40,279 nt of DNA from Thermoplasmata archaeon. Lineage in GTDB: Archaea; Thermoplasmatota; Thermoplasmata; Lutacidiplasmatales; UBA184. The notes under the pieces are model-generated. The model saw nothing but the letters and a program-made list of their open reading frames with translations, ran no database searches and was not told the DNA's origin. Position 1 is the first letter of the stretch. Each line of letters starts with the position of its first letter. Where the stretch lies: positions 1 to 40,279 of the forward strand of contig JAKIWX010000006.1 in assembly GCA_022749845.1 (NCBI GenBank), read 5' to 3'. The position numbers and the translations under genes were made by a program. Below are positions 1 through 40,279 of the stretch, in pieces.

Positions 1-112
1 ATCCGGGAGAGATCGTGGCCCGAAGCGCGCCGCCACCGGCCGCGAACGCTGGCTAGGCAGCCTAGCGATCCCGTCCGCCGGGAGGGGAGGGTACGGCCGC
101 TCCGCGTTGTCG

Positions 113-775
113 TCATGTTCGACGGGTCACCGTCGGTGGCTTGGGCCGCCGCGAGTCCGGGAGGAGCCGGCGGCGGACGAGGCGATGGTGCGTTCCGTAC
201 GGCGCCGTCTCGCGAAACCCCTCGCGCTCGAACATCGAGAGGGTGCCGAACCAGTGGCTCACGGGGGCACCGAGGGTAGCGGGGTACGCCTCGACGACCC
301 CACCGCCCGCGCGACGGATCGCCGCGAGAGCGGCCCGCAACCCGAACCGGGCCGCCCCGCGGTGCCGCGCGGAAGGGTCGACGAAGAAGCAGGTGATCCG
401 CCACTCGGCGGGGGGCGTGCCGTTGGCGAGCAGAGCGCGATAGGTCCGGGCGGTGTCGATGAGCGGCAGCTCCGCCCTCCGTCCGAACTGGCACCAACCG
501 ACCGGCACCTCCTCGTGGTAGACGAGAATGCCGTGCGCGCGTCCCTTCCGAACCAGCGCGCGGTGATCGCGGCGATTCCGCTCCGTGCGGGCCCGGCTGT
601 GCGGGACATCCTCCCGCCGGGTCCTGTGGTAGAACATGCACCAACAGCCGCCGGCGACCCCATTGAACCGACCGAACAGCGCTTCGAAATCCGCCCAAGT
701 TGTCGAAGTGAGCTCCGCGGCGCGGAAGACGCCCGACCCCCGCCGGAGCTTCCCGTGGGAGGAAGAGGGAGCCAC
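113..775 (-). CDS. GNAT-family N-acetyltransferase
   Basis: A 220-residue protein starting at a GTG. The central part reads as a GNAT fold: a substrate-side segment around WCQFGRR, then the motif A region ITCFFVDPSARHRGAA, where the RHRG stretch stands in for the Q/RxxGxG/A acetyl-CoA pyrophosphate loop, and a helix AALAAIRRAGG. A late SMFEREGF matches the usual motif B 'YexxGF' end. The N-terminal CWCMFYHR segment is typical of small GNATs that act on unknown amines. The substrate cannot be read from sequence. It begins 6 bases after the stop of the membrane protein upstream, so the two are probably co-transcribed. The C-terminus is basic and proline-rich. Confidence 0.85.
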   Translation of the reverse strand: MAPSSSHGKLRRGSGVFRAAELTSTTWADFEALFGRFNGVAGGCWCMFYHRTRREDVPHSRARTERNRRDHRALVRKGRAHGILVYHEEVPVGWCQFGRRAELPLIDTARTYRALLANGTPPAEWRITCFFVDPSARHRGAARFGLRAALAAIRRAGGGVVEAYPATLGAPVSHWFGTLSMFEREGFRETAPYGTHHRLVRRRLLPDSRRPKPPTVTRRT

Positions 776-781
776 GCGGAC

Positions 782-1675
782 TTAGGCGGACGGAAGCGGG
801 GGCGGCGGAGGAGGAGGGAGCGGCTGGAAGTTGGCGATCTGGGGCAGCGTCGAGGGGAGGAACGCGGGGTCGACCTGACCGGTCGTGGCGTAGCGGTAGA
901 GCGCGGCCCGAAGTACGCCCTCCACGGTCGTCGCAAAGATCATGGCGAACACCCAGACGACGACCGCGACGAGGAGGAGGGCGATCCCGAGCGCGAGCGA
1001 GGTCGCGAGGAGGAGGATACCGCCGACGAACGGCACGAGACCGAGGAGGAACACCCCCACGATGATGAGGCCGAGGAGAAGGTTCGTGAAGAACCAGCGT
1101 CCGAAGGTGCCCCCGAACAGCCTCGCCGACCGGACCAGCGAGCGCCAGGCACTGTTCTCCTCGTAGAGGATCACGGGCAGGACGAAGTAGGTCGCGACGC
1201 TCCAGGTGATTCCCGCGCCCGCAGCGATGATGAGTCCCACGATCCCGCGGAACCGGGAGGCGATGGCCCGGATGAGGAGCCCGACGGTGCCCGCGATGAG
1301 GCTCCAGACGAGGAGCCGTCCTCGCTTGGCCCAGGCGATCCGCAGGCCGTCACCGACGGTCGCGTTCTTCCCGTCGAGCTTGAGCATCGAGGCGCCGATC
1401 AGCGCGGCGAAGAAGAAGTTCGAGAGGAACACGAGCACAAAGTACAGCACGAGGAACGAGACGACGAGGAGGGCGGTACCGCCCGTCGTGTGCACCCACG
1501 CGAGCATCCCGCTCGGGTTCACCAGGAACAGGGTGAGGTACGGCACGAATACGACCGCGACCGCGGCGAGCATCAGGAGGCCGCTCAATAGCGGCAGGAG
1601 CAGGAGCGCCCTGTCCTCGCGGACGGTCCGGAGGACGGCCTTCGTGATGCGAACGGAGTCGGACCAGCGTCCCAT
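782..1675 (-). CDS. DUF6159-like polytopic membrane protein
   Basis: A 297-residue integral membrane protein with about six hydrophobic helices: two near residues 24-50, two near 65-95, then pairs near 120-170 and 195-250. The N-terminus (WSDSVRITKAVLRTVREDRALLLLPLLSG) and the later IAWAKRGRLLVWSLIAG and YRYATTGQVDPAF segments resemble the DUF6159 family of unknown function. The C-terminus is a short proline run (PLPPPPPPPLP), probably cytosolic. It is divergent from the NDP-sugar gene. A TATA-like GTTATAC near 1708-1714 lies about 35 bases upstream of the ATG. No catalytic residues are apparent. The family call is from pattern memory. Confidence 0.75.
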   Translation of the reverse strand: MGRWSDSVRITKAVLRTVREDRALLLLPLLSGLLMLAAVAVVFVPYLTLFLVNPSGMLAWVHTTGGTALLVVSFLVLYFVLVFLSNFFFAALIGASMLKLDGKNATVGDGLRIAWAKRGRLLVWSLIAGTVGLLIRAIASRFRGIVGLIIAAGAGITWSVATYFVLPVILYEENSAWRSLVRSARLFGGTFGRWFFTNLLLGLIIVGVFLLGLVPFVGGILLLATSLALGIALLLVAVVVWVFAMIFATTVEGVLRAALYRYATTGQVDPAFLPSTLPQIANFQPLPPPPPPPLPSA

Positions 1676-1788
1676 AGGTAGTGCGCAGGGTACCCGGTCC
1701 GTGCGGGTATAACGGTGACCTTCCGTGCGCTCGCTCGCTTGGGAACGGTTAACTTGACCCGCCGGGTCCGCAGCACCTCGAACGGACC

Positions 1789-2763
1789 GTGAAGGCGCTC
1801 GTGCTGGTCGGCGGGTTCGGCACCCGTCTACGCCCCATCACCTACTCGCTCCCCAAGCAGCTCATCCCGCTCGCCGGCAAGCCGATGCTCTACCACGTCC
1901 TCGACCAGCTCCCCGCCGACATTGAAGAGGTGGTGTTCGCGAGCGGCTACAAGGCGGACGTGCTCGAGCGGTACCTCAAGGAACACCCACTCCGATGGCC
2001 GACACGTACCGTACCGGAGGCGACGCCCCTCGGAACCGGGGGCGGTATGCGGAACGCCGGGGCTGGGCTCTCCGACCCGTTCCTCCTCCTGAACTCGGAC
2101 GTCATCGCCGAGATCGACGTTCCCGGCCTCATCCGCCTCCACGCCGAACGTGGCGGGGTGGGCGCGCTCTCCCTCTCGGAGGTGGAAGATACGCGGCCGT
2201 ATGGCGTGGCCGCCCTCGGGCCGAGGGACCGAATCGAGCGATTCGTGGAGAAGCCGACCCCCGAGGCCGCCCCCTCGCACTGGATCAACGCCGGGCTCTC
2301 CATCTGGCGGAGAACGGTGATCGATCGGATCCCGGAGGGGCGGGCCGTCAGCTGGGAGACGGAGATCGTTCCCGGGCTCCTGTCGGAAGGAGTGTTCGGC
2401 TACCGCTGCCCCGGGTTCTGGGAGGACGCCGGAACTCCCGAGCGCCTCCTGCACGCGCAACGATTGCTGTTCGACGCCGGTCGTGGAGGGCCGTCTCGGC
2501 TGCCTCCGGGCAGCTCGGGTCAGGGGCCGGTCGCGAGCGCCCCAACGGTCCGGGCTTCGGGCGCCCGCCTCGGGGCGTACGTCCACTTGGATTCCGGAGT
2601 TGCTCTCGGAGCCGGATCCTTCGTCGAGGACTCGATTCTGATGGAAGGGGTGGAGGTAGGCCCCAACGCATCGGTCCGCCGCGCAATCCTCGGCCCTGGC
2701 GTACGCATTCCGGAGGGGGGATTGGTAGAAGGGCACGTGTTAGCGCGCGAATCGCTCCCGTGA
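1789..2763 (+). CDS. NDP-sugar pyrophosphorylase (mannose-1-phosphate guanylyltransferase-like)
   Basis: A 324-residue nucleotidyltransferase that should join a sugar-1-phosphate and an NTP to give an NDP-sugar for glycan or glycolipid synthesis. The N-terminal signature GGFGTRLRPITYSLPKQL followed by IPLAGKPM is the classic GxGTRLxPxTxxxPKxL nucleotide loop. LLNSDVIAEID near residue 105 carries the metal-binding Asp. FVEKP near 148 and WINAGLSIW near 168 are the sugar-binding motifs. After about residue 245 come imperfect hexapeptide repeats (GAYVHLDSGVALGAGSFVEDS), a left-handed beta-helix tail as in GMPP and GlmU relatives. The start is GTG. Base and sugar specificity (GDP-mannose or dTDP/UDP-glucose) cannot be fixed. 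It is convergent with the next gene, with one base between the stops. Confidence 0.88.
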   Translation: MKALVLVGGFGTRLRPITYSLPKQLIPLAGKPMLYHVLDQLPADIEEVVFASGYKADVLERYLKEHPLRWPTRTVPEATPLGTGGGMRNAGAGLSDPFLLLNSDVIAEIDVPGLIRLHAERGGVGALSLSEVEDTRPYGVAALGPRDRIERFVEKPTPEAAPSHWINAGLSIWRRTVIDRIPEGRAVSWETEIVPGLLSEGVFGYRCPGFWEDAGTPERLLHAQRLLFDAGRGGPSRLPPGSSGQGPVASAPTVRASGARLGAYVHLDSGVALGAGSFVEDSILMEGVEVGPNASVRRAILGPGVRIPEGGLVEGHVLARESLP

Positions 2764-2764
2764 G

Positions 2765-3091
2765 CTACGGGGCTTCGGAAGTCGCGGCGGCCGGAGCCCG
2801 TCCGAGTCGTCCTTTCCGCCTCGAGGCTCCTAGGTCCACGGCCGACGCGAGGGTGAGGTACGCTCCAGCGCCTACGAGCGGGAAGAAGAGCCCCCACCCC
2901 CAGAGCCCGCTCGCGATCGGGCAGGGGTGGGGGGGACCCTCGCTAGATTGAGCGCACTGCGCGTTCGCTTGCTGTGTTAGCTCCGTGGACACCACCAAAG
3001 CGGCGAAGCCGAGCAGGAGTAGCAAGCCGCCGAGCGCGAATCGGGTTCGCAACCTCGGGTCGGAGCGACGTTCGGCTCCCAGGGTCGGCAT
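2765..3091 (-). CDS. Small two-helix membrane protein, unknown
   Basis: A 108-residue protein read from the ATG at 3091; a longer in-frame reading to 3280 adds a low-complexity, non-protein-like stretch, so the shorter start is preferred. One hydrophobic helix (FALGGLLLLLGFAALVV) lies near residues 18-34 and a second (GLWGWGLFFPLVGAGAYLTLAS) near 65-86. They flank an extracytoplasmic loop with two cysteines (AQCAQ and HPCPI) that could form a disulfide. The C-terminus is basic. I do not recognise a family. Confidence 0.6.
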   Translation of the reverse strand: MPTLGAERRSDPRLRTRFALGGLLLLLGFAALVVSTELTQQANAQCAQSSEGPPHPCPIASGLWGWGLFFPLVGAGAYLTLASAVDLGASRRKGRLGRAPAAATSEAP

Positions 3092-3212
3092 GCGTGCGCG
3101 GGGCGGAGAGCCCCGCGTTCCGATAGAAGTTACGAATTGCGGGCAACCAGTCCCCATCCGTGCGCGGGTCCCAGCCCGAACTCGCCCGGGAGCGCCCTGC
3201 AGGCTTCGGCGG

Positions 3213-3683
3213 TCAGACGGGCTTGGCCATGATGATGTTCCTAGGCGTGTAGCCGAGCTTGGCGTAGAACGCTTGGGCATCGACGTTGTGCCCGAACACG
3301 TGGAGCGCCACTCTTCTCGCTCCCCGCTCCCGTGCCTCTCTCTCGAGTTCGGCGAAGACAGCGCTCGCGAATCCGCGTCGGCGGTACTTTTCGTCGATGC
3401 CTATCCAGAACACGAAGATCTGGGGTGAGCCATCGGATTGTTGAAACGCGAACCAGACATCGCCGACCCGCTCGCCGGTTGCCTCCTCGTGCACGACGCG
3501 GAGGACATGATCGGGGGTCTCGACCCCTTTCGGGAGGAGCCTTTCGAGCTCGGCGCGGGCGTGAGCCGGCGCGTCGGCCGCCGTCCAGGCTCCCTCCCGG
3601 ACGTGGTCCGCGGCGTACAGTTCCACTGATTCCGCGACGAATCGATCGAACTGCTGGGCGGTCATCGGGACGAGCCGGATCAT
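3213..3683 (-). CDS. GNAT-family N-acetyltransferase
   Basis: A 156-residue, complete single-domain GNAT. VGDVWFAF is beta-4. IFVFWIGIDEKYRRRGFASAV is motif A, with the RRRGFA acetyl-CoA loop. RVALHVFGHNVDAQAFYAKLGY is motif B, containing the N-x-AxxFYxKxGF pattern. Acceptor unknown; the closest feel is of acetyltransferases that act on small amines or protein N-termini. It is the last gene of a four-gene minus-strand run, starting 7 bases after the stop of the membrane protein upstream, so translation is probably coupled. Confidence 0.9.
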   Translation of the reverse strand: MIRLVPMTAQQFDRFVAESVELYAADHVREGAWTAADAPAHARAELERLLPKGVETPDHVLRVVHEEATGERVGDVWFAFQQSDGSPQIFVFWIGIDEKYRRRGFASAVFAELEREARERGARRVALHVFGHNVDAQAFYAKLGYTPRNIIMAKPV

Positions 3684-3690
3684 CGCGGGG

Positions 3691-4347
3691 TTAGGGGACT
3701 CCGGGGAATAAGGGGTCGGCGGGATCCTGGGCCCGGACTGGGGGAGGGCGCATCGTCTCGCGTTCGATAGCGAGTAGGGTCGTGCTGAACGGCAGCCCCC
3801 ACGAGAGCCTGCGGGTTCCGCGCCCCAGGACGGGGACGAAGCCGAACCCGTGGGCCTCCATTTCCGTCTTTAACGCCTCGAAGGCCCCGAGCGGGACCCA
3901 TGCCTCGATGCTTCCGGCCACGTGGATCAGGACCGGGAACTTGTCTCCCGCTCGTGGTCCGGTCGCGCCGCTGGTGTCGGCCACGAGCAGTCCCGACGAA
4001 GGGTCCGTCCAGCGAAGGGTGCGGTCCTGCCCTCGTCGGAAACCAACCCTGAGATCCTCGCCCGAGACCGTGAAGCGAATCGGCGGATCGGGGGGAACAA
4101 CGTAGAGGAGTAGCAACACCACCGTTCCGCCCGAAGCAACGGCGCTGAAGCCGAAGGCGAGGCCGAGCGCGGAGGGATCGCCCGTTAGGACGCCGTACCA
4201 TCCTGCGAGAGCTAAGGGTGCAAAGATCGCGGCCGGCGCGAAGGCCAGCCAACGGAGCTGCCCAAGGAACCTCGCGGCACGGCTCGAGAGGTCGAAGGTA
4301 GCCGTCTGCGGCGGGAGGGACGACGGTGCGGGAGGAGCGGGTCCCAT
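3691..4347 (-). CDS. Two-helix membrane protein, unknown
   Basis: A 218-residue protein with a proline-rich N-terminus, then two hydrophobic helices (roughly residues 32-54 and 61-84, WLAFAPAAIFAPLALAGWYG and VASGGTVVLLLLYVV). A soluble C-terminal part follows, rich in beta-type segments (IRFTVSGEDLRVGF, KFPVLIHVAGSIEAWVPLG). The layout of two helices plus a PH-like beta domain recalls bacterial and archaeal 'PH domain' membrane proteins, but this is only a resemblance. It lies between the dehydrogenase and the GNAT in a tight operon. A perfect palindrome at 4351-4366 ends 3 bases before its start codon. Confidence 0.7.
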   Translation of the reverse strand: MGPAPPAPSSLPPQTATFDLSSRAARFLGQLRWLAFAPAAIFAPLALAGWYGVLTGDPSALGLAFGFSAVASGGTVVLLLLYVVPPDPPIRFTVSGEDLRVGFRRGQDRTLRWTDPSSGLLVADTSGATGPRAGDKFPVLIHVAGSIEAWVPLGAFEALKTEMEAHGFGFVPVLGRGTRRLSWGLPFSTTLLAIERETMRPPPVRAQDPADPLFPGVP

Positions 4348-4350
4348 TGC

Positions 4351-4366
4351 GACCGGCTAGCCGGTC
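4351..4366. promoter_or_regulatory. 16-base perfect palindrome at the operon junction
   Basis: GACCGGCTAGCCGGTC is fully self-complementary (6-bp GC stem, CTAG loop). It contains the stop codon of the dehydrogenase and ends 3 bases before the start of the next cistron. In the mRNA it could fold and hide the downstream ribosome-binding region, or be an RNA-processing site. A chance GC-rich palindrome cannot be excluded. Confidence 0.35.
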
Positions 4367-5436
4367 GGGGCCGCCCTCGCGGGACCGACGTCGCGCTGCC
4401 CCTGGAACGCCGGCCCTGTGACGAGGACCTTCAGCGCCTCCTCGGGCCGCGCGGCGAGCTCGAACGCGCCCTCGATCTCCGCGAGCGGGAGCCGGTGCGA
4501 GACGAGGTCGGCGAGCGGGAGACGTCCCCGCGCCACGAGCGCGTGCAGGTCCGCGACGTCCCGCTCGGTGGTGGCGTACGTGGGCACCACCCTCACTCCC
4601 CGAAGGTAGAGCTGTTGGAGGTCCATCCCGAGACGGCTCCCCGCGAGCGGAAGCCCGAAGAGATTGAGGGTTCCGCCGCGGCGCGCGAGCGTGCCGGCAA
4701 GTTCGACCGCTGCCGGGGCTCCTGTGGCCACGACGACGAGGTCCGCCCCGGCCCCGCGAGTGCCCTGTTCGACCGCCTCGCGAACCTTCGCGGGCTCCCG
4801 GGGGTCGAGGACTACGTCGACCCCACCCCGGTTCGCCGCCTCGCGCCGCAGCGGCGAGAGCTCCGTGCCCCCGATCCAACCGGCGCCGAGCGCATGGGCG
4901 ACACGGGCGTACAGCAAGCCCACGGGACCCAGTCCGAGAACGATCACGCGGTTACCGGACGCGAAGGAGACTGCGCGGAGCGCGGTGAGGGCGCACGCCG
5001 CGGGTTCGAGGAGCGCTCCCTCCTCCCAGGAGAGCTTCGGGTCGAGGGCGAGCACCGCGCCCTTCCGAACGTGGTCGGCGGAGACCCGGAACCGCTCGGC
5101 GAAGCCGCCCGGGTCGAGGTTGCTCTTCCCGTACTCGGGGCAGAAGGTGTAGGCGCCTCGCCGGCAGACCTCGCAGGCGTAGCAAGGTACATGGTGATGA
5201 ACGAAGACACGCTCGCCGCGGTGGAACCGTTCGACGCCCTCGCCGAGTGCGTCGATCGAGCCCACCGCTTCGTGCCCGAGGATTCCCGCGGTCCGGTAGT
5301 TGCCCCGAAGCTTCTCGAGGTCCGTTCCGCAGATGCCGCAGGCGGCGAGGCTTACCACGAGCTCGCCCGGCCCCGGGCTGGGGGCGGGGCGATCCTCGAG
5401 CTGGACGCGTCCTTCGGAGAGGACCCCGACCTTCAT
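4357..5436 (-). CDS. Zinc-dependent medium-chain alcohol/polyol dehydrogenase
   Basis: A 359-residue MDR-superfamily NAD(P)-dependent dehydrogenase. CGICGTD (Cys36), GHE (His55-Glu56) and EPAACAL near residue 155 supply the catalytic zinc site. The structural zinc lobe has all four cysteines (Cys85, 88, 91, 99). VIVLGLGPVGLLYA is the Rossmann nucleotide loop. Relatives are sorbitol, threonine and butanediol dehydrogenases; the substrate is not determinable. The start is the ATG at 5436, because a longer in-frame reading overlaps the aminotransferase. Its ATG overlaps that gene's TGA (ATGA), so they are translationally coupled. The product may oxidise or reduce a carbonyl compound made by the aminotransferase (inference). 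Confidence 0.9.
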   Translation of the reverse strand: MKVGVLSEGRVQLEDRPAPSPGPGELVVSLAACGICGTDLEKLRGNYRTAGILGHEAVGSIDALGEGVERFHRGERVFVHHHVPCYACEVCRRGAYTFCPEYGKSNLDPGGFAERFRVSADHVRKGAVLALDPKLSWEEGALLEPAACALTALRAVSFASGNRVIVLGLGPVGLLYARVAHALGAGWIGGTELSPLRREAANRGGVDVVLDPREPAKVREAVEQGTRGAGADLVVVATGAPAAVELAGTLARRGGTLNLFGLPLAGSRLGMDLQQLYLRGVRVVPTYATTERDVADLHALVARGRLPLADLVSHRLPLAEIEGAFELAARPEEALKVLVTGPAFQGQRDVGPARAAPTG

Positions 5437-6824
5437 CCCGCCTGCACGGCCGCCGTGATCGCCGCGTCGAGGATCTCGACCCCTTCGTCGAGCTCCTCCC
5501 GCGTGATGACGAGCGGGGGGATGTAGCGGATCGCCGACTTCCCGCACGGGAGCATGAGCAGCCCCCGACGGTACGACTCCTCGATCACGCGGTCGCGTAG
5601 GAGCGGCGCCGGAGCGTTACCCGGTCCCTTCTCCACGAACTCGGTCGCGACCATGAGGCCGAGGCCGCGCACGTCGCCGATCTCCGCGTGCCTACGCTGG
5701 AGCTCGCGGAGCCGCTGCATCAGGTGCTCGCCGCCCGTGCGGGCGTTCTCGAGGAGCTTCTCCCGGTCGATGACGTCCAGCGAAGCGAGCGCGGCGGCGC
5801 CGGCGACGAGGTTCCCCCCGAAGGTGTTGGAGTGCGCTCCCTGGTGCGGGTAGTCGAGCTCCTTCCGGAAGACGATCGCGCCCATCGGTAGGCCGCCCCC
5901 GAGCGCTTTCGCGCTCGCAATGATGTCGGGCACCACGCCGTGGTGCTCGATCCCGAACCACTTGCCCGTGCGGCCGATGCCGGCCTGCACCTCGTCCGAG
6001 ATGAACAGGATCTGATGCTCGTCGAGGATGCGCTTCATCGCCGCGTGCCAGCCCGGCGGCGGGACGATGTAGCCGCCCTCCCCGAGCACCGGTTCCGCGA
6101 TGAACGCCGCGACGTCCTCGGGCGGTATGGAGGTCTCGAAGTACAGCTCCTTGAGGATCTTCGCGCAGTACAAGTCGCAGCTCGGGTAGGTGAGCTTGTA
6201 CGGGCAACGGTAGCAGTAGGGGGAGGGGATGTGGTGGCCGCCGCCGACGTATGCGCCAAACCGCTCCCGCTGCGTCGACTTCGAGGAGGTGAGCGTCAGC
6301 GCGCCCATGCTCCGGCCGTGGAAGGCGCCGAGGAGACCGATCGTGATCGGCTTCTGGCGGTAGTAGCGGGCGAGCTTCACCGCCGCTTCGACGCTCTCGG
6401 TGCCGCTGTTGGTGAAGAACACCCTCTTGCCGAAGGTGCCGGGGGTGATCTCGGTCAGCCTCTCGGCGAGCCGGACCTGGACGTCGTAGTAGTAGTCCGT
6501 CCCGGCGAAGTGCATGAGCTTCGCCGCCTGCTGCTGGACCGCCCGGACCACGTCGGGGTGGCAGTGGCCGACGTTCAGCACGCCGACGCCGCTCGTGAAG
6601 TCGAGGATAGTGTTGCCGTCGACGTCGTGGATCCACACGCCTCGGGCGCTCTCGGCGGCGATCGGGGCGCTCTTGGTGGAGGTCATGAGGAGACGCGTGT
6701 CCTCGGCGACGAGCGCGCGGGCCTTTGGCCCGGGAATCGGCGTGACGATCCGTACCCCACGGTGTCCGGCAGAAGTGGCCGGGACGTTCGGGGACGGCAT
6801 CGAGGCGGTGCTCGTCTGACTCAT
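5433..6824 (-). CDS. Class III PLP-dependent aminotransferase
   Basis: A 463-residue fold-type I enzyme of the 4-aminobutyrate/ornithine aminotransferase and archaeal amino-acid racemase group. FTNSGTESVEAAVKLAR holds the phosphate-binding SGTE motif. ISDEVQAGIGRTG carries the Asp-Glu-x-Gln that contacts the PLP ring nitrogen. SAKALGGGLPMGA contains the Schiff-base Lys. A cysteine cluster PYCYRCPYKLTYPSCDLYC lies mid-protein, as in many archaeal and thermophile members. The start is the ATG at 6824; a second ATG eight codons in is possible. It leads an operon with the zinc dehydrogenase, a membrane protein and a GNAT. Amino donor and whether it transaminates or racemises cannot be told from sequence. 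Confidence 0.92.
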   Translation of the reverse strand: MSQTSTASMPSPNVPATSAGHRGVRIVTPIPGPKARALVAEDTRLLMTSTKSAPIAAESARGVWIHDVDGNTILDFTSGVGVLNVGHCHPDVVRAVQQQAAKLMHFAGTDYYYDVQVRLAERLTEITPGTFGKRVFFTNSGTESVEAAVKLARYYRQKPITIGLLGAFHGRSMGALTLTSSKSTQRERFGAYVGGGHHIPSPYCYRCPYKLTYPSCDLYCAKILKELYFETSIPPEDVAAFIAEPVLGEGGYIVPPPGWHAAMKRILDEHQILFISDEVQAGIGRTGKWFGIEHHGVVPDIIASAKALGGGLPMGAIVFRKELDYPHQGAHSNTFGGNLVAGAAALASLDVIDREKLLENARTGGEHLMQRLRELQRRHAEIGDVRGLGLMVATEFVEKGPGNAPAPLLRDRVIEESYRRGLLMLPCGKSAIRYIPPLVITREELDEGVEILDAAITAAVQAG

Positions 6825-7363
6825 GGGCTTCCCCCGCGGGGAAGGCGGGCACCGAAGAAAAGCGTTGGGTCGCCTTCGGAGGAGCTCGACGGGCGCGACA
6901 CAGACAATCAGCTGCGGAGAGCGTTGCTTCACCGGGTGCGGCAATTCTCCTCGTCGCCCACCTAACGGTCGGCGCTCGGGATCTCGAGGGGAACCCCGCG
7001 AGCATGCGGTTACCGCGTCGAATCGAGCATCGGGCTTAAGGGGAGGATTCCCGGCTCGCCGCCGGCGGAGGAGGATCACGGAGTCCCGGAGACGGCGCGC
7101 CCGGGAGGAGCCCGGCGCTCCCCCACCTGCGCCCACGTACGTTCTGACGGAGCTCGCGCGTGGGTTTCTCTTGAACCAGTCGGAGCCGGGGCGCGCGAGC
7201 AGGTTCGCCTCCCAGTTCCTCCAGGAGCAGACCGGTGGGCCGCTCTCCCACGCGCCGCTGCACGAGCGACCGCTCGCGCTGCGGCCGATCCGCTATCTGC
7301 CAACGACCGGCGACTCGGATCGCTAGAGGGAGTGCTTGCCTCCCGGCGCCGGAGTCGGCCTGT
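6825..7363. other. 539-base intergenic stretch, no convincing gene
   Basis: No confident gene on either strand. On the plus strand, about 7130-7326 reads open with protein-like composition (TYVLTELARGFLLN... up to a TAG at 7324-7326) and GC-rich third positions. However, there is no in-frame ATG, GTG or TTG close to its beginning. On the minus strand, 7036-7263 is an open frame of 75 codons with weaker third-position bias. A TATA-like CTTAAG sits at 7035-7040. This may be a gene remnant or an unrecognised RNA. The first 50 bases hold the aminotransferase promoter region. Confidence 0.4.
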
Positions 7364-8362
7364 CTAGCGGAGCAGGCCGAGCTCCGCCTTCACCGAACGG
7401 TAAGCCGCGAAATCCGCAGGAAAGCTCGACCGGGTGAGGCAGATCCGAACGCCTCTCGGCTCACCAAAGAACCGTCCGGGGCAGACGAGGACTCCCCGGC
7501 GCAACCCTGCTCGCGCGAGCCGGTCCCCGCCAAGTGTGCTGGTCGTGCGGTCGAACCAGACGGGGGCTGCGAGGACGCTCGCCTCGGGCTCGAACTCCGC
7601 GAGCGTACGAACGTTCTGTTGGAACCGGGCACGTACTTCTCGCAGAATTTGCGACCGGCCCCGGTCGAGGGCGAGCGCGCTCGCAATCGAGGCCGGAGGG
7701 ATCCCGTCGAGGAGCCAGCTGGCGTTCCGAAAGGCCTCCACTTGGCTCGCGGGAGCGATCGCATACCCGACGCGGAGGTCGTCGGCCCCGAACGCCTTGG
7801 TAAACGTCCCCGTTAGCCAGAGCTCTGCCGAGCCCCCATCCTTGAGGGGGGGAGCGGAGCTGAACTCTCGAAACGTCTCGTCCACGAGGAGATCGCGGCT
7901 CCCGCGGGTGAACTCCGCGAGGGCGTCCGAGCTCAGCAGGGTTCCCTCGGGGTTCGAGGGATTCGAAAGGAGCGCGACCTCGGGCTCCCCTGGGGTGCGC
8001 AGCACCCGGAAGCCGGCGTACCGGGCGGTGTCGAGGAGCGGTGGGTACTCGGGGCGGCGGACCCTCACCCGCGGATGGCCCCCGCGCCGCCGAGCGTGGC
8101 GCCGGGCGAGGTGGAACAGTACGAGCGTGTTCGCCTCGGTGGCGCCGTGGGTCAGGAATACGCGCTCGGGGCCGACCCCGTGGCGACGCGCGATGCGGCG
8201 TGAGAGCTCTTCGGGGTTCCCCGCCTCCACCCGGCGCAGAAGCGTGCGGACGCTCGCGAGCTCGCCTCGCATCCCGCTCTGAGCGAGGTCGTGCGGTAGG
8301 CCCGCGTGGCGACGAATGTACTCCCCGAGAGGAAAGCGCGGGTGGGAGGTGTCCGATCGCAC
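7364..8362 (-). CDS. Class I/II (HisC-like) aminotransferase
   Basis: A 332-residue fold-type I PLP enzyme. THGATEAN near residue 71 binds the cofactor phosphate. LSNPSNPEGT near 132-141 is the NPxNPTG loop. VDETFREF (Asp161, Glu162) contacts the pyridine ring. GTFTKAFGADDLRVGY carries the Schiff-base Lys189 and the Arg198 region. It is short for the family and resembles histidinol-phosphate or threonine-phosphate aminotransferase/decarboxylase relatives. Chosen start: GTG at 8362, two bases after the ABC ATPase stop; the upstream in-frame extension would overlap that gene by about 100 bases. Its place as last gene of an ABC exporter operon is unusual. Confidence 0.85.
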   Translation of the reverse strand: MRSDTSHPRFPLGEYIRRHAGLPHDLAQSGMRGELASVRTLLRRVEAGNPEELSRRIARRHGVGPERVFLTHGATEANTLVLFHLARRHARRRGGHPRVRVRRPEYPPLLDTARYAGFRVLRTPGEPEVALLSNPSNPEGTLLSSDALAEFTRGSRDLLVDETFREFSSAPPLKDGGSAELWLTGTFTKAFGADDLRVGYAIAPASQVEAFRNASWLLDGIPPASIASALALDRGRSQILREVRARFQQNVRTLAEFEPEASVLAAPVWFDRTTSTLGGDRLARAGLRRGVLVCPGRFFGEPRGVRICLTRSSFPADFAAYRSVKAELGLLR

Positions 8363-8364
8363 GG

Positions 8365-9297
8365 TCAGGTCGGGCGCTGGCCGTCCGGCCGCATGAGCTT
8401 CAGGTAGGCATCCTCGAGGCTGAGCGTCGAGGAGGCGAAAGAGCGGATCGCGCCGATCTGCTGGCATGCGAGCAAGAGCTTCGTCCGCGCCTCGTCGGAG
8501 CCGTCGAAGGTGAGCCGGTACCGGCTCGGGCCGACGGCCTCGACCTTCGAGGCAAGACCCGTGAGGCTGGCGAGCCGGTCCGCCGCAGGCGCCGCGACGA
8601 ACTCGACGTCGATCTGGGTCTCCTTGAACCGGCCCGCGAGGCCCGCGACCGTGTCCTGGGCGACGATCTTGCCTTCGTTCACGAAGATGACCCGGTCGCA
8701 GATCTCCGTCACCTCGGGGAGAAGGTGGCTCGACATCAGGATGAGCCGGGTCCGCTTCAGCTCGACGAGTAGGTTCCGTATGATGACCCGCTCCGCAGGG
8801 TCAAGGCCGCTCGTCGGCTCGTCGAGCAGGATGATCTGCGGCTCGGAGATCAGGGCGGAGGCGAGGACGATCCGTTGGCGTTGTCCCTTCGAGAGCTTGC
8901 CGGTCCTGCGCTCGAGCGGGGGGAGCTCGAGGAGCTTCGCGTACCGTTCGATCTGGTCGCGCAACCTCTCGGGGGAGAGTCCGCGGAACTCCCCCACCAT
9001 CTGGAGCGCCTCCCGTCCGGTCTGCTGGGGGTACGGGTCCGGCGACTCGATGACCGCGCCGACGTCCCAGAGCGCCTCTTTCGGTCGCGCCGTCACGTCG
9101 GTCCCGTTGATCCGCGCGTGGCCGGTGCTCGGGCGGAGGAGCCGGGTGAGGAGCTTCAGGGTCGTCGTCTTCCCGGCGCCGTTGGGGCCGAGGTAGCCGA
9201 TCGCCCCTACGCCGTCGAACCGGAACGTGGCGGCGCTCAGCGCCGCGGTCTTCCCGAACTTCTTGCCGAGCTGCTCGGCCTCAATCGAGAGCGCCAC
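8365..9297 (-). CDS. ABC transporter ATP-binding protein (ABC-2 type exporter)
   Basis: A 310-residue ATPase with all catalytic motifs: Walker A GPNGAGKTTT (37-46), Q-loop region near 84, signature LSKGQ (135-139), Walker B IILLDEPT (155-162) and switch His191 (SSH). The last ~90 residues after the nucleotide-binding domain (ETQIDVEFVAAPA... LSLEDAYLKLM) form the C-terminal regulatory domain of the DrrA/CcmA/NatA group. It follows its permease by 3 bases and precedes the aminotransferase by 2, so all three are one transcript. The cargo is unknown: drugs, lipids, peptides or Na+ are possible for this group. Confidence 0.93.
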   Translation of the reverse strand: MALSIEAEQLGKKFGKTAALSAATFRFDGVGAIGYLGPNGAGKTTTLKLLTRLLRPSTGHARINGTDVTARPKEALWDVGAVIESPDPYPQQTGREALQMVGEFRGLSPERLRDQIERYAKLLELPPLERRTGKLSKGQRQRIVLASALISEPQIILLDEPTSGLDPAERVIIRNLLVELKRTRLILMSSHLLPEVTEICDRVIFVNEGKIVAQDTVAGLAGRFKETQIDVEFVAAPAADRLASLTGLASKVEAVGPSRYRLTFDGSDEARTKLLLACQQIGAIRSFASSTLSLEDAYLKLMRPDGQRPT

Positions 9298-9300
9298 GTA

Positions 9301-10119
9301 TCACCCCGTCGACTCCTTGAACTCGTAGATGAGGTAGCTGAGGAGAAGGGAGACGACGAGGTAGGCCGCCATGATCACGAGCCCCTCCCAGAGGTAGGGC
9401 TGGAACGAGCCGAACGGACCGCTCTCCCGGTGGGAGAGGGGGACGATCGGCTCGGTGATGGAGGCTTCGGCGTAGCTGAGCGCGAACCAGGGCTCGACGT
9501 TCGCGATCGCCGCAACGACGGAGGTGAGGATCGGGAGGATGACGAAGAACATGAGCACCGTCAGGAGAATGCTGAGCGCCGGGCTCTTCACGAGGGAGCT
9601 GAAGAAGAAGGCGAGCGCGACGGCGGCGGCGCTGAAAAGGAACGCCACGAGCATCGATTCGACGAGGCCGACGACGGGCAGACCACCCGTGAAGTAGATG
9701 GCCATCGCGATGGCGAAGATGTAGTAAAGGAGCGCGATGAGGAATGTCGTCAGTACTGCGGCGATGTACCGGCCGAGCAGGAGAACGCGGCGCCGGATGG
9801 GTAGGACGAGCGTGTAGTAGCCGGTCCGGGCACCGAAGTCCGTGGAGATTGCGTCTCCGCCGACAAGCGCCGCGCTGAAGTAGACGATGGTCGCGAGAAA
9901 CCCGAGGATGGCCGGTCCCGCGAGGAAGGCGGAGGAGTCCGGGGCAATCCTGAGGGTCCCGTTGTTCGTGAGGTAGGCAAGGAGCGTGAAAATGGTCGTG
10001 CCGAGGGCGACGACGATTGCCACCATCGCGAAGAAGCGATACGTCCGTAGGTAGGACTGGAGCTGGTAGCGCACCGCGACCAGCAGTTGCCGCTCGTCGC
10101 CTAGCACCGCCTCGGTCAT
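9301..10119 (-). CDS. ABC-2 type permease
   Basis: A 272-residue membrane protein with six predicted helices (about residues 28-52, 68-92, 118-145, 152-178, 182-210, 248-268). LGTTIFTLLAYL and VYFSAALVGGDAISTDFGARTGYYTLVLPIRRRVLLLGRYIA match the ABC2_membrane pattern, in which a cytosolic coupling segment precedes helix 3. It should form the transmembrane half of an exporter with the ATPase encoded directly downstream. Upstream sits an unusually clear TATA element (AATATTTA, 10148-10155) and a GGAG ribosome-binding-like sequence, marking this as the first gene of the operon. Confidence 0.9.
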   Translation of the reverse strand: MTEAVLGDERQLLVAVRYQLQSYLRTYRFFAMVAIVVALGTTIFTLLAYLTNNGTLRIAPDSSAFLAGPAILGFLATIVYFSAALVGGDAISTDFGARTGYYTLVLPIRRRVLLLGRYIAAVLTTFLIALLYYIFAIAMAIYFTGGLPVVGLVESMLVAFLFSAAAVALAFFFSSLVKSPALSILLTVLMFFVILPILTSVVAAIANVEPWFALSYAEASITEPIVPLSHRESGPFGSFQPYLWEGLVIMAAYLVVSLLLSYLIYEFKESTG

Positions 10120-10147
10120 CGTCCGCTCCTGCCGCGAGCGGAGCCGG

Positions 10148-10155
10148 AATATTTA
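10148..10155 (-). promoter_or_regulatory. TATA box for the ABC exporter operon
   Basis: AATATTTA (TAAATATT on the coding strand) is the most AT-rich block for several hundred bases. Its centre is 32-33 bases upstream of the permease ATG, leaving room for a short leader that contains GGAG. Confidence 0.6.
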
Positions 10156-10177
10156 GCGCCCCCGCAACGGGAGAACT

Positions 10178-11143
10178 TCACACGCGCCCCCGCCAGGGCG
10201 GAACGCTCGGGGGCGGTCGTTCGAACTCCTCGGGCATCGAGAGGGTGAGGACCCAGTTCGGTTCATCGACGGCCTCCGCGACGCGGAGCACACCTACGAG
10301 GCTAGTGAGGGCGTAGGCGGCCTCGGGGGTCCAGCCGGTGCTGCTCAACCGCTCGATCATCTGTTCAAGCGCCTGCTTCGCCCCGTCCCGGGGGTCGGGG
10401 GCGATTCCCGTCGTAGTGATCGACCCCGGTTCGGGGGCGGTAGACGCAAGGGAGCGAAGCTGCGGGGTTTCGATCGGATGCCGCTTTCGGAGCATCGGTC
10501 GGAGACGGACCCTCGCCGGCATCTCGATGCCCGTCCCACAGAGCTCTCCCCAGCCTTGACGGCCGTGCGGGTCCCCCACCGAGAGACCCGCCCCCGGCAC
10601 CTGCACCGGGAAATCTACGCGCGCTCCGTCCGAGAGCAGCGGCAAGTCGAGATTCCCACCGAACCGCTGGGGCGGGACCATCGGGTGCTCCCCCTCCGCC
10701 GGGAGAACCCCAAGGACGCCTAGCATCGGTCGCAACGGAATCCGGACTCCCGCGAGGAACCCGGTGCGGGCCGTCGCGACGCCACCGCGCAATCGCCATG
10801 TTGTGAGAGCATCCTTGAATCGGCCGCGCAGGAGTCCGAACTTCTCGAAGACGGCCGTCCACCCCCAAGTTCCGGGCTGAACGGAGAGAATCTCGACCCG
10901 AAGCGTGTCGCCGGGCTCAGCCCCGAGCACATGCATCGGTCCGACGGCCGCGTCCACTTTCCCCCAGTCCATCGTTCCGAGCTCCGCCGTCGTCGAGGCC
11001 GGCGAGAGCTGACCGGTGGAGGAGTCCGGCACAAGTAACTCTACGACCTCCCCGGGGTCGACCTCCAGGACGGGGGCGGTGGCCGGACTCCAACGGAGCT
11101 GCTGATGGAGCGGTGACCGCCCGTCCAATCGACGGACCCGCAT
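10178..11143 (-). CDS. Acetamidase/formamidase family amidohydrolase
   Basis: A 321-residue member of the FmdA_AmdA family, which hydrolyses formamide, acetamide or related short amides to ammonia and the acid. Recognised segments: APVLEVDPGEVVELLVPDSSTGQ at the N-terminus, VGPMHVLGAEPGDTLRVEIL near 70-88, FGGNLDLPLLSDGARVDFPV near 160, and VGDPHGRQGWGELCGTGIEMP near 195, the family's SVGDxHAxQGxGEVxGTAIE core with the metal/catalytic His and Glu. It is cytosolic, with no signal peptide. The TATA-like GTTAAG (11166-11171) is 25-26 bases upstream of the ATG, so the mRNA is probably leaderless. The exact amide is not known. Confidence 0.88.
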   Translation of the reverse strand: MRVRRLDGRSPLHQQLRWSPATAPVLEVDPGEVVELLVPDSSTGQLSPASTTAELGTMDWGKVDAAVGPMHVLGAEPGDTLRVEILSVQPGTWGWTAVFEKFGLLRGRFKDALTTWRLRGGVATARTGFLAGVRIPLRPMLGVLGVLPAEGEHPMVPPQRFGGNLDLPLLSDGARVDFPVQVPGAGLSVGDPHGRQGWGELCGTGIEMPARVRLRPMLRKRHPIETPQLRSLASTAPEPGSITTTGIAPDPRDGAKQALEQMIERLSSTGWTPEAAYALTSLVGVLRVAEAVDEPNWVLTLSMPEEFERPPPSVPPWRGRV

Positions 11144-11165
11144 GCGTCGGGCACACGCGGCGCGC

Positions 11166-11171
11166 CTTAAC
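11166..11171 (-). promoter_or_regulatory. TATA-like element of the acetamidase gene
   Basis: CTTAAC on the plus strand (GTTAAG in coding direction), centred 25-26 bases from the acetamidase ATG, the archaeal TATA-to-start spacing for a leaderless transcript. It may also be read towards the HNH gene. Confidence 0.5.
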
Positions 11172-11230
11172 TCGAACCTGCCTCCGGTCGAAGCGAAGAT
11201 TCTTCTTCCTTCCGGTCGCGGCCTTCCCGG

Positions 11231-11701
11231 ATGCGGGCGGGTCCTGCCCTGCGCCGGCGCAGCGAGCTTACGCGAGACTCGCTTTCTTGGTTCGGACCGG
11301 GTGCCGCGTTGCGCACGGCCGCCCGCCGGGCCGCTAGCTGCGTCGAGTGCGGTCAGGCCCTACGCTCGCGCCGCACGCCGTACTGCAGCCGGGGGTGCCG
11401 GTGGCGGTTCCACGGACGCTACTTCTGGGACGCGGCCCGACGGGTCGTGCTGCGCCGCGACCATTACACCTGCCAGGCCTGCGGACTCCGCAGTCGAAAG
11501 AGTGCTCTCGACGTCGACCACATCCGGGAGATCGCGGTGGGCGGAGCTCCGCTCGACTACGACAACCTGCAGACCCTCTGCCGCCCGTGCCATCGCGCGA
11601 AGACGTCGCGGTTCCTCCGCGACCGCCGCGGGAGCCGCGCGGCTCCGCTCCCCAGCGCGCCGGATCCCCGGTCCGAGGGACCCGAGTGGTTCCCCGCCTG
11701 A
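11231..11701 (+). CDS. HNH endonuclease with zinc-ribbon cysteines
   Basis: A 156-residue nuclease-like protein. CVECG and YCSRGC (residues ~37-56) form one Cys-pair knuckle. CQACG near 82 and CRPCH near 116 form the second, which frames the HNH core LDVDHIREIAVGGAPLDYDNLQTLC: D-H as metal/catalytic pair, then N, then H of CRPCH. This is the stand-alone HNH type seen in McrA-like restriction enzymes and phage or housekeeping nucleases. No methyltransferase or specificity gene is nearby, so a restriction role is not supported by context. It is separated from the acetamidase by 87 bases (divergent) and followed by a strong hairpin. Confidence 0.82.
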   Translation: MRAGPALRRRSELTRDSLSWFGPGAALRTAARRAASCVECGQALRSRRTPYCSRGCRWRFHGRYFWDAARRVVLRRDHYTCQACGLRSRKSALDVDHIREIAVGGAPLDYDNLQTLCRPCHRAKTSRFLRDRRGSRAAPLPSAPDPRSEGPEWFPA

Positions 11702-11705
11702 GGGG

Positions 11706-11724
11706 GAACGGGCTTCGCCCGTTC
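11706..11724 (+). terminator. Hairpin after the HNH gene
   Basis: GAACGGGC-TTC-GCCCGTTC is a perfect 8-bp stem with a 3-base loop starting 5 bases after the HNH stop. There is no T-run after it, so it may be a 3' end stabiliser rather than a true intrinsic terminator. Confidence 0.5.
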
Positions 11725-11794
11725 AGTTGGTGTACCCTGCGCCAGTCCACCGTTATCCGACGTTGCGCCATTGTGCGACGGGAGACTGAAGAAG

Positions 11795-12724
11795 ATGTTC
11801 CGACCGGTCGAAGAGGTTCTGGAAGCGCAGCCCACCATCGAGGGAGCGGGCGTGCATCTGCGTCGCGCCTTCGGCCACCGCGAGGTACCGCGTCTCGACC
11901 CGTTTCTGCTGCTCGATGACTTCCGGTCCGAGAACCCCGCCGAGTACGTCGCGGGATTCCCGTGGCACCCGCACCGCGGGATCGAGACCGTGACGTACAT
12001 GCTGGACGGCCGCGTCGACCACGAGGACAGCCTCGGGAACAAGGGGTCGATCGGTCCGGGGGACGTCCAATGGATGACCTCGGGGAGCGGGATCATTCAC
12101 CAGGAGATGCCCAAGATGGGCGACTCCAAGATGGGAGGATTCCAGCTCTGGGTGAACTTGCCCCAAGCTCGCAAGATGAGCGAGCCCGGCTACCAGGAGG
12201 TCGCCGACCGCCGCATCCCTGAGGCGACCCCCGCTCGCGGTGTTCGGGCCCGCGTGATCGCGGGCGAGCTCGCGGGAGTCCAAGGGCCGGTCCGGGAGAT
12301 CTCGGTCCAACCGCAGTTCCTCGACGTTCGGCTCGAGCCGCGGGCGGAGTACACGCACCCGACGGTCCCGGGCCACACGGTCTTCTCCTACCTGCTCGAA
12401 GGGTCGGCAACGTTCGACGAGCAGGCGAGCGACCGCGTCGACAACGGGAACCTTGTCCTGTTCGGGGACGGCGCGTCGGTCCGTCTTCGCGCGGGAGAAC
12501 GCGGTGCGCGCATGCTACTCATCTCGGGCCGGCCGCTCAAGGAACCGGTGGCGTGGTGGGGCCCGATCGTCATGACGAACCGCAAGGAGCTCGAGACCGC
12601 GGTGGAGGAGTTCCAGAACGGAACCTTCCTGCGGCACCGCGGCCGCCCGGCCAAGACGGCTCCGCCGGAGCCGAACGCTCCGCCGGCGACGGAGCCGAAG
12701 AGTTGGCCGGGGCAGGACCCCTAG
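11795..12724 (+). CDS. Pirin family protein (bicupin)
   Basis: A 309-residue bicupin. The N-terminal cupin has the complete pirin metal site: WHPHRG (His58, His60) and IIHQEMP (His102, Glu104), with the flanking ETVTYMLDGRVDHEDSLG and GPGDVQWMTSGSGI motifs. The C-terminal cupin (FSYLLEGSATFDEQASD, VLFGDG) lacks an obvious metal site, as usual. Pirins bind Fe, and some have quercetinase or redox-sensing activity; the role here is open. The start is set at the ATG 11795 because the upstream in-frame start is a TTG only eight codons earlier. The tail after residue 275 is proline-rich and disordered. It is convergent with the MscS gene. Confidence 0.92.
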   Translation: MFRPVEEVLEAQPTIEGAGVHLRRAFGHREVPRLDPFLLLDDFRSENPAEYVAGFPWHPHRGIETVTYMLDGRVDHEDSLGNKGSIGPGDVQWMTSGSGIIHQEMPKMGDSKMGGFQLWVNLPQARKMSEPGYQEVADRRIPEATPARGVRARVIAGELAGVQGPVREISVQPQFLDVRLEPRAEYTHPTVPGHTVFSYLLEGSATFDEQASDRVDNGNLVLFGDGASVRLRAGERGARMLLISGRPLKEPVAWWGPIVMTNRKELETAVEEFQNGTFLRHRGRPAKTAPPEPNAPPATEPKSWPGQDP

Positions 12725-12730
12725 CTCCGA

Positions 12731-13555
12731 CTACTCGCTCGCCTTCGCGGGCGGAGCCGCCGGTGCTTTCGCCGGAGGCGGTGCGGCCTCGGGCTTCGCT
12801 TCCACCGGCTTCGGTCGCGGCAGTTGGAACCGCTGGATCGTTTCGCCCACCCGCTTCACTACCTCGGCCGACAAGGCGTCCCGTTCCTCGGGCCGCCGGA
12901 TCATGATGGTGAGCGTGAGCTCGGTGCCCTGCGCGCTTCGCGATTTGAGGGCCAGCACGGGAGGATAGCGCCGGTCGAGCCTGAGGCGGAGCTTGCCGAG
13001 CCGCTTCAGGAGCTCGCTCTCGAAGAGCGGTAGGTCGACCCCGCTCCCCAGCGTGAACGGCACCGTGAGCTCCTTCCAGGCCTGGGGGGAGGTGTTGACG
13101 AGCACCTCGGTCATGAAGATGGAGTTCGGGATGGAGACGAGCTGGTCGTCTCCCGTGATGAGCACGGTGCTTGTCGCGTTGATCTCGATCACCTTGCCCG
13201 AGAACTCCCGGACGCGGATCGAGTCCCCGACCTTGTAGGGGGAGTAGATGTCCGTGAAGTACTTCGCCCCGAAGTTCTCGAGCTGCTCCCGCAGGGCGAC
13301 GAGCACCGCCACGCCGGCGAGCGCAATCACGAGGAGCAGGATGTCCGAGTTGATCCCGACCTCCTGGATCGCGAAGATGCCTCCGATGAGCCAGACGATG
13401 ACGGCGCCGAGCCGCCGGGCGCCGGCTGCGACCTGCGGCGCGCTCTGGCGCATCCCCCGGCCGACCACGTAGGAAGCGAGGCGCGCGACGAGCGCCGTGA
13501 TGGCGAGAATCAGCGCGGCGTAGAGCTCGGGCAGAAACTGGACGAGCAGGTTCAT
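12731..13555 (-). CDS. MscS-family mechanosensitive channel
   Basis: A 274-residue small-conductance mechanosensitive channel. Three helices: about 8-28, 50-70 and the pore helix 76-100 (LLVIALAGVAVLVALREQLENFGAKYF). Then come the family's beta-domain motifs YKVGDSIRV, GKVIEINATSTVLITGDDQLVSIPNSIF and an alpha/beta C-domain to about 245. The last ~30 residues are an Ala/Pro/Lys-rich tail. It opens under membrane tension to release solutes after hypo-osmotic shock. It follows the glycosyltransferase stop by 3 bases, so the pair is one operon, pointing to osmolyte handling (inference). Confidence 0.93.
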   Translation of the reverse strand: MNLLVQFLPELYAALILAITALVARLASYVVGRGMRQSAPQVAAGARRLGAVIVWLIGGIFAIQEVGINSDILLLVIALAGVAVLVALREQLENFGAKYFTDIYSPYKVGDSIRVREFSGKVIEINATSTVLITGDDQLVSIPNSIFMTEVLVNTSPQAWKELTVPFTLGSGVDLPLFESELLKRLGKLRLRLDRRYPPVLALKSRSAQGTELTLTIMIRRPEERDALSAEVVKRVGETIQRFQLPRPKPVEAKPEAAPPPAKAPAAPPAKASE

Positions 13556-13558
13556 GGA

Positions 13559-15010
13559 CTACGCCCCCACCACTTCGGCGAAGAGCCGGCCCTCGGCCTC
13601 GGAGGCGGCGTCGAGCGAGCACTGCTTCGCCGTGGTGAATCCCTGGCGCCCGAGCCGGCGGCGGAGTCCTTCGTCCTGCAACAACTTCGACATCTTCACC
13701 ACGAGCTCGCCGGGCTCGTCCGGGTCGAACAGCACCCCATTGCTCCCCTCCTTGATGAGCTCCGCGACCCCAGCACGTTGCGTCACGATTACGGGCTTGT
13801 GGTGAAGCCAACCCTCCACCACGACGAGCCCGAACCCCTCCCGCAAGGAGGGGAGGAGCAAGATCGAGCAGCGTTCGTAGAAGCAGTCGAGCTCCCGCTG
13901 GGGGAGGTGGCCGGTGAAGACCACGCGAGAGCGAACTCCCCGTTCCTCCGCGACTCCCTCGAGGTGCGCTCTCCACGACGCGGACTTGGAGAGACCGAGA
14001 CCTTTGCCCGAGCCCGAAAAGCTTCCGTTCCCCACCAGTACGAGCTTGAGCCGGGGGTGCTCTCGAAGGAGCTCCGCGAGGGCGCGGATAGCCCGGTCCT
14101 GGCCTTTCATGGGATCCATCCGCCCGACGACGAGGAGCACGTCGTCCTGTGGCTCTACCTGCAACCGAGCGCAGGTTCGGCGAACCTCCTCCTGCGGGGG
14201 CGCGGTGTACTCCCCGGGATCGACGTACGGATAGATACGACGGGCCGCACCCGAATGTCCAAACGCCTTGAGGGCCGCAAGGTACCGGTCGGTGCTGACC
14301 ACGACCATGTCGTAGCTATCGAAGTAGGTCGAGAGCACGGGCTTCCACGCCTCGGGGATCTGCTCCTCCTCGAAGGGGATGTGCCACCGGAACACCTTCG
14401 GCTTCAGCGTGTTCAACATCTGGCCGACGGGTAGCTGTTGGAAGTCGTGGACGTAGAACAGGTCGAAGTCGTGCTGCTGGTCGAGGGTGCGCATCCGTTC
14501 CGCGGTGATCCGGTTGTAGTAGGCGTAGTCGGTGAAGTCGACGCTCCAGAACAGCTCCTCGTCGAGGTCGGTGTCGGGAAGGCCGTGGACGGTCCCCCAG
14601 ATCGCCTCCTTCGTCCGGGCGTAGCTCGCGAGCCGGGCCGGGTCGAGGGCGAGGTTGTGGAGCGTGACCCCGCTGAAAGTGAGCGTTGGCGGGGCCGTCG
14701 GATTGAGCGAGATCCAATGGGCACTCTCGAGGACGCCCGAGGAGAGGAGCCGCTGCACGAGCGGGAAGACCATCCGGGTCACCCCTCCCGGCGAGAATCT
14801 GTAGTCCACCCCTTCGACGAGCCCCGTCAGCCCCGATTCGGCGTCGAGCGGCGGCATGAGCTCGAGTTTCTGCGGGGTGATGAGGAAAAGCACGAGCGGT
14901 GTCTGCGTGTTGATGCACACCGCGAGCTCCGAAGCCTTTGCTCCGGCCCCGGAGCGCATCCTTGGTGAACCCGCTCGCGCTGGCGGGCCGGCGGTCCCCT
15001 TCTCCGGCAT
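13559..15010 (-). CDS. GT-B (GT4) glycosyltransferase, trehalose synthase TreT-like
   Basis: A 483-residue GT-B enzyme. The N-domain segment FDLFYVHDFQQLPVGQML then VFRWHIPFEEEQIPEAW strongly resembles the acceptor domain of archaeal TreT (trehalose glycosyltransferring synthase) and trehalose-phosphate synthases. The C-domain has VVGRMDPMKGQDRAI (donor phosphate Arg/Lys) and the EX7E motif EGFGLVVVEG, followed by the AGVAELIKEG loop. TreT transfers glucose from an NDP-glucose to glucose to form trehalose; other GT4 members make glucosylglycerate-type solutes. The ATG at 15010 is used; one at 14959 is also possible. It is co-transcribed with MscS. Confidence 0.85.
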   Translation of the reverse strand: MPEKGTAGPPARAGSPRMRSGAGAKASELAVCINTQTPLVLFLITPQKLELMPPLDAESGLTGLVEGVDYRFSPGGVTRMVFPLVQRLLSSGVLESAHWISLNPTAPPTLTFSGVTLHNLALDPARLASYARTKEAIWGTVHGLPDTDLDEELFWSVDFTDYAYYNRITAERMRTLDQQHDFDLFYVHDFQQLPVGQMLNTLKPKVFRWHIPFEEEQIPEAWKPVLSTYFDSYDMVVVSTDRYLAALKAFGHSGAARRIYPYVDPGEYTAPPQEEVRRTCARLQVEPQDDVLLVVGRMDPMKGQDRAIRALAELLREHPRLKLVLVGNGSFSGSGKGLGLSKSASWRAHLEGVAEERGVRSRVVFTGHLPQRELDCFYERCSILLLPSLREGFGLVVVEGWLHHKPVIVTQRAGVAELIKEGSNGVLFDPDEPGELVVKMSKLLQDEGLRRRLGRQGFTTAKQCSLDAASEAEGRLFAEVVGA

Positions 15011-15156
15011 CTCGGTCGACCGACCTCCCCTACCGGCGTGGGTAGAACTGGGTATCGGTCTCTCGGGAGCGACGAGACCAACCAACGTCAGGCAACCCTC
15101 CTCTTCCGGCCCGAGGAAGTCCGCGCCGCGGTGAATCGAGCCGTCGCGAGCCAGCT

Positions 15157-15163
15157 TCTAATA
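15157..15163 (+). promoter_or_regulatory. TATA-like element of the molybdoenzyme gene
   Basis: TTCTAATA is centred about 29 bases before the ATG at 15189 in otherwise GC-rich DNA, which fits a leaderless or nearly leaderless archaeal transcript. Confidence 0.5.
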
Positions 15164-15188
15164 GACGGAGTTGCCACGACCTGCCGGC

Positions 15189-16322
15189 ATGGCGGAAGCA
15201 CCGGCTCGTCACGGGCCCAAGGCTGCCGACGGGCCCGTCCCCGCGGAGGAGATCTCCGAGCTGCTCGAGGTGGTGAGCCGCGAGCCCGCCTGTGCCGAGG
15301 CGCCCCCCTCCACCCTCGACGCTGCCCTCACCCCCAACGACCGATTCTTCGTCCGCAACCACTTCCCCGTCCCCCACCTCGACCGGAGTACCTGGCGGCT
15401 CGAGATCGGCGGGAAGGTCTCCCGTCCGCTCTCCCTCTCCTACGAGGAGTTGACCGGGAGAGAGAGCCGAACCCTTCGGGCCTTGCTCGAGTGCGCCGGG
15501 AACAGCCGGCGCGCGATGTACCCTCCGGCCGAAGGAGTCCCCTGGAATCATGGGGCGCTCGGGGCGGCCGAGTGGCACGGGGTCCCGCTCGCGGAACTCC
15601 TCGCCGAGGCAGGAGCGTTCGACACTGCGAGCGAGGTGATCCTTACCGGGGCGGATCGGGGAACGGAACCGGGCGTGCGCGGAACGATTGCCTACGAGAT
15701 GAGCCTCCCCCTTGAGAAGGCCCGCGACCCCGACACGCTGGTGGCTCTGCGGATGAACGGGGAGCCCCTCTCGGCGATGCACGGAGCGCCGGCCCGGGTC
15801 GTGGTGCCCGGTTGGTACGGCATGGCGTCGGTCAAGTGGCTCACCCGGATCACGGTAAGTGCCGAGCCGTTCCGTGGCTTCTTCCGGACCGAATCGTACG
15901 TGATGATCCCCGAGGGCCCCGAGCGAGGATCGCCTCCGCCTCCCGTGACCACCCTCCGGGTGAAGTCCCTCATCACGTGGCCCGCCGAGGGAGCGACGCT
16001 CCCCCCGGGCCTCTACTCGGTCCGGGGCGCTGCCTGGTCCGGCGAGAGCCCCGTCGCGGGGGTCGAACTCACCTCCTCCTCCGGCCGGGATGGGAGCGCC
16101 GGTCCTTGGCTTGCGGCGAAGCTCCTCGACGAGCCCAGCACCCTGACTTGGTGCCGCTGGGAATGCCCGATCGACTTCCGGGTGGAGGGTCACTTCGTCC
16201 TGCGGGCACGCGCGAGCGATCGATCCGGGAACTCGCAGCCTCTGCACGCGCGCTGGAACTTCCGCGGCATGTCCACCAATTCGATCCACGCGGTACGGGT
16301 GACGGTTCGCGGCCCACGCTAA
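15189..16322 (+). CDS. Sulfite oxidase-family molybdopterin oxidoreductase
   Basis: A 377-residue protein with the two sulfite-oxidase domains. The Mo-cofactor domain has FFVRNHFPVP (Arg56, His58, cofactor contacts), LLECAGNSRRAM (Cys102, the Mo thiolate ligand) and HGAPARVVVPGWYGMASVKWL (substrate/cofactor loop). The C-terminal Ig-like dimerisation domain runs from about 255 (ITWPAEGATLPPG... VAGVELTSS). No heme domain and no Sec or Tat signal, so it should be cytosolic and use an external electron acceptor. It could oxidise sulfite to sulfate or act like the MsrP/YedY side of the family; the presence of the dimerisation domain favours the sulfite oxidase side. The ATG at 15189 is chosen over an upstream TTG. 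Confidence 0.88.
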   Translation: MAEAPARHGPKAADGPVPAEEISELLEVVSREPACAEAPPSTLDAALTPNDRFFVRNHFPVPHLDRSTWRLEIGGKVSRPLSLSYEELTGRESRTLRALLECAGNSRRAMYPPAEGVPWNHGALGAAEWHGVPLAELLAEAGAFDTASEVILTGADRGTEPGVRGTIAYEMSLPLEKARDPDTLVALRMNGEPLSAMHGAPARVVVPGWYGMASVKWLTRITVSAEPFRGFFRTESYVMIPEGPERGSPPPPVTTLRVKSLITWPAEGATLPPGLYSVRGAAWSGESPVAGVELTSSSGRDGSAGPWLAAKLLDEPSTLTWCRWECPIDFRVEGHFVLRARASDRSGNSQPLHARWNFRGMSTNSIHAVRVTVRGPR

Positions 16323-16434
16323 GCCTAATCGTGGCCACCAGCCCGCCCCTACTCCCGCGGCGTCAGGGGGCCCCGCGGTTCCCGGGTTGCCGCAGCCGAT
16401 AAGCGGACGCGTGCCGGGGGGAAGGTAGGTTCGC

Positions 16435-17367
16435 ATGGGAGGGACGGGGGCGGCTCCACCACCGTTGGTCTCGGGCGAGGGAAGCCCTCGCCTCGGTGGT
16501 GTCGACCTCGGGCTCATCGTACTGCTGGGCCTCATCTGGGGCTCGGCCTTCGTCGTCATCCGGGTGGGCCTCCTCGCCGGGGCCTCTCCGCTCGCGTTCG
16601 GATTCGGGCGGTTCGCGGGAGCGACCGTCGTCATGGCGCTCCTTGCGTTCCTCGCTCGCGAGCGTGCCCCCGACCGCCGGACGCTCCTCATCTCCGCGCT
16701 TGTCGGAGGCGCCTTTTTCATCGGAGGTTACGCGGCCTTCCTCTACCTCGGCGAGGTGGTGCTGTCGGGGGGCCTCTCCTCGGTGCTCGTCGGCACCCTG
16801 CCGCTATGGAGCGCTCTCTTCGGCTACGGGATCCTTCCGACCGAGCGCCTGGGCCGGAGCGGCACCTTGGGCGTCGGGGTCGGGTTCGTCGGCCTGACCG
16901 TCCTCTTCCTACCCGAGCTCGCTGCAGGAGCTTCGGGGTCGGTCCGGGCCGAGCTGCTCGTGATTGGGGCGGCCGTCGTCGGCGCTGGTGGCTCGGTCCT
17001 CCTGCGGCGCTGGGTACACACCCCGAGTGGGCGGTGGGGGCTAACGAGCGAGTTCGCCGCCGCTTCGGTCCTGCTCGGCGTGATTGCGGTCGCCGTGCCG
17101 GGGCAGGCCGCGCTTCCTCTCACCCCGGTCGTACTCGTTTCCCTCGCGTACCTGATCGCCCTACCGTCGATCGTCGGTTACACCATCTACTTCGGGCTGC
17201 TCCACAGAGTCGGGCCCTCGCGGGCGAACCTCGTTGCCTACGTGAACCCGCTCGCGGGACTCGCGATCGGCGCGTTGCTCCTCAGCGAATCGGTCTCCCT
17301 GGTCGAGGTCGCCGGGTTCCTCCTCATCGCCTCCGGCCTCTTCCTCGTCCAGCGGGACCACGGCTAG
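16435..17367 (+). CDS. EamA/DMT-superfamily transporter
   Basis: A 310-residue polytopic protein with ten hydrophobic helices in two EamA repeats. Repeat 1 starts LIVLLGLIWGSAFVVIRVGLLAGASPLAFGFGRF, the hallmark of the family; repeat 2 starts near ELLVIGAAVVGAGGSVLLRR. The GGLSSVLVGTLPLWSALFGYGILPTERLG segment is the conserved end of repeat 1. It likely exports metabolites or amino acids; the substrate is unknown. A purine-rich GGGGGGAAGG precedes the ATG by about 12 bases and a GATAAG element lies about 33 bases upstream. It is convergent with the ABC permease gene. Confidence 0.9.
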   Translation: MGGTGAAPPPLVSGEGSPRLGGVDLGLIVLLGLIWGSAFVVIRVGLLAGASPLAFGFGRFAGATVVMALLAFLARERAPDRRTLLISALVGGAFFIGGYAAFLYLGEVVLSGGLSSVLVGTLPLWSALFGYGILPTERLGRSGTLGVGVGFVGLTVLFLPELAAGASGSVRAELLVIGAAVVGAGGSVLLRRWVHTPSGRWGLTSEFAAASVLLGVIAVAVPGQAALPLTPVVLVSLAYLIALPSIVGYTIYFGLLHRVGPSRANLVAYVNPLAGLAIGALLLSESVSLVEVAGFLLIASGLFLVQRDHG

Positions 17368-17385
17368 GCAGCTCAGTCGAGGTGC

Positions 17386-18060
17386 TCACGCTTCGAGGCT
17401 GGGGAAGCGGTAGAGGCTCCAGGCGAACCCCACGAGCCCGACGGCGGCCAGGCCGACGGGAAAGAGGGCCGTCAAGCTACGCTCGAGCAGGAACCAACTG
17501 CCAACCCCCGCCGCGACGACTCCGGCGAGCACGCCCGCGACGAGCGACTGCGCGGCGCTCCGGGTCACGACCGCACCTGCGGCGGTGACGCCCCCGAGGA
17601 ATAGGAGCAACCCCGGGAGTCCGAGTGCGAGGTGGAGGGGGAGGACGATTGGGGCGGCGGCTCCCGTCGAAGGGGTGACGAGCAGACCCGAGAGGGTCCA
17701 GACGAGCACCGCCCCTACTCCGTAGGAGCCGAGTACCCCGGCCATCACCAGGGTGGTCCGGCCCGCCAGCTGCGCACGACGCCCTTGCGGGAGGGTGAAC
17801 GCGGTGAGATGAGCGCCCAGCGAGAGGTCCTCGCCGACGGCGAGCGCCACGAGGTCGAGCGCGAGAAGGCCGGCGAGGCCGGCCGTGATGAACAGGCCGA
17901 GCACCCTCGCCGTCTCCAGCGAGGGGATCCGAAGATACAGGTCGGCCACGGCGCTCCCGATCGGCGCCGCGACAATCGGCAGCACCAGGAGCCAGAGCCG
18001 TCGGGAGCGCCGAAGCCGAGTCAGCTCCCACTCGGCGTTCAGCAGGAGCGCCCCGCTCAC
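17386..18060 (-). CDS. ABC exporter permease subunit
   Basis: A 224-residue membrane protein with about six helices, starting LLLNAEWELTRLRRSRRLWLLVLPIVAAPIGSAVA, the typical N-terminal helix of ABC-2 permeases. GEDLSLGAHLTAFTLPQGRRAQLAGRTTLVMAG is the coupling segment before helix 3. It is small for the family and the sequence is poorly conserved, so the call leans on context: its ATG overlaps the stop of an ABC ATPase (ATGA, 18057-18060). Substrate unknown. Confidence 0.8.
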   Translation of the reverse strand: MSGALLLNAEWELTRLRRSRRLWLLVLPIVAAPIGSAVADLYLRIPSLETARVLGLFITAGLAGLLALDLVALAVGEDLSLGAHLTAFTLPQGRRAQLAGRTTLVMAGVLGSYGVGAVLVWTLSGLLVTPSTGAAAPIVLPLHLALGLPGLLLFLGGVTAAGAVVTRSAAQSLVAGVLAGVVAAGVGSWFLLERSLTALFPVGLAAVGLVGFAWSLYRFPSLEA

Positions 18061-19004
18061 GCCTCATCCTCCCGTCCCACCGTCGCAAGGTAGCGCCGGG
18101 CGAGATCCCCCTCGACCGCGGAGGCGCTGAGCAGCGGCAGACGTTGACCGACGACCTGGGCGAGGAGCGTCGCCTGCTCCGCGTCCTCCCCCTCGAACGA
18201 GACGGTGAGCTCCGTCTCCGAATCGGCGACCACACGGGCCGTGGGAGGCAGCGCCTCCACGAGTCTGGAAACGGAGACGGGGCTTCGGAATCGCAGCCGA
18301 AGCGAGCGCAGCCGTGTCCCCTTTGCATCCCGGGGCGCGCGATCGACCGGCTCGTCTCCGACGAGTTGTCCGCCGCGGAGGAACAGGACGCGGTCGCACA
18401 CCTCCTCGACATCCTCGAGCAGGTGCGTGGAGAGGAGGAGCGTGCGGCCTTCCCGTCGCAGCCCGCGCAGCAGCGCGCGGAGGTCCGCCCGCGCTGCGGG
18501 GTCGAGTCCGAGCGTCGGCTCGTCGAGGAGGAGGAGCTCAGGATCGCCGAGCAGCGCGACCGCGAGGAGGAGCCGACGCGCGAGCCCCGTCGACAGGGAA
18601 CCCACGGGACGATCTAGATGGCGCGCGAACCCGGTCTGCATCGCGGCGACCTCGACCGTGCTCTGCTCCGTCGAACGCGCGAGACCCTTGGCCCGGGAAG
18701 CGTAATCGAGTAGATCCCTACCGGTGAGGTAGGGCACGAGTCCGGGAGTCCCCACCAGGACGCCGACCCGCTCGAGCCCCGAGCCGCTCGCGGGGTCAGG
18801 AGCGCGGCCCAGGAGCCGGACCGTGCCGGAGTCCGGGAGGGTAAGTCCCGCGAGCAGTTTCAGGGTCGTGGTCTTCCCTGCGCCGTTCGGACCGAGGTAA
18901 CCGACCGCCTCGCCCGGACGGAGCCGAAAGCTGACCTCCCTGAGAGCCGGACGCTCACCGTAGCTCTTCGAGACATGTTCGAGCTCGACTGCCGCGGTGC
19001 TCAC
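18057..19004 (-). CDS. ABC transporter ATP-binding protein
   Basis: A 315-residue ATPase: Walker A GPNGAGKTTT (38-47), signature LSTGLARRL (LSTGL, 137-141, in place of LSGGQ), Walker B LLLLDEPT (157-164), switch His in STHLLEDVEEVCDRV, and a C-terminal domain of about 100 residues. The altered signature is still compatible with activity and is common in NatA/CcmA-type exporters. Start: the GTG at 19004 is 26-30 bases from a TATA-like block at 19026-19038, a better leaderless fit than the GTG at 19016, which is four codons longer. It heads a two-gene operon with the permease. Confidence 0.92.
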   Translation of the reverse strand: MSTAAVELEHVSKSYGERPALREVSFRLRPGEAVGYLGPNGAGKTTTLKLLAGLTLPDSGTVRLLGRAPDPASGSGLERVGVLVGTPGLVPYLTGRDLLDYASRAKGLARSTEQSTVEVAAMQTGFARHLDRPVGSLSTGLARRLLLAVALLGDPELLLLDEPTLGLDPAARADLRALLRGLRREGRTLLLSTHLLEDVEEVCDRVLFLRGGQLVGDEPVDRAPRDAKGTRLRSLRLRFRSPVSVSRLVEALPPTARVVADSETELTVSFEGEDAEQATLLAQVVGQRLPLLSASAVEGDLARRYLATVGREDEA

Positions 19005-19025
19005 GCGCTCAGGCACGCGCGAAGT

Positions 19026-19038
19026 CGAATATCATACT
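19026..19038. promoter_or_regulatory. Shared divergent TATA region
   Basis: GAATATCATACTC is the only AT-rich block between the divergent ABC ATPase and SRPBCC genes. Read leftwards it is 26-30 bases from the GTG at 19004; read rightwards it is about 27-29 bases from the GTG at 19059. One short region may therefore drive both transcripts. Confidence 0.5.
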
Positions 19039-19058
19039 CGTGATGGGCAGGCAGCCTC

Positions 19059-19646
19059 GTGCTGCACGATCGCCGCCGTAGGAGGGGGGAGGCGCCGTGT
19101 CCCGACCGAAACGAAGTTGGCCCGTCATCGCGTCAGCTGCCGGGGCTCCCTGGGGCGGAGAAGGTACCTTTGACGATTCGCAGGTCGTTTCGCTTCCGCA
19201 AGCTCATCCGTGCCCCTTTGCCGTTCGTGTACCGGTGGTGTACAGATTTCCGCACGGACGACCACCGGCTCACGGACTCGATCTACCACTACCGTGCGGA
19301 GGTCGTGCGACTCGGTCCCCGGCGGCTGCTGAGGATCATCACCCTCCCAGGAGAGGAGTTCGCCTCGGGCACCGAGGTCGAGCTGATCCGGCTCGGGCCA
19401 CCGGACCGCTGGCGGCTAGACCTCGTGAGCGCCGCGCTCGACGAGACCGGTTCCTATCGGCTTCGTCGGCTGGGACCGCGCCGCACTCGGATCGAGATGC
19501 GATTCGAGAAGCAGTGGAGGCTCCGACGTGTCCCGGGCGAGCGCCAGTACGGGACACTCTTCCGCCGGGTCTGGGACCTCTACGCGGTCACGATCGAGCG
19601 TGCGTATGCCGGCACCCAACGGGCAGCCTTCCGTCGGAGGAAGTAA
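19059..19646 (+). CDS. SRPBCC (START/polyketide cyclase-like) protein
   Basis: Up to 195 residues. The recognisable domain begins at about residue 38 (IRRSFRFRKLIRAPLPFVYRWCTDF) and is the first strand and helix of the helix-grip fold. LLRIITLPGEEFASGTEVELIRLGPPDRWRLDLV and TRIEMRFEKQW are the antiparallel strands of the ligand cavity. Such proteins bind or modify hydrophobic ligands; no catalytic residues can be assigned. Start uncertain: the GTG at 19059 fits the upstream TATA for leaderless initiation, while a TTG at 19170 would start right at the domain and drop a basic, poorly protein-like N-terminus. Confidence 0.7.
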   Translation: MLHDRRRRRGEAPCPDRNEVGPSSRQLPGLPGAEKVPLTIRRSFRFRKLIRAPLPFVYRWCTDFRTDDHRLTDSIYHYRAEVVRLGPRRLLRIITLPGEEFASGTEVELIRLGPPDRWRLDLVSAALDETGSYRLRRLGPRRTRIEMRFEKQWRLRRVPGERQYGTLFRRVWDLYAVTIERAYAGTQRAAFRRRK

Positions 19647-19960
19647 GGGGAGTATCCTCCGCGAACTCCGTGCCTGGCCCGGGGCCGTGGGGTCGAAGTC
19701 TACCAGCTACGAAGAGCCTGGGCCGCTTGCTTCCTCGCAGCCTTGGTCTGGTGCCCCGGACCCGTTCGGGTGTAGGAGGTGCACGCGCACGCTCGACACT
19801 TTCCGTCCTCTCCGTGCAGGCGCCGCTGGTGCAGGCAGCCGGGGGTCTCGCATTCCGTCGTCACTTTGATCGGAGGTACGCCGGCCGCTTCTCATATAGA
19901 ACCGGGTGGGCGCGAACTTCACGGGCCCTCGCCCGGTGCGATGAGTCCAACCGGCTACCG
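19647..19960. other. 314-base intergenic stretch
   Basis: No gene supported on either strand. It holds a TATA-like CATATAG near 19890-19896 with only a roughly 20-codon open frame beyond it on the plus strand, and a weak CGGAGG...CCTCCG inverted repeat (19635-19661) straddling the SRPBCC stop that could be a 3' end signal. Confidence 0.35.
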
Positions 19961-20602
19961 CTACGTAAGAACCGAAAGCGACTGGCCCGAATGTATCTCG
20001 TAGACCAAGAGAGAGTCTCCGCGCACCGAGGTCGTGCCCACGTTGAGTACGAACGTCTGGGTGCTGAGAATGTCGATGGGGAGAGTGGCGCCCCCGCTCG
20101 CGACCCACCCGGAAGGTTCGGTGTACGTCGCGAGCAACTGACCGGCGGTGTTCAACAGCGTGACGTTCGCGAACGAGAGATTGGTCGTGGGAGTGACGGG
20201 CGCCTGGACCCGGAAATTCACATCCGCAGTTGTGGCGTAGCCGCTCGCTCCGACTAGTCGCCCGCTTAAGGCGAGCCCACCGGACATGCCCACGAGCTGG
20301 AAGGTGTAGCAGTACTCGGTCCCCCCTGGTCCCGGTGCGGCGCACCCCCCCAGGCCGTTCCGAGTTCCGTACGTGTTGGCTGGTGTGATGCCTCCAGGGA
20401 CGAGCCACGGCGGTCGGCTCTCCCCAGCAGATCCCGGTGGAGTTGCGACGTGCCATGCGTAGATAGTCACGCCTGAAGCTACCACGATGGTGGAGAAGGC
20501 GAGGGCGACCGCAGTCCAGAATCGACGGCGGTCCCCGGAAACGCTGTCCCCACCCTCGGATCCGGCTGGAGGGATATTCCCGCCGAGAGAAGAGCGGCTC
20601 AT
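19961..20602 (-). CDS. Membrane-anchored extracytoplasmic protein, unknown
   Basis: A 213-residue protein. A short cytosolic N-terminus (to about residue 27) is followed by a single hydrophobic anchor (FWTAVALAFSTIVVASGVTIYAW, about 28-50) and an exterior domain rich in Ser/Thr/Gly and beta strands, with N-glycosylation sequons (NLS, NVT). Two cysteines (GGCAAP, EYCYTF) may form a disulfide. The N-in/C-out layout resembles archaeal type IV pilin-like or DUF-type surface proteins, but no class III signal cleavage site is clear. It begins 16 bases after the VOC gene stop, so they are likely co-transcribed. Confidence 0.7.
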   Translation of the reverse strand: MSRSSLGGNIPPAGSEGGDSVSGDRRRFWTAVALAFSTIVVASGVTIYAWHVATPPGSAGESRPPWLVPGGITPANTYGTRNGLGGCAAPGPGGTEYCYTFQLVGMSGGLALSGRLVGASGYATTADVNFRVQAPVTPTTNLSFANVTLLNTAGQLLATYTEPSGWVASGGATLPIDILSTQTFVLNVGTTSVRGDSLLVYEIHSGQSLSVLT

Positions 20603-20618
20603 CCCCGGCCGGAACGAC

Positions 20619-21029
20619 TCATGCGAACTCGCCCTTGGGGCGGAGGAACTTCACAACGTACCCGTCGGGATCGTTGATCGTGAACGCGGTGCCGTAGGGC
20701 CACTCCCGCAGCCGGGATTCAATGTCGGCCTTCGCCCGCTTAGCCCGGGCGTACACCTTCTCGACCGGACGCAGCTCGACGTTCACGATCACGCCCGCGC
20801 CCAACGGCGTGCTCACCCACTTCTGGTAGCTGCGATACTCCCCGCCGCTGTTTCCGGGAGTGATCCGCCCGAGAGCAATCACCGCTTCACCCAGGCCAAC
20901 GCCCGCGTAGGCGAGCTTCCCGTCCTCCCCCTTCCACTGCCAGCGGGCGGTGAATCCGAGCGAACGGTAGAACGCGAGCGAACGCTCGACATTCTTCACA
21001 TTGAACATGACGCTGATCTCTGCCTTCAT
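20619..21029 (-). CDS. VOC/glyoxalase-fold protein
   Basis: A 136-residue single VOC module set made of two beta-alpha-beta-beta-beta units. The first is EISVMFNVKNVERSLAFYRSLGF, with WQWKGEDGKLAYAGVGLGEAVIALG as its sheet. The second is VIVNVELRPVEKVYARAKRAKADIES with FTINDPDGYVVKFLRP, where the DPDGY motif and following region usually supply a metal-ligand or active-site Glu. That terminal Glu is replaced here (VVKFLRP), so metal catalysis is doubtful. It could be a binding or resistance protein. The ATG at 21029 is favoured; an in-frame start 11 codons upstream is weaker. Confidence 0.85.
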   Translation of the reverse strand: MKAEISVMFNVKNVERSLAFYRSLGFTARWQWKGEDGKLAYAGVGLGEAVIALGRITPGNSGGEYRSYQKWVSTPLGAGVIVNVELRPVEKVYARAKRAKADIESRLREWPYGTAFTINDPDGYVVKFLRPKGEFA

Positions 21030-21110
21030 GCGTGGACCTTCAACGACCAAGCGATGAAGCAAGATAGGCTGGCCCTAACCTCCGCAGCCTCCGACGCGAC
21101 TCCGAGCCGG

Positions 21111-21659
21111 CTACTTCGGTCGACGAGCGACGTGCTGCGAGAGCGCCCTGCGCGTATCGATCCAGGTCATCGGTGGGGGCTCCACGTCCTTCTGCCAGAG
21201 CGCGCCGATGATCTCCCCTAGGTGGTGCGCTTCCTCGAGCGACACCTGGAGAAGGGCATCCCGCACGGTGTAGTTTCCAGGCATCCAGAACGCTTTCACT
21301 TTCCGGCCGAGCTCGCGTGAACCCAGCGGGCGGAGAGTTTCCTCAACCCCCTCCCAGACTCGGCGGGAGTACGCGTCGAACCCCTTCCACTCCTTCGGAT
21401 GACGCGAGGAGTCCTCGAAGAGCGCCTCGAGCTCCCGATCCGAGTTCCGTCCTCGGACGATGTAGACGAGCCAGACCTCCTGGACGTTGAGGATGTGCAC
21501 GAGGGTGTCGAAGAGCGATTCGTGCCCGATCCCCCGGCGGCGGAACGCCTCCTTGCGAGGAAGCCTCCGCACCCGGCGAGCGAACCGCTCGAACACGGCG
21601 CGGTTGTACTCGGCGAAAGAGATCGCATCCCCTGCGGGGAACTGGAGCTGGCGCGCCAT
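21111..21659 (-). CDS. DinB/YfiT-like putative metalloprotein
   Basis: A 182-residue four-helix-bundle protein. LFDTLVHILNVQEVWLVYIVRG near residues 50-70 (His55) and LLQVSLEEAHHLGEIIGALW near 137-155 (His145/146, Glu149) are the DinB-fold metal-binding helices. Members include thiol-dependent transferases (bacillithiol or mycothiol S-transferases) and many of unknown role. Start: the ATG at 21659 is 26 bases from a CTTAG element at 21683-21687, which fits leaderless transcription; the ATG at 21671 is only 14 bases from it. Confidence 0.82.
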   Translation of the reverse strand: MARQLQFPAGDAISFAEYNRAVFERFARRVRRLPRKEAFRRRGIGHESLFDTLVHILNVQEVWLVYIVRGRNSDRELEALFEDSSRHPKEWKGFDAYSRRVWEGVEETLRPLGSRELGRKVKAFWMPGNYTVRDALLQVSLEEAHHLGEIIGALWQKDVEPPPMTWIDTRRALSQHVARRPK

Positions 21660-21682
21660 GCGGCGGAGCATCGGCAGCGAAG

Positions 21683-21687
21683 CTTAG
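21683..21687 (-). promoter_or_regulatory. TATA-like element of the DinB-fold gene
   Basis: CTAAG in coding direction (within GGCTAAGCTT), centred 26 bases upstream of the ATG at 21659. It decides the start choice against the ATG at 21671. Confidence 0.4.
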
Positions 21688-21723
21688 CCTCTCGGCCCAC
21701 GGTTGCTCGTAAGGAATTGGTCA

Positions 21724-21764
21724 CGGTGGGCCCGCCCCGGTCGCGACCGGTGAGGGGCCCACCG
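21724..21764 (-). terminator. Long GC stem-loop after the VOC gene
   Basis: A 10-bp outer stem (CGGTGGGCCC at 21724-21733 with GGGCCCACCG at 21755-21764) encloses a perfect inner palindrome CCGGTCGCGACCGG (21737-21750). It lies 14 bases downstream of the VOC stop in the minus direction and upstream of the DinB-fold promoter, so it separates two transcripts. Confidence 0.55.
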
Positions 21765-21777
21765 CGTGGTCTCTCGC

Positions 21778-22167
21778 CTACTGCTTTCCCATCTGGTAGA
21801 GGCCGATGGTGTTCCCTTCGCTGTCCTTGAAGTAGCCGGTGAACCCCATCGTGCCGTCCCCGATCGGCGTCTTCTTCGCCGTGACCTTCCCGCCGTTCTT
21901 CTCGATGACCTTCTCGGCGGCCGTGATGTCGTCGACGAGGATCGTCACGACCGGGTGCTCGAGCGGTGTCCCCCGCTTGCCGATGCCCCCGCCGATGTAG
22001 CCGGGTGCCTTCGGCATCCCGTTCTCGTCGGCCGGCCCGGTACTCACCATCGTGTAGTCCATGCCGGGCATCTCGTTCATCTTCCAACCGAAGACCGTGG
22101 AGTAGAACTTGCGCGCGCGTTCGGGTTTGTCCGCCGGTATCTCAAAATGGCCCACTTCTCCGCTCAT
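21778..22167 (-). CDS. VOC/glyoxalase-family protein
   Basis: A 129-residue VOC protein. EVGHFEIPADKPERARKFYSTVFGWKM is a near-perfect match to the group annotated as 'VOC family, predicted enzyme related to lactoylglutathione lyase'. The second half has EHPVVTILVDDITAAEKVIEKNGGKV and the end FTGYFKDSEGNTIGLYQ. The ligand positions His7 and Glu9 in GHFEIP are visible. Start at the ATG 22167: the upstream in-frame extension is low-complexity. A TTTTAAGG element lies about 33 bases upstream. The substrate is unknown. Confidence 0.92.
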   Translation of the reverse strand: MSGEVGHFEIPADKPERARKFYSTVFGWKMNEMPGMDYTMVSTGPADENGMPKAPGYIGGGIGKRGTPLEHPVVTILVDDITAAEKVIEKNGGKVTAKKTPIGDGTMGFTGYFKDSEGNTIGLYQMGKQ

Positions 22168-22271
22168 GGCTGCTCGGGCGAGGGGACGATTTCGGGCCTT
22201 AAAACTGGTGGGTGGGGCGATGAAACACCCCCCTCGGGCGAGGAGCGGTTTCGGTTCAGAAAAGTCCCGAA

Positions 22272-22300
22272 GCCGGCCCCCTCGGTCGGAGGGGACCGGC
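22272..22300 (-). terminator. Terminator-like hairpin after the surface protein gene
   Basis: GCCGG (22272-22276) pairs with CCGGC (22296-22300), then after one mismatch CCCCTC (22278-22283) pairs with GAGGGG (22289-22294) around a 5-base loop. On the minus strand it follows the stop of the large surface protein by about 12 bases and is followed by a T-rich CTTTTCT, as in an intrinsic terminator. Confidence 0.6.
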
Positions 22301-22312
22301 TCCTGGAAGGGG

Positions 22313-23836
22313 TTACTGGCTGGGGCCCGGACCCGTCGGGGGCGGCGGGGTCGGATAGCCCGGCGCGGGCGGGTAGCCCGGTGGCACCTGGCCAGGGTAG
22401 GCTCCAGGGGGCGGGGCGCCTTGCGCACCACCGTAGGGGGGCGGCGGGGAACGGCGGCGCCGGCGCATCACGACAAGGGCCGCGAGGAGTCCAGCGAGCA
22501 CGACGACGACGGCCACCGCGACAATGACGAGGGTGAGGCTGGAGCTCTTCGAGCTCGAGCTCGCCGGGGTGGTGATCGCCTTGTACTGGTTCTCGGCGAC
22601 GCTCACGGGCTCTGGTCCCGCCTTGAGCGCGAGGGAGTGCGAACCCGGAGTCGTCCCAGGGAGGGAGAGGGTCGAGCTACCCGAGGCGCTCGTTCCGATG
22701 ATGCCCCCGTGCTGCTGGTAGTAGGCGGACTCACCCGTGGTCACTCCGGTGAGACCCGCGCTGGGCAGGGCGCCCGCGGCGGGCCGGACGGAGCCGGCCA
22801 GGATGCCGAGGTAGCCGCCGAGGCCCGAGTAGAGGACGCTCGGCACCATGACCCAGCCGTCCGACGCCGCGAAGCCGCCGGCGCCGAAGTCGAGGGAGAC
22901 CAGCTGCGAGGTCGAGGAGGTCGCGGGGTTCGTGTAGTTGTCCCAGAGGGTGTAGGAGCCGAGGTCGGTGCCGTTCACCGAGAGGTTCCCCGAGGGGGCG
23001 ACGTGCCCGCTCAGCCACTGGCCCGTGGTCCCGGAGCGGCCACCGGCGCTGTAGGTGAAGGTGTAGCCGCTGTGGAAGCCGCCGGTCGCCGAGTAGGGCG
23101 CGGAGGCGGTCCACGTGTCCCCTGGCATCGGGTTCAAGGGGATGAGCCCCAAGGGGGTGGGGAAGTTCACTGTCGAGCTCTCGTTCCCGCCGAAGACGAA
23201 GCTCGCGCTCCCGGTCGCGAGGGAGGCGTTGGTCGAGATGCCCGACACGCTGTAGTCGCCGCTGAAGTTGAACGACTCGCTCGAGGCGGCGTTCATGACC
23301 GCCCACGCGGGGACGTTGCTCCCGACGAAGGTCCCCGACGGAGTGAGGTTCACGGTGCCGGTCGTGAGGTTGGTGAAGCCGGCCGCGGTCTCAAGCCCGT
23401 TCAGGTGGAGGCTAAGGGAGACCTGGTGGCAGCTCCCGGTCCCGTTGGTGTCGAGGCAGCCGGAGATCGAGGCATCGGCGGACGCGTTGAGCGCCGCCTG
23501 CCCCTCGACCATCGTCTGCGTGGAAGAGACGTTCGTCTGGGTGTAGATGACGACCCATCCGATGTAGTAGTGGAAGTTCAGGCTGAGCGTCTGGCCGTTC
23601 GTCAGGTTCGCGCCGAGGCAGCCGTTGTTGGTGCAGGTGTACGCGGCCGACGCGTTCCCTCCGAACGCCCACTGCTGGGTAGCCCCGTTCGCAGGGTGGA
23701 TGGGGGCGTTCGCGGGCGAAATCGCAGCAGGGTGGCCGAAGACGGCGCCCGAAAGCGCCATCGTGAGGGCCATGCAAAGCGCAAGGCCCAGGCTCGTTCC
23801 CTTGACTAGGCGTTTTAACTTCGACAACGTCGTCAC
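22313..23836 (-). CDS. Secreted, membrane-anchored surface protein with proline-rich cytosolic tail
   Basis: A 507-residue protein. A Sec signal peptide (VKGTSLGLALCMALTMALSGAVFG, about residues 12-35) precedes a ~390-residue exterior part rich in Ser/Thr/Gly/Asn with many N-x-S/T sequons and four cysteines (YTCTNNGC, ISGCLDTNGTGSC). Then come a Ser-rich stalk, a C-terminal membrane helix (LTLVIVAVAVVVVLAGLLAALVVM), a basic stop-transfer RRRRR, and a cytosolic tail of about 50 residues made of Pro/Gly/Tyr repeats (PPGYPPAPGYPTPPPP). No known domain was recognised; the ectodomain is probably glycosylated and beta-rich. The GTG at 23836 is chosen because it puts the signal peptide at the right distance. 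Confidence 0.78.
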   Translation of the reverse strand: MTTLSKLKRLVKGTSLGLALCMALTMALSGAVFGHPAAISPANAPIHPANGATQQWAFGGNASAAYTCTNNGCLGANLTNGQTLSLNFHYYIGWVVIYTQTNVSSTQTMVEGQAALNASADASISGCLDTNGTGSCHQVSLSLHLNGLETAAGFTNLTTGTVNLTPSGTFVGSNVPAWAVMNAASSESFNFSGDYSVSGISTNASLATGSASFVFGGNESSTVNFPTPLGLIPLNPMPGDTWTASAPYSATGGFHSGYTFTYSAGGRSGTTGQWLSGHVAPSGNLSVNGTDLGSYTLWDNYTNPATSSTSQLVSLDFGAGGFAASDGWVMVPSVLYSGLGGYLGILAGSVRPAAGALPSAGLTGVTTGESAYYQQHGGIIGTSASGSSTLSLPGTTPGSHSLALKAGPEPVSVAENQYKAITTPASSSSKSSSLTLVIVAVAVVVVLAGLLAALVVMRRRRRSPPPPYGGAQGAPPPGAYPGQVPPGYPPAPGYPTPPPPTGPGPSQ

Positions 23837-24050
23837 GGCTGTATCTCCGCAAAAGGCAGGCCGGGGTGGGCCCAAATAGGTTCCCCCTCAGCGTGGGGGC
23901 TGGTTTTCCCGCCCGGACCGCGTCGTACAGCCCCGGACGAACGGCAGGGCTCTCAAGTAGTGGGGTTCCCGGGGTGCCGACACTCCGAAGAGGAATCCCA
24001 GGAGGATGACGACGAGAGGTCGACGGCCCCACCTGAAGTATCGTGCCGCG

Positions 24051-24056
24051 CTATAG
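24051..24056 (+). promoter_or_regulatory. TATA box of the third VOC gene
   Basis: CTATAG, centred 24-25 bases before the ATG at 24078. It favours this ATG over upstream in-frame TTG and GTG codons and predicts a leaderless mRNA. Confidence 0.55.
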
Positions 24057-24077
24057 TTGGGGACGGCCCGGTTAGTG

Positions 24078-24524
24078 ATGGCGAGTCGGGCGGGTTCTCA
24101 TCGGCCGCTCGCGAACCCCACGCCGAAGGTGGGGAAGCTCGACGAGGTCCACGTACCCGTCCTTGATCTGGCACGCATGCGGGAGTACTACGAGGTACAG
24201 CTCGGGTTCCGGGCGGCGTTCTCGCACGAGGGCCGGATGGTCGCGTTCGATACAGGCGGCGCCATGCTCGTCCTCGACGCCACCAAGCCCCGGACGGGAC
24301 CCGCGTACCTGGGATTCCAGGTGAAGGGGACCACCGAGCTCATCCAACGCCTCGCCGCCGGAGGGACCCCGGTGGTAACCCCTACGTCGAAGCAGCACTG
24401 GGGAGAGCTACTCACCATCGTGGAGGACCCCGAAGGAAACCTGCTCGCCTTCGAAGAGGGTGCCGGATCGAGTGGGCACCATCACGGGTCCCATCGCTCT
24501 CGGGTTCGGGCCGTGGGCGAGTAG
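24078..24524 (+). CDS. VOC/glyoxalase-fold protein
   Basis: A 148-residue VOC protein: VGKLDEVHVPVLDLARMREYYEVQLGFRA is the first beta-alpha unit, GRMVAFDTGGAMLVLD its sheet, and YLGFQVKGTTELIQRLAAGGTPVV with LLTIVEDPEGNLLAFEE the second unit. The residue set H/E at the usual metal positions (VHVPV, LAFEE) is present, so a metal site is possible. The tail (GSSGHHHGSHRSRVRAVGE) is His-rich and outside the fold. The function is unknown; relatives include bleomycin-resistance and dioxygenase-like proteins. Confidence 0.85.
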   Translation: MASRAGSHRPLANPTPKVGKLDEVHVPVLDLARMREYYEVQLGFRAAFSHEGRMVAFDTGGAMLVLDATKPRTGPAYLGFQVKGTTELIQRLAAGGTPVVTPTSKQHWGELLTIVEDPEGNLLAFEEGAGSSGHHHGSHRSRVRAVGE

Positions 24525-24641
24525 AACCCTGGCCCGGCGGCCATTCCGCGCTCCATCCTGGCGGGTTCCGTCCCGCGCGAATCGAGGGTGAGGCGAAACG
24601 CCCCTTTCCTTACCGACCGTTTCTTACCCTCCGTTTCCGAC

Positions 24642-24647
24642 CTTAAG
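24642..24647 (+). promoter_or_regulatory. TATA-like element of the PolB2 cassette
   Basis: CTTAAG within GACCTTAAGCGG, centred about 32 bases before the ATG at 24677. It is the only AT-rich block in the last 40 bases before the cassette, and is probably the sole promoter of the three-gene operon. Confidence 0.5.
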
Positions 24648-24676
24648 CGGCCACGACCCCGTCTTCTCCCGTTACC

Positions 24677-25516
24677 ATGTTCGAGGTCGAGAGCCCCCAG
24701 TATGAGCTTCCGGCGACCCGGCCGGGTTCCTCGGCGATCCTCCTGCCTCGCCCGCTCCTACGGCCCGCCTCGGAGCTCGCGCGAGCCCCGCACGGGCGCC
24801 TCTTCCCGCTCGCGCCCCACCTCTACAGCTGGCTCGAGCGCCGGTTCGCCCCGGGCGAGGCGACGTACCTCTCGGGACCCGCCGGGGCGGTCCACGGCTT
24901 CGTCTCCTTCCTGCTCGCCGCCGTCGCGGCGGCGGAGCGCACCGTCTCCCTCCGGGACGGGGCGAACCGGTTCTCGCCGTACGCCATCGCCACCCTCGCG
25001 CGGCGCTGGGACGTGCCCGTGGAGGATCTGCTCCTGCGCATTCGGCTCGCCCGCGCCTTCACGGCGCACCAGATGGTGACGCTCGCCGAGACCTGGCGGG
25101 ACGACGAGGTCGGTGAGTCGACGCCCGCCGACCTCCTCGTGGCGGGAGACCCTGCGCTCCTGTTCGCCGAGGAGGAGGTGGAACCCTACGAGCGGGCGGC
25201 GCTCGTTCCGTACGTCGCGCGCTGTCTCAAGGATCTCCTCCGGGTCACGAACCTCCCGCTCCTCCTCGTGCGGTACTCCTCCCTCGGGGATTTCGAGTGG
25301 GAAGGAGGGGGCGTTCCGTTCCACGAGGTGCTCACGCTCCGCCCGAGCGAGTCGGGCGGCGTGCTTCTCGAGGCGGGCCGGGCACGGGAGCGGCTCGAGC
25401 TCTTGGAGCTCGCGCCCCACCAGCACCACCTCGAGGAGTACGAGCTGGACCCCGCAGCCGCGGGGGGAGGTGTGGAGCCGTGGGACGGACCGTCCCTACC
25501 TACCGCGATGCCCTGA
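24677..25516 (+). CDS. RadA/RecA-like protein with degenerate ATP-binding motifs (PolB2 cassette)
   Basis: A 279-residue RecA-fold protein. The best family anchors are LRDGANRFSPYAIATLARRW (residues 92-111), matching the 'DTEGTFRPERIxxMA' strand-helix of RadA, and RIRLARAFTAHQMVTL (121-136), matching 'NIxVARAxNSDHQMxL'. The Walker A position reads GPAGAVHG (67-74), so the catalytic Gly-Lys-Thr is missing. The Walker B position (ADLLVAGDPALLF, 151-163) is also altered. It probably cannot hydrolyse ATP in the usual way and may act as a RadA-binding or DNA-binding adaptor (inference). Its 3' end overlaps the next gene by 37 bases, and a family-B polymerase follows. It is the first gene of the operon. 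Confidence 0.72.
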   Translation: MFEVESPQYELPATRPGSSAILLPRPLLRPASELARAPHGRLFPLAPHLYSWLERRFAPGEATYLSGPAGAVHGFVSFLLAAVAAAERTVSLRDGANRFSPYAIATLARRWDVPVEDLLLRIRLARAFTAHQMVTLAETWRDDEVGESTPADLLVAGDPALLFAEEEVEPYERAALVPYVARCLKDLLRVTNLPLLLVRYSSLGDFEWEGGGVPFHEVLTLRPSESGGVLLEAGRARERLELLELAPHQHHLEEYELDPAAAGGGVEPWDGPSLPTAMP

Positions 25517-25776
25517 GCGAGCTCCTTGCCCGGTGGGAACGGGAGTTCGGCCGCGCGCTCACGAGCCCCGCGGACCGGGCGGCGTTCCACGAGCTCGTGG
25601 TGGCCGCCCGCCGGTACGTCTCGCAGGGCACGCTCATGTCGAGCGGGGACCTCGTCGAGCGGGCGCTCCTCTCGGTCCTCGTCGACCTCTTCCGCCGGTC
25701 CCTCGAGCGGGAGTCCGCGCTCCCCGCCGTGGCGGAGCTACCGCTAGAAAGCTTCGCCCCGGACGAGTCCCCGTAG
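25480..25776 (+). CDS. 98-residue helical protein of the PolB2 cassette, unknown
   Basis: Starts at a GTG 37 bases inside the preceding gene and stops 8 bases before the polymerase GTG. Predicted almost wholly alpha-helical: YRDALSELLARWEREFGRAL, ADRAAFHELVVAARRYVSQGTL, and SGDLVERALLSVLVDLFRRSLERES, with an acidic C-terminal tail (ESFAPDESP). I know no named family. Its tight overlap with the RadA-like gene and the polymerase argues that it is a subunit or adaptor of the same complex. A longer in-frame reading back to 25297 is Arg/Pro-rich noise and is not used. Confidence 0.65.
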   Translation: MGRTVPTYRDALSELLARWEREFGRALTSPADRAAFHELVVAARRYVSQGTLMSSGDLVERALLSVLVDLFRRSLERESALPAVAELPLESFAPDESP

Positions 25777-25784
25777 GGAGGGCC

Positions 25785-28085
25785 GTGCCCCGGGGCTGGC
25801 TCCTCGACATCACCTCCTCCCGCGCCGGCGACACGCTGCTCCTGTGGATCCGGGAGCGCGGGGGACCCGTGCACCGCGTCGAGGTCCCGTTCCTCCCGCC
25901 GTTCTACGTGACGGGCAAGGAGGACCGGCTCCGGGAGCTCGGCACGCTGCTCGAGCCCCGCCCCGACGTGGCGAAGCTCGGCGAGGAACCGACCCTCGCC
26001 TCGCTCTTCGAGCCCGAAGTGCCCCCGCGCCCGACGCTCGCCGTCACCCCGAGCTCCCACGGACGGCGCCGGCGCCTCGCGACCGAGATCGACGCCTGGG
26101 GCGGCTGCACCGACTTCCGGCTCTACGACGTCGACGTGAGCGCGCCCCAGCAGTACTACGCGGAGTACGGGCTGTTTCCCGGGGCGCCGGTGGCCTGGAG
26201 CGGCCAGCAGCTCACGGCGCTAGAGCCGGCGGAGGAGCCCGAGTACCTCCCGCCACCGCTCAAGGTGCTCGAGCTCTCGGTCGAGGTGGTGGGGGCGCGG
26301 CGGGGCCGTCCCGCGGAGCCCACCGATCCTGTGGCGCGCGTCCTTCTCGGCGAGGCGGTCGCGGAGGAGGAGAGCGAGAAGGCGACGCTGCTCGCGCTCG
26401 TGGAAGAGTTACGACGGCAGGACCCGGACCTCCTGTGGACGCAGGGCGGGGACCAGTTCCACTTCCCGCAGCTCTACCGACGCGCGATCGCCTCGGGGCT
26501 CGGCCCCGAGGAGTTCCACCTGGGGCGGGAGCCCGCCCCGTTCGGGCTCGGCCGCGTCGGCTCCTCCTACATGAGCTACGGCCGGATCTACCACCAGGCG
26601 CCCGCCTTCCCGCTCGCCGGCCGGTTCCACCTCGACATGAACGAGCGGTTCGTCCAGGACGTCTCCCTCGCCGGGTTCCTCGACATCGCCCGCATGTCGA
26701 GGCTCGGACTGCAGACGGTCGCCCGCCAGTCCCCGGGGACCGCCTTCTCGGCGATGGAGATCGCCCGGGTGCTCGCCGACGGCTACCACGTGCCGTGGAA
26801 GAAGAACCTCCCCGAGCGGCCGAAGAGCGCGCGCCGGCTCGTCGCCGCGGACCGCGGGGGGCTCATCCTGACGCCCCCCGTGGGCCTGTTCGAGGAGGTG
26901 GACGAGTTCGACTTCGTCTCCCTCTACCCGTCGATCATGGTCGAGCACAACCTCTCGGTCGAGACGCTCGACTGCCCGTGCTGCCCCGAGAGCCCCCACG
27001 TCGCCCCGGGGCTCGGCTACCGCTCCTGCACCCTCCGGGACGGGCTCGTCCCCCGGACGCTCCGGCCAATCCTGTCGCGGCGCCGGTACTTCAAGCGGCG
27101 CAAGAAGGAGACGACGGGAACGGAGAAGGAGCGGTACACGGAGCTCGGCAAGGCCTGGAAGTGGGTGCTCGTCACGAGCTTCGGCTACCAGGGGTACCGC
27201 AACGCGAAGTTCGGCCGGATCGAGTGCCACGAGGCGATCAACGCCTACGCCCGGGAGCTCCTCGTGGAGCTCATCGCGACCGCTCGGAGCGCCGGCTGGG
27301 AGGTGGTGCACGGGATCGTCGACTCGCTGTGGATGCTCCCGCCCCCCGGGGGAGACCCCGAGGCTTTCTGCGCCGAGGTCTCCGAGCGGACCCGCCTCCC
27401 GCTCGGCTACGAGGGACGGTACCGCTGGATCGTGTTCCTGCCGGACGCGGAGTATGGCCTCGGCGTGCCGCAGCGATACTACGGGCGGTTCCACGACGGG
27501 GAGTTCAAGCTCCGGGGGATCGAGGTGCGGCGGGGGGACACGTGCGAGTTCGTACGGACGACGCAGGAGGCGGTGCTCGAACTGCTCGGTAAGGCAGCGA
27601 ACGGCCACGAGTTCCGGGCCGCGATTCCCCGGGCGCTCGCGCTCGGCAAGGCCCGGGTCGACCGGCTCGCGGAGGGGAGCTGGCCGCGGGAGGAACTCCT
27701 CCTCACGCAGCGGATCGCGCAGTCGCTCGAAGAGTACCGCCTCCTCTCGCCGACCGTCGCCGCGCTGCGGCAGCTGAGGGAGGTCGGGATCGTGCGCGAG
27801 CCGGGCCAGGAGGTGAGCTTCCTCCTGATGGAGCGTTCCTCCCGGGACTGGCGGCGCAAGGCGCGGCCGGAGCAGCTCGTCACGGGGGAGGAGGACTACG
27901 ACGTCCAGGCGTACGCAGAGCTCCTCGCCCGGAGTTTCGCGACGCTGTTCGCCCCGTTCGGTCTCACCGAGGAGCGGGTGCTGCAGGGCTGGGGTTACCC
28001 GTACCGCGCCGCGCCCACGCCGAGCGTACGGGACCACAGGTCGCTCGAGTATCGGGGGCAACGGGGTCTCTGGGGCGCAACTTAG
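25785..28085 (+). CDS. Degenerate family-B DNA polymerase (PolB2 type)
   Basis: A 766-residue family-B polymerase. Motif A is intact: DFVSLYPSIM with Asp376. Motif B keeps Lys459 and the Gly-Tyr-x-Gly-Tyr end but reads VTSFGYQG where active enzymes have NSxYGYxG. Motif C is HGIVDS (509-514) instead of YGDTDS: the first Asp is Ile511, the second (Asp513, the usual metal ligand) remains. Exo I reads LELSVEV (162-168), so the 'DxE' exonuclease pair is broken. Four cysteines after motif A (397, 399, 400, 415) could bind a metal. The GTG at 25785 is chosen because the open frame upstream is antisense-like noise overlapping two genes. It is likely a translesion or accessory polymerase. Confidence 0.85.
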   Translation: MPRGWLLDITSSRAGDTLLLWIRERGGPVHRVEVPFLPPFYVTGKEDRLRELGTLLEPRPDVAKLGEEPTLASLFEPEVPPRPTLAVTPSSHGRRRRLATEIDAWGGCTDFRLYDVDVSAPQQYYAEYGLFPGAPVAWSGQQLTALEPAEEPEYLPPPLKVLELSVEVVGARRGRPAEPTDPVARVLLGEAVAEEESEKATLLALVEELRRQDPDLLWTQGGDQFHFPQLYRRAIASGLGPEEFHLGREPAPFGLGRVGSSYMSYGRIYHQAPAFPLAGRFHLDMNERFVQDVSLAGFLDIARMSRLGLQTVARQSPGTAFSAMEIARVLADGYHVPWKKNLPERPKSARRLVAADRGGLILTPPVGLFEEVDEFDFVSLYPSIMVEHNLSVETLDCPCCPESPHVAPGLGYRSCTLRDGLVPRTLRPILSRRRYFKRRKKETTGTEKERYTELGKAWKWVLVTSFGYQGYRNAKFGRIECHEAINAYARELLVELIATARSAGWEVVHGIVDSLWMLPPPGGDPEAFCAEVSERTRLPLGYEGRYRWIVFLPDAEYGLGVPQRYYGRFHDGEFKLRGIEVRRGDTCEFVRTTQEAVLELLGKAANGHEFRAAIPRALALGKARVDRLAEGSWPREELLLTQRIAQSLEEYRLLSPTVAALRQLREVGIVREPGQEVSFLLMERSSRDWRRKARPEQLVTGEEDYDVQAYAELLARSFATLFAPFGLTEERVLQGWGYPYRAAPTPSVRDHRSLEYRGQRGLWGAT

Positions 28086-28164
28086 GCACGGGAAGCTCGC
28101 GGTCCGGGGGGTGGTGTCCTGCCGCGTGAATCCGCGCCCAACGTTGGCTGCCGGTCGTTCAGGG

Positions 28165-28170
28165 TTTAAC
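28165..28170 (+). promoter_or_regulatory. TATA box of the ROK kinase gene
   Basis: TTTAAC, centred about 30 bases before the ATG at 28197, with no ribosome-binding sequence in between; predicts a leaderless or very short-leader mRNA. Confidence 0.55.
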
Positions 28171-28196
28171 TGCGCGGTGGGGTCCGCCAACTCGAT

Positions 28197-28982
28197 ATGG
28201 CCGCCCACGCGAGACGTCGAGCCCCGCGCATCCTGGTAATCGACGTCGGGGGAACCCACGTGAAGGCGGGGTTCCCGAACGAAGCGAGGAGGATCCGGAT
28301 CCCCTCGGGGCCCTCGATGGGCCCGGTGAAGATGGTCCGGAAGCTGAAGGAGAGGCTGCACGGGAAGCGGTACAGCGTCGTGTCCATCGGCTATCCGGGC
28401 CTGGTGGTCCACGGCCGGATCCTTCGGGAACCACGCAACCTCGGGAAGGGCTGGGTCGCCTTCGATTTCCCGAAGGCGCTCGGTCACCCGGTCCGAATCC
28501 TCAACGATGCGGCGATGCAGGCCCTCGGGAGCTACGAGGGCGGCCGCATGCTGTTCCTCGGGCTCGGGACCGGACTCGGGACGGCCATGATCGTCGATGG
28601 GAGGCTCGAGCCGATGGAGCTCGCCCACCTCCCGTACAAGAAGGGGGGGACGTTCGAGGATTTCGTCGGGGAGGCGGCCCGGAAGCGCCTCGGGCGAAAG
28701 CGCTGGCAGAAGGAGGTGTTTGCGATCGTGCGGAAGCTATCCGCGGTCCTCGAGCCGGACTACGTGGTGCTCGGCGGCGGGAACCTGCGCCGGCTCAAGT
28801 CGCTCCCCCCAGGGTCCCGCCGCGGGAACAACCGCAACGCTTTCGTCGGTGGGGAACGGTTGTGGAAGGCGCGCGGAGGCACCCCCCTCGCCGAGGTCGA
28901 ACGGGTTAAGCCGAGCCGCTCTGGCTCGCCCCGCCCTCGCTCGCGGAAGGTGGCCAGGCGAGCCATCGCCGCCCCTCGTTAG
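28197..28982 (+). CDS. ROK-family / polyphosphate-glucokinase-like sugar kinase
   Basis: A 261-residue ASKHA-fold kinase. VIDVGGTHVKAGF (14-26) is the phosphate-1 loop. VSIGYPGLV near 62 is the sugar-binding stretch. ILNDAAMQALGSYEGG near 100 has the catalytic Asp, and MLFLGLGTGLGTAMI is the phosphate-2 loop. The ROK zinc motif (CxCGxxGC) is absent, and ELAHLPYKKGGTFEDFVG matches the polyphosphate glucokinase branch, so it may use polyphosphate and/or ATP to make glucose-6-phosphate. The last ~30 residues are basic and disordered. It is transcribed away from the PolB2 cassette's end and convergent with the sensor gene. Confidence 0.88.
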   Translation: MAAHARRRAPRILVIDVGGTHVKAGFPNEARRIRIPSGPSMGPVKMVRKLKERLHGKRYSVVSIGYPGLVVHGRILREPRNLGKGWVAFDFPKALGHPVRILNDAAMQALGSYEGGRMLFLGLGTGLGTAMIVDGRLEPMELAHLPYKKGGTFEDFVGEAARKRLGRKRWQKEVFAIVRKLSAVLEPDYVVLGGGNLRRLKSLPPGSRRGNNRNAFVGGERLWKARGGTPLAEVERVKPSRSGSPRPRSRKVARRAIAAPR

Positions 28983-29051
28983 CCATCGCCCGTCACTACG
29001 TCGCCCGTCAGCTTCTTGGGGCTCGAAGGCCGCCCCCACTCGCGGCGGCGA

Positions 29052-30563
29052 CTACCGATCGGCGCCGGCCGTGTCCACCGGTCGCTTCGGTCGAGCGGCC
29101 GGGGCGATGGAGGGGATCATCCAGAGGCCGAATCCCTCGCTCCGTGAGTCCTCCGTTGGATCCCCCCGCGCGAGGCGACGAAGCTCGTCGTCGATGTGCT
29201 GCCGTTCGGTGATGTCCTGGGCGGTCCCCGCGATCCGGGTAACGTTCCCATCCGCGACGCCGGCGACATGTATCGTGTGGAGCAACGTGCGTACGTTCCC
29301 GTCGGGAAGGAGCAGGCGATACTTCCTCGGCACCGCGGCCTCCCTCGGGAGGTTCGGGCCGCGCAGCCCGGCTTGGACCTCCTCGAGGAACGCGGTCCGG
29401 TCGTCGGGATGGACCCGATCCACCGCGTGGGCGAGCACGACGGGGAACCGGTCGTCGCCGTAGCCGAACATCGAGTACATCTCCTCCGACCAGATCATTT
29501 TCTGTGTGCGAGCGTCGAAGCTCCACGTCCCGACCTTCGCGAGCGACTTGGCCGAGTCGAGTTCAGCGGTCCGCTCCATGAGCATCCGTTGGAGCTCCTT
29601 GCGCGTGTGGTCGAGCTCGCTCTCGAGCCGCCGGTGCCGGACCGCCTCGGCGGCCACCAGTAACGCCGTCACGGCGACGGACCCTGCGAAGATTCGAAGG
29701 GCCAGCAGGTCGAGACCCGGGGCGAGCGTGGCGAACGGCCCGTCCCCCGCCACGGTGGCGACGATGGCGACGGCCGAGACGGTGCTCACCGAGGCGGTGG
29801 CGCCGAGCTGTCCGAAGCGGACGGCGCCCCATGCGACGGGAGGGATTACGAGGAAGATCAGCGGGAAGCCGCCGAGGAGGGCGCTCGGACTGCGGGCGAA
29901 CACGAGCAGGGCGACGAGGAGGGTGAGCGTCCCCACCGCCAGGGCCTCGGCCGCTCCCGGGCGATCGAGCACAGGTGCAGGGCTCGAGACCCGTTGGGCG
30001 ACGGCGAGGACGAGGGGGGTCACTTCGATGGCACCGATCGCGTCCCCCAGCCACCACGGTGCCCAGACGCCCAGAAAGCTCCCTGGCGAGGCGAGGTGCG
30101 CGAGGAGGAGGCTCGTGGTGCCAATCGTGGCGGCGACCGTCGAGGCCAGAAGACCCGAGAAGAGGACGAAGGTGAGGACGCGCCTCGGGTGCGTGAACGC
30201 ATTACGTCCCGAGGCGAGGCGGACCGCGAGGAACGCGGCCACCACGGCCTCGAGGGTGTTGCCGGAGGCGATACCGAGGCTACTTCCCACATCCCAGGTG
30301 GTGGTGAGGTTGACAAGGAAGGCGCCCGCGAAGACTCCCGGCCAGAGCTCGGCTCCGCCGAGCAGCAGGGCCGCGATGGCGATGCCCGTGGGAGGCCAGA
30401 CCACGGAGACGCTAGAGTTCCCGACGGCGAGGAGGAGCCCGAGCTTTCCCGCGAGGAAGTACGACCCTCCCAGCGCGAGTAACGAGAGGGCTAGCCGCGT
30501 CGCCGGCGCGCGGGTCCACGGAGCGGTGTTCTGCCGGTGTTCCGGCCCTTCCTGTGCCGACAT
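29052..30563 (-). CDS. MASE1-PAS membrane sensor without an output domain
   Basis: A 503-residue protein. Residues ~15-305 are an 8-helix integral MASE1 sensor (YFLAGKLGLLLAVGNSSVSVVWPPTGIAIAALLLGG is its hallmark, with VWAPWWLGDAIGAIEVTPLVLA later). A coiled-coil (ESELDHTRKELQRMLMERTAELDSAK) leads to a PAS domain of the PAS_3 type (VGTWSFDARTQKMIWSEEMYSMFGY ... GTAQDITERQ). After the PAS only ~50 disordered residues follow: no kinase, GGDEF, EAL or HTH. The ATG at 30563 is used; a TTG at 30617 lies exactly 26 bases from a TATA element and would add 18 residues. Confidence 0.88.
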   Translation of the reverse strand: MSAQEGPEHRQNTAPWTRAPATRLALSLLALGGSYFLAGKLGLLLAVGNSSVSVVWPPTGIAIAALLLGGAELWPGVFAGAFLVNLTTTWDVGSSLGIASGNTLEAVVAAFLAVRLASGRNAFTHPRRVLTFVLFSGLLASTVAATIGTTSLLLAHLASPGSFLGVWAPWWLGDAIGAIEVTPLVLAVAQRVSSPAPVLDRPGAAEALAVGTLTLLVALLVFARSPSALLGGFPLIFLVIPPVAWGAVRFGQLGATASVSTVSAVAIVATVAGDGPFATLAPGLDLLALRIFAGSVAVTALLVAAEAVRHRRLESELDHTRKELQRMLMERTAELDSAKSLAKVGTWSFDARTQKMIWSEEMYSMFGYGDDRFPVVLAHAVDRVHPDDRTAFLEEVQAGLRGPNLPREAAVPRKYRLLLPDGNVRTLLHTIHVAGVADGNVTRIAGTAQDITERQHIDDELRRLARGDPTEDSRSEGFGLWMIPSIAPAARPKRPVDTAGADR

Positions 30564-30638
30564 GAAGGAGGCCTTGGACCTGCCCGAGCTTCGGGCACTC
30601 CGACGTAGGCTTGTCAACTAGAGGCCCGATTCACACAC

Positions 30639-30647
30639 AATAAAGTA
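30639..30647 (-). promoter_or_regulatory. TATA box of the MASE1-PAS gene
   Basis: AATAAAGTA (TACTTTATT in coding direction), a strong AT block centred 26 bases from the TTG at 30617 and 80 bases from the ATG at 30563. Either the TTG is a leaderless start or the message has a ~54-base leader. Confidence 0.55.
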
Positions 30648-30686
30648 TCGAAATCCCTCTAGCATCGGGTAACCCCCGTCTCAGCC

Positions 30687-30869
30687 GTGTCGGAGGGGAC
30701 ATCACCGAAAAGTTCGAATCCCTTGCCGCACCCGAGAAGACTGCTCCCATCGAAGTTGAACTCTATCTTGCCGGCTCTCGCCTTCGGGTGGAAAGGGCGA
30801 GGATCTCACGAGGAGGTCGTTGAGCGGGCCATCGTTCAGTTCGCTTATGATAACTCTAAGTATGTCTAA
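30687..30869 (+). CDS. Possible 60-residue ORF upstream of fic
   Basis: A GTG-initiated frame ending 16 bases before the Fic start. The second half (GSHEEVVERAIVQFAYDNSKYV) looks protein-like and helical; the first half is Pro/Ser-rich and not. Third-position GC bias is weak. It could be a small partner of the Fic protein, such as an antitoxin, a degraded gene, or chance. There is no family match. Confidence 0.22.
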   Translation: MSEGTSPKSSNPLPHPRRLLPSKLNSILPALAFGWKGRGSHEEVVERAIVQFAYDNSKYV

Positions 30870-30885
30870 TTCATGATAAGCATTG

Positions 30886-31953
30886 ATGCCATCGTTGAAG
30901 CCCGACACATCGGCGGGATTCCACCCTCGCCTAGGGGTTGGTGACGACATCGGGAGACCCGCCGTCAGCTGCCTTCGATTGGACGGGGTCCTCGAGACGC
31001 GCCTGTTGTCCCCAAAGATCCATGAGATTCTGCTCGGGATGTCCCGGGTTCGCAACGCAGTCAGCAGCTTCCGCATTGAAGGGGAAACCGTCGAGTTGAA
31101 TCGGGCCCGCGAGCTCCTGGAAGGGCGTAAGCCCGCTACCCCGTCTGAACTTGGTGTACTGAAGCTGGCGAAGGAGTACACTACCTTAGGGAGGGCAAGA
31201 GCTCTCGAACTCACGGTGGAGGGTCTCTGCGCCCTCCACAAGCGATTGTTCGAAGACGTCCTACAGTCAGAATGGGTCGGAGTTCTGAAGCCTCGCCAGA
31301 ACTACATCGTGAACACGGGCTCGGATTCTCTACGGTTCACCCCCACCCCGCCCGAACGAACGGCGGGGGAATTGGATGCCCTGCTCCGATGGTATCGCGA
31401 CAATCGGTACGGTTTGCTCCCTCCGATAACTGCGTCCCTCTTCTTCGCCGAGTTTCAAGCGATTCACCCCTTCATGGACGGGAATGGCCGCATCGGCCGA
31501 TTCCTGAACATCGCGTTGCTGACAGATCTTGGTTGCCGAAGAGCTCCCCTAATCCCGCTCGACACTCGATTCTTTCGAACGAGCGACCACTACTACGATT
31601 TCTTGGGATCGACCAACTCTGGAGAGAGTTACTCGCTTTGGACGAGGTACTTCGTCGGAGAGGTAGAAACCGCGTACAAGACCGCCGCCAAGCAGGCCAA
31701 CCTGGGACCACTCGTGTCGAGGTTCTCACGCGAAAGTACTCGCACGCTGCTCCGATGGATTCTCTCGGGGGATGGCGGCTGGTTCAGCCGCGGGGAGTAC
31801 CCGAACCCGGTGAAGTACAGTCAACCGGCCCTTTGGAGCGCGTTGAACGAGCTCCTCAAGGCGGGACTGCTGGAGGCTCAAGGAGAGAAGCGCGGTCGAA
31901 GGTACCGACTTCGCTCCAACTTCTTGGCCGACGTTTACTCCCGTCGCTTCTAG
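30886..31953 (+). CDS. Fic-domain AMPylase with built-in inhibitory motif
   Basis: A 355-residue Fic/DOC protein. The active-site loop HPFMDGNGRIGRF (194-206) is complete: catalytic His194, phosphate-binding GNGR and Arg205. An inhibitory-helix motif (S/T)xxxE(G/N) is seen upstream as SFRIEG (61-66, Glu65), the class II arrangement that blocks ATP until released. FTPTPPERTAGELDALLRWY is the beta-hairpin/flap region. The C-terminal ~75 residues (TRTLLRWIL... LLKAGLLEAQGEKRGRRYRL) form a winged helix, as in Fic-wHTH proteins. It should transfer AMP to a Ser, Thr or Tyr. DNA here is visibly less GC-rich than the neighbours, suggesting horizontal gain. The ATG at 30886 is preferred over the adjacent TTG. 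Confidence 0.92.
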   Translation: MPSLKPDTSAGFHPRLGVGDDIGRPAVSCLRLDGVLETRLLSPKIHEILLGMSRVRNAVSSFRIEGETVELNRARELLEGRKPATPSELGVLKLAKEYTTLGRARALELTVEGLCALHKRLFEDVLQSEWVGVLKPRQNYIVNTGSDSLRFTPTPPERTAGELDALLRWYRDNRYGLLPPITASLFFAEFQAIHPFMDGNGRIGRFLNIALLTDLGCRRAPLIPLDTRFFRTSDHYYDFLGSTNSGESYSLWTRYFVGEVETAYKTAAKQANLGPLVSRFSRESTRTLLRWILSGDGGWFSRGEYPNPVKYSQPALWSALNELLKAGLLEAQGEKRGRRYRLRSNFLADVYSRRF

Positions 31954-32194
31954 CCGAGTGAGGGGCAGCGGACGAAGGTCCGGTCATGCCAATGTGTCGG
32001 TGGGGAACCCTCCCTGTCCCATGGTCGTCGCGCCGGGACCCTGGTCCGGTCGCCGCTCGGAGGGGTACGAGCCGCGGATGGTGAAGCCTCCAGAGTCGAG
32101 GTACGCCTGCCCGCGTGTCCCCAGGCTACGGCGGGTAGGGCTTGGCCTTCACCCCGCGATTGGACCCGGGGCAGTTGCGAGCCGATGAGTGAGG

Positions 32195-32959
32195 CTACCT
32201 CATTAGCGCCTGAAACCGCTCGGCCGACGTGGGTCCGAACCCTTCGAAATGGTTGTTGAAGAACGCCCAGGCGTCCGGAAGGCCCGAGGTGCGGAGCGTC
32301 TCGGCCCACCGCTTCATGTCGCTCGTCCGGTCGACCCGTATCTCCCCGTGGAGGTCCGACGGAACCGTCTCGTGGTCGCCGATGAACCGAAGGTAGGCAA
32401 AGTCGCCCGTGACGACGGGGGGCACGTCCACGAAGGTGAGGCTCGACCAGCAGAGTGCGATCTTCCGCTCCCCCAGGAGGCGGCCAAGCCACGCAAGCCC
32501 TGCCTCCGTGAACCAGCCCTTCTCCCGCACTTCCAGCACGTACTGCGGGCCGGGCGGCAGGGCCTCGACGAAGCGGGTGAGGTAGAGGGCATTCCCCCGG
32601 TCGAGCGAGGGAGGGGCGCGGAACCACGGGGCGAACTGTGCCACGATCGGGCCCAGCTTTGGGCCGAGGAGGCGGGCGCACTCGACGAAGGAGGAGATCG
32701 CCTCGGGCGAGAGATCCTTCTTCGCGTCGAATAGATCGCGCGGGAGCTTGAGCGCGAACCGGAAGCCGTCCGGCGTCTTTTTCGCCCAGCCCCTGACGAC
32801 GTAGGGATTCGGGGCGGCGTAGTAGGTCGAGTCCACCTCCACCGTGTTGAACTTCGTCGCGTAGAAGGCGAGCCGGTCCCCGTCCGCGATCCCCTCGGGA
32901 TAGAATCGGCCCGTCCAGGCAGGGGAGGTCCAGGAGGAGCAGCCGACCCTGAGCTCCAT
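32195..32959 (-). CDS. DUF72 family protein (TIM-barrel)
   Basis: A 254-residue DUF72 protein (YecE family). Hallmarks: ELRVGCSSWTSPAWTGRFYPEG at the start, FYATKFNTVEVDSTYYAAPNP, KTPDGFRFALKLPRDL, GPIVAQFAPWF, VLEVREKGWF, FAYLRFIGDHE and DAWAFFNNHFEGFGPTSA. The fold is a TIM barrel with conserved Glu, Asp and Asn residues inside, but no reaction is established. It stands alone, and a CTAAGG element lies about 31 bases upstream. The preceding ~240 bases to the Fic stop hold no gene. Confidence 0.93.
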   Translation of the reverse strand: MELRVGCSSWTSPAWTGRFYPEGIADGDRLAFYATKFNTVEVDSTYYAAPNPYVVRGWAKKTPDGFRFALKLPRDLFDAKKDLSPEAISSFVECARLLGPKLGPIVAQFAPWFRAPPSLDRGNALYLTRFVEALPPGPQYVLEVREKGWFTEAGLAWLGRLLGERKIALCWSSLTFVDVPPVVTGDFAYLRFIGDHETVPSDLHGEIRVDRTSDMKRWAETLRTSGLPDAWAFFNNHFEGFGPTSAERFQALMR

Positions 32960-33065
32960 CGGCGGTTGGCCACGATCCTCTGGGGCCTTAGGCGTATCGA
33001 CGCGGGCCCTCCCGGTCGCCCCGGCGCGTCCTCAACCCTGAAGGGCGGCGCCGGATTCTCCCGCC

Positions 33066-33566
33066 ATGGCCGATCTCGGTTTCGCCGACCTTCTCAGCGT
33101 GGTCCAGACCATCGCGATCATAGGGGCGCTCGTGATGACCGTTTACTTCTCACGGCGGCAGATCCAAGCGTTCACGACCGACCTCGAGACCCGGGTGCTG
33201 AACGACATCGACGAGAAGTTCCACCGGATCGGCGAGATCTTGATCGAGAAACCGCACCTCGTCCAGTCAATCTACCAGACCCCCACGGTGACAGGGGCCG
33301 ATATCCCGTTCACCTACTACGTGCTCTTCTTCTGCGCCCACCTCCACCACATGCGCGAGCGGAAGATCCTGCAGGACAACGAGTGGGCCGGGTGGCTCCA
33401 GTGGATGCGCAACGTGTTCCAGTACGGCGAACTTGGGAGGCAGTGGGTCGAGGCCAAAATGGAGAGCTGGTTCGACCCCTCGTTCCGAGAGTTTGTCCGA
33501 ACGGAGCTCCTCCCCCACGTACGACCTCCGGGAACCACCCCTCCCGGTCCGCCCCCGGCAACGTAG
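33066..33566 (+). CDS. Single-helix membrane protein, unknown
   Basis: A 166-residue protein with one N-terminal hydrophobic helix (LLSVVQTIAIIGALVMTVYF, about 9-28), then a cytosolic helical domain: TTDLETRVLNDIDEKFHRIGEILIEKPHLVQSIYQ and TYYVLFFCAHLHHMRERKILQDNEWAGWLQWM. The pattern resembles the widespread small proteins annotated only as 'hypothetical, DUF-type, with N-terminal TM and helical domain' in archaea. The C-terminus is proline-rich (PPGTTPPGPPPAT). No motif suggests catalysis. Confidence 0.75.
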   Translation: MADLGFADLLSVVQTIAIIGALVMTVYFSRRQIQAFTTDLETRVLNDIDEKFHRIGEILIEKPHLVQSIYQTPTVTGADIPFTYYVLFFCAHLHHMRERKILQDNEWAGWLQWMRNVFQYGELGRQWVEAKMESWFDPSFREFVRTELLPHVRPPGTTPPGPPPAT

Positions 33567-33647
33567 CCAGACCGGACGCCGGCTTCCGCGGTGGGAAGCG
33601 CCCAGCCCGCCGGTCCACGACGCAGGCGTGACGCGCGCGGCCCGCAG

Positions 33648-33651
33648 TATT
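33648..33651 (+). promoter_or_regulatory. TATA-like element of tdh-kbl
   Basis: CAGTATTCC, with TATT centred 28-29 bases before the ATG at 33678. It is the sole AT-rich block before the operon other than the CTTATG that overlaps the start region. Confidence 0.4.
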
Positions 33652-33677
33652 CCGGGGCCTCGCCTCAACGCTTATGG

Positions 33678-34769
33678 ATGAGAATCCTTCGGTCGGTCGA
33701 GCAAGTCGTGCAGGCGTTCGTCAAGACGGCTCGGGGGCCCGGCGGAGAGCTGGCCAAGGTTCCTGACCCCATCCCGACCGAGGACGAGGTACTCGTGGCC
33801 GTTCGGGCGGCCTCCGTGTGCGGGACGGATGTACACATCTGGGAGTGGAACGCGTGGGCCGAGGGCCGCATCAAGCGGGTCCCGATGATCCTCGGGCACG
33901 AGCTGAGCGGCGAGGTCGTAGAGGTCGGTGCCCGCGTAAAGAGCCTGGCCGTCGGCGATCACGTCTCCGCCGAGACGCACATCGCGGATGGTACCTGTTA
34001 CCAATGCCGGACCGGCAAGATGCACATCTGCGAGAACGTCCAGGTACTGGGCGTCGACCGGGACGGGGTGTTCGCCGAGTACGCCGTGCTACCCGAAGCG
34101 AACGCGTGGAAGAACGATCCCGCGCTCGACCCCTCGCTCGCCTCCATCCAGGAGCCGCTCGGGAATGCGGTCCATGCCCTCCTGCCCGAGGACAACGTGG
34201 AGGACCTCGCCGGCAAGAACGTGCTCGTCACCGGTTGCGGCCCCATCGGGCTTCTCGCCATCGCAGTCGCCAAGACGTTCGGGGCGTCAAGTGTCATCGC
34301 GACCGAGGTGAATCGGGTGCGCTCGGATCTCGCGCACCAGATGGGCGCCGACCTCGTGCTGAATCCGCAGACCGAGGGGGCAAACCTCGCCGAGCGGATT
34401 CGTGAGGCGACCGGCGGCTACGGCGTCGACGTCGCCACGGAGATGTCGGGACACCCGAGCTCCCTACCGCTCGTCTTTGAGGCTCTCCGCCTGGGAGGAA
34501 GGGTCTCGCTGCTCGGACTCTTCGACCGCCCGGTTCCCCTCAACGTCGACGACGCGATCATCTTCCGCGCGGCGCGGGTCTACGGCATCTTCGGCCGGAG
34601 AATGTTCGCGACCTGGTACACGGTGAAAGGGCTACTCGCGAGCCCGAGCTTCCGCGACAAGATGGCCCGTATCATCACCCACCGCGTCCCGATCTCCGAG
34701 CTCCCGCGGGCGATGGAGCTCATCCGCTCGAGCGAAGCCGCCAAGGTCTCCCTCCTCGCCAAGTGGTGA
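33678..34769 (+). CDS. tdh: L-threonine 3-dehydrogenase
   Basis: A 363-residue zinc MDR enzyme that oxidises L-threonine to 2-amino-3-ketobutyrate with NAD+. VCGTDVHIWEWNAWA (Cys48) is the TDH signature, with GHE (His74, Glu75) completing the catalytic zinc site; VLVTGCGPIGLLAIAVAKTFGAS is the NAD-binding loop. The structural-zinc lobe reads D104-x2-C107-x2-C110-x7-C118, so the first cysteine ligand is an aspartate. It overlaps kbl by four bases (GTGA), and that partner makes the assignment firm. The ATG at 33678 is chosen; an overlapping ATG at 33674 is out of frame. Confidence 0.94.
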   Translation: MRILRSVEQVVQAFVKTARGPGGELAKVPDPIPTEDEVLVAVRAASVCGTDVHIWEWNAWAEGRIKRVPMILGHELSGEVVEVGARVKSLAVGDHVSAETHIADGTCYQCRTGKMHICENVQVLGVDRDGVFAEYAVLPEANAWKNDPALDPSLASIQEPLGNAVHALLPEDNVEDLAGKNVLVTGCGPIGLLAIAVAKTFGASSVIATEVNRVRSDLAHQMGADLVLNPQTEGANLAERIREATGGYGVDVATEMSGHPSSLPLVFEALRLGGRVSLLGLFDRPVPLNVDDAIIFRAARVYGIFGRRMFATWYTVKGLLASPSFRDKMARIITHRVPISELPRAMELIRSSEAAKVSLLAKW

Positions 34770-35968
34770 GCCCCGTGCGAGACCCGACCTCCTTCCTTCG
34801 AAGCGAGTACGAGGAGCTGGTCCACGCTGACCTCGACTGGAAGATCCGCATCTTGGACGGTGCGAGCGCCCCCTGGTCGATCGTGGAAGGAAAGAAGGTA
34901 CTCATGTTCTGCTCGAACAACTATCTCGGGCTGAGCAACCACCCCGCCCTCAAGGAGGCGGCGATCGAGGCCGTGCGGACGCACGGAGTCGGGTCGGGCT
35001 CCGTCCGACCGATCGCCGGGACGATGGACCTGCACGCCGAGCTCGAGCGTCGGCTCGCGCGATTCAAGGGCGCCGAAGCGTCCCTCGTCTACCAGACCGG
35101 GTTCGCCGCGAACTCGGGGCTCATCCCCCAGCTCGTGGGCGAGGGGGACCTCGTCGTGAGCGACGAGCTGAACCACGGGAGCATCATCGACGGGGTCCGC
35201 CTCTCACGGGCGGAGCGCGCTGTCTACAAGCACGCCGACCCGGCCGACCTGGAACGGGTCCTCCTTGAGGCAGAGCGCCACTCCCCGAGCTACCGTCGCG
35301 TCCTGATCATCTCCGACGGTGTGTTCTCGATGGACGGCGACATCGCCCCTCTCGACAAGATCGCGGCGCTCGCCTCGGGCCACGGGGCGATGGTCTACGT
35401 GGACGACGCGCACGGGGAGGGGGTCCTCGGCGAGGGCGGCCGGGGGATCGTCTCCCACTTCCACCTCTCCCGCGAGCAGGTCCAGGTGGAGATGGGCACC
35501 TTCTCGAAGGCGTTCGGCGTCGTAGGCGGCCACGTTTCGGGTTCGCGGGACCTCGTCAACTTCGCGTACAACAAGTCCCGGACCTGGCTCCTGAGCGGAT
35601 CCCACCCGCCCGCGGTGGTGGCCGCCTGCCTCGCTGCCGTCGAGGTCCTCGAGAGGGAGCCGGAGCACGTCCAGCGGCTCTGGGAGCGAACGCGGCAGTT
35701 CAAGAAGGCGATGGCCGCCCTCGGATTCGACATCGGGCGGAGCGAGACCCCCATTACCCCGGTCCTCGTCGGCGAGAGCAGTGTGGCGAAGCGGCTCAGT
35801 CAGCGCCTGTTCGAACTCGGGGTCTTTGCCTTGCCCATCATCTTCCCCATGGTCGCCAAGGACAGGGCCAGGATCCGCACCATCATGAACGCGGCGCTCA
35901 CGCCGGAAGACGTCGACTTCGCAATTTCCGCGTTCGAAAAGGCGGGGAAAGAACTCGCCCTTCTCTAG
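34766..35968 (+). CDS. kbl: Glycine C-acetyltransferase (2-amino-3-ketobutyrate CoA ligase)
   Basis: A 400-residue alpha-oxoamine synthase family PLP enzyme. It cleaves 2-amino-3-ketobutyrate with CoA to glycine and acetyl-CoA, taking the unstable product of Tdh. Motifs: MFCSNNYLGLSNHP near 48, GSGSVRPIAGT near 75, DELNHGSIIDG, YVDDAHGEGVLGEGGRG (cofactor Asp and His) and GTFSKAFGVVGGH with the Schiff-base Lys. IFPMVAKDRARIR is the C-terminal Arg region. Its GTG lies in the tdh stop (GTGA), so translation is coupled; GTGs at 34763 and 34775 are alternatives. Confidence 0.95.
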   Translation: MSPVRDPTSFLRSEYEELVHADLDWKIRILDGASAPWSIVEGKKVLMFCSNNYLGLSNHPALKEAAIEAVRTHGVGSGSVRPIAGTMDLHAELERRLARFKGAEASLVYQTGFAANSGLIPQLVGEGDLVVSDELNHGSIIDGVRLSRAERAVYKHADPADLERVLLEAERHSPSYRRVLIISDGVFSMDGDIAPLDKIAALASGHGAMVYVDDAHGEGVLGEGGRGIVSHFHLSREQVQVEMGTFSKAFGVVGGHVSGSRDLVNFAYNKSRTWLLSGSHPPAVVAACLAAVEVLEREPEHVQRLWERTRQFKKAMAALGFDIGRSETPITPVLVGESSVAKRLSQRLFELGVFALPIIFPMVAKDRARIRTIMNAALTPEDVDFAISAFEKAGKELALL

Positions 35969-36027
35969 GAAAACCAGGCGCCACCTGCCGCTCGGCTCGC
36001 TCCGGCGCCGAACCACTGGCGTTGCGG

Positions 36028-36045
36028 GCCGGGGGGGAGCCCGGC
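36028..36045 (+). terminator. Hairpin plus pyrimidine tract after kbl
   Basis: GCCGGG-GGGGAG-CCCGGC, a 6-bp GC stem with a 6-base loop, followed by a C/T-rich run (TTCCTCCCGCTTCTC). It sits 60 bases after the kbl stop and before the next promoter. Confidence 0.4.
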
Positions 36046-36073
36046 TTCCTCCCGCTTCTCTTGTGCGTGAGGG

Positions 36074-36077
36074 TTAT
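36074..36077 (+). promoter_or_regulatory. TATA-like element of the PQQ-propeller gene
   Basis: TTAT within GAGGGTTATGCG, centred about 29-30 bases before the ATG at 36105. It supports that start over a GTG at 36063. Confidence 0.4.
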
Positions 36078-36104
36078 GCGTCTCCTCTTTCTCCTACGCA
36101 CCCG

Positions 36105-37745
36105 ATGGAGCCTGCCGACGATCCCCGTGGATTCTTTACGGACGGCGTAGGTGCTGGAGACCGCTCCGCTCGTCGCCCGATTCCGGCTTGCCGAGTCCCA
36201 CGCCCAGCTCAACGCACCTCGGTAGTACTCGTAGCCCTCGCTGCGGTCCTGCTCCTCGCGCTTCCCGGCGGCGGACTCGGAGCCGTCCTGAGCGCCGGCA
36301 GACCTGAGCCCCAGGTTGCTCCGCCCACCCTCTCCCGCTGCCCTGGAACAGACTGGACGACCTATCTCGCGGAGGCTACACGCCAGGCGAACACGATCAA
36401 CGAGCGCACGATCTCGCCCAGCTCCGCGTCCAAGCTCGTCCCGCTCTGGAACTTCACGGCCGGCGGGCCCGTCGTTGCCAACCCCGCCATCGTGAACGGG
36501 CTCATTTACGAAGGCTCCTGGGACGGGTACGAGTACGCCTTCAACGCCACCACGGGGCACGTGAAATGGAAGGCGAACCTCGGTGTCGACACCAACGGCC
36601 CCTACCCGCTCGGGATCACCTCCTCGGCGACCGTCGCCAAGGGCGTCCTCTACGTCGGAGGGGGAAACTCCTTCCTGTACGCGCTCAACGCCTCGACCGG
36701 GCACACCCTGTGGAAGGTGCTCACCGGGAACACGAGCAAGGGGTACTACAACTGGGGGAGCCCGCTCGTCGCGAACGGATTCATCTACCTCGGCATTTCG
36801 AGCGATGTCGACGCCAACGTCGCCGGAGGATTGCTCCAGATCTCGCTCGCCACGCACGCCCGCGTCCACTTCTTCAACACCACGGCGAACGGGACGCTCG
36901 GGGGGACGATTTGGACCTCGCCTGCCTACAACTCCGTGACAAAGACTGTGTTCGTGACGACGGGAAATCCGGGAGCGTCGGGCTCGGTCTTTGGGGAGTC
37001 CATCCTCTCCTTCAACGCGACGACGCTCGCGCTCACGGGGCATTGGGCGGTCCCCGTCTCCCAGATCTCGACGGACGGGGATTTCGGGGCCACCCCACTG
37101 CTGTTCACGAGCAGCACGGGAAGTCCGCTCGTGGTCGCCTCGAACAAGAACGGCATCCTGTATGCATGGAATCAGAGCCAGCTGGGGAACGGACCCGTCT
37201 GGAACCACACTGTCGCCCTCCCCTCGCCCGTCGTCGGCGCGCCGAACCTGGGCCCCGTTTCGTTGGGGGCGGGCCGCATCTATGTGGGCACTTCCCGCAC
37301 CAACTTGAGCGGCACCCACTACAACGGGTCGATCCAGGCGTTCGTCGCGGGGACGGGCCATCCCGTCTGGCAACGCCCCATCACGACGGGCGCGGTCATC
37401 AGCGCGCCCATCTACTCGGATGGAGTGCTCGCCTTCGGGGCGGGAATGGAGCTCTACGTCCTCAACGCCTCGAACGGCGCACTCCTGTTCCACTTCAACA
37501 CGACGAAGCACGTCGACTCGTGGGGGCCAGCGAGCATCTCCCACGGCGAGCTCGTTATCGGCGCCAGGAACCACAAGCTCTACGCGTTCGGGCTCACCTC
37601 CTGCACCCCGGGCTTGGTCCCTGCGGTCCTCCCCGAGGGCTCTCCCGTCCCGAGCGGAACGAGGATCCCGTCGGACCTGGCGGTCGCTTGGCAGGCGGCT
37701 TCTACAAGACCGCCGAGACCGGACACCTCCGAACGACCGTACTAG
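36105..37745 (+). CDS. Secreted PQQ-like beta-propeller protein
   Basis: A 546-residue exported protein. After a basic N-terminus, a hydrophobic signal or anchor (SVVLVALAAVLLLALPGGGLGAVL, about 39-62) leads to a beta-propeller built of PQQ-type repeats: YAFNATTGHVKWKANLG, YALNASTGHTLWKVLTG, LSFNATTLALTGHW, YAWNQSQLGNGPVW, QAFVAGTGHPVWQRPI, YVLNASNGALLFHF. Each repeat has the Y-A-x-N/D-x-x-T-G-x-x-x-W motif. No quinoprotein catalytic residues or Ca/PQQ ligands stand out, so a binding or scaffold role is as likely as a dehydrogenase. Many N-x-S/T sequons suggest glycosylation. It precedes another exported propeller protein. Confidence 0.85.
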   Translation: MEPADDPRGFFTDGVGAGDRSARRPIPACRVPRPAQRTSVVLVALAAVLLLALPGGGLGAVLSAGRPEPQVAPPTLSRCPGTDWTTYLAEATRQANTINERTISPSSASKLVPLWNFTAGGPVVANPAIVNGLIYEGSWDGYEYAFNATTGHVKWKANLGVDTNGPYPLGITSSATVAKGVLYVGGGNSFLYALNASTGHTLWKVLTGNTSKGYYNWGSPLVANGFIYLGISSDVDANVAGGLLQISLATHARVHFFNTTANGTLGGTIWTSPAYNSVTKTVFVTTGNPGASGSVFGESILSFNATTLALTGHWAVPVSQISTDGDFGATPLLFTSSTGSPLVVASNKNGILYAWNQSQLGNGPVWNHTVALPSPVVGAPNLGPVSLGAGRIYVGTSRTNLSGTHYNGSIQAFVAGTGHPVWQRPITTGAVISAPIYSDGVLAFGAGMELYVLNASNGALLFHFNTTKHVDSWGPASISHGELVIGARNHKLYAFGLTSCTPGLVPAVLPEGSPVPSGTRIPSDLAVAWQAASTRPPRPDTSERPY

Positions 37746-37790
37746 CCCGCCTGAAGGCCTGAACGGCCCGTTCGACCGGCTGGCGCATCT

Positions 37791-37796
37791 GTATAG
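37791..37796 (+). promoter_or_regulatory. TATA box of the Kelch-peptidase gene
   Basis: GTATAG, centred 24-25 bases before the ATG at 37818; predicts a leaderless mRNA and fixes the start just ahead of the signal peptide. Confidence 0.55.
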
Positions 37797-37817
37797 TAGG
37801 AGAAGCTTCCGGCGTCG

Positions 37818-40279
37818 ATGCCATCCGAACTCGCTCGAGGGCGAAGCCCTCTTCGGGCCCCAACCGCCCTCGCCCTAACCCTGGTAGTCCTGTTCCTCCT
37901 TCCCGGACTGAGCCTCGGGCCGCACCGTGCTGGGAGCGCCCAACCTCCGGTCCTGGCTGGACCGAGAGCCGATGCGTCGGGCTCCGCCCATCAGCCCTCG
38001 ATCCCCGTCGGTGGGTCCCAGCTACGGACCCCCGCAGCAAGCTGCGTCCCGATCAGGTCGTGCGCCTCGGTGGCGTCGCCCAAGCTGGACAACTTCGACG
38101 TCTGGACCGATATCTCGGTCCTGAATCCGGTCTCGCCGCCGCCGCTCGCCTACTCCACGATGACGTACGATCTTAGCACCCAGAGCATTATTCTGTTCGG
38201 CGGGTTCGATTCGAGCTCGGGCGCGGTCGGCTACACCTGGGAGTTCAAGCACTTCACCTGGACGAACCTGACCCCCACCCTCAAGATCTCGCCCCCGGCG
38301 CGCTACCACGCGTCGATGTCGTTCAACCTCTTCCCCGCGGGGCTCCTCCTGTTCGGCGGAGAGTCGAGCGGGGCCACCTTCCTCGGGGACAGCTGGCTCT
38401 GGAACGGAAGCGCCTGGAGCATGACGGCGGTAAGCGGGCTCCCCACTCCCGCGCCCCGGGCGGGCGCCTCGCTCGCCTACGACTACAAGGACGGCTACGC
38501 CGTGCTGTTCGGGGGGAAGGACCTCACCACGAACTACAACGACACTTGGACCTTTTCGGGCGCTTCCTGGCTCCAAGCCCACCCGAAGCTCTCCCCCCAG
38601 GCTCGCTACTTCGGCTCCGAGAGCTGGGACGAGGGGGCACACTCGGTCCTCCTCTTCGGTGGCACCCGACAACCGGGACAGGGCTTTGCCGACACTTGGT
38701 CGTTCACGGCAGGGAACTGGACGAACACGAAGGCGCTCACGCCGCCGATCGACCGCGAGCTCGCGGGCGCCGACTTCGATTTCGGTCTCGGGCAGGTGCT
38801 CCTCTTCGGCGGGACCAATCCCGAGGGGTGCTCCGCTCTCGGGGACACCTGGAGCTACGCGAGCGGCCTATGGCGACAACAGTACGACATCAAGACCGGT
38901 AGCTACGGACCGAGCCCGCGCGACGGCTTCGGCCTCACCTTCGACTCGAACGCGAACTTCGCCGTGCTGTTCGGCGGGGAGACCGGCACGTGCTCCCCCC
39001 TCCAGAACGTCAACGACACCTGGGTGTTCGGCCCGTGGTCCCAACCTGCGCCGGCGCCTCTGACCGCCACGTTCGTCGCCAACCCCTTCAAGGGGGACGT
39101 GCCGTTGAGCACCGTGCTCAGCGTGCATGCCGTAGGTGGAATCCAGCCGTACTCGGTGGACATCAGCTTCGACGACGGCACCCCCGATCAGGTGAGCACG
39201 ACCGTCGCCTACGCGAACGCGAGCGACACGTACTCCCAGAGCCAGAACTTCATGCCCCGCGCCACCGTCACCGACGCCTCGAGCCACGTGGTGAACCTCG
39301 TCACCACCGTGAGCGTGGGCTCGGTGATGGTCGGGGACTGGTACCCGCCGCGGGACACGTACCGGTTCGCGAACTACCCGAGCTACTGGGCGGGCGGGAA
39401 CTGCTTCGGCATCTCGAGCTCGGAGATCCTCTACTGGATGCACGACATCCGGGGCTACGGAGGGAACCCGTACCTTCCCGTCGCGGCGCCATCGACGAGC
39501 TCGCTCCTGGCCGCGACCTCTCCCTCGAACGCGCTCAACGGCACCACCCTCGCCATCATGCAGCACCAGACGCACGACCCGAGCAACTCCGAGGCGCCGT
39601 GGCACTTCTGGTCCACGAGCCTCCACGGGAATTGGAACAGCTTGCTCGGCTACCTGGAGCTCGGCTACCCCGTGACGATGGGGCTCGGCTGGAACGACCT
39701 GCACGCCGTCGTGGCCTTCGGCGAGCAGACCCTCTCGAACGGCACCTTCGAGATCGACATCTCCGACCCGAACGTCCCGCTCCAGACCACTCACGCCTTC
39801 TACGACCCGAACGCGAACCATTTCACCTACGGGGCCGCGGGCCTCCACTGGAACGGCTTCGATGTGACGGGGACCGCTATCCCCCGGACGCTCCAGCCGT
39901 CGTGGTACTATCCGTTCGGGGATCCCTGGAACATCTGGGGGGACGACTACTTCACGAGCGGGAGCGGCGGCTTCACCTTCATCGCCGCGGTCGTGCCGGT
40001 CACCGTGGCAGCCGGCACGGGCACCGACTCCTTCACCGCCCCGGGGAACTCCCAGAGCTTCGTGAACAACATCCCCGGGAGCTCGGGCGTGGAGGAGGGG
40101 AGCGTTCAGATCTACGCGATTCCCCAGGGCTCCGTCGGACCTGGCCTCGTCATCACCGACCCGAGCATCGGGAGCTCGGTGTTCCAGGTCCTGACCACGA
40201 GCAACAGCACCGGAAGCCTGGTCCTGAACGGCTTCAGCGTCCAGGTCGACTCGGCGGGACCCCACACCTTCTCGATTCG
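37818..40279 (+). CDS. Secreted Kelch-propeller / PKD-like / cysteine-peptidase-like protein (3' end outside window)
   Basis: At least 820 residues, open to the window edge. The signal peptide is TALALTLVVLFLLPGLSLG (about 20-38). Residues ~95-410 hold six Kelch repeats, each with (L/V)LFGG and a DTW-type strand (LFGG first near 126, last at 384-387), enough for one full propeller. A PKD-like domain follows (AVGGIQPYSVDISFDDGTP, ~435-500). From ~505 to ~700 there is a peptidase-like domain: GNCFGISSSEILYW with Cys529, LHAVVAFG with His629, and IDISDPN with Asp650, the Cys-His-Asp order of papain/C39-like peptidases. After that come beta-rich segments with sequons. It is easily missed because antisense frames are also open here. 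Confidence 0.82.
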   Translation, partial: MPSELARGRSPLRAPTALALTLVVLFLLPGLSLGPHRAGSAQPPVLAGPRADASGSAHQPSIPVGGSQLRTPAASCVPIRSCASVASPKLDNFDVWTDISVLNPVSPPPLAYSTMTYDLSTQSIILFGGFDSSSGAVGYTWEFKHFTWTNLTPTLKISPPARYHASMSFNLFPAGLLLFGGESSGATFLGDSWLWNGSAWSMTAVSGLPTPAPRAGASLAYDYKDGYAVLFGGKDLTTNYNDTWTFSGASWLQAHPKLSPQARYFGSESWDEGAHSVLLFGGTRQPGQGFADTWSFTAGNWTNTKALTPPIDRELAGADFDFGLGQVLLFGGTNPEGCSALGDTWSYASGLWRQQYDIKTGSYGPSPRDGFGLTFDSNANFAVLFGGETGTCSPLQNVNDTWVFGPWSQPAPAPLTATFVANPFKGDVPLSTVLSVHAVGGIQPYSVDISFDDGTPDQVSTTVAYANASDTYSQSQNFMPRATVTDASSHVVNLVTTVSVGSVMVGDWYPPRDTYRFANYPSYWAGGNCFGISSSEILYWMHDIRGYGGNPYLPVAAPSTSSLLAATSPSNALNGTTLAIMQHQTHDPSNSEAPWHFWSTSLHGNWNSLLGYLELGYPVTMGLGWNDLHAVVAFGEQTLSNGTFEIDISDPNVPLQTTHAFYDPNANHFTYGAAGLHWNGFDVTGTAIPRTLQPSWYYPFGDPWNIWGDDYFTSGSGGFTFIAAVVPVTVAAGTGTDSFTAPGNSQSFVNNIPGSSGVEEGSVQIYAIPQGSVGPGLVITDPSIGSSVFQVLTTSNSTGSLVLNGFSVQVDSAGPHTFSI

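Follow-up and report, generated by a model that had tools for sequence, protein, structure and literature searches.

The three-gene cassette at positions 24677-28085 of the window, the 40,279 nucleotides from a Thermoplasmata archaeon that were analysed as a whole, is a further copy of the iRadA-PPB2-PolB2 operon and hence of an already described type (Makarova 2014, PMC4104785; Timinskas 2025, PMC11791011). What appears to be new is a palindromic dyad that precedes the cassette and is common to the nrdJ promoters of related archaea. A dyad operator is described in neither of these papers. Timinskas et al. do not mention promoter, operator or ribonucleotide, and a literature search for a damage promoter motif in Thermoplasmatota returned nothing relevant. 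The features of the window are as follows:

24595..24623, plus strand: dyad GAAACGCCCCTTTCCTTACCGACCGTTTC (GAAAC-N19-GTTTC), 29 bp, candidate operator, from promoter comparison
24642..24647, plus strand: TATA-like box CTTAAG, 18 nt past the dyad, with the iRadA ATG 30 nt further on, read directly, position kept in relatives
24677..25516, plus strand: iRadA, RadA-fold, predicted ATPase-dead, without the N-terminal RadA domain, 279 aa, from profile, AlphaFold with Foldseek, and Walker A
25480..25776, plus strand: PPB2 (arCOG07300-type), small helical protein, GTG start, N-terminus MGRTVPTYR, 98 aa, from the relatives' alignment and helix prediction
25785..28085, plus strand: PolB2, family-B DNA polymerase, GTG start, 766 aa, from PF00136, NCBIfam, PDB profiles and the motif table
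32195..32959, minus strand: DUF72 gene, 4.1 kb downstream of the cassette, PF01904 2.8e-51

The first and second genes overlap by 37 nt (25480-25516), and the second and third are separated by 8 nt (25777-25784); the extent of the cassette, the overlap and the gap given in the first-pass annotation are exact, and the CTTAAG that it named as the promoter lies at 24642-24647. It had also made its reading depend on the three genes being neighbours in related genomes. This is what we found, as iRadA, PPB2 and PolB2 occurred together and in the same order in 35 of the 41 polB2 loci sampled in the window's own Thermoplasmata family, and the order was found in other families of the class as well. Such adjacency is far above chance. 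Timinskas et al. reported that the DUF72 family is enriched near polB2 (PMC11791011). DUF72 genes were present in 26 of the 41 family loci, mostly immediately upstream of iRadA, and the one in the window probably lies outside the cassette operon. No orc1/cdc6 neighbour was found at the cassette; the genome's own best matches are on contigs C128 and C80, not on C116.

The profile search related iRadA to RadA (2.6e-9), and the top PDB matches of its AlphaFold model (pTM 0.74) in Foldseek were all RadA, RAD51 or DMC1 (E ~3e-11). In this model residues 1-36 are of low confidence and the sole domain is of the ATPase type. The Walker A position reads SGPAGAVHG, and the Walker A lysine is present in 0 of 32 iRadA relatives. 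A RecA-fold protein devoid of this lysine had been proposed before, and profile and structure comparison both recovered the RecA/RadA fold, specifically that of the RadA/Rad51 ATPase domain. The first-pass annotation had further suggested that the protein docks on RadA filaments. In published models iRadA contacts PolB2 via a RadA-type oligomerisation motif, and PolB2 together with true RadA modelled poorly (PMC11791011); docking on RadA filaments is therefore unsupported. The sequence just before the DRGG motif of PolB2 is F-K/R-x-A/G in most type I (sister-clade) PolB2, and we infer that it corresponds to the published FxxA-like iRadA-binding motif. In the window it reads RPKSA, with Pro in place of the aromatic residue, so that the RadA-like grip on iRadA may differ.

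The N-terminus of PPB2 is strongly conserved: M1, G2 and R3 are invariant across 30 relatives and T4 is nearly so. Three main helices are predicted. A sigma-factor-like fold was considered for this protein and dropped, since Foldseek gave no match below E = 0.6. In three genomes (G000, G027 and G017) a second PPB2 gene is found at a separate locus, each with its own dyad.

The third gene was assigned to family B by PF00136 (1.3e-20) and an NCBIfam model of the PRK05761 type (6.5e-110), and PDB profiles matched archaeal PolB at 1e-74 to 1e-76. Its motifs are DRGG at residues 356-359, DFVSLYPS (motif A), KWVLVTSFGYQGY (motif B) and HGIVDS (motif C), of which DRGG and HGIVDS are conserved across the alignment. 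The altered polymerase motifs had been recognised correctly in the first-pass annotation, though only the first Asp of the motif C DxD is lost: all 30 sequences retain D376 of motif A and D513, the second Asp of motif C. The C-terminal tail carries a QxxL through which a clamp contact is possible. PolB2 as the sole lesion-bypass polymerase was ruled out, as Y-family DinB was present in 16 of 16 genomes. In the view held from 2008 to 2014, PolB2 would be catalytically dead and its complex structural or regulatory, for example a regulator of forks or origins, and the 2014 paper brings up regulation or alternative initiation (PMC4104785). The missing Asp and the altered context of motif B speak for such a role, as does the exonuclease domain, whose Pfam score of 13.9 is under the cut-off of 23. 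Nevertheless, we regard a dead enzyme as improbable, because both metal-ligand aspartates are kept in all 30 sequences and because targeted mutagenesis in Sulfolobales depends on Dpo2, an active enzyme with the same I-x-D substitution (PMC11791011). Moreover, motif B of PolB2 is the site of in-frame inteins in several other families, an insertion site usual for active enzymes. Retaining both metal-binding aspartates, PolB2 should therefore polymerise.

The dyad has the general form GAAAC-N15..19-GTTTC and is located 17-20 nt upstream of the TATA-like box in the polB2 operon and in nrdJ. The position of this box is occupied by CTTTAGAG, CTTAAG or TTATAG in relatives. The dyad at 24595-24623 was not mentioned in the first-pass annotation. 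In the window it is a single match against 0.13 expected, and an extra half-site CGTTTC follows at 24632-24637. Among the iRadA promoters of the family, 22 of 34 carry the exact dyad and 27 of 34 carry it with at most one mismatch; it is absent from genus g3 and from the divergent g4. All 24 exact dyads in 588 kb around polB2 lie in polB2-operon promoters. In an unbiased scan of 1024 five-mer dyads GAAAC ranked first separately in the polB2 and the nrdJ promoter sets, with the runner-up at 9 in the former and, in the latter, at 12 (the overlapping form AAACG) and then 5. Compared to reversed-pattern controls, 56 vs 9 sites were counted in 12 genomes and 37 vs 4 in 33 genomes. The dyad also stays with the genes when the operon is rearranged: where it is split (G001), iRadA and polB2 each have their own copy, and in G017 a polB2 gene without iRadA and PPB2 still has one.

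The same dyad (N16-17) was found upstream of nrdJ, the gene of class II ribonucleotide reductase, in exact form in 20 of 47 genomes. Of the nrdJ loci, which were located by tblastn, 21 of 36 carry the dyad vs 0.1 expected from shuffles. Exact nrdJ dyads occur in genera g5 and g6 only, and copies with one mismatch were seen in G000, G011 and G027. A dyad common to the iRadA and nrdJ promoters suggests that it marks a replication-stress regulon. We consider it probable that the dyad is the operator of an SOS-like Thermoplasmata regulon, not previously described, in which one regulator would control the PolB2 mutasome and class II ribonucleotide reductase and which would follow the mutasome genes when they split or move. 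Other genes with dyad sites, creatininase-like (L176/L187) and VOC proteins (L179/L196/L118), had them in only two to three genomes each and were excluded as members. The search for a regulator excluded orc1/cdc6 under its own control, as no dyad with up to one mismatch was found in the orc1/cdc6 promoters examined, and NrdR, whose TIGR00244 model matched in 0 of 18 family genomes.

Two other explanations of the dyad have to be weighed. It could be a terminator or hairpin of the upstream gene, or a chance G+C-rich palindrome; it often lies after a DUF72 gene in genera g5 and g6, and several copies extend into longer palindromes. However, the dyad keeps its distance to the TATA-like box within a few bases although the genes upstream are not the same in the window, in G017, in G001 and at nrdJ. 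The spacer sequence is not conserved between copies, the 588 kb hold no exact dyad outside polB2-operon promoters, and GAAAC is the lone outlier in two unrelated promoter sets, which makes this explanation very improbable. There is a minor though appreciable chance that the dyad serves nucleotide-pool control of ribonucleotide reductase rather than damage, the mutasome having been co-opted into dNTP homeostasis. The sharing with nrdJ fits this, and so do dyads at CTP synthase pyrG in G000 and G027. No further pyrG locus examined carries one, so that pyrG was rejected as a conserved member. Moreover, NrdR as a known regulator of this reductase is absent from the 18 genomes, and the dyad is kept most consistently at mutasome genes, split ones included. 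Damage and dNTP control are not mutually exclusive. In E. coli, ribonucleotide reductase is under SOS control.

The operon consists of the same three families as the published PolB2 (Dpo2) mutasome (Makarova & Koonin 2013/2014; Timinskas et al. 2025), and its gene order is one published variant. Both have the MGRT arm, the I-x-D motif C, the D(K/R) motif before motif A, an inactive RadA fold and the DUF72 association. In contrast to the published cases, it belongs to a Thermoplasmata lineage, lacks an adjacent orc1/cdc6 (a frequent, non-defining neighbour), has an FxxA-like motif without Phe and shows the dyad as well as a dyad-bearing PPB2 paralogue at a separate locus. The first-pass annotation had thus identified the degenerate archaeal PolB2 with its RadA paralogue correctly, and published work bears out the damage inducibility of its Sulfolobales member (PMC11791011, PMC4104785). 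Its three-protein error-prone complex equals the published AlphaFold proposal of a heteropentamer of PolB2, iRadA and a PPB2 trimer, which was likened there to Pol V (PMC11791011) and not, as had been suggested, to ImuA-ImuB-DnaE2. E. coli Pol V (UmuD'2C-RecA) likewise combines an error-prone polymerase, a RecA-fold partner and a small oligomeric accessory protein with an N-terminal arm, whereas the cassette has a family B instead of a Y-family polymerase, a dedicated dead RadA instead of an active recombinase and an unrelated accessory protein. With ImuA-ImuB-DnaE2 it shares, by analogy only, the three-gene logic that pairs a RecA-like adaptor with an error-prone polymerase; Y-family ImuB and the C-family polymerase DnaE2 are missing, and its own polymerase is of family B. 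In Sulfolobales, the Orc1-2 regulon controls damage-responsive promoters through the DDRE hexamer ANTTTC, and the dpo2 genes are damage-induced. The TTTC element is common to both systems, but here it forms a dyad of (C/T)GTTTC and GAAAC(G) with near-fixed spacing, in which the hexamer mostly begins with C or T rather than A. Furthermore, a regulon of the Orc1-2 type would have the hexamer in the regulator's own promoter as well, and the orc1/cdc6 promoters examined here carry no dyad.

Taken together, a PolB2 mutasome with an operator switch and control shared with nrdJ is very probably the best explanation of the cassette. The geometry of the complex, lesion bypass and damage induction are carried over from papers on other archaea. 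The three genes would form a TATA-driven, (nearly) leaderless operon whose products would assemble into a complex of PolB2, iRadA and three copies of PPB2. Within it, iRadA as a non-ATPase RadA fold would hold PolB2 like one RadA protomer holds the next, and the MGRT arm of PPB2 would lie between iRadA and PolB2, near the DNA. The complex may bypass lesions or elongate mispaired primer termini, presumably with no proofreading. Expression would be switched by the dyad (GAAACG-N-CGTTTC) just upstream of the TATA/BRE region, a location that could be an activator site or a repressor site blocking TFB. Since the same dyad stands before nrdJ in related genera, replication stress would increase error-prone synthesis and the supply of dNTPs jointly.

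We know of no SOS-like system in most archaea. The characterised archaeal damage regulon in the cited literature is the crenarchaeal Orc1-2 regulon. A cis-element that marks a mutasome and a dNTP-making enzyme in another archaeal lineage is a concrete bait for the regulator. Moreover, nature offers genetic tests of the subunits that the polymerase requires, in the apparent deletion of iRadA and PPB2 in G017 and in the split operon of G001. The dyad makes regulated PolB2 mutagenesis as a stress response outside Sulfolobales a testable question.

The cassette on contig C116 (part of a 1.83-Mb metagenome-assembled genome) is an iRadA-PPB2-PolB2 operon. The first-pass annotation had described three close-set genes behind a CTTAAG box, and their coordinates, including the overlap and the gap, were all confirmed. 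Gene starts were taken from a simple codon-usage caller.

24595-24623, putative dyad operator, the sole match in the 40-kb window
24642-24647, CTTAAG box, 30 nt upstream of the iRadA ATG
24677-25516, + strand, iRadA gene, 279 aa, ATG start
25480-25776, + strand, PPB2 gene, 98 aa, GTG start, 37-nt overlap with the iRadA gene
25785-28085, + strand, PolB2 gene, 766 aa, GTG start, 8-nt gap after the PPB2 gene

A link between PolB2, arCOG07300 and an inactivated RadA was described by Makarova et al. 2014 (PMC4104785), and the names PPB2 and iRadA as well as a pentamer model come from Timinskas et al. 2025 (PMC11791011). According to genetics cited in PMC11791011, Sulfolobus Dpo2 is damage-inducible and needed for targeted mutagenesis. 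Both points, the tie of a degenerate PolB2 to a RadA paralogue and the damage-inducible Sulfolobales member, had been stated correctly in the first-pass annotation. Exonuclease state and FxxA-like contact set aside, the sequence-level hallmarks of the published operon are present in the window, whereas the adjacency to orc1 is absent. Therefore, the cassette belongs to an already known kind of system.

By itself, the window iRadA gave a weak match to Rad51 (0.088), and an alignment of 32 relatives matched RadA at 2.6e-9 in profile comparison. For its AlphaFold model (pLDDT 76.5, pTM 0.74), each of the 50 PDB hits listed is a RadA, RAD51 or DMC1 structure or complex. The Walker A lysine is absent from 32 of 32 relatives, in line with the RecA-fold protein lacking this residue that had been proposed. 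A stretch near-invariant in these relatives, ARAFTxxQ(M/L)V, may be read as the RadA pocket that takes the FxxA motif of the neighbouring protomer. PPB2, small and helical, begins with M/V-GRT; across 30 relatives M1, G2 and R3 do not vary and T4 hardly does. Profile matches identify protein 3 as a family-B polymerase with altered motifs, as had been claimed: motif C reads HGIVDS and has lost the first Asp of DxD, the alignment shows no substitution of the second Asp (D513) or of D376 in motif A, and DRGG lies upstream of motif A at residues 356-359. Besides, PolB2 of families f5, f20 and f25 (L271-L279, L281) carries in-frame inserts of 165-190 aa exactly in motif B, between the positions of window T464 and S465 (VT|SFGYQGY). 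Their N-terminal Cys, TPxH block and usual HN/C junction (some GN/S or Q/S or Q/C) make them apparent mini-inteins; we came across no mention of PolB2 inteins in Makarova et al. 2014 or Timinskas et al. 2025.

PolB2 accompanies the replicative PolB in nearly all of the 61 family genomes, the genomes compared being fragmented assemblies and mostly MAGs. The proposed trio recurs as neighbours in the window's order at 35 of 41 loci read, two of these with a gene-sized insert between PPB2 and PolB2, and the order is also kept in other families of the class. In the PolB2 tree, some deep forks of which are weakly supported, close relatives form two groups. Type I (most of genera g5 and g6, plus G023) is mostly flanked by a DUF72 gene on one side and a HEAT-repeat gene on the other, and type II (the window, most of g1, g2, g3 and g7, and G048) lies mostly at other places. 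The DUF72-HEAT locus persists in the window's own genome (L102) and contains one of three second, unlinked PPB2 genes:

L102:1379-1864, - strand, second PPB2 gene
L105:1998-2651, + strand, second PPB2 gene
L108:1409-1870, - strand, second PPB2 gene

All three adjoin a DUF72 gene, have no free MGRT start and are preceded by GAAAC-N18/19-GTTTC, followed by CTTAAG in L102 and L105. The L102 copy (N19, likewise without MGRT) has its closest counterpart in G023, a type I PPB2 (79% over 72 aa). We read it as what is left of a type I cassette that was displaced, and it possibly still supplies an armless PPB2 subunit. Side observations include a very divergent variant in genus g4 (L075-L078; without the operator, and with PolB2 at only about 28-30% identity), ordered iRadA-like, DUF72, PPB2, PolB2, DUF72 in L076. 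A past duplication or rearrangement is suggested by the sister genome G027, where 39 codons left over from a PolB2 C-terminus (L039:12351-12467, 59% identity) lie downstream of the intact polB2 at a distance of about 3 kb. The cassette of G019 (L045; placed in g7, 7% contamination) is nearly identical to those of g3, by contamination or recent transfer.

Upstream of iRadA, alignment revealed a GAAAC-N-GTTTC dyad followed 17-20 nt on by a TATA-like box. The dyad is exact at 22 of 34 iRadA promoters and has at most one mismatch at 27. The 588 kb surrounding polB2 contain 24 exact dyads, every one of them at a promoter of the polB2 operon (22 upstream of iRadA, two upstream of a lone polB2). Whole-genome scans of 12 genomes gave 56 dyad sites versus 9 for the reversed pattern, and the N17 form in 33 genomes 37 versus 4. 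Of the other classes of sites, the most numerous is that in front of nrdJ, the product of which NCBIfam identifies as a class II ribonucleotide reductase: the dyad is exact in 20 of 47 genomes (spacing 16-17) and has at most one mismatch in 31, including the window's own with one. When all 1024 five-mers were run as dyads with spacing 15-19 on both promoter sets, GAAAC ranked top in each (polB2 22, nrdJ 20), ahead of CCGGG (9) in the former and of AAACG, an overlapping form (12), then 5, in the latter. As related genomes are not independent, the promoter counts exceed the number of independent events, but two unrelated promoters have the dyad in common, with its position kept and its spacer not conserved. 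Dyads also lie shortly upstream of pyrG (CTP synthase) in the window's genome and its sister only (L103:2001-2026, L104:2001-2026), 56 nt upstream of a creatininase-like gene in two genomes (L176, L187) and upstream of VOC-family genes in three (L179, L196, L118).

Moreover, the dyad accompanies separated parts of the operon, which argues that it is functional. In G001, polB2 alone and iRadA alone each have their own operator on separate contigs (L050, L111). In G017, a lone polB2, 83% identical to the window's, lies directly behind operator and promoter (L040) at a locus without iRadA and PPB2; iRadA was not found in this 87% complete genome, whose second PPB2 gene is preceded by a separate operator. 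Either two subunits were lost here by natural deletion, or the 5-kb contig reflects an assembly artefact. The window and its sister share a 93%-identical block (24584-28077) that starts just upstream of the operator and runs through polB2 to its end; operator and genes therefore act as a single module.

The regulator of the dyad was not found among the candidates looked at (orc1/cdc6 promoters, NrdR). PolB2 is not the sole possible lesion-bypass enzyme because a Y-family polymerase is also present in these genomes. Our own observations comprise sequence, fold, synteny and cis-element statistics; PolB2 activity, induction and complex geometry would follow the literature on other archaea. We infer a regulator, a sign of its control and a joint induction of cassette and nrdJ. 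On the reading that we favour, the dyad, at an activator position or blocking TFB, would control a (nearly) leaderless operon, the products of which would form the published PolB2-iRadA-PPB2 complex. This complex may carry out error-prone synthesis at stalled forks, and in genera g5 and g6 the dNTP supply would be raised in parallel.
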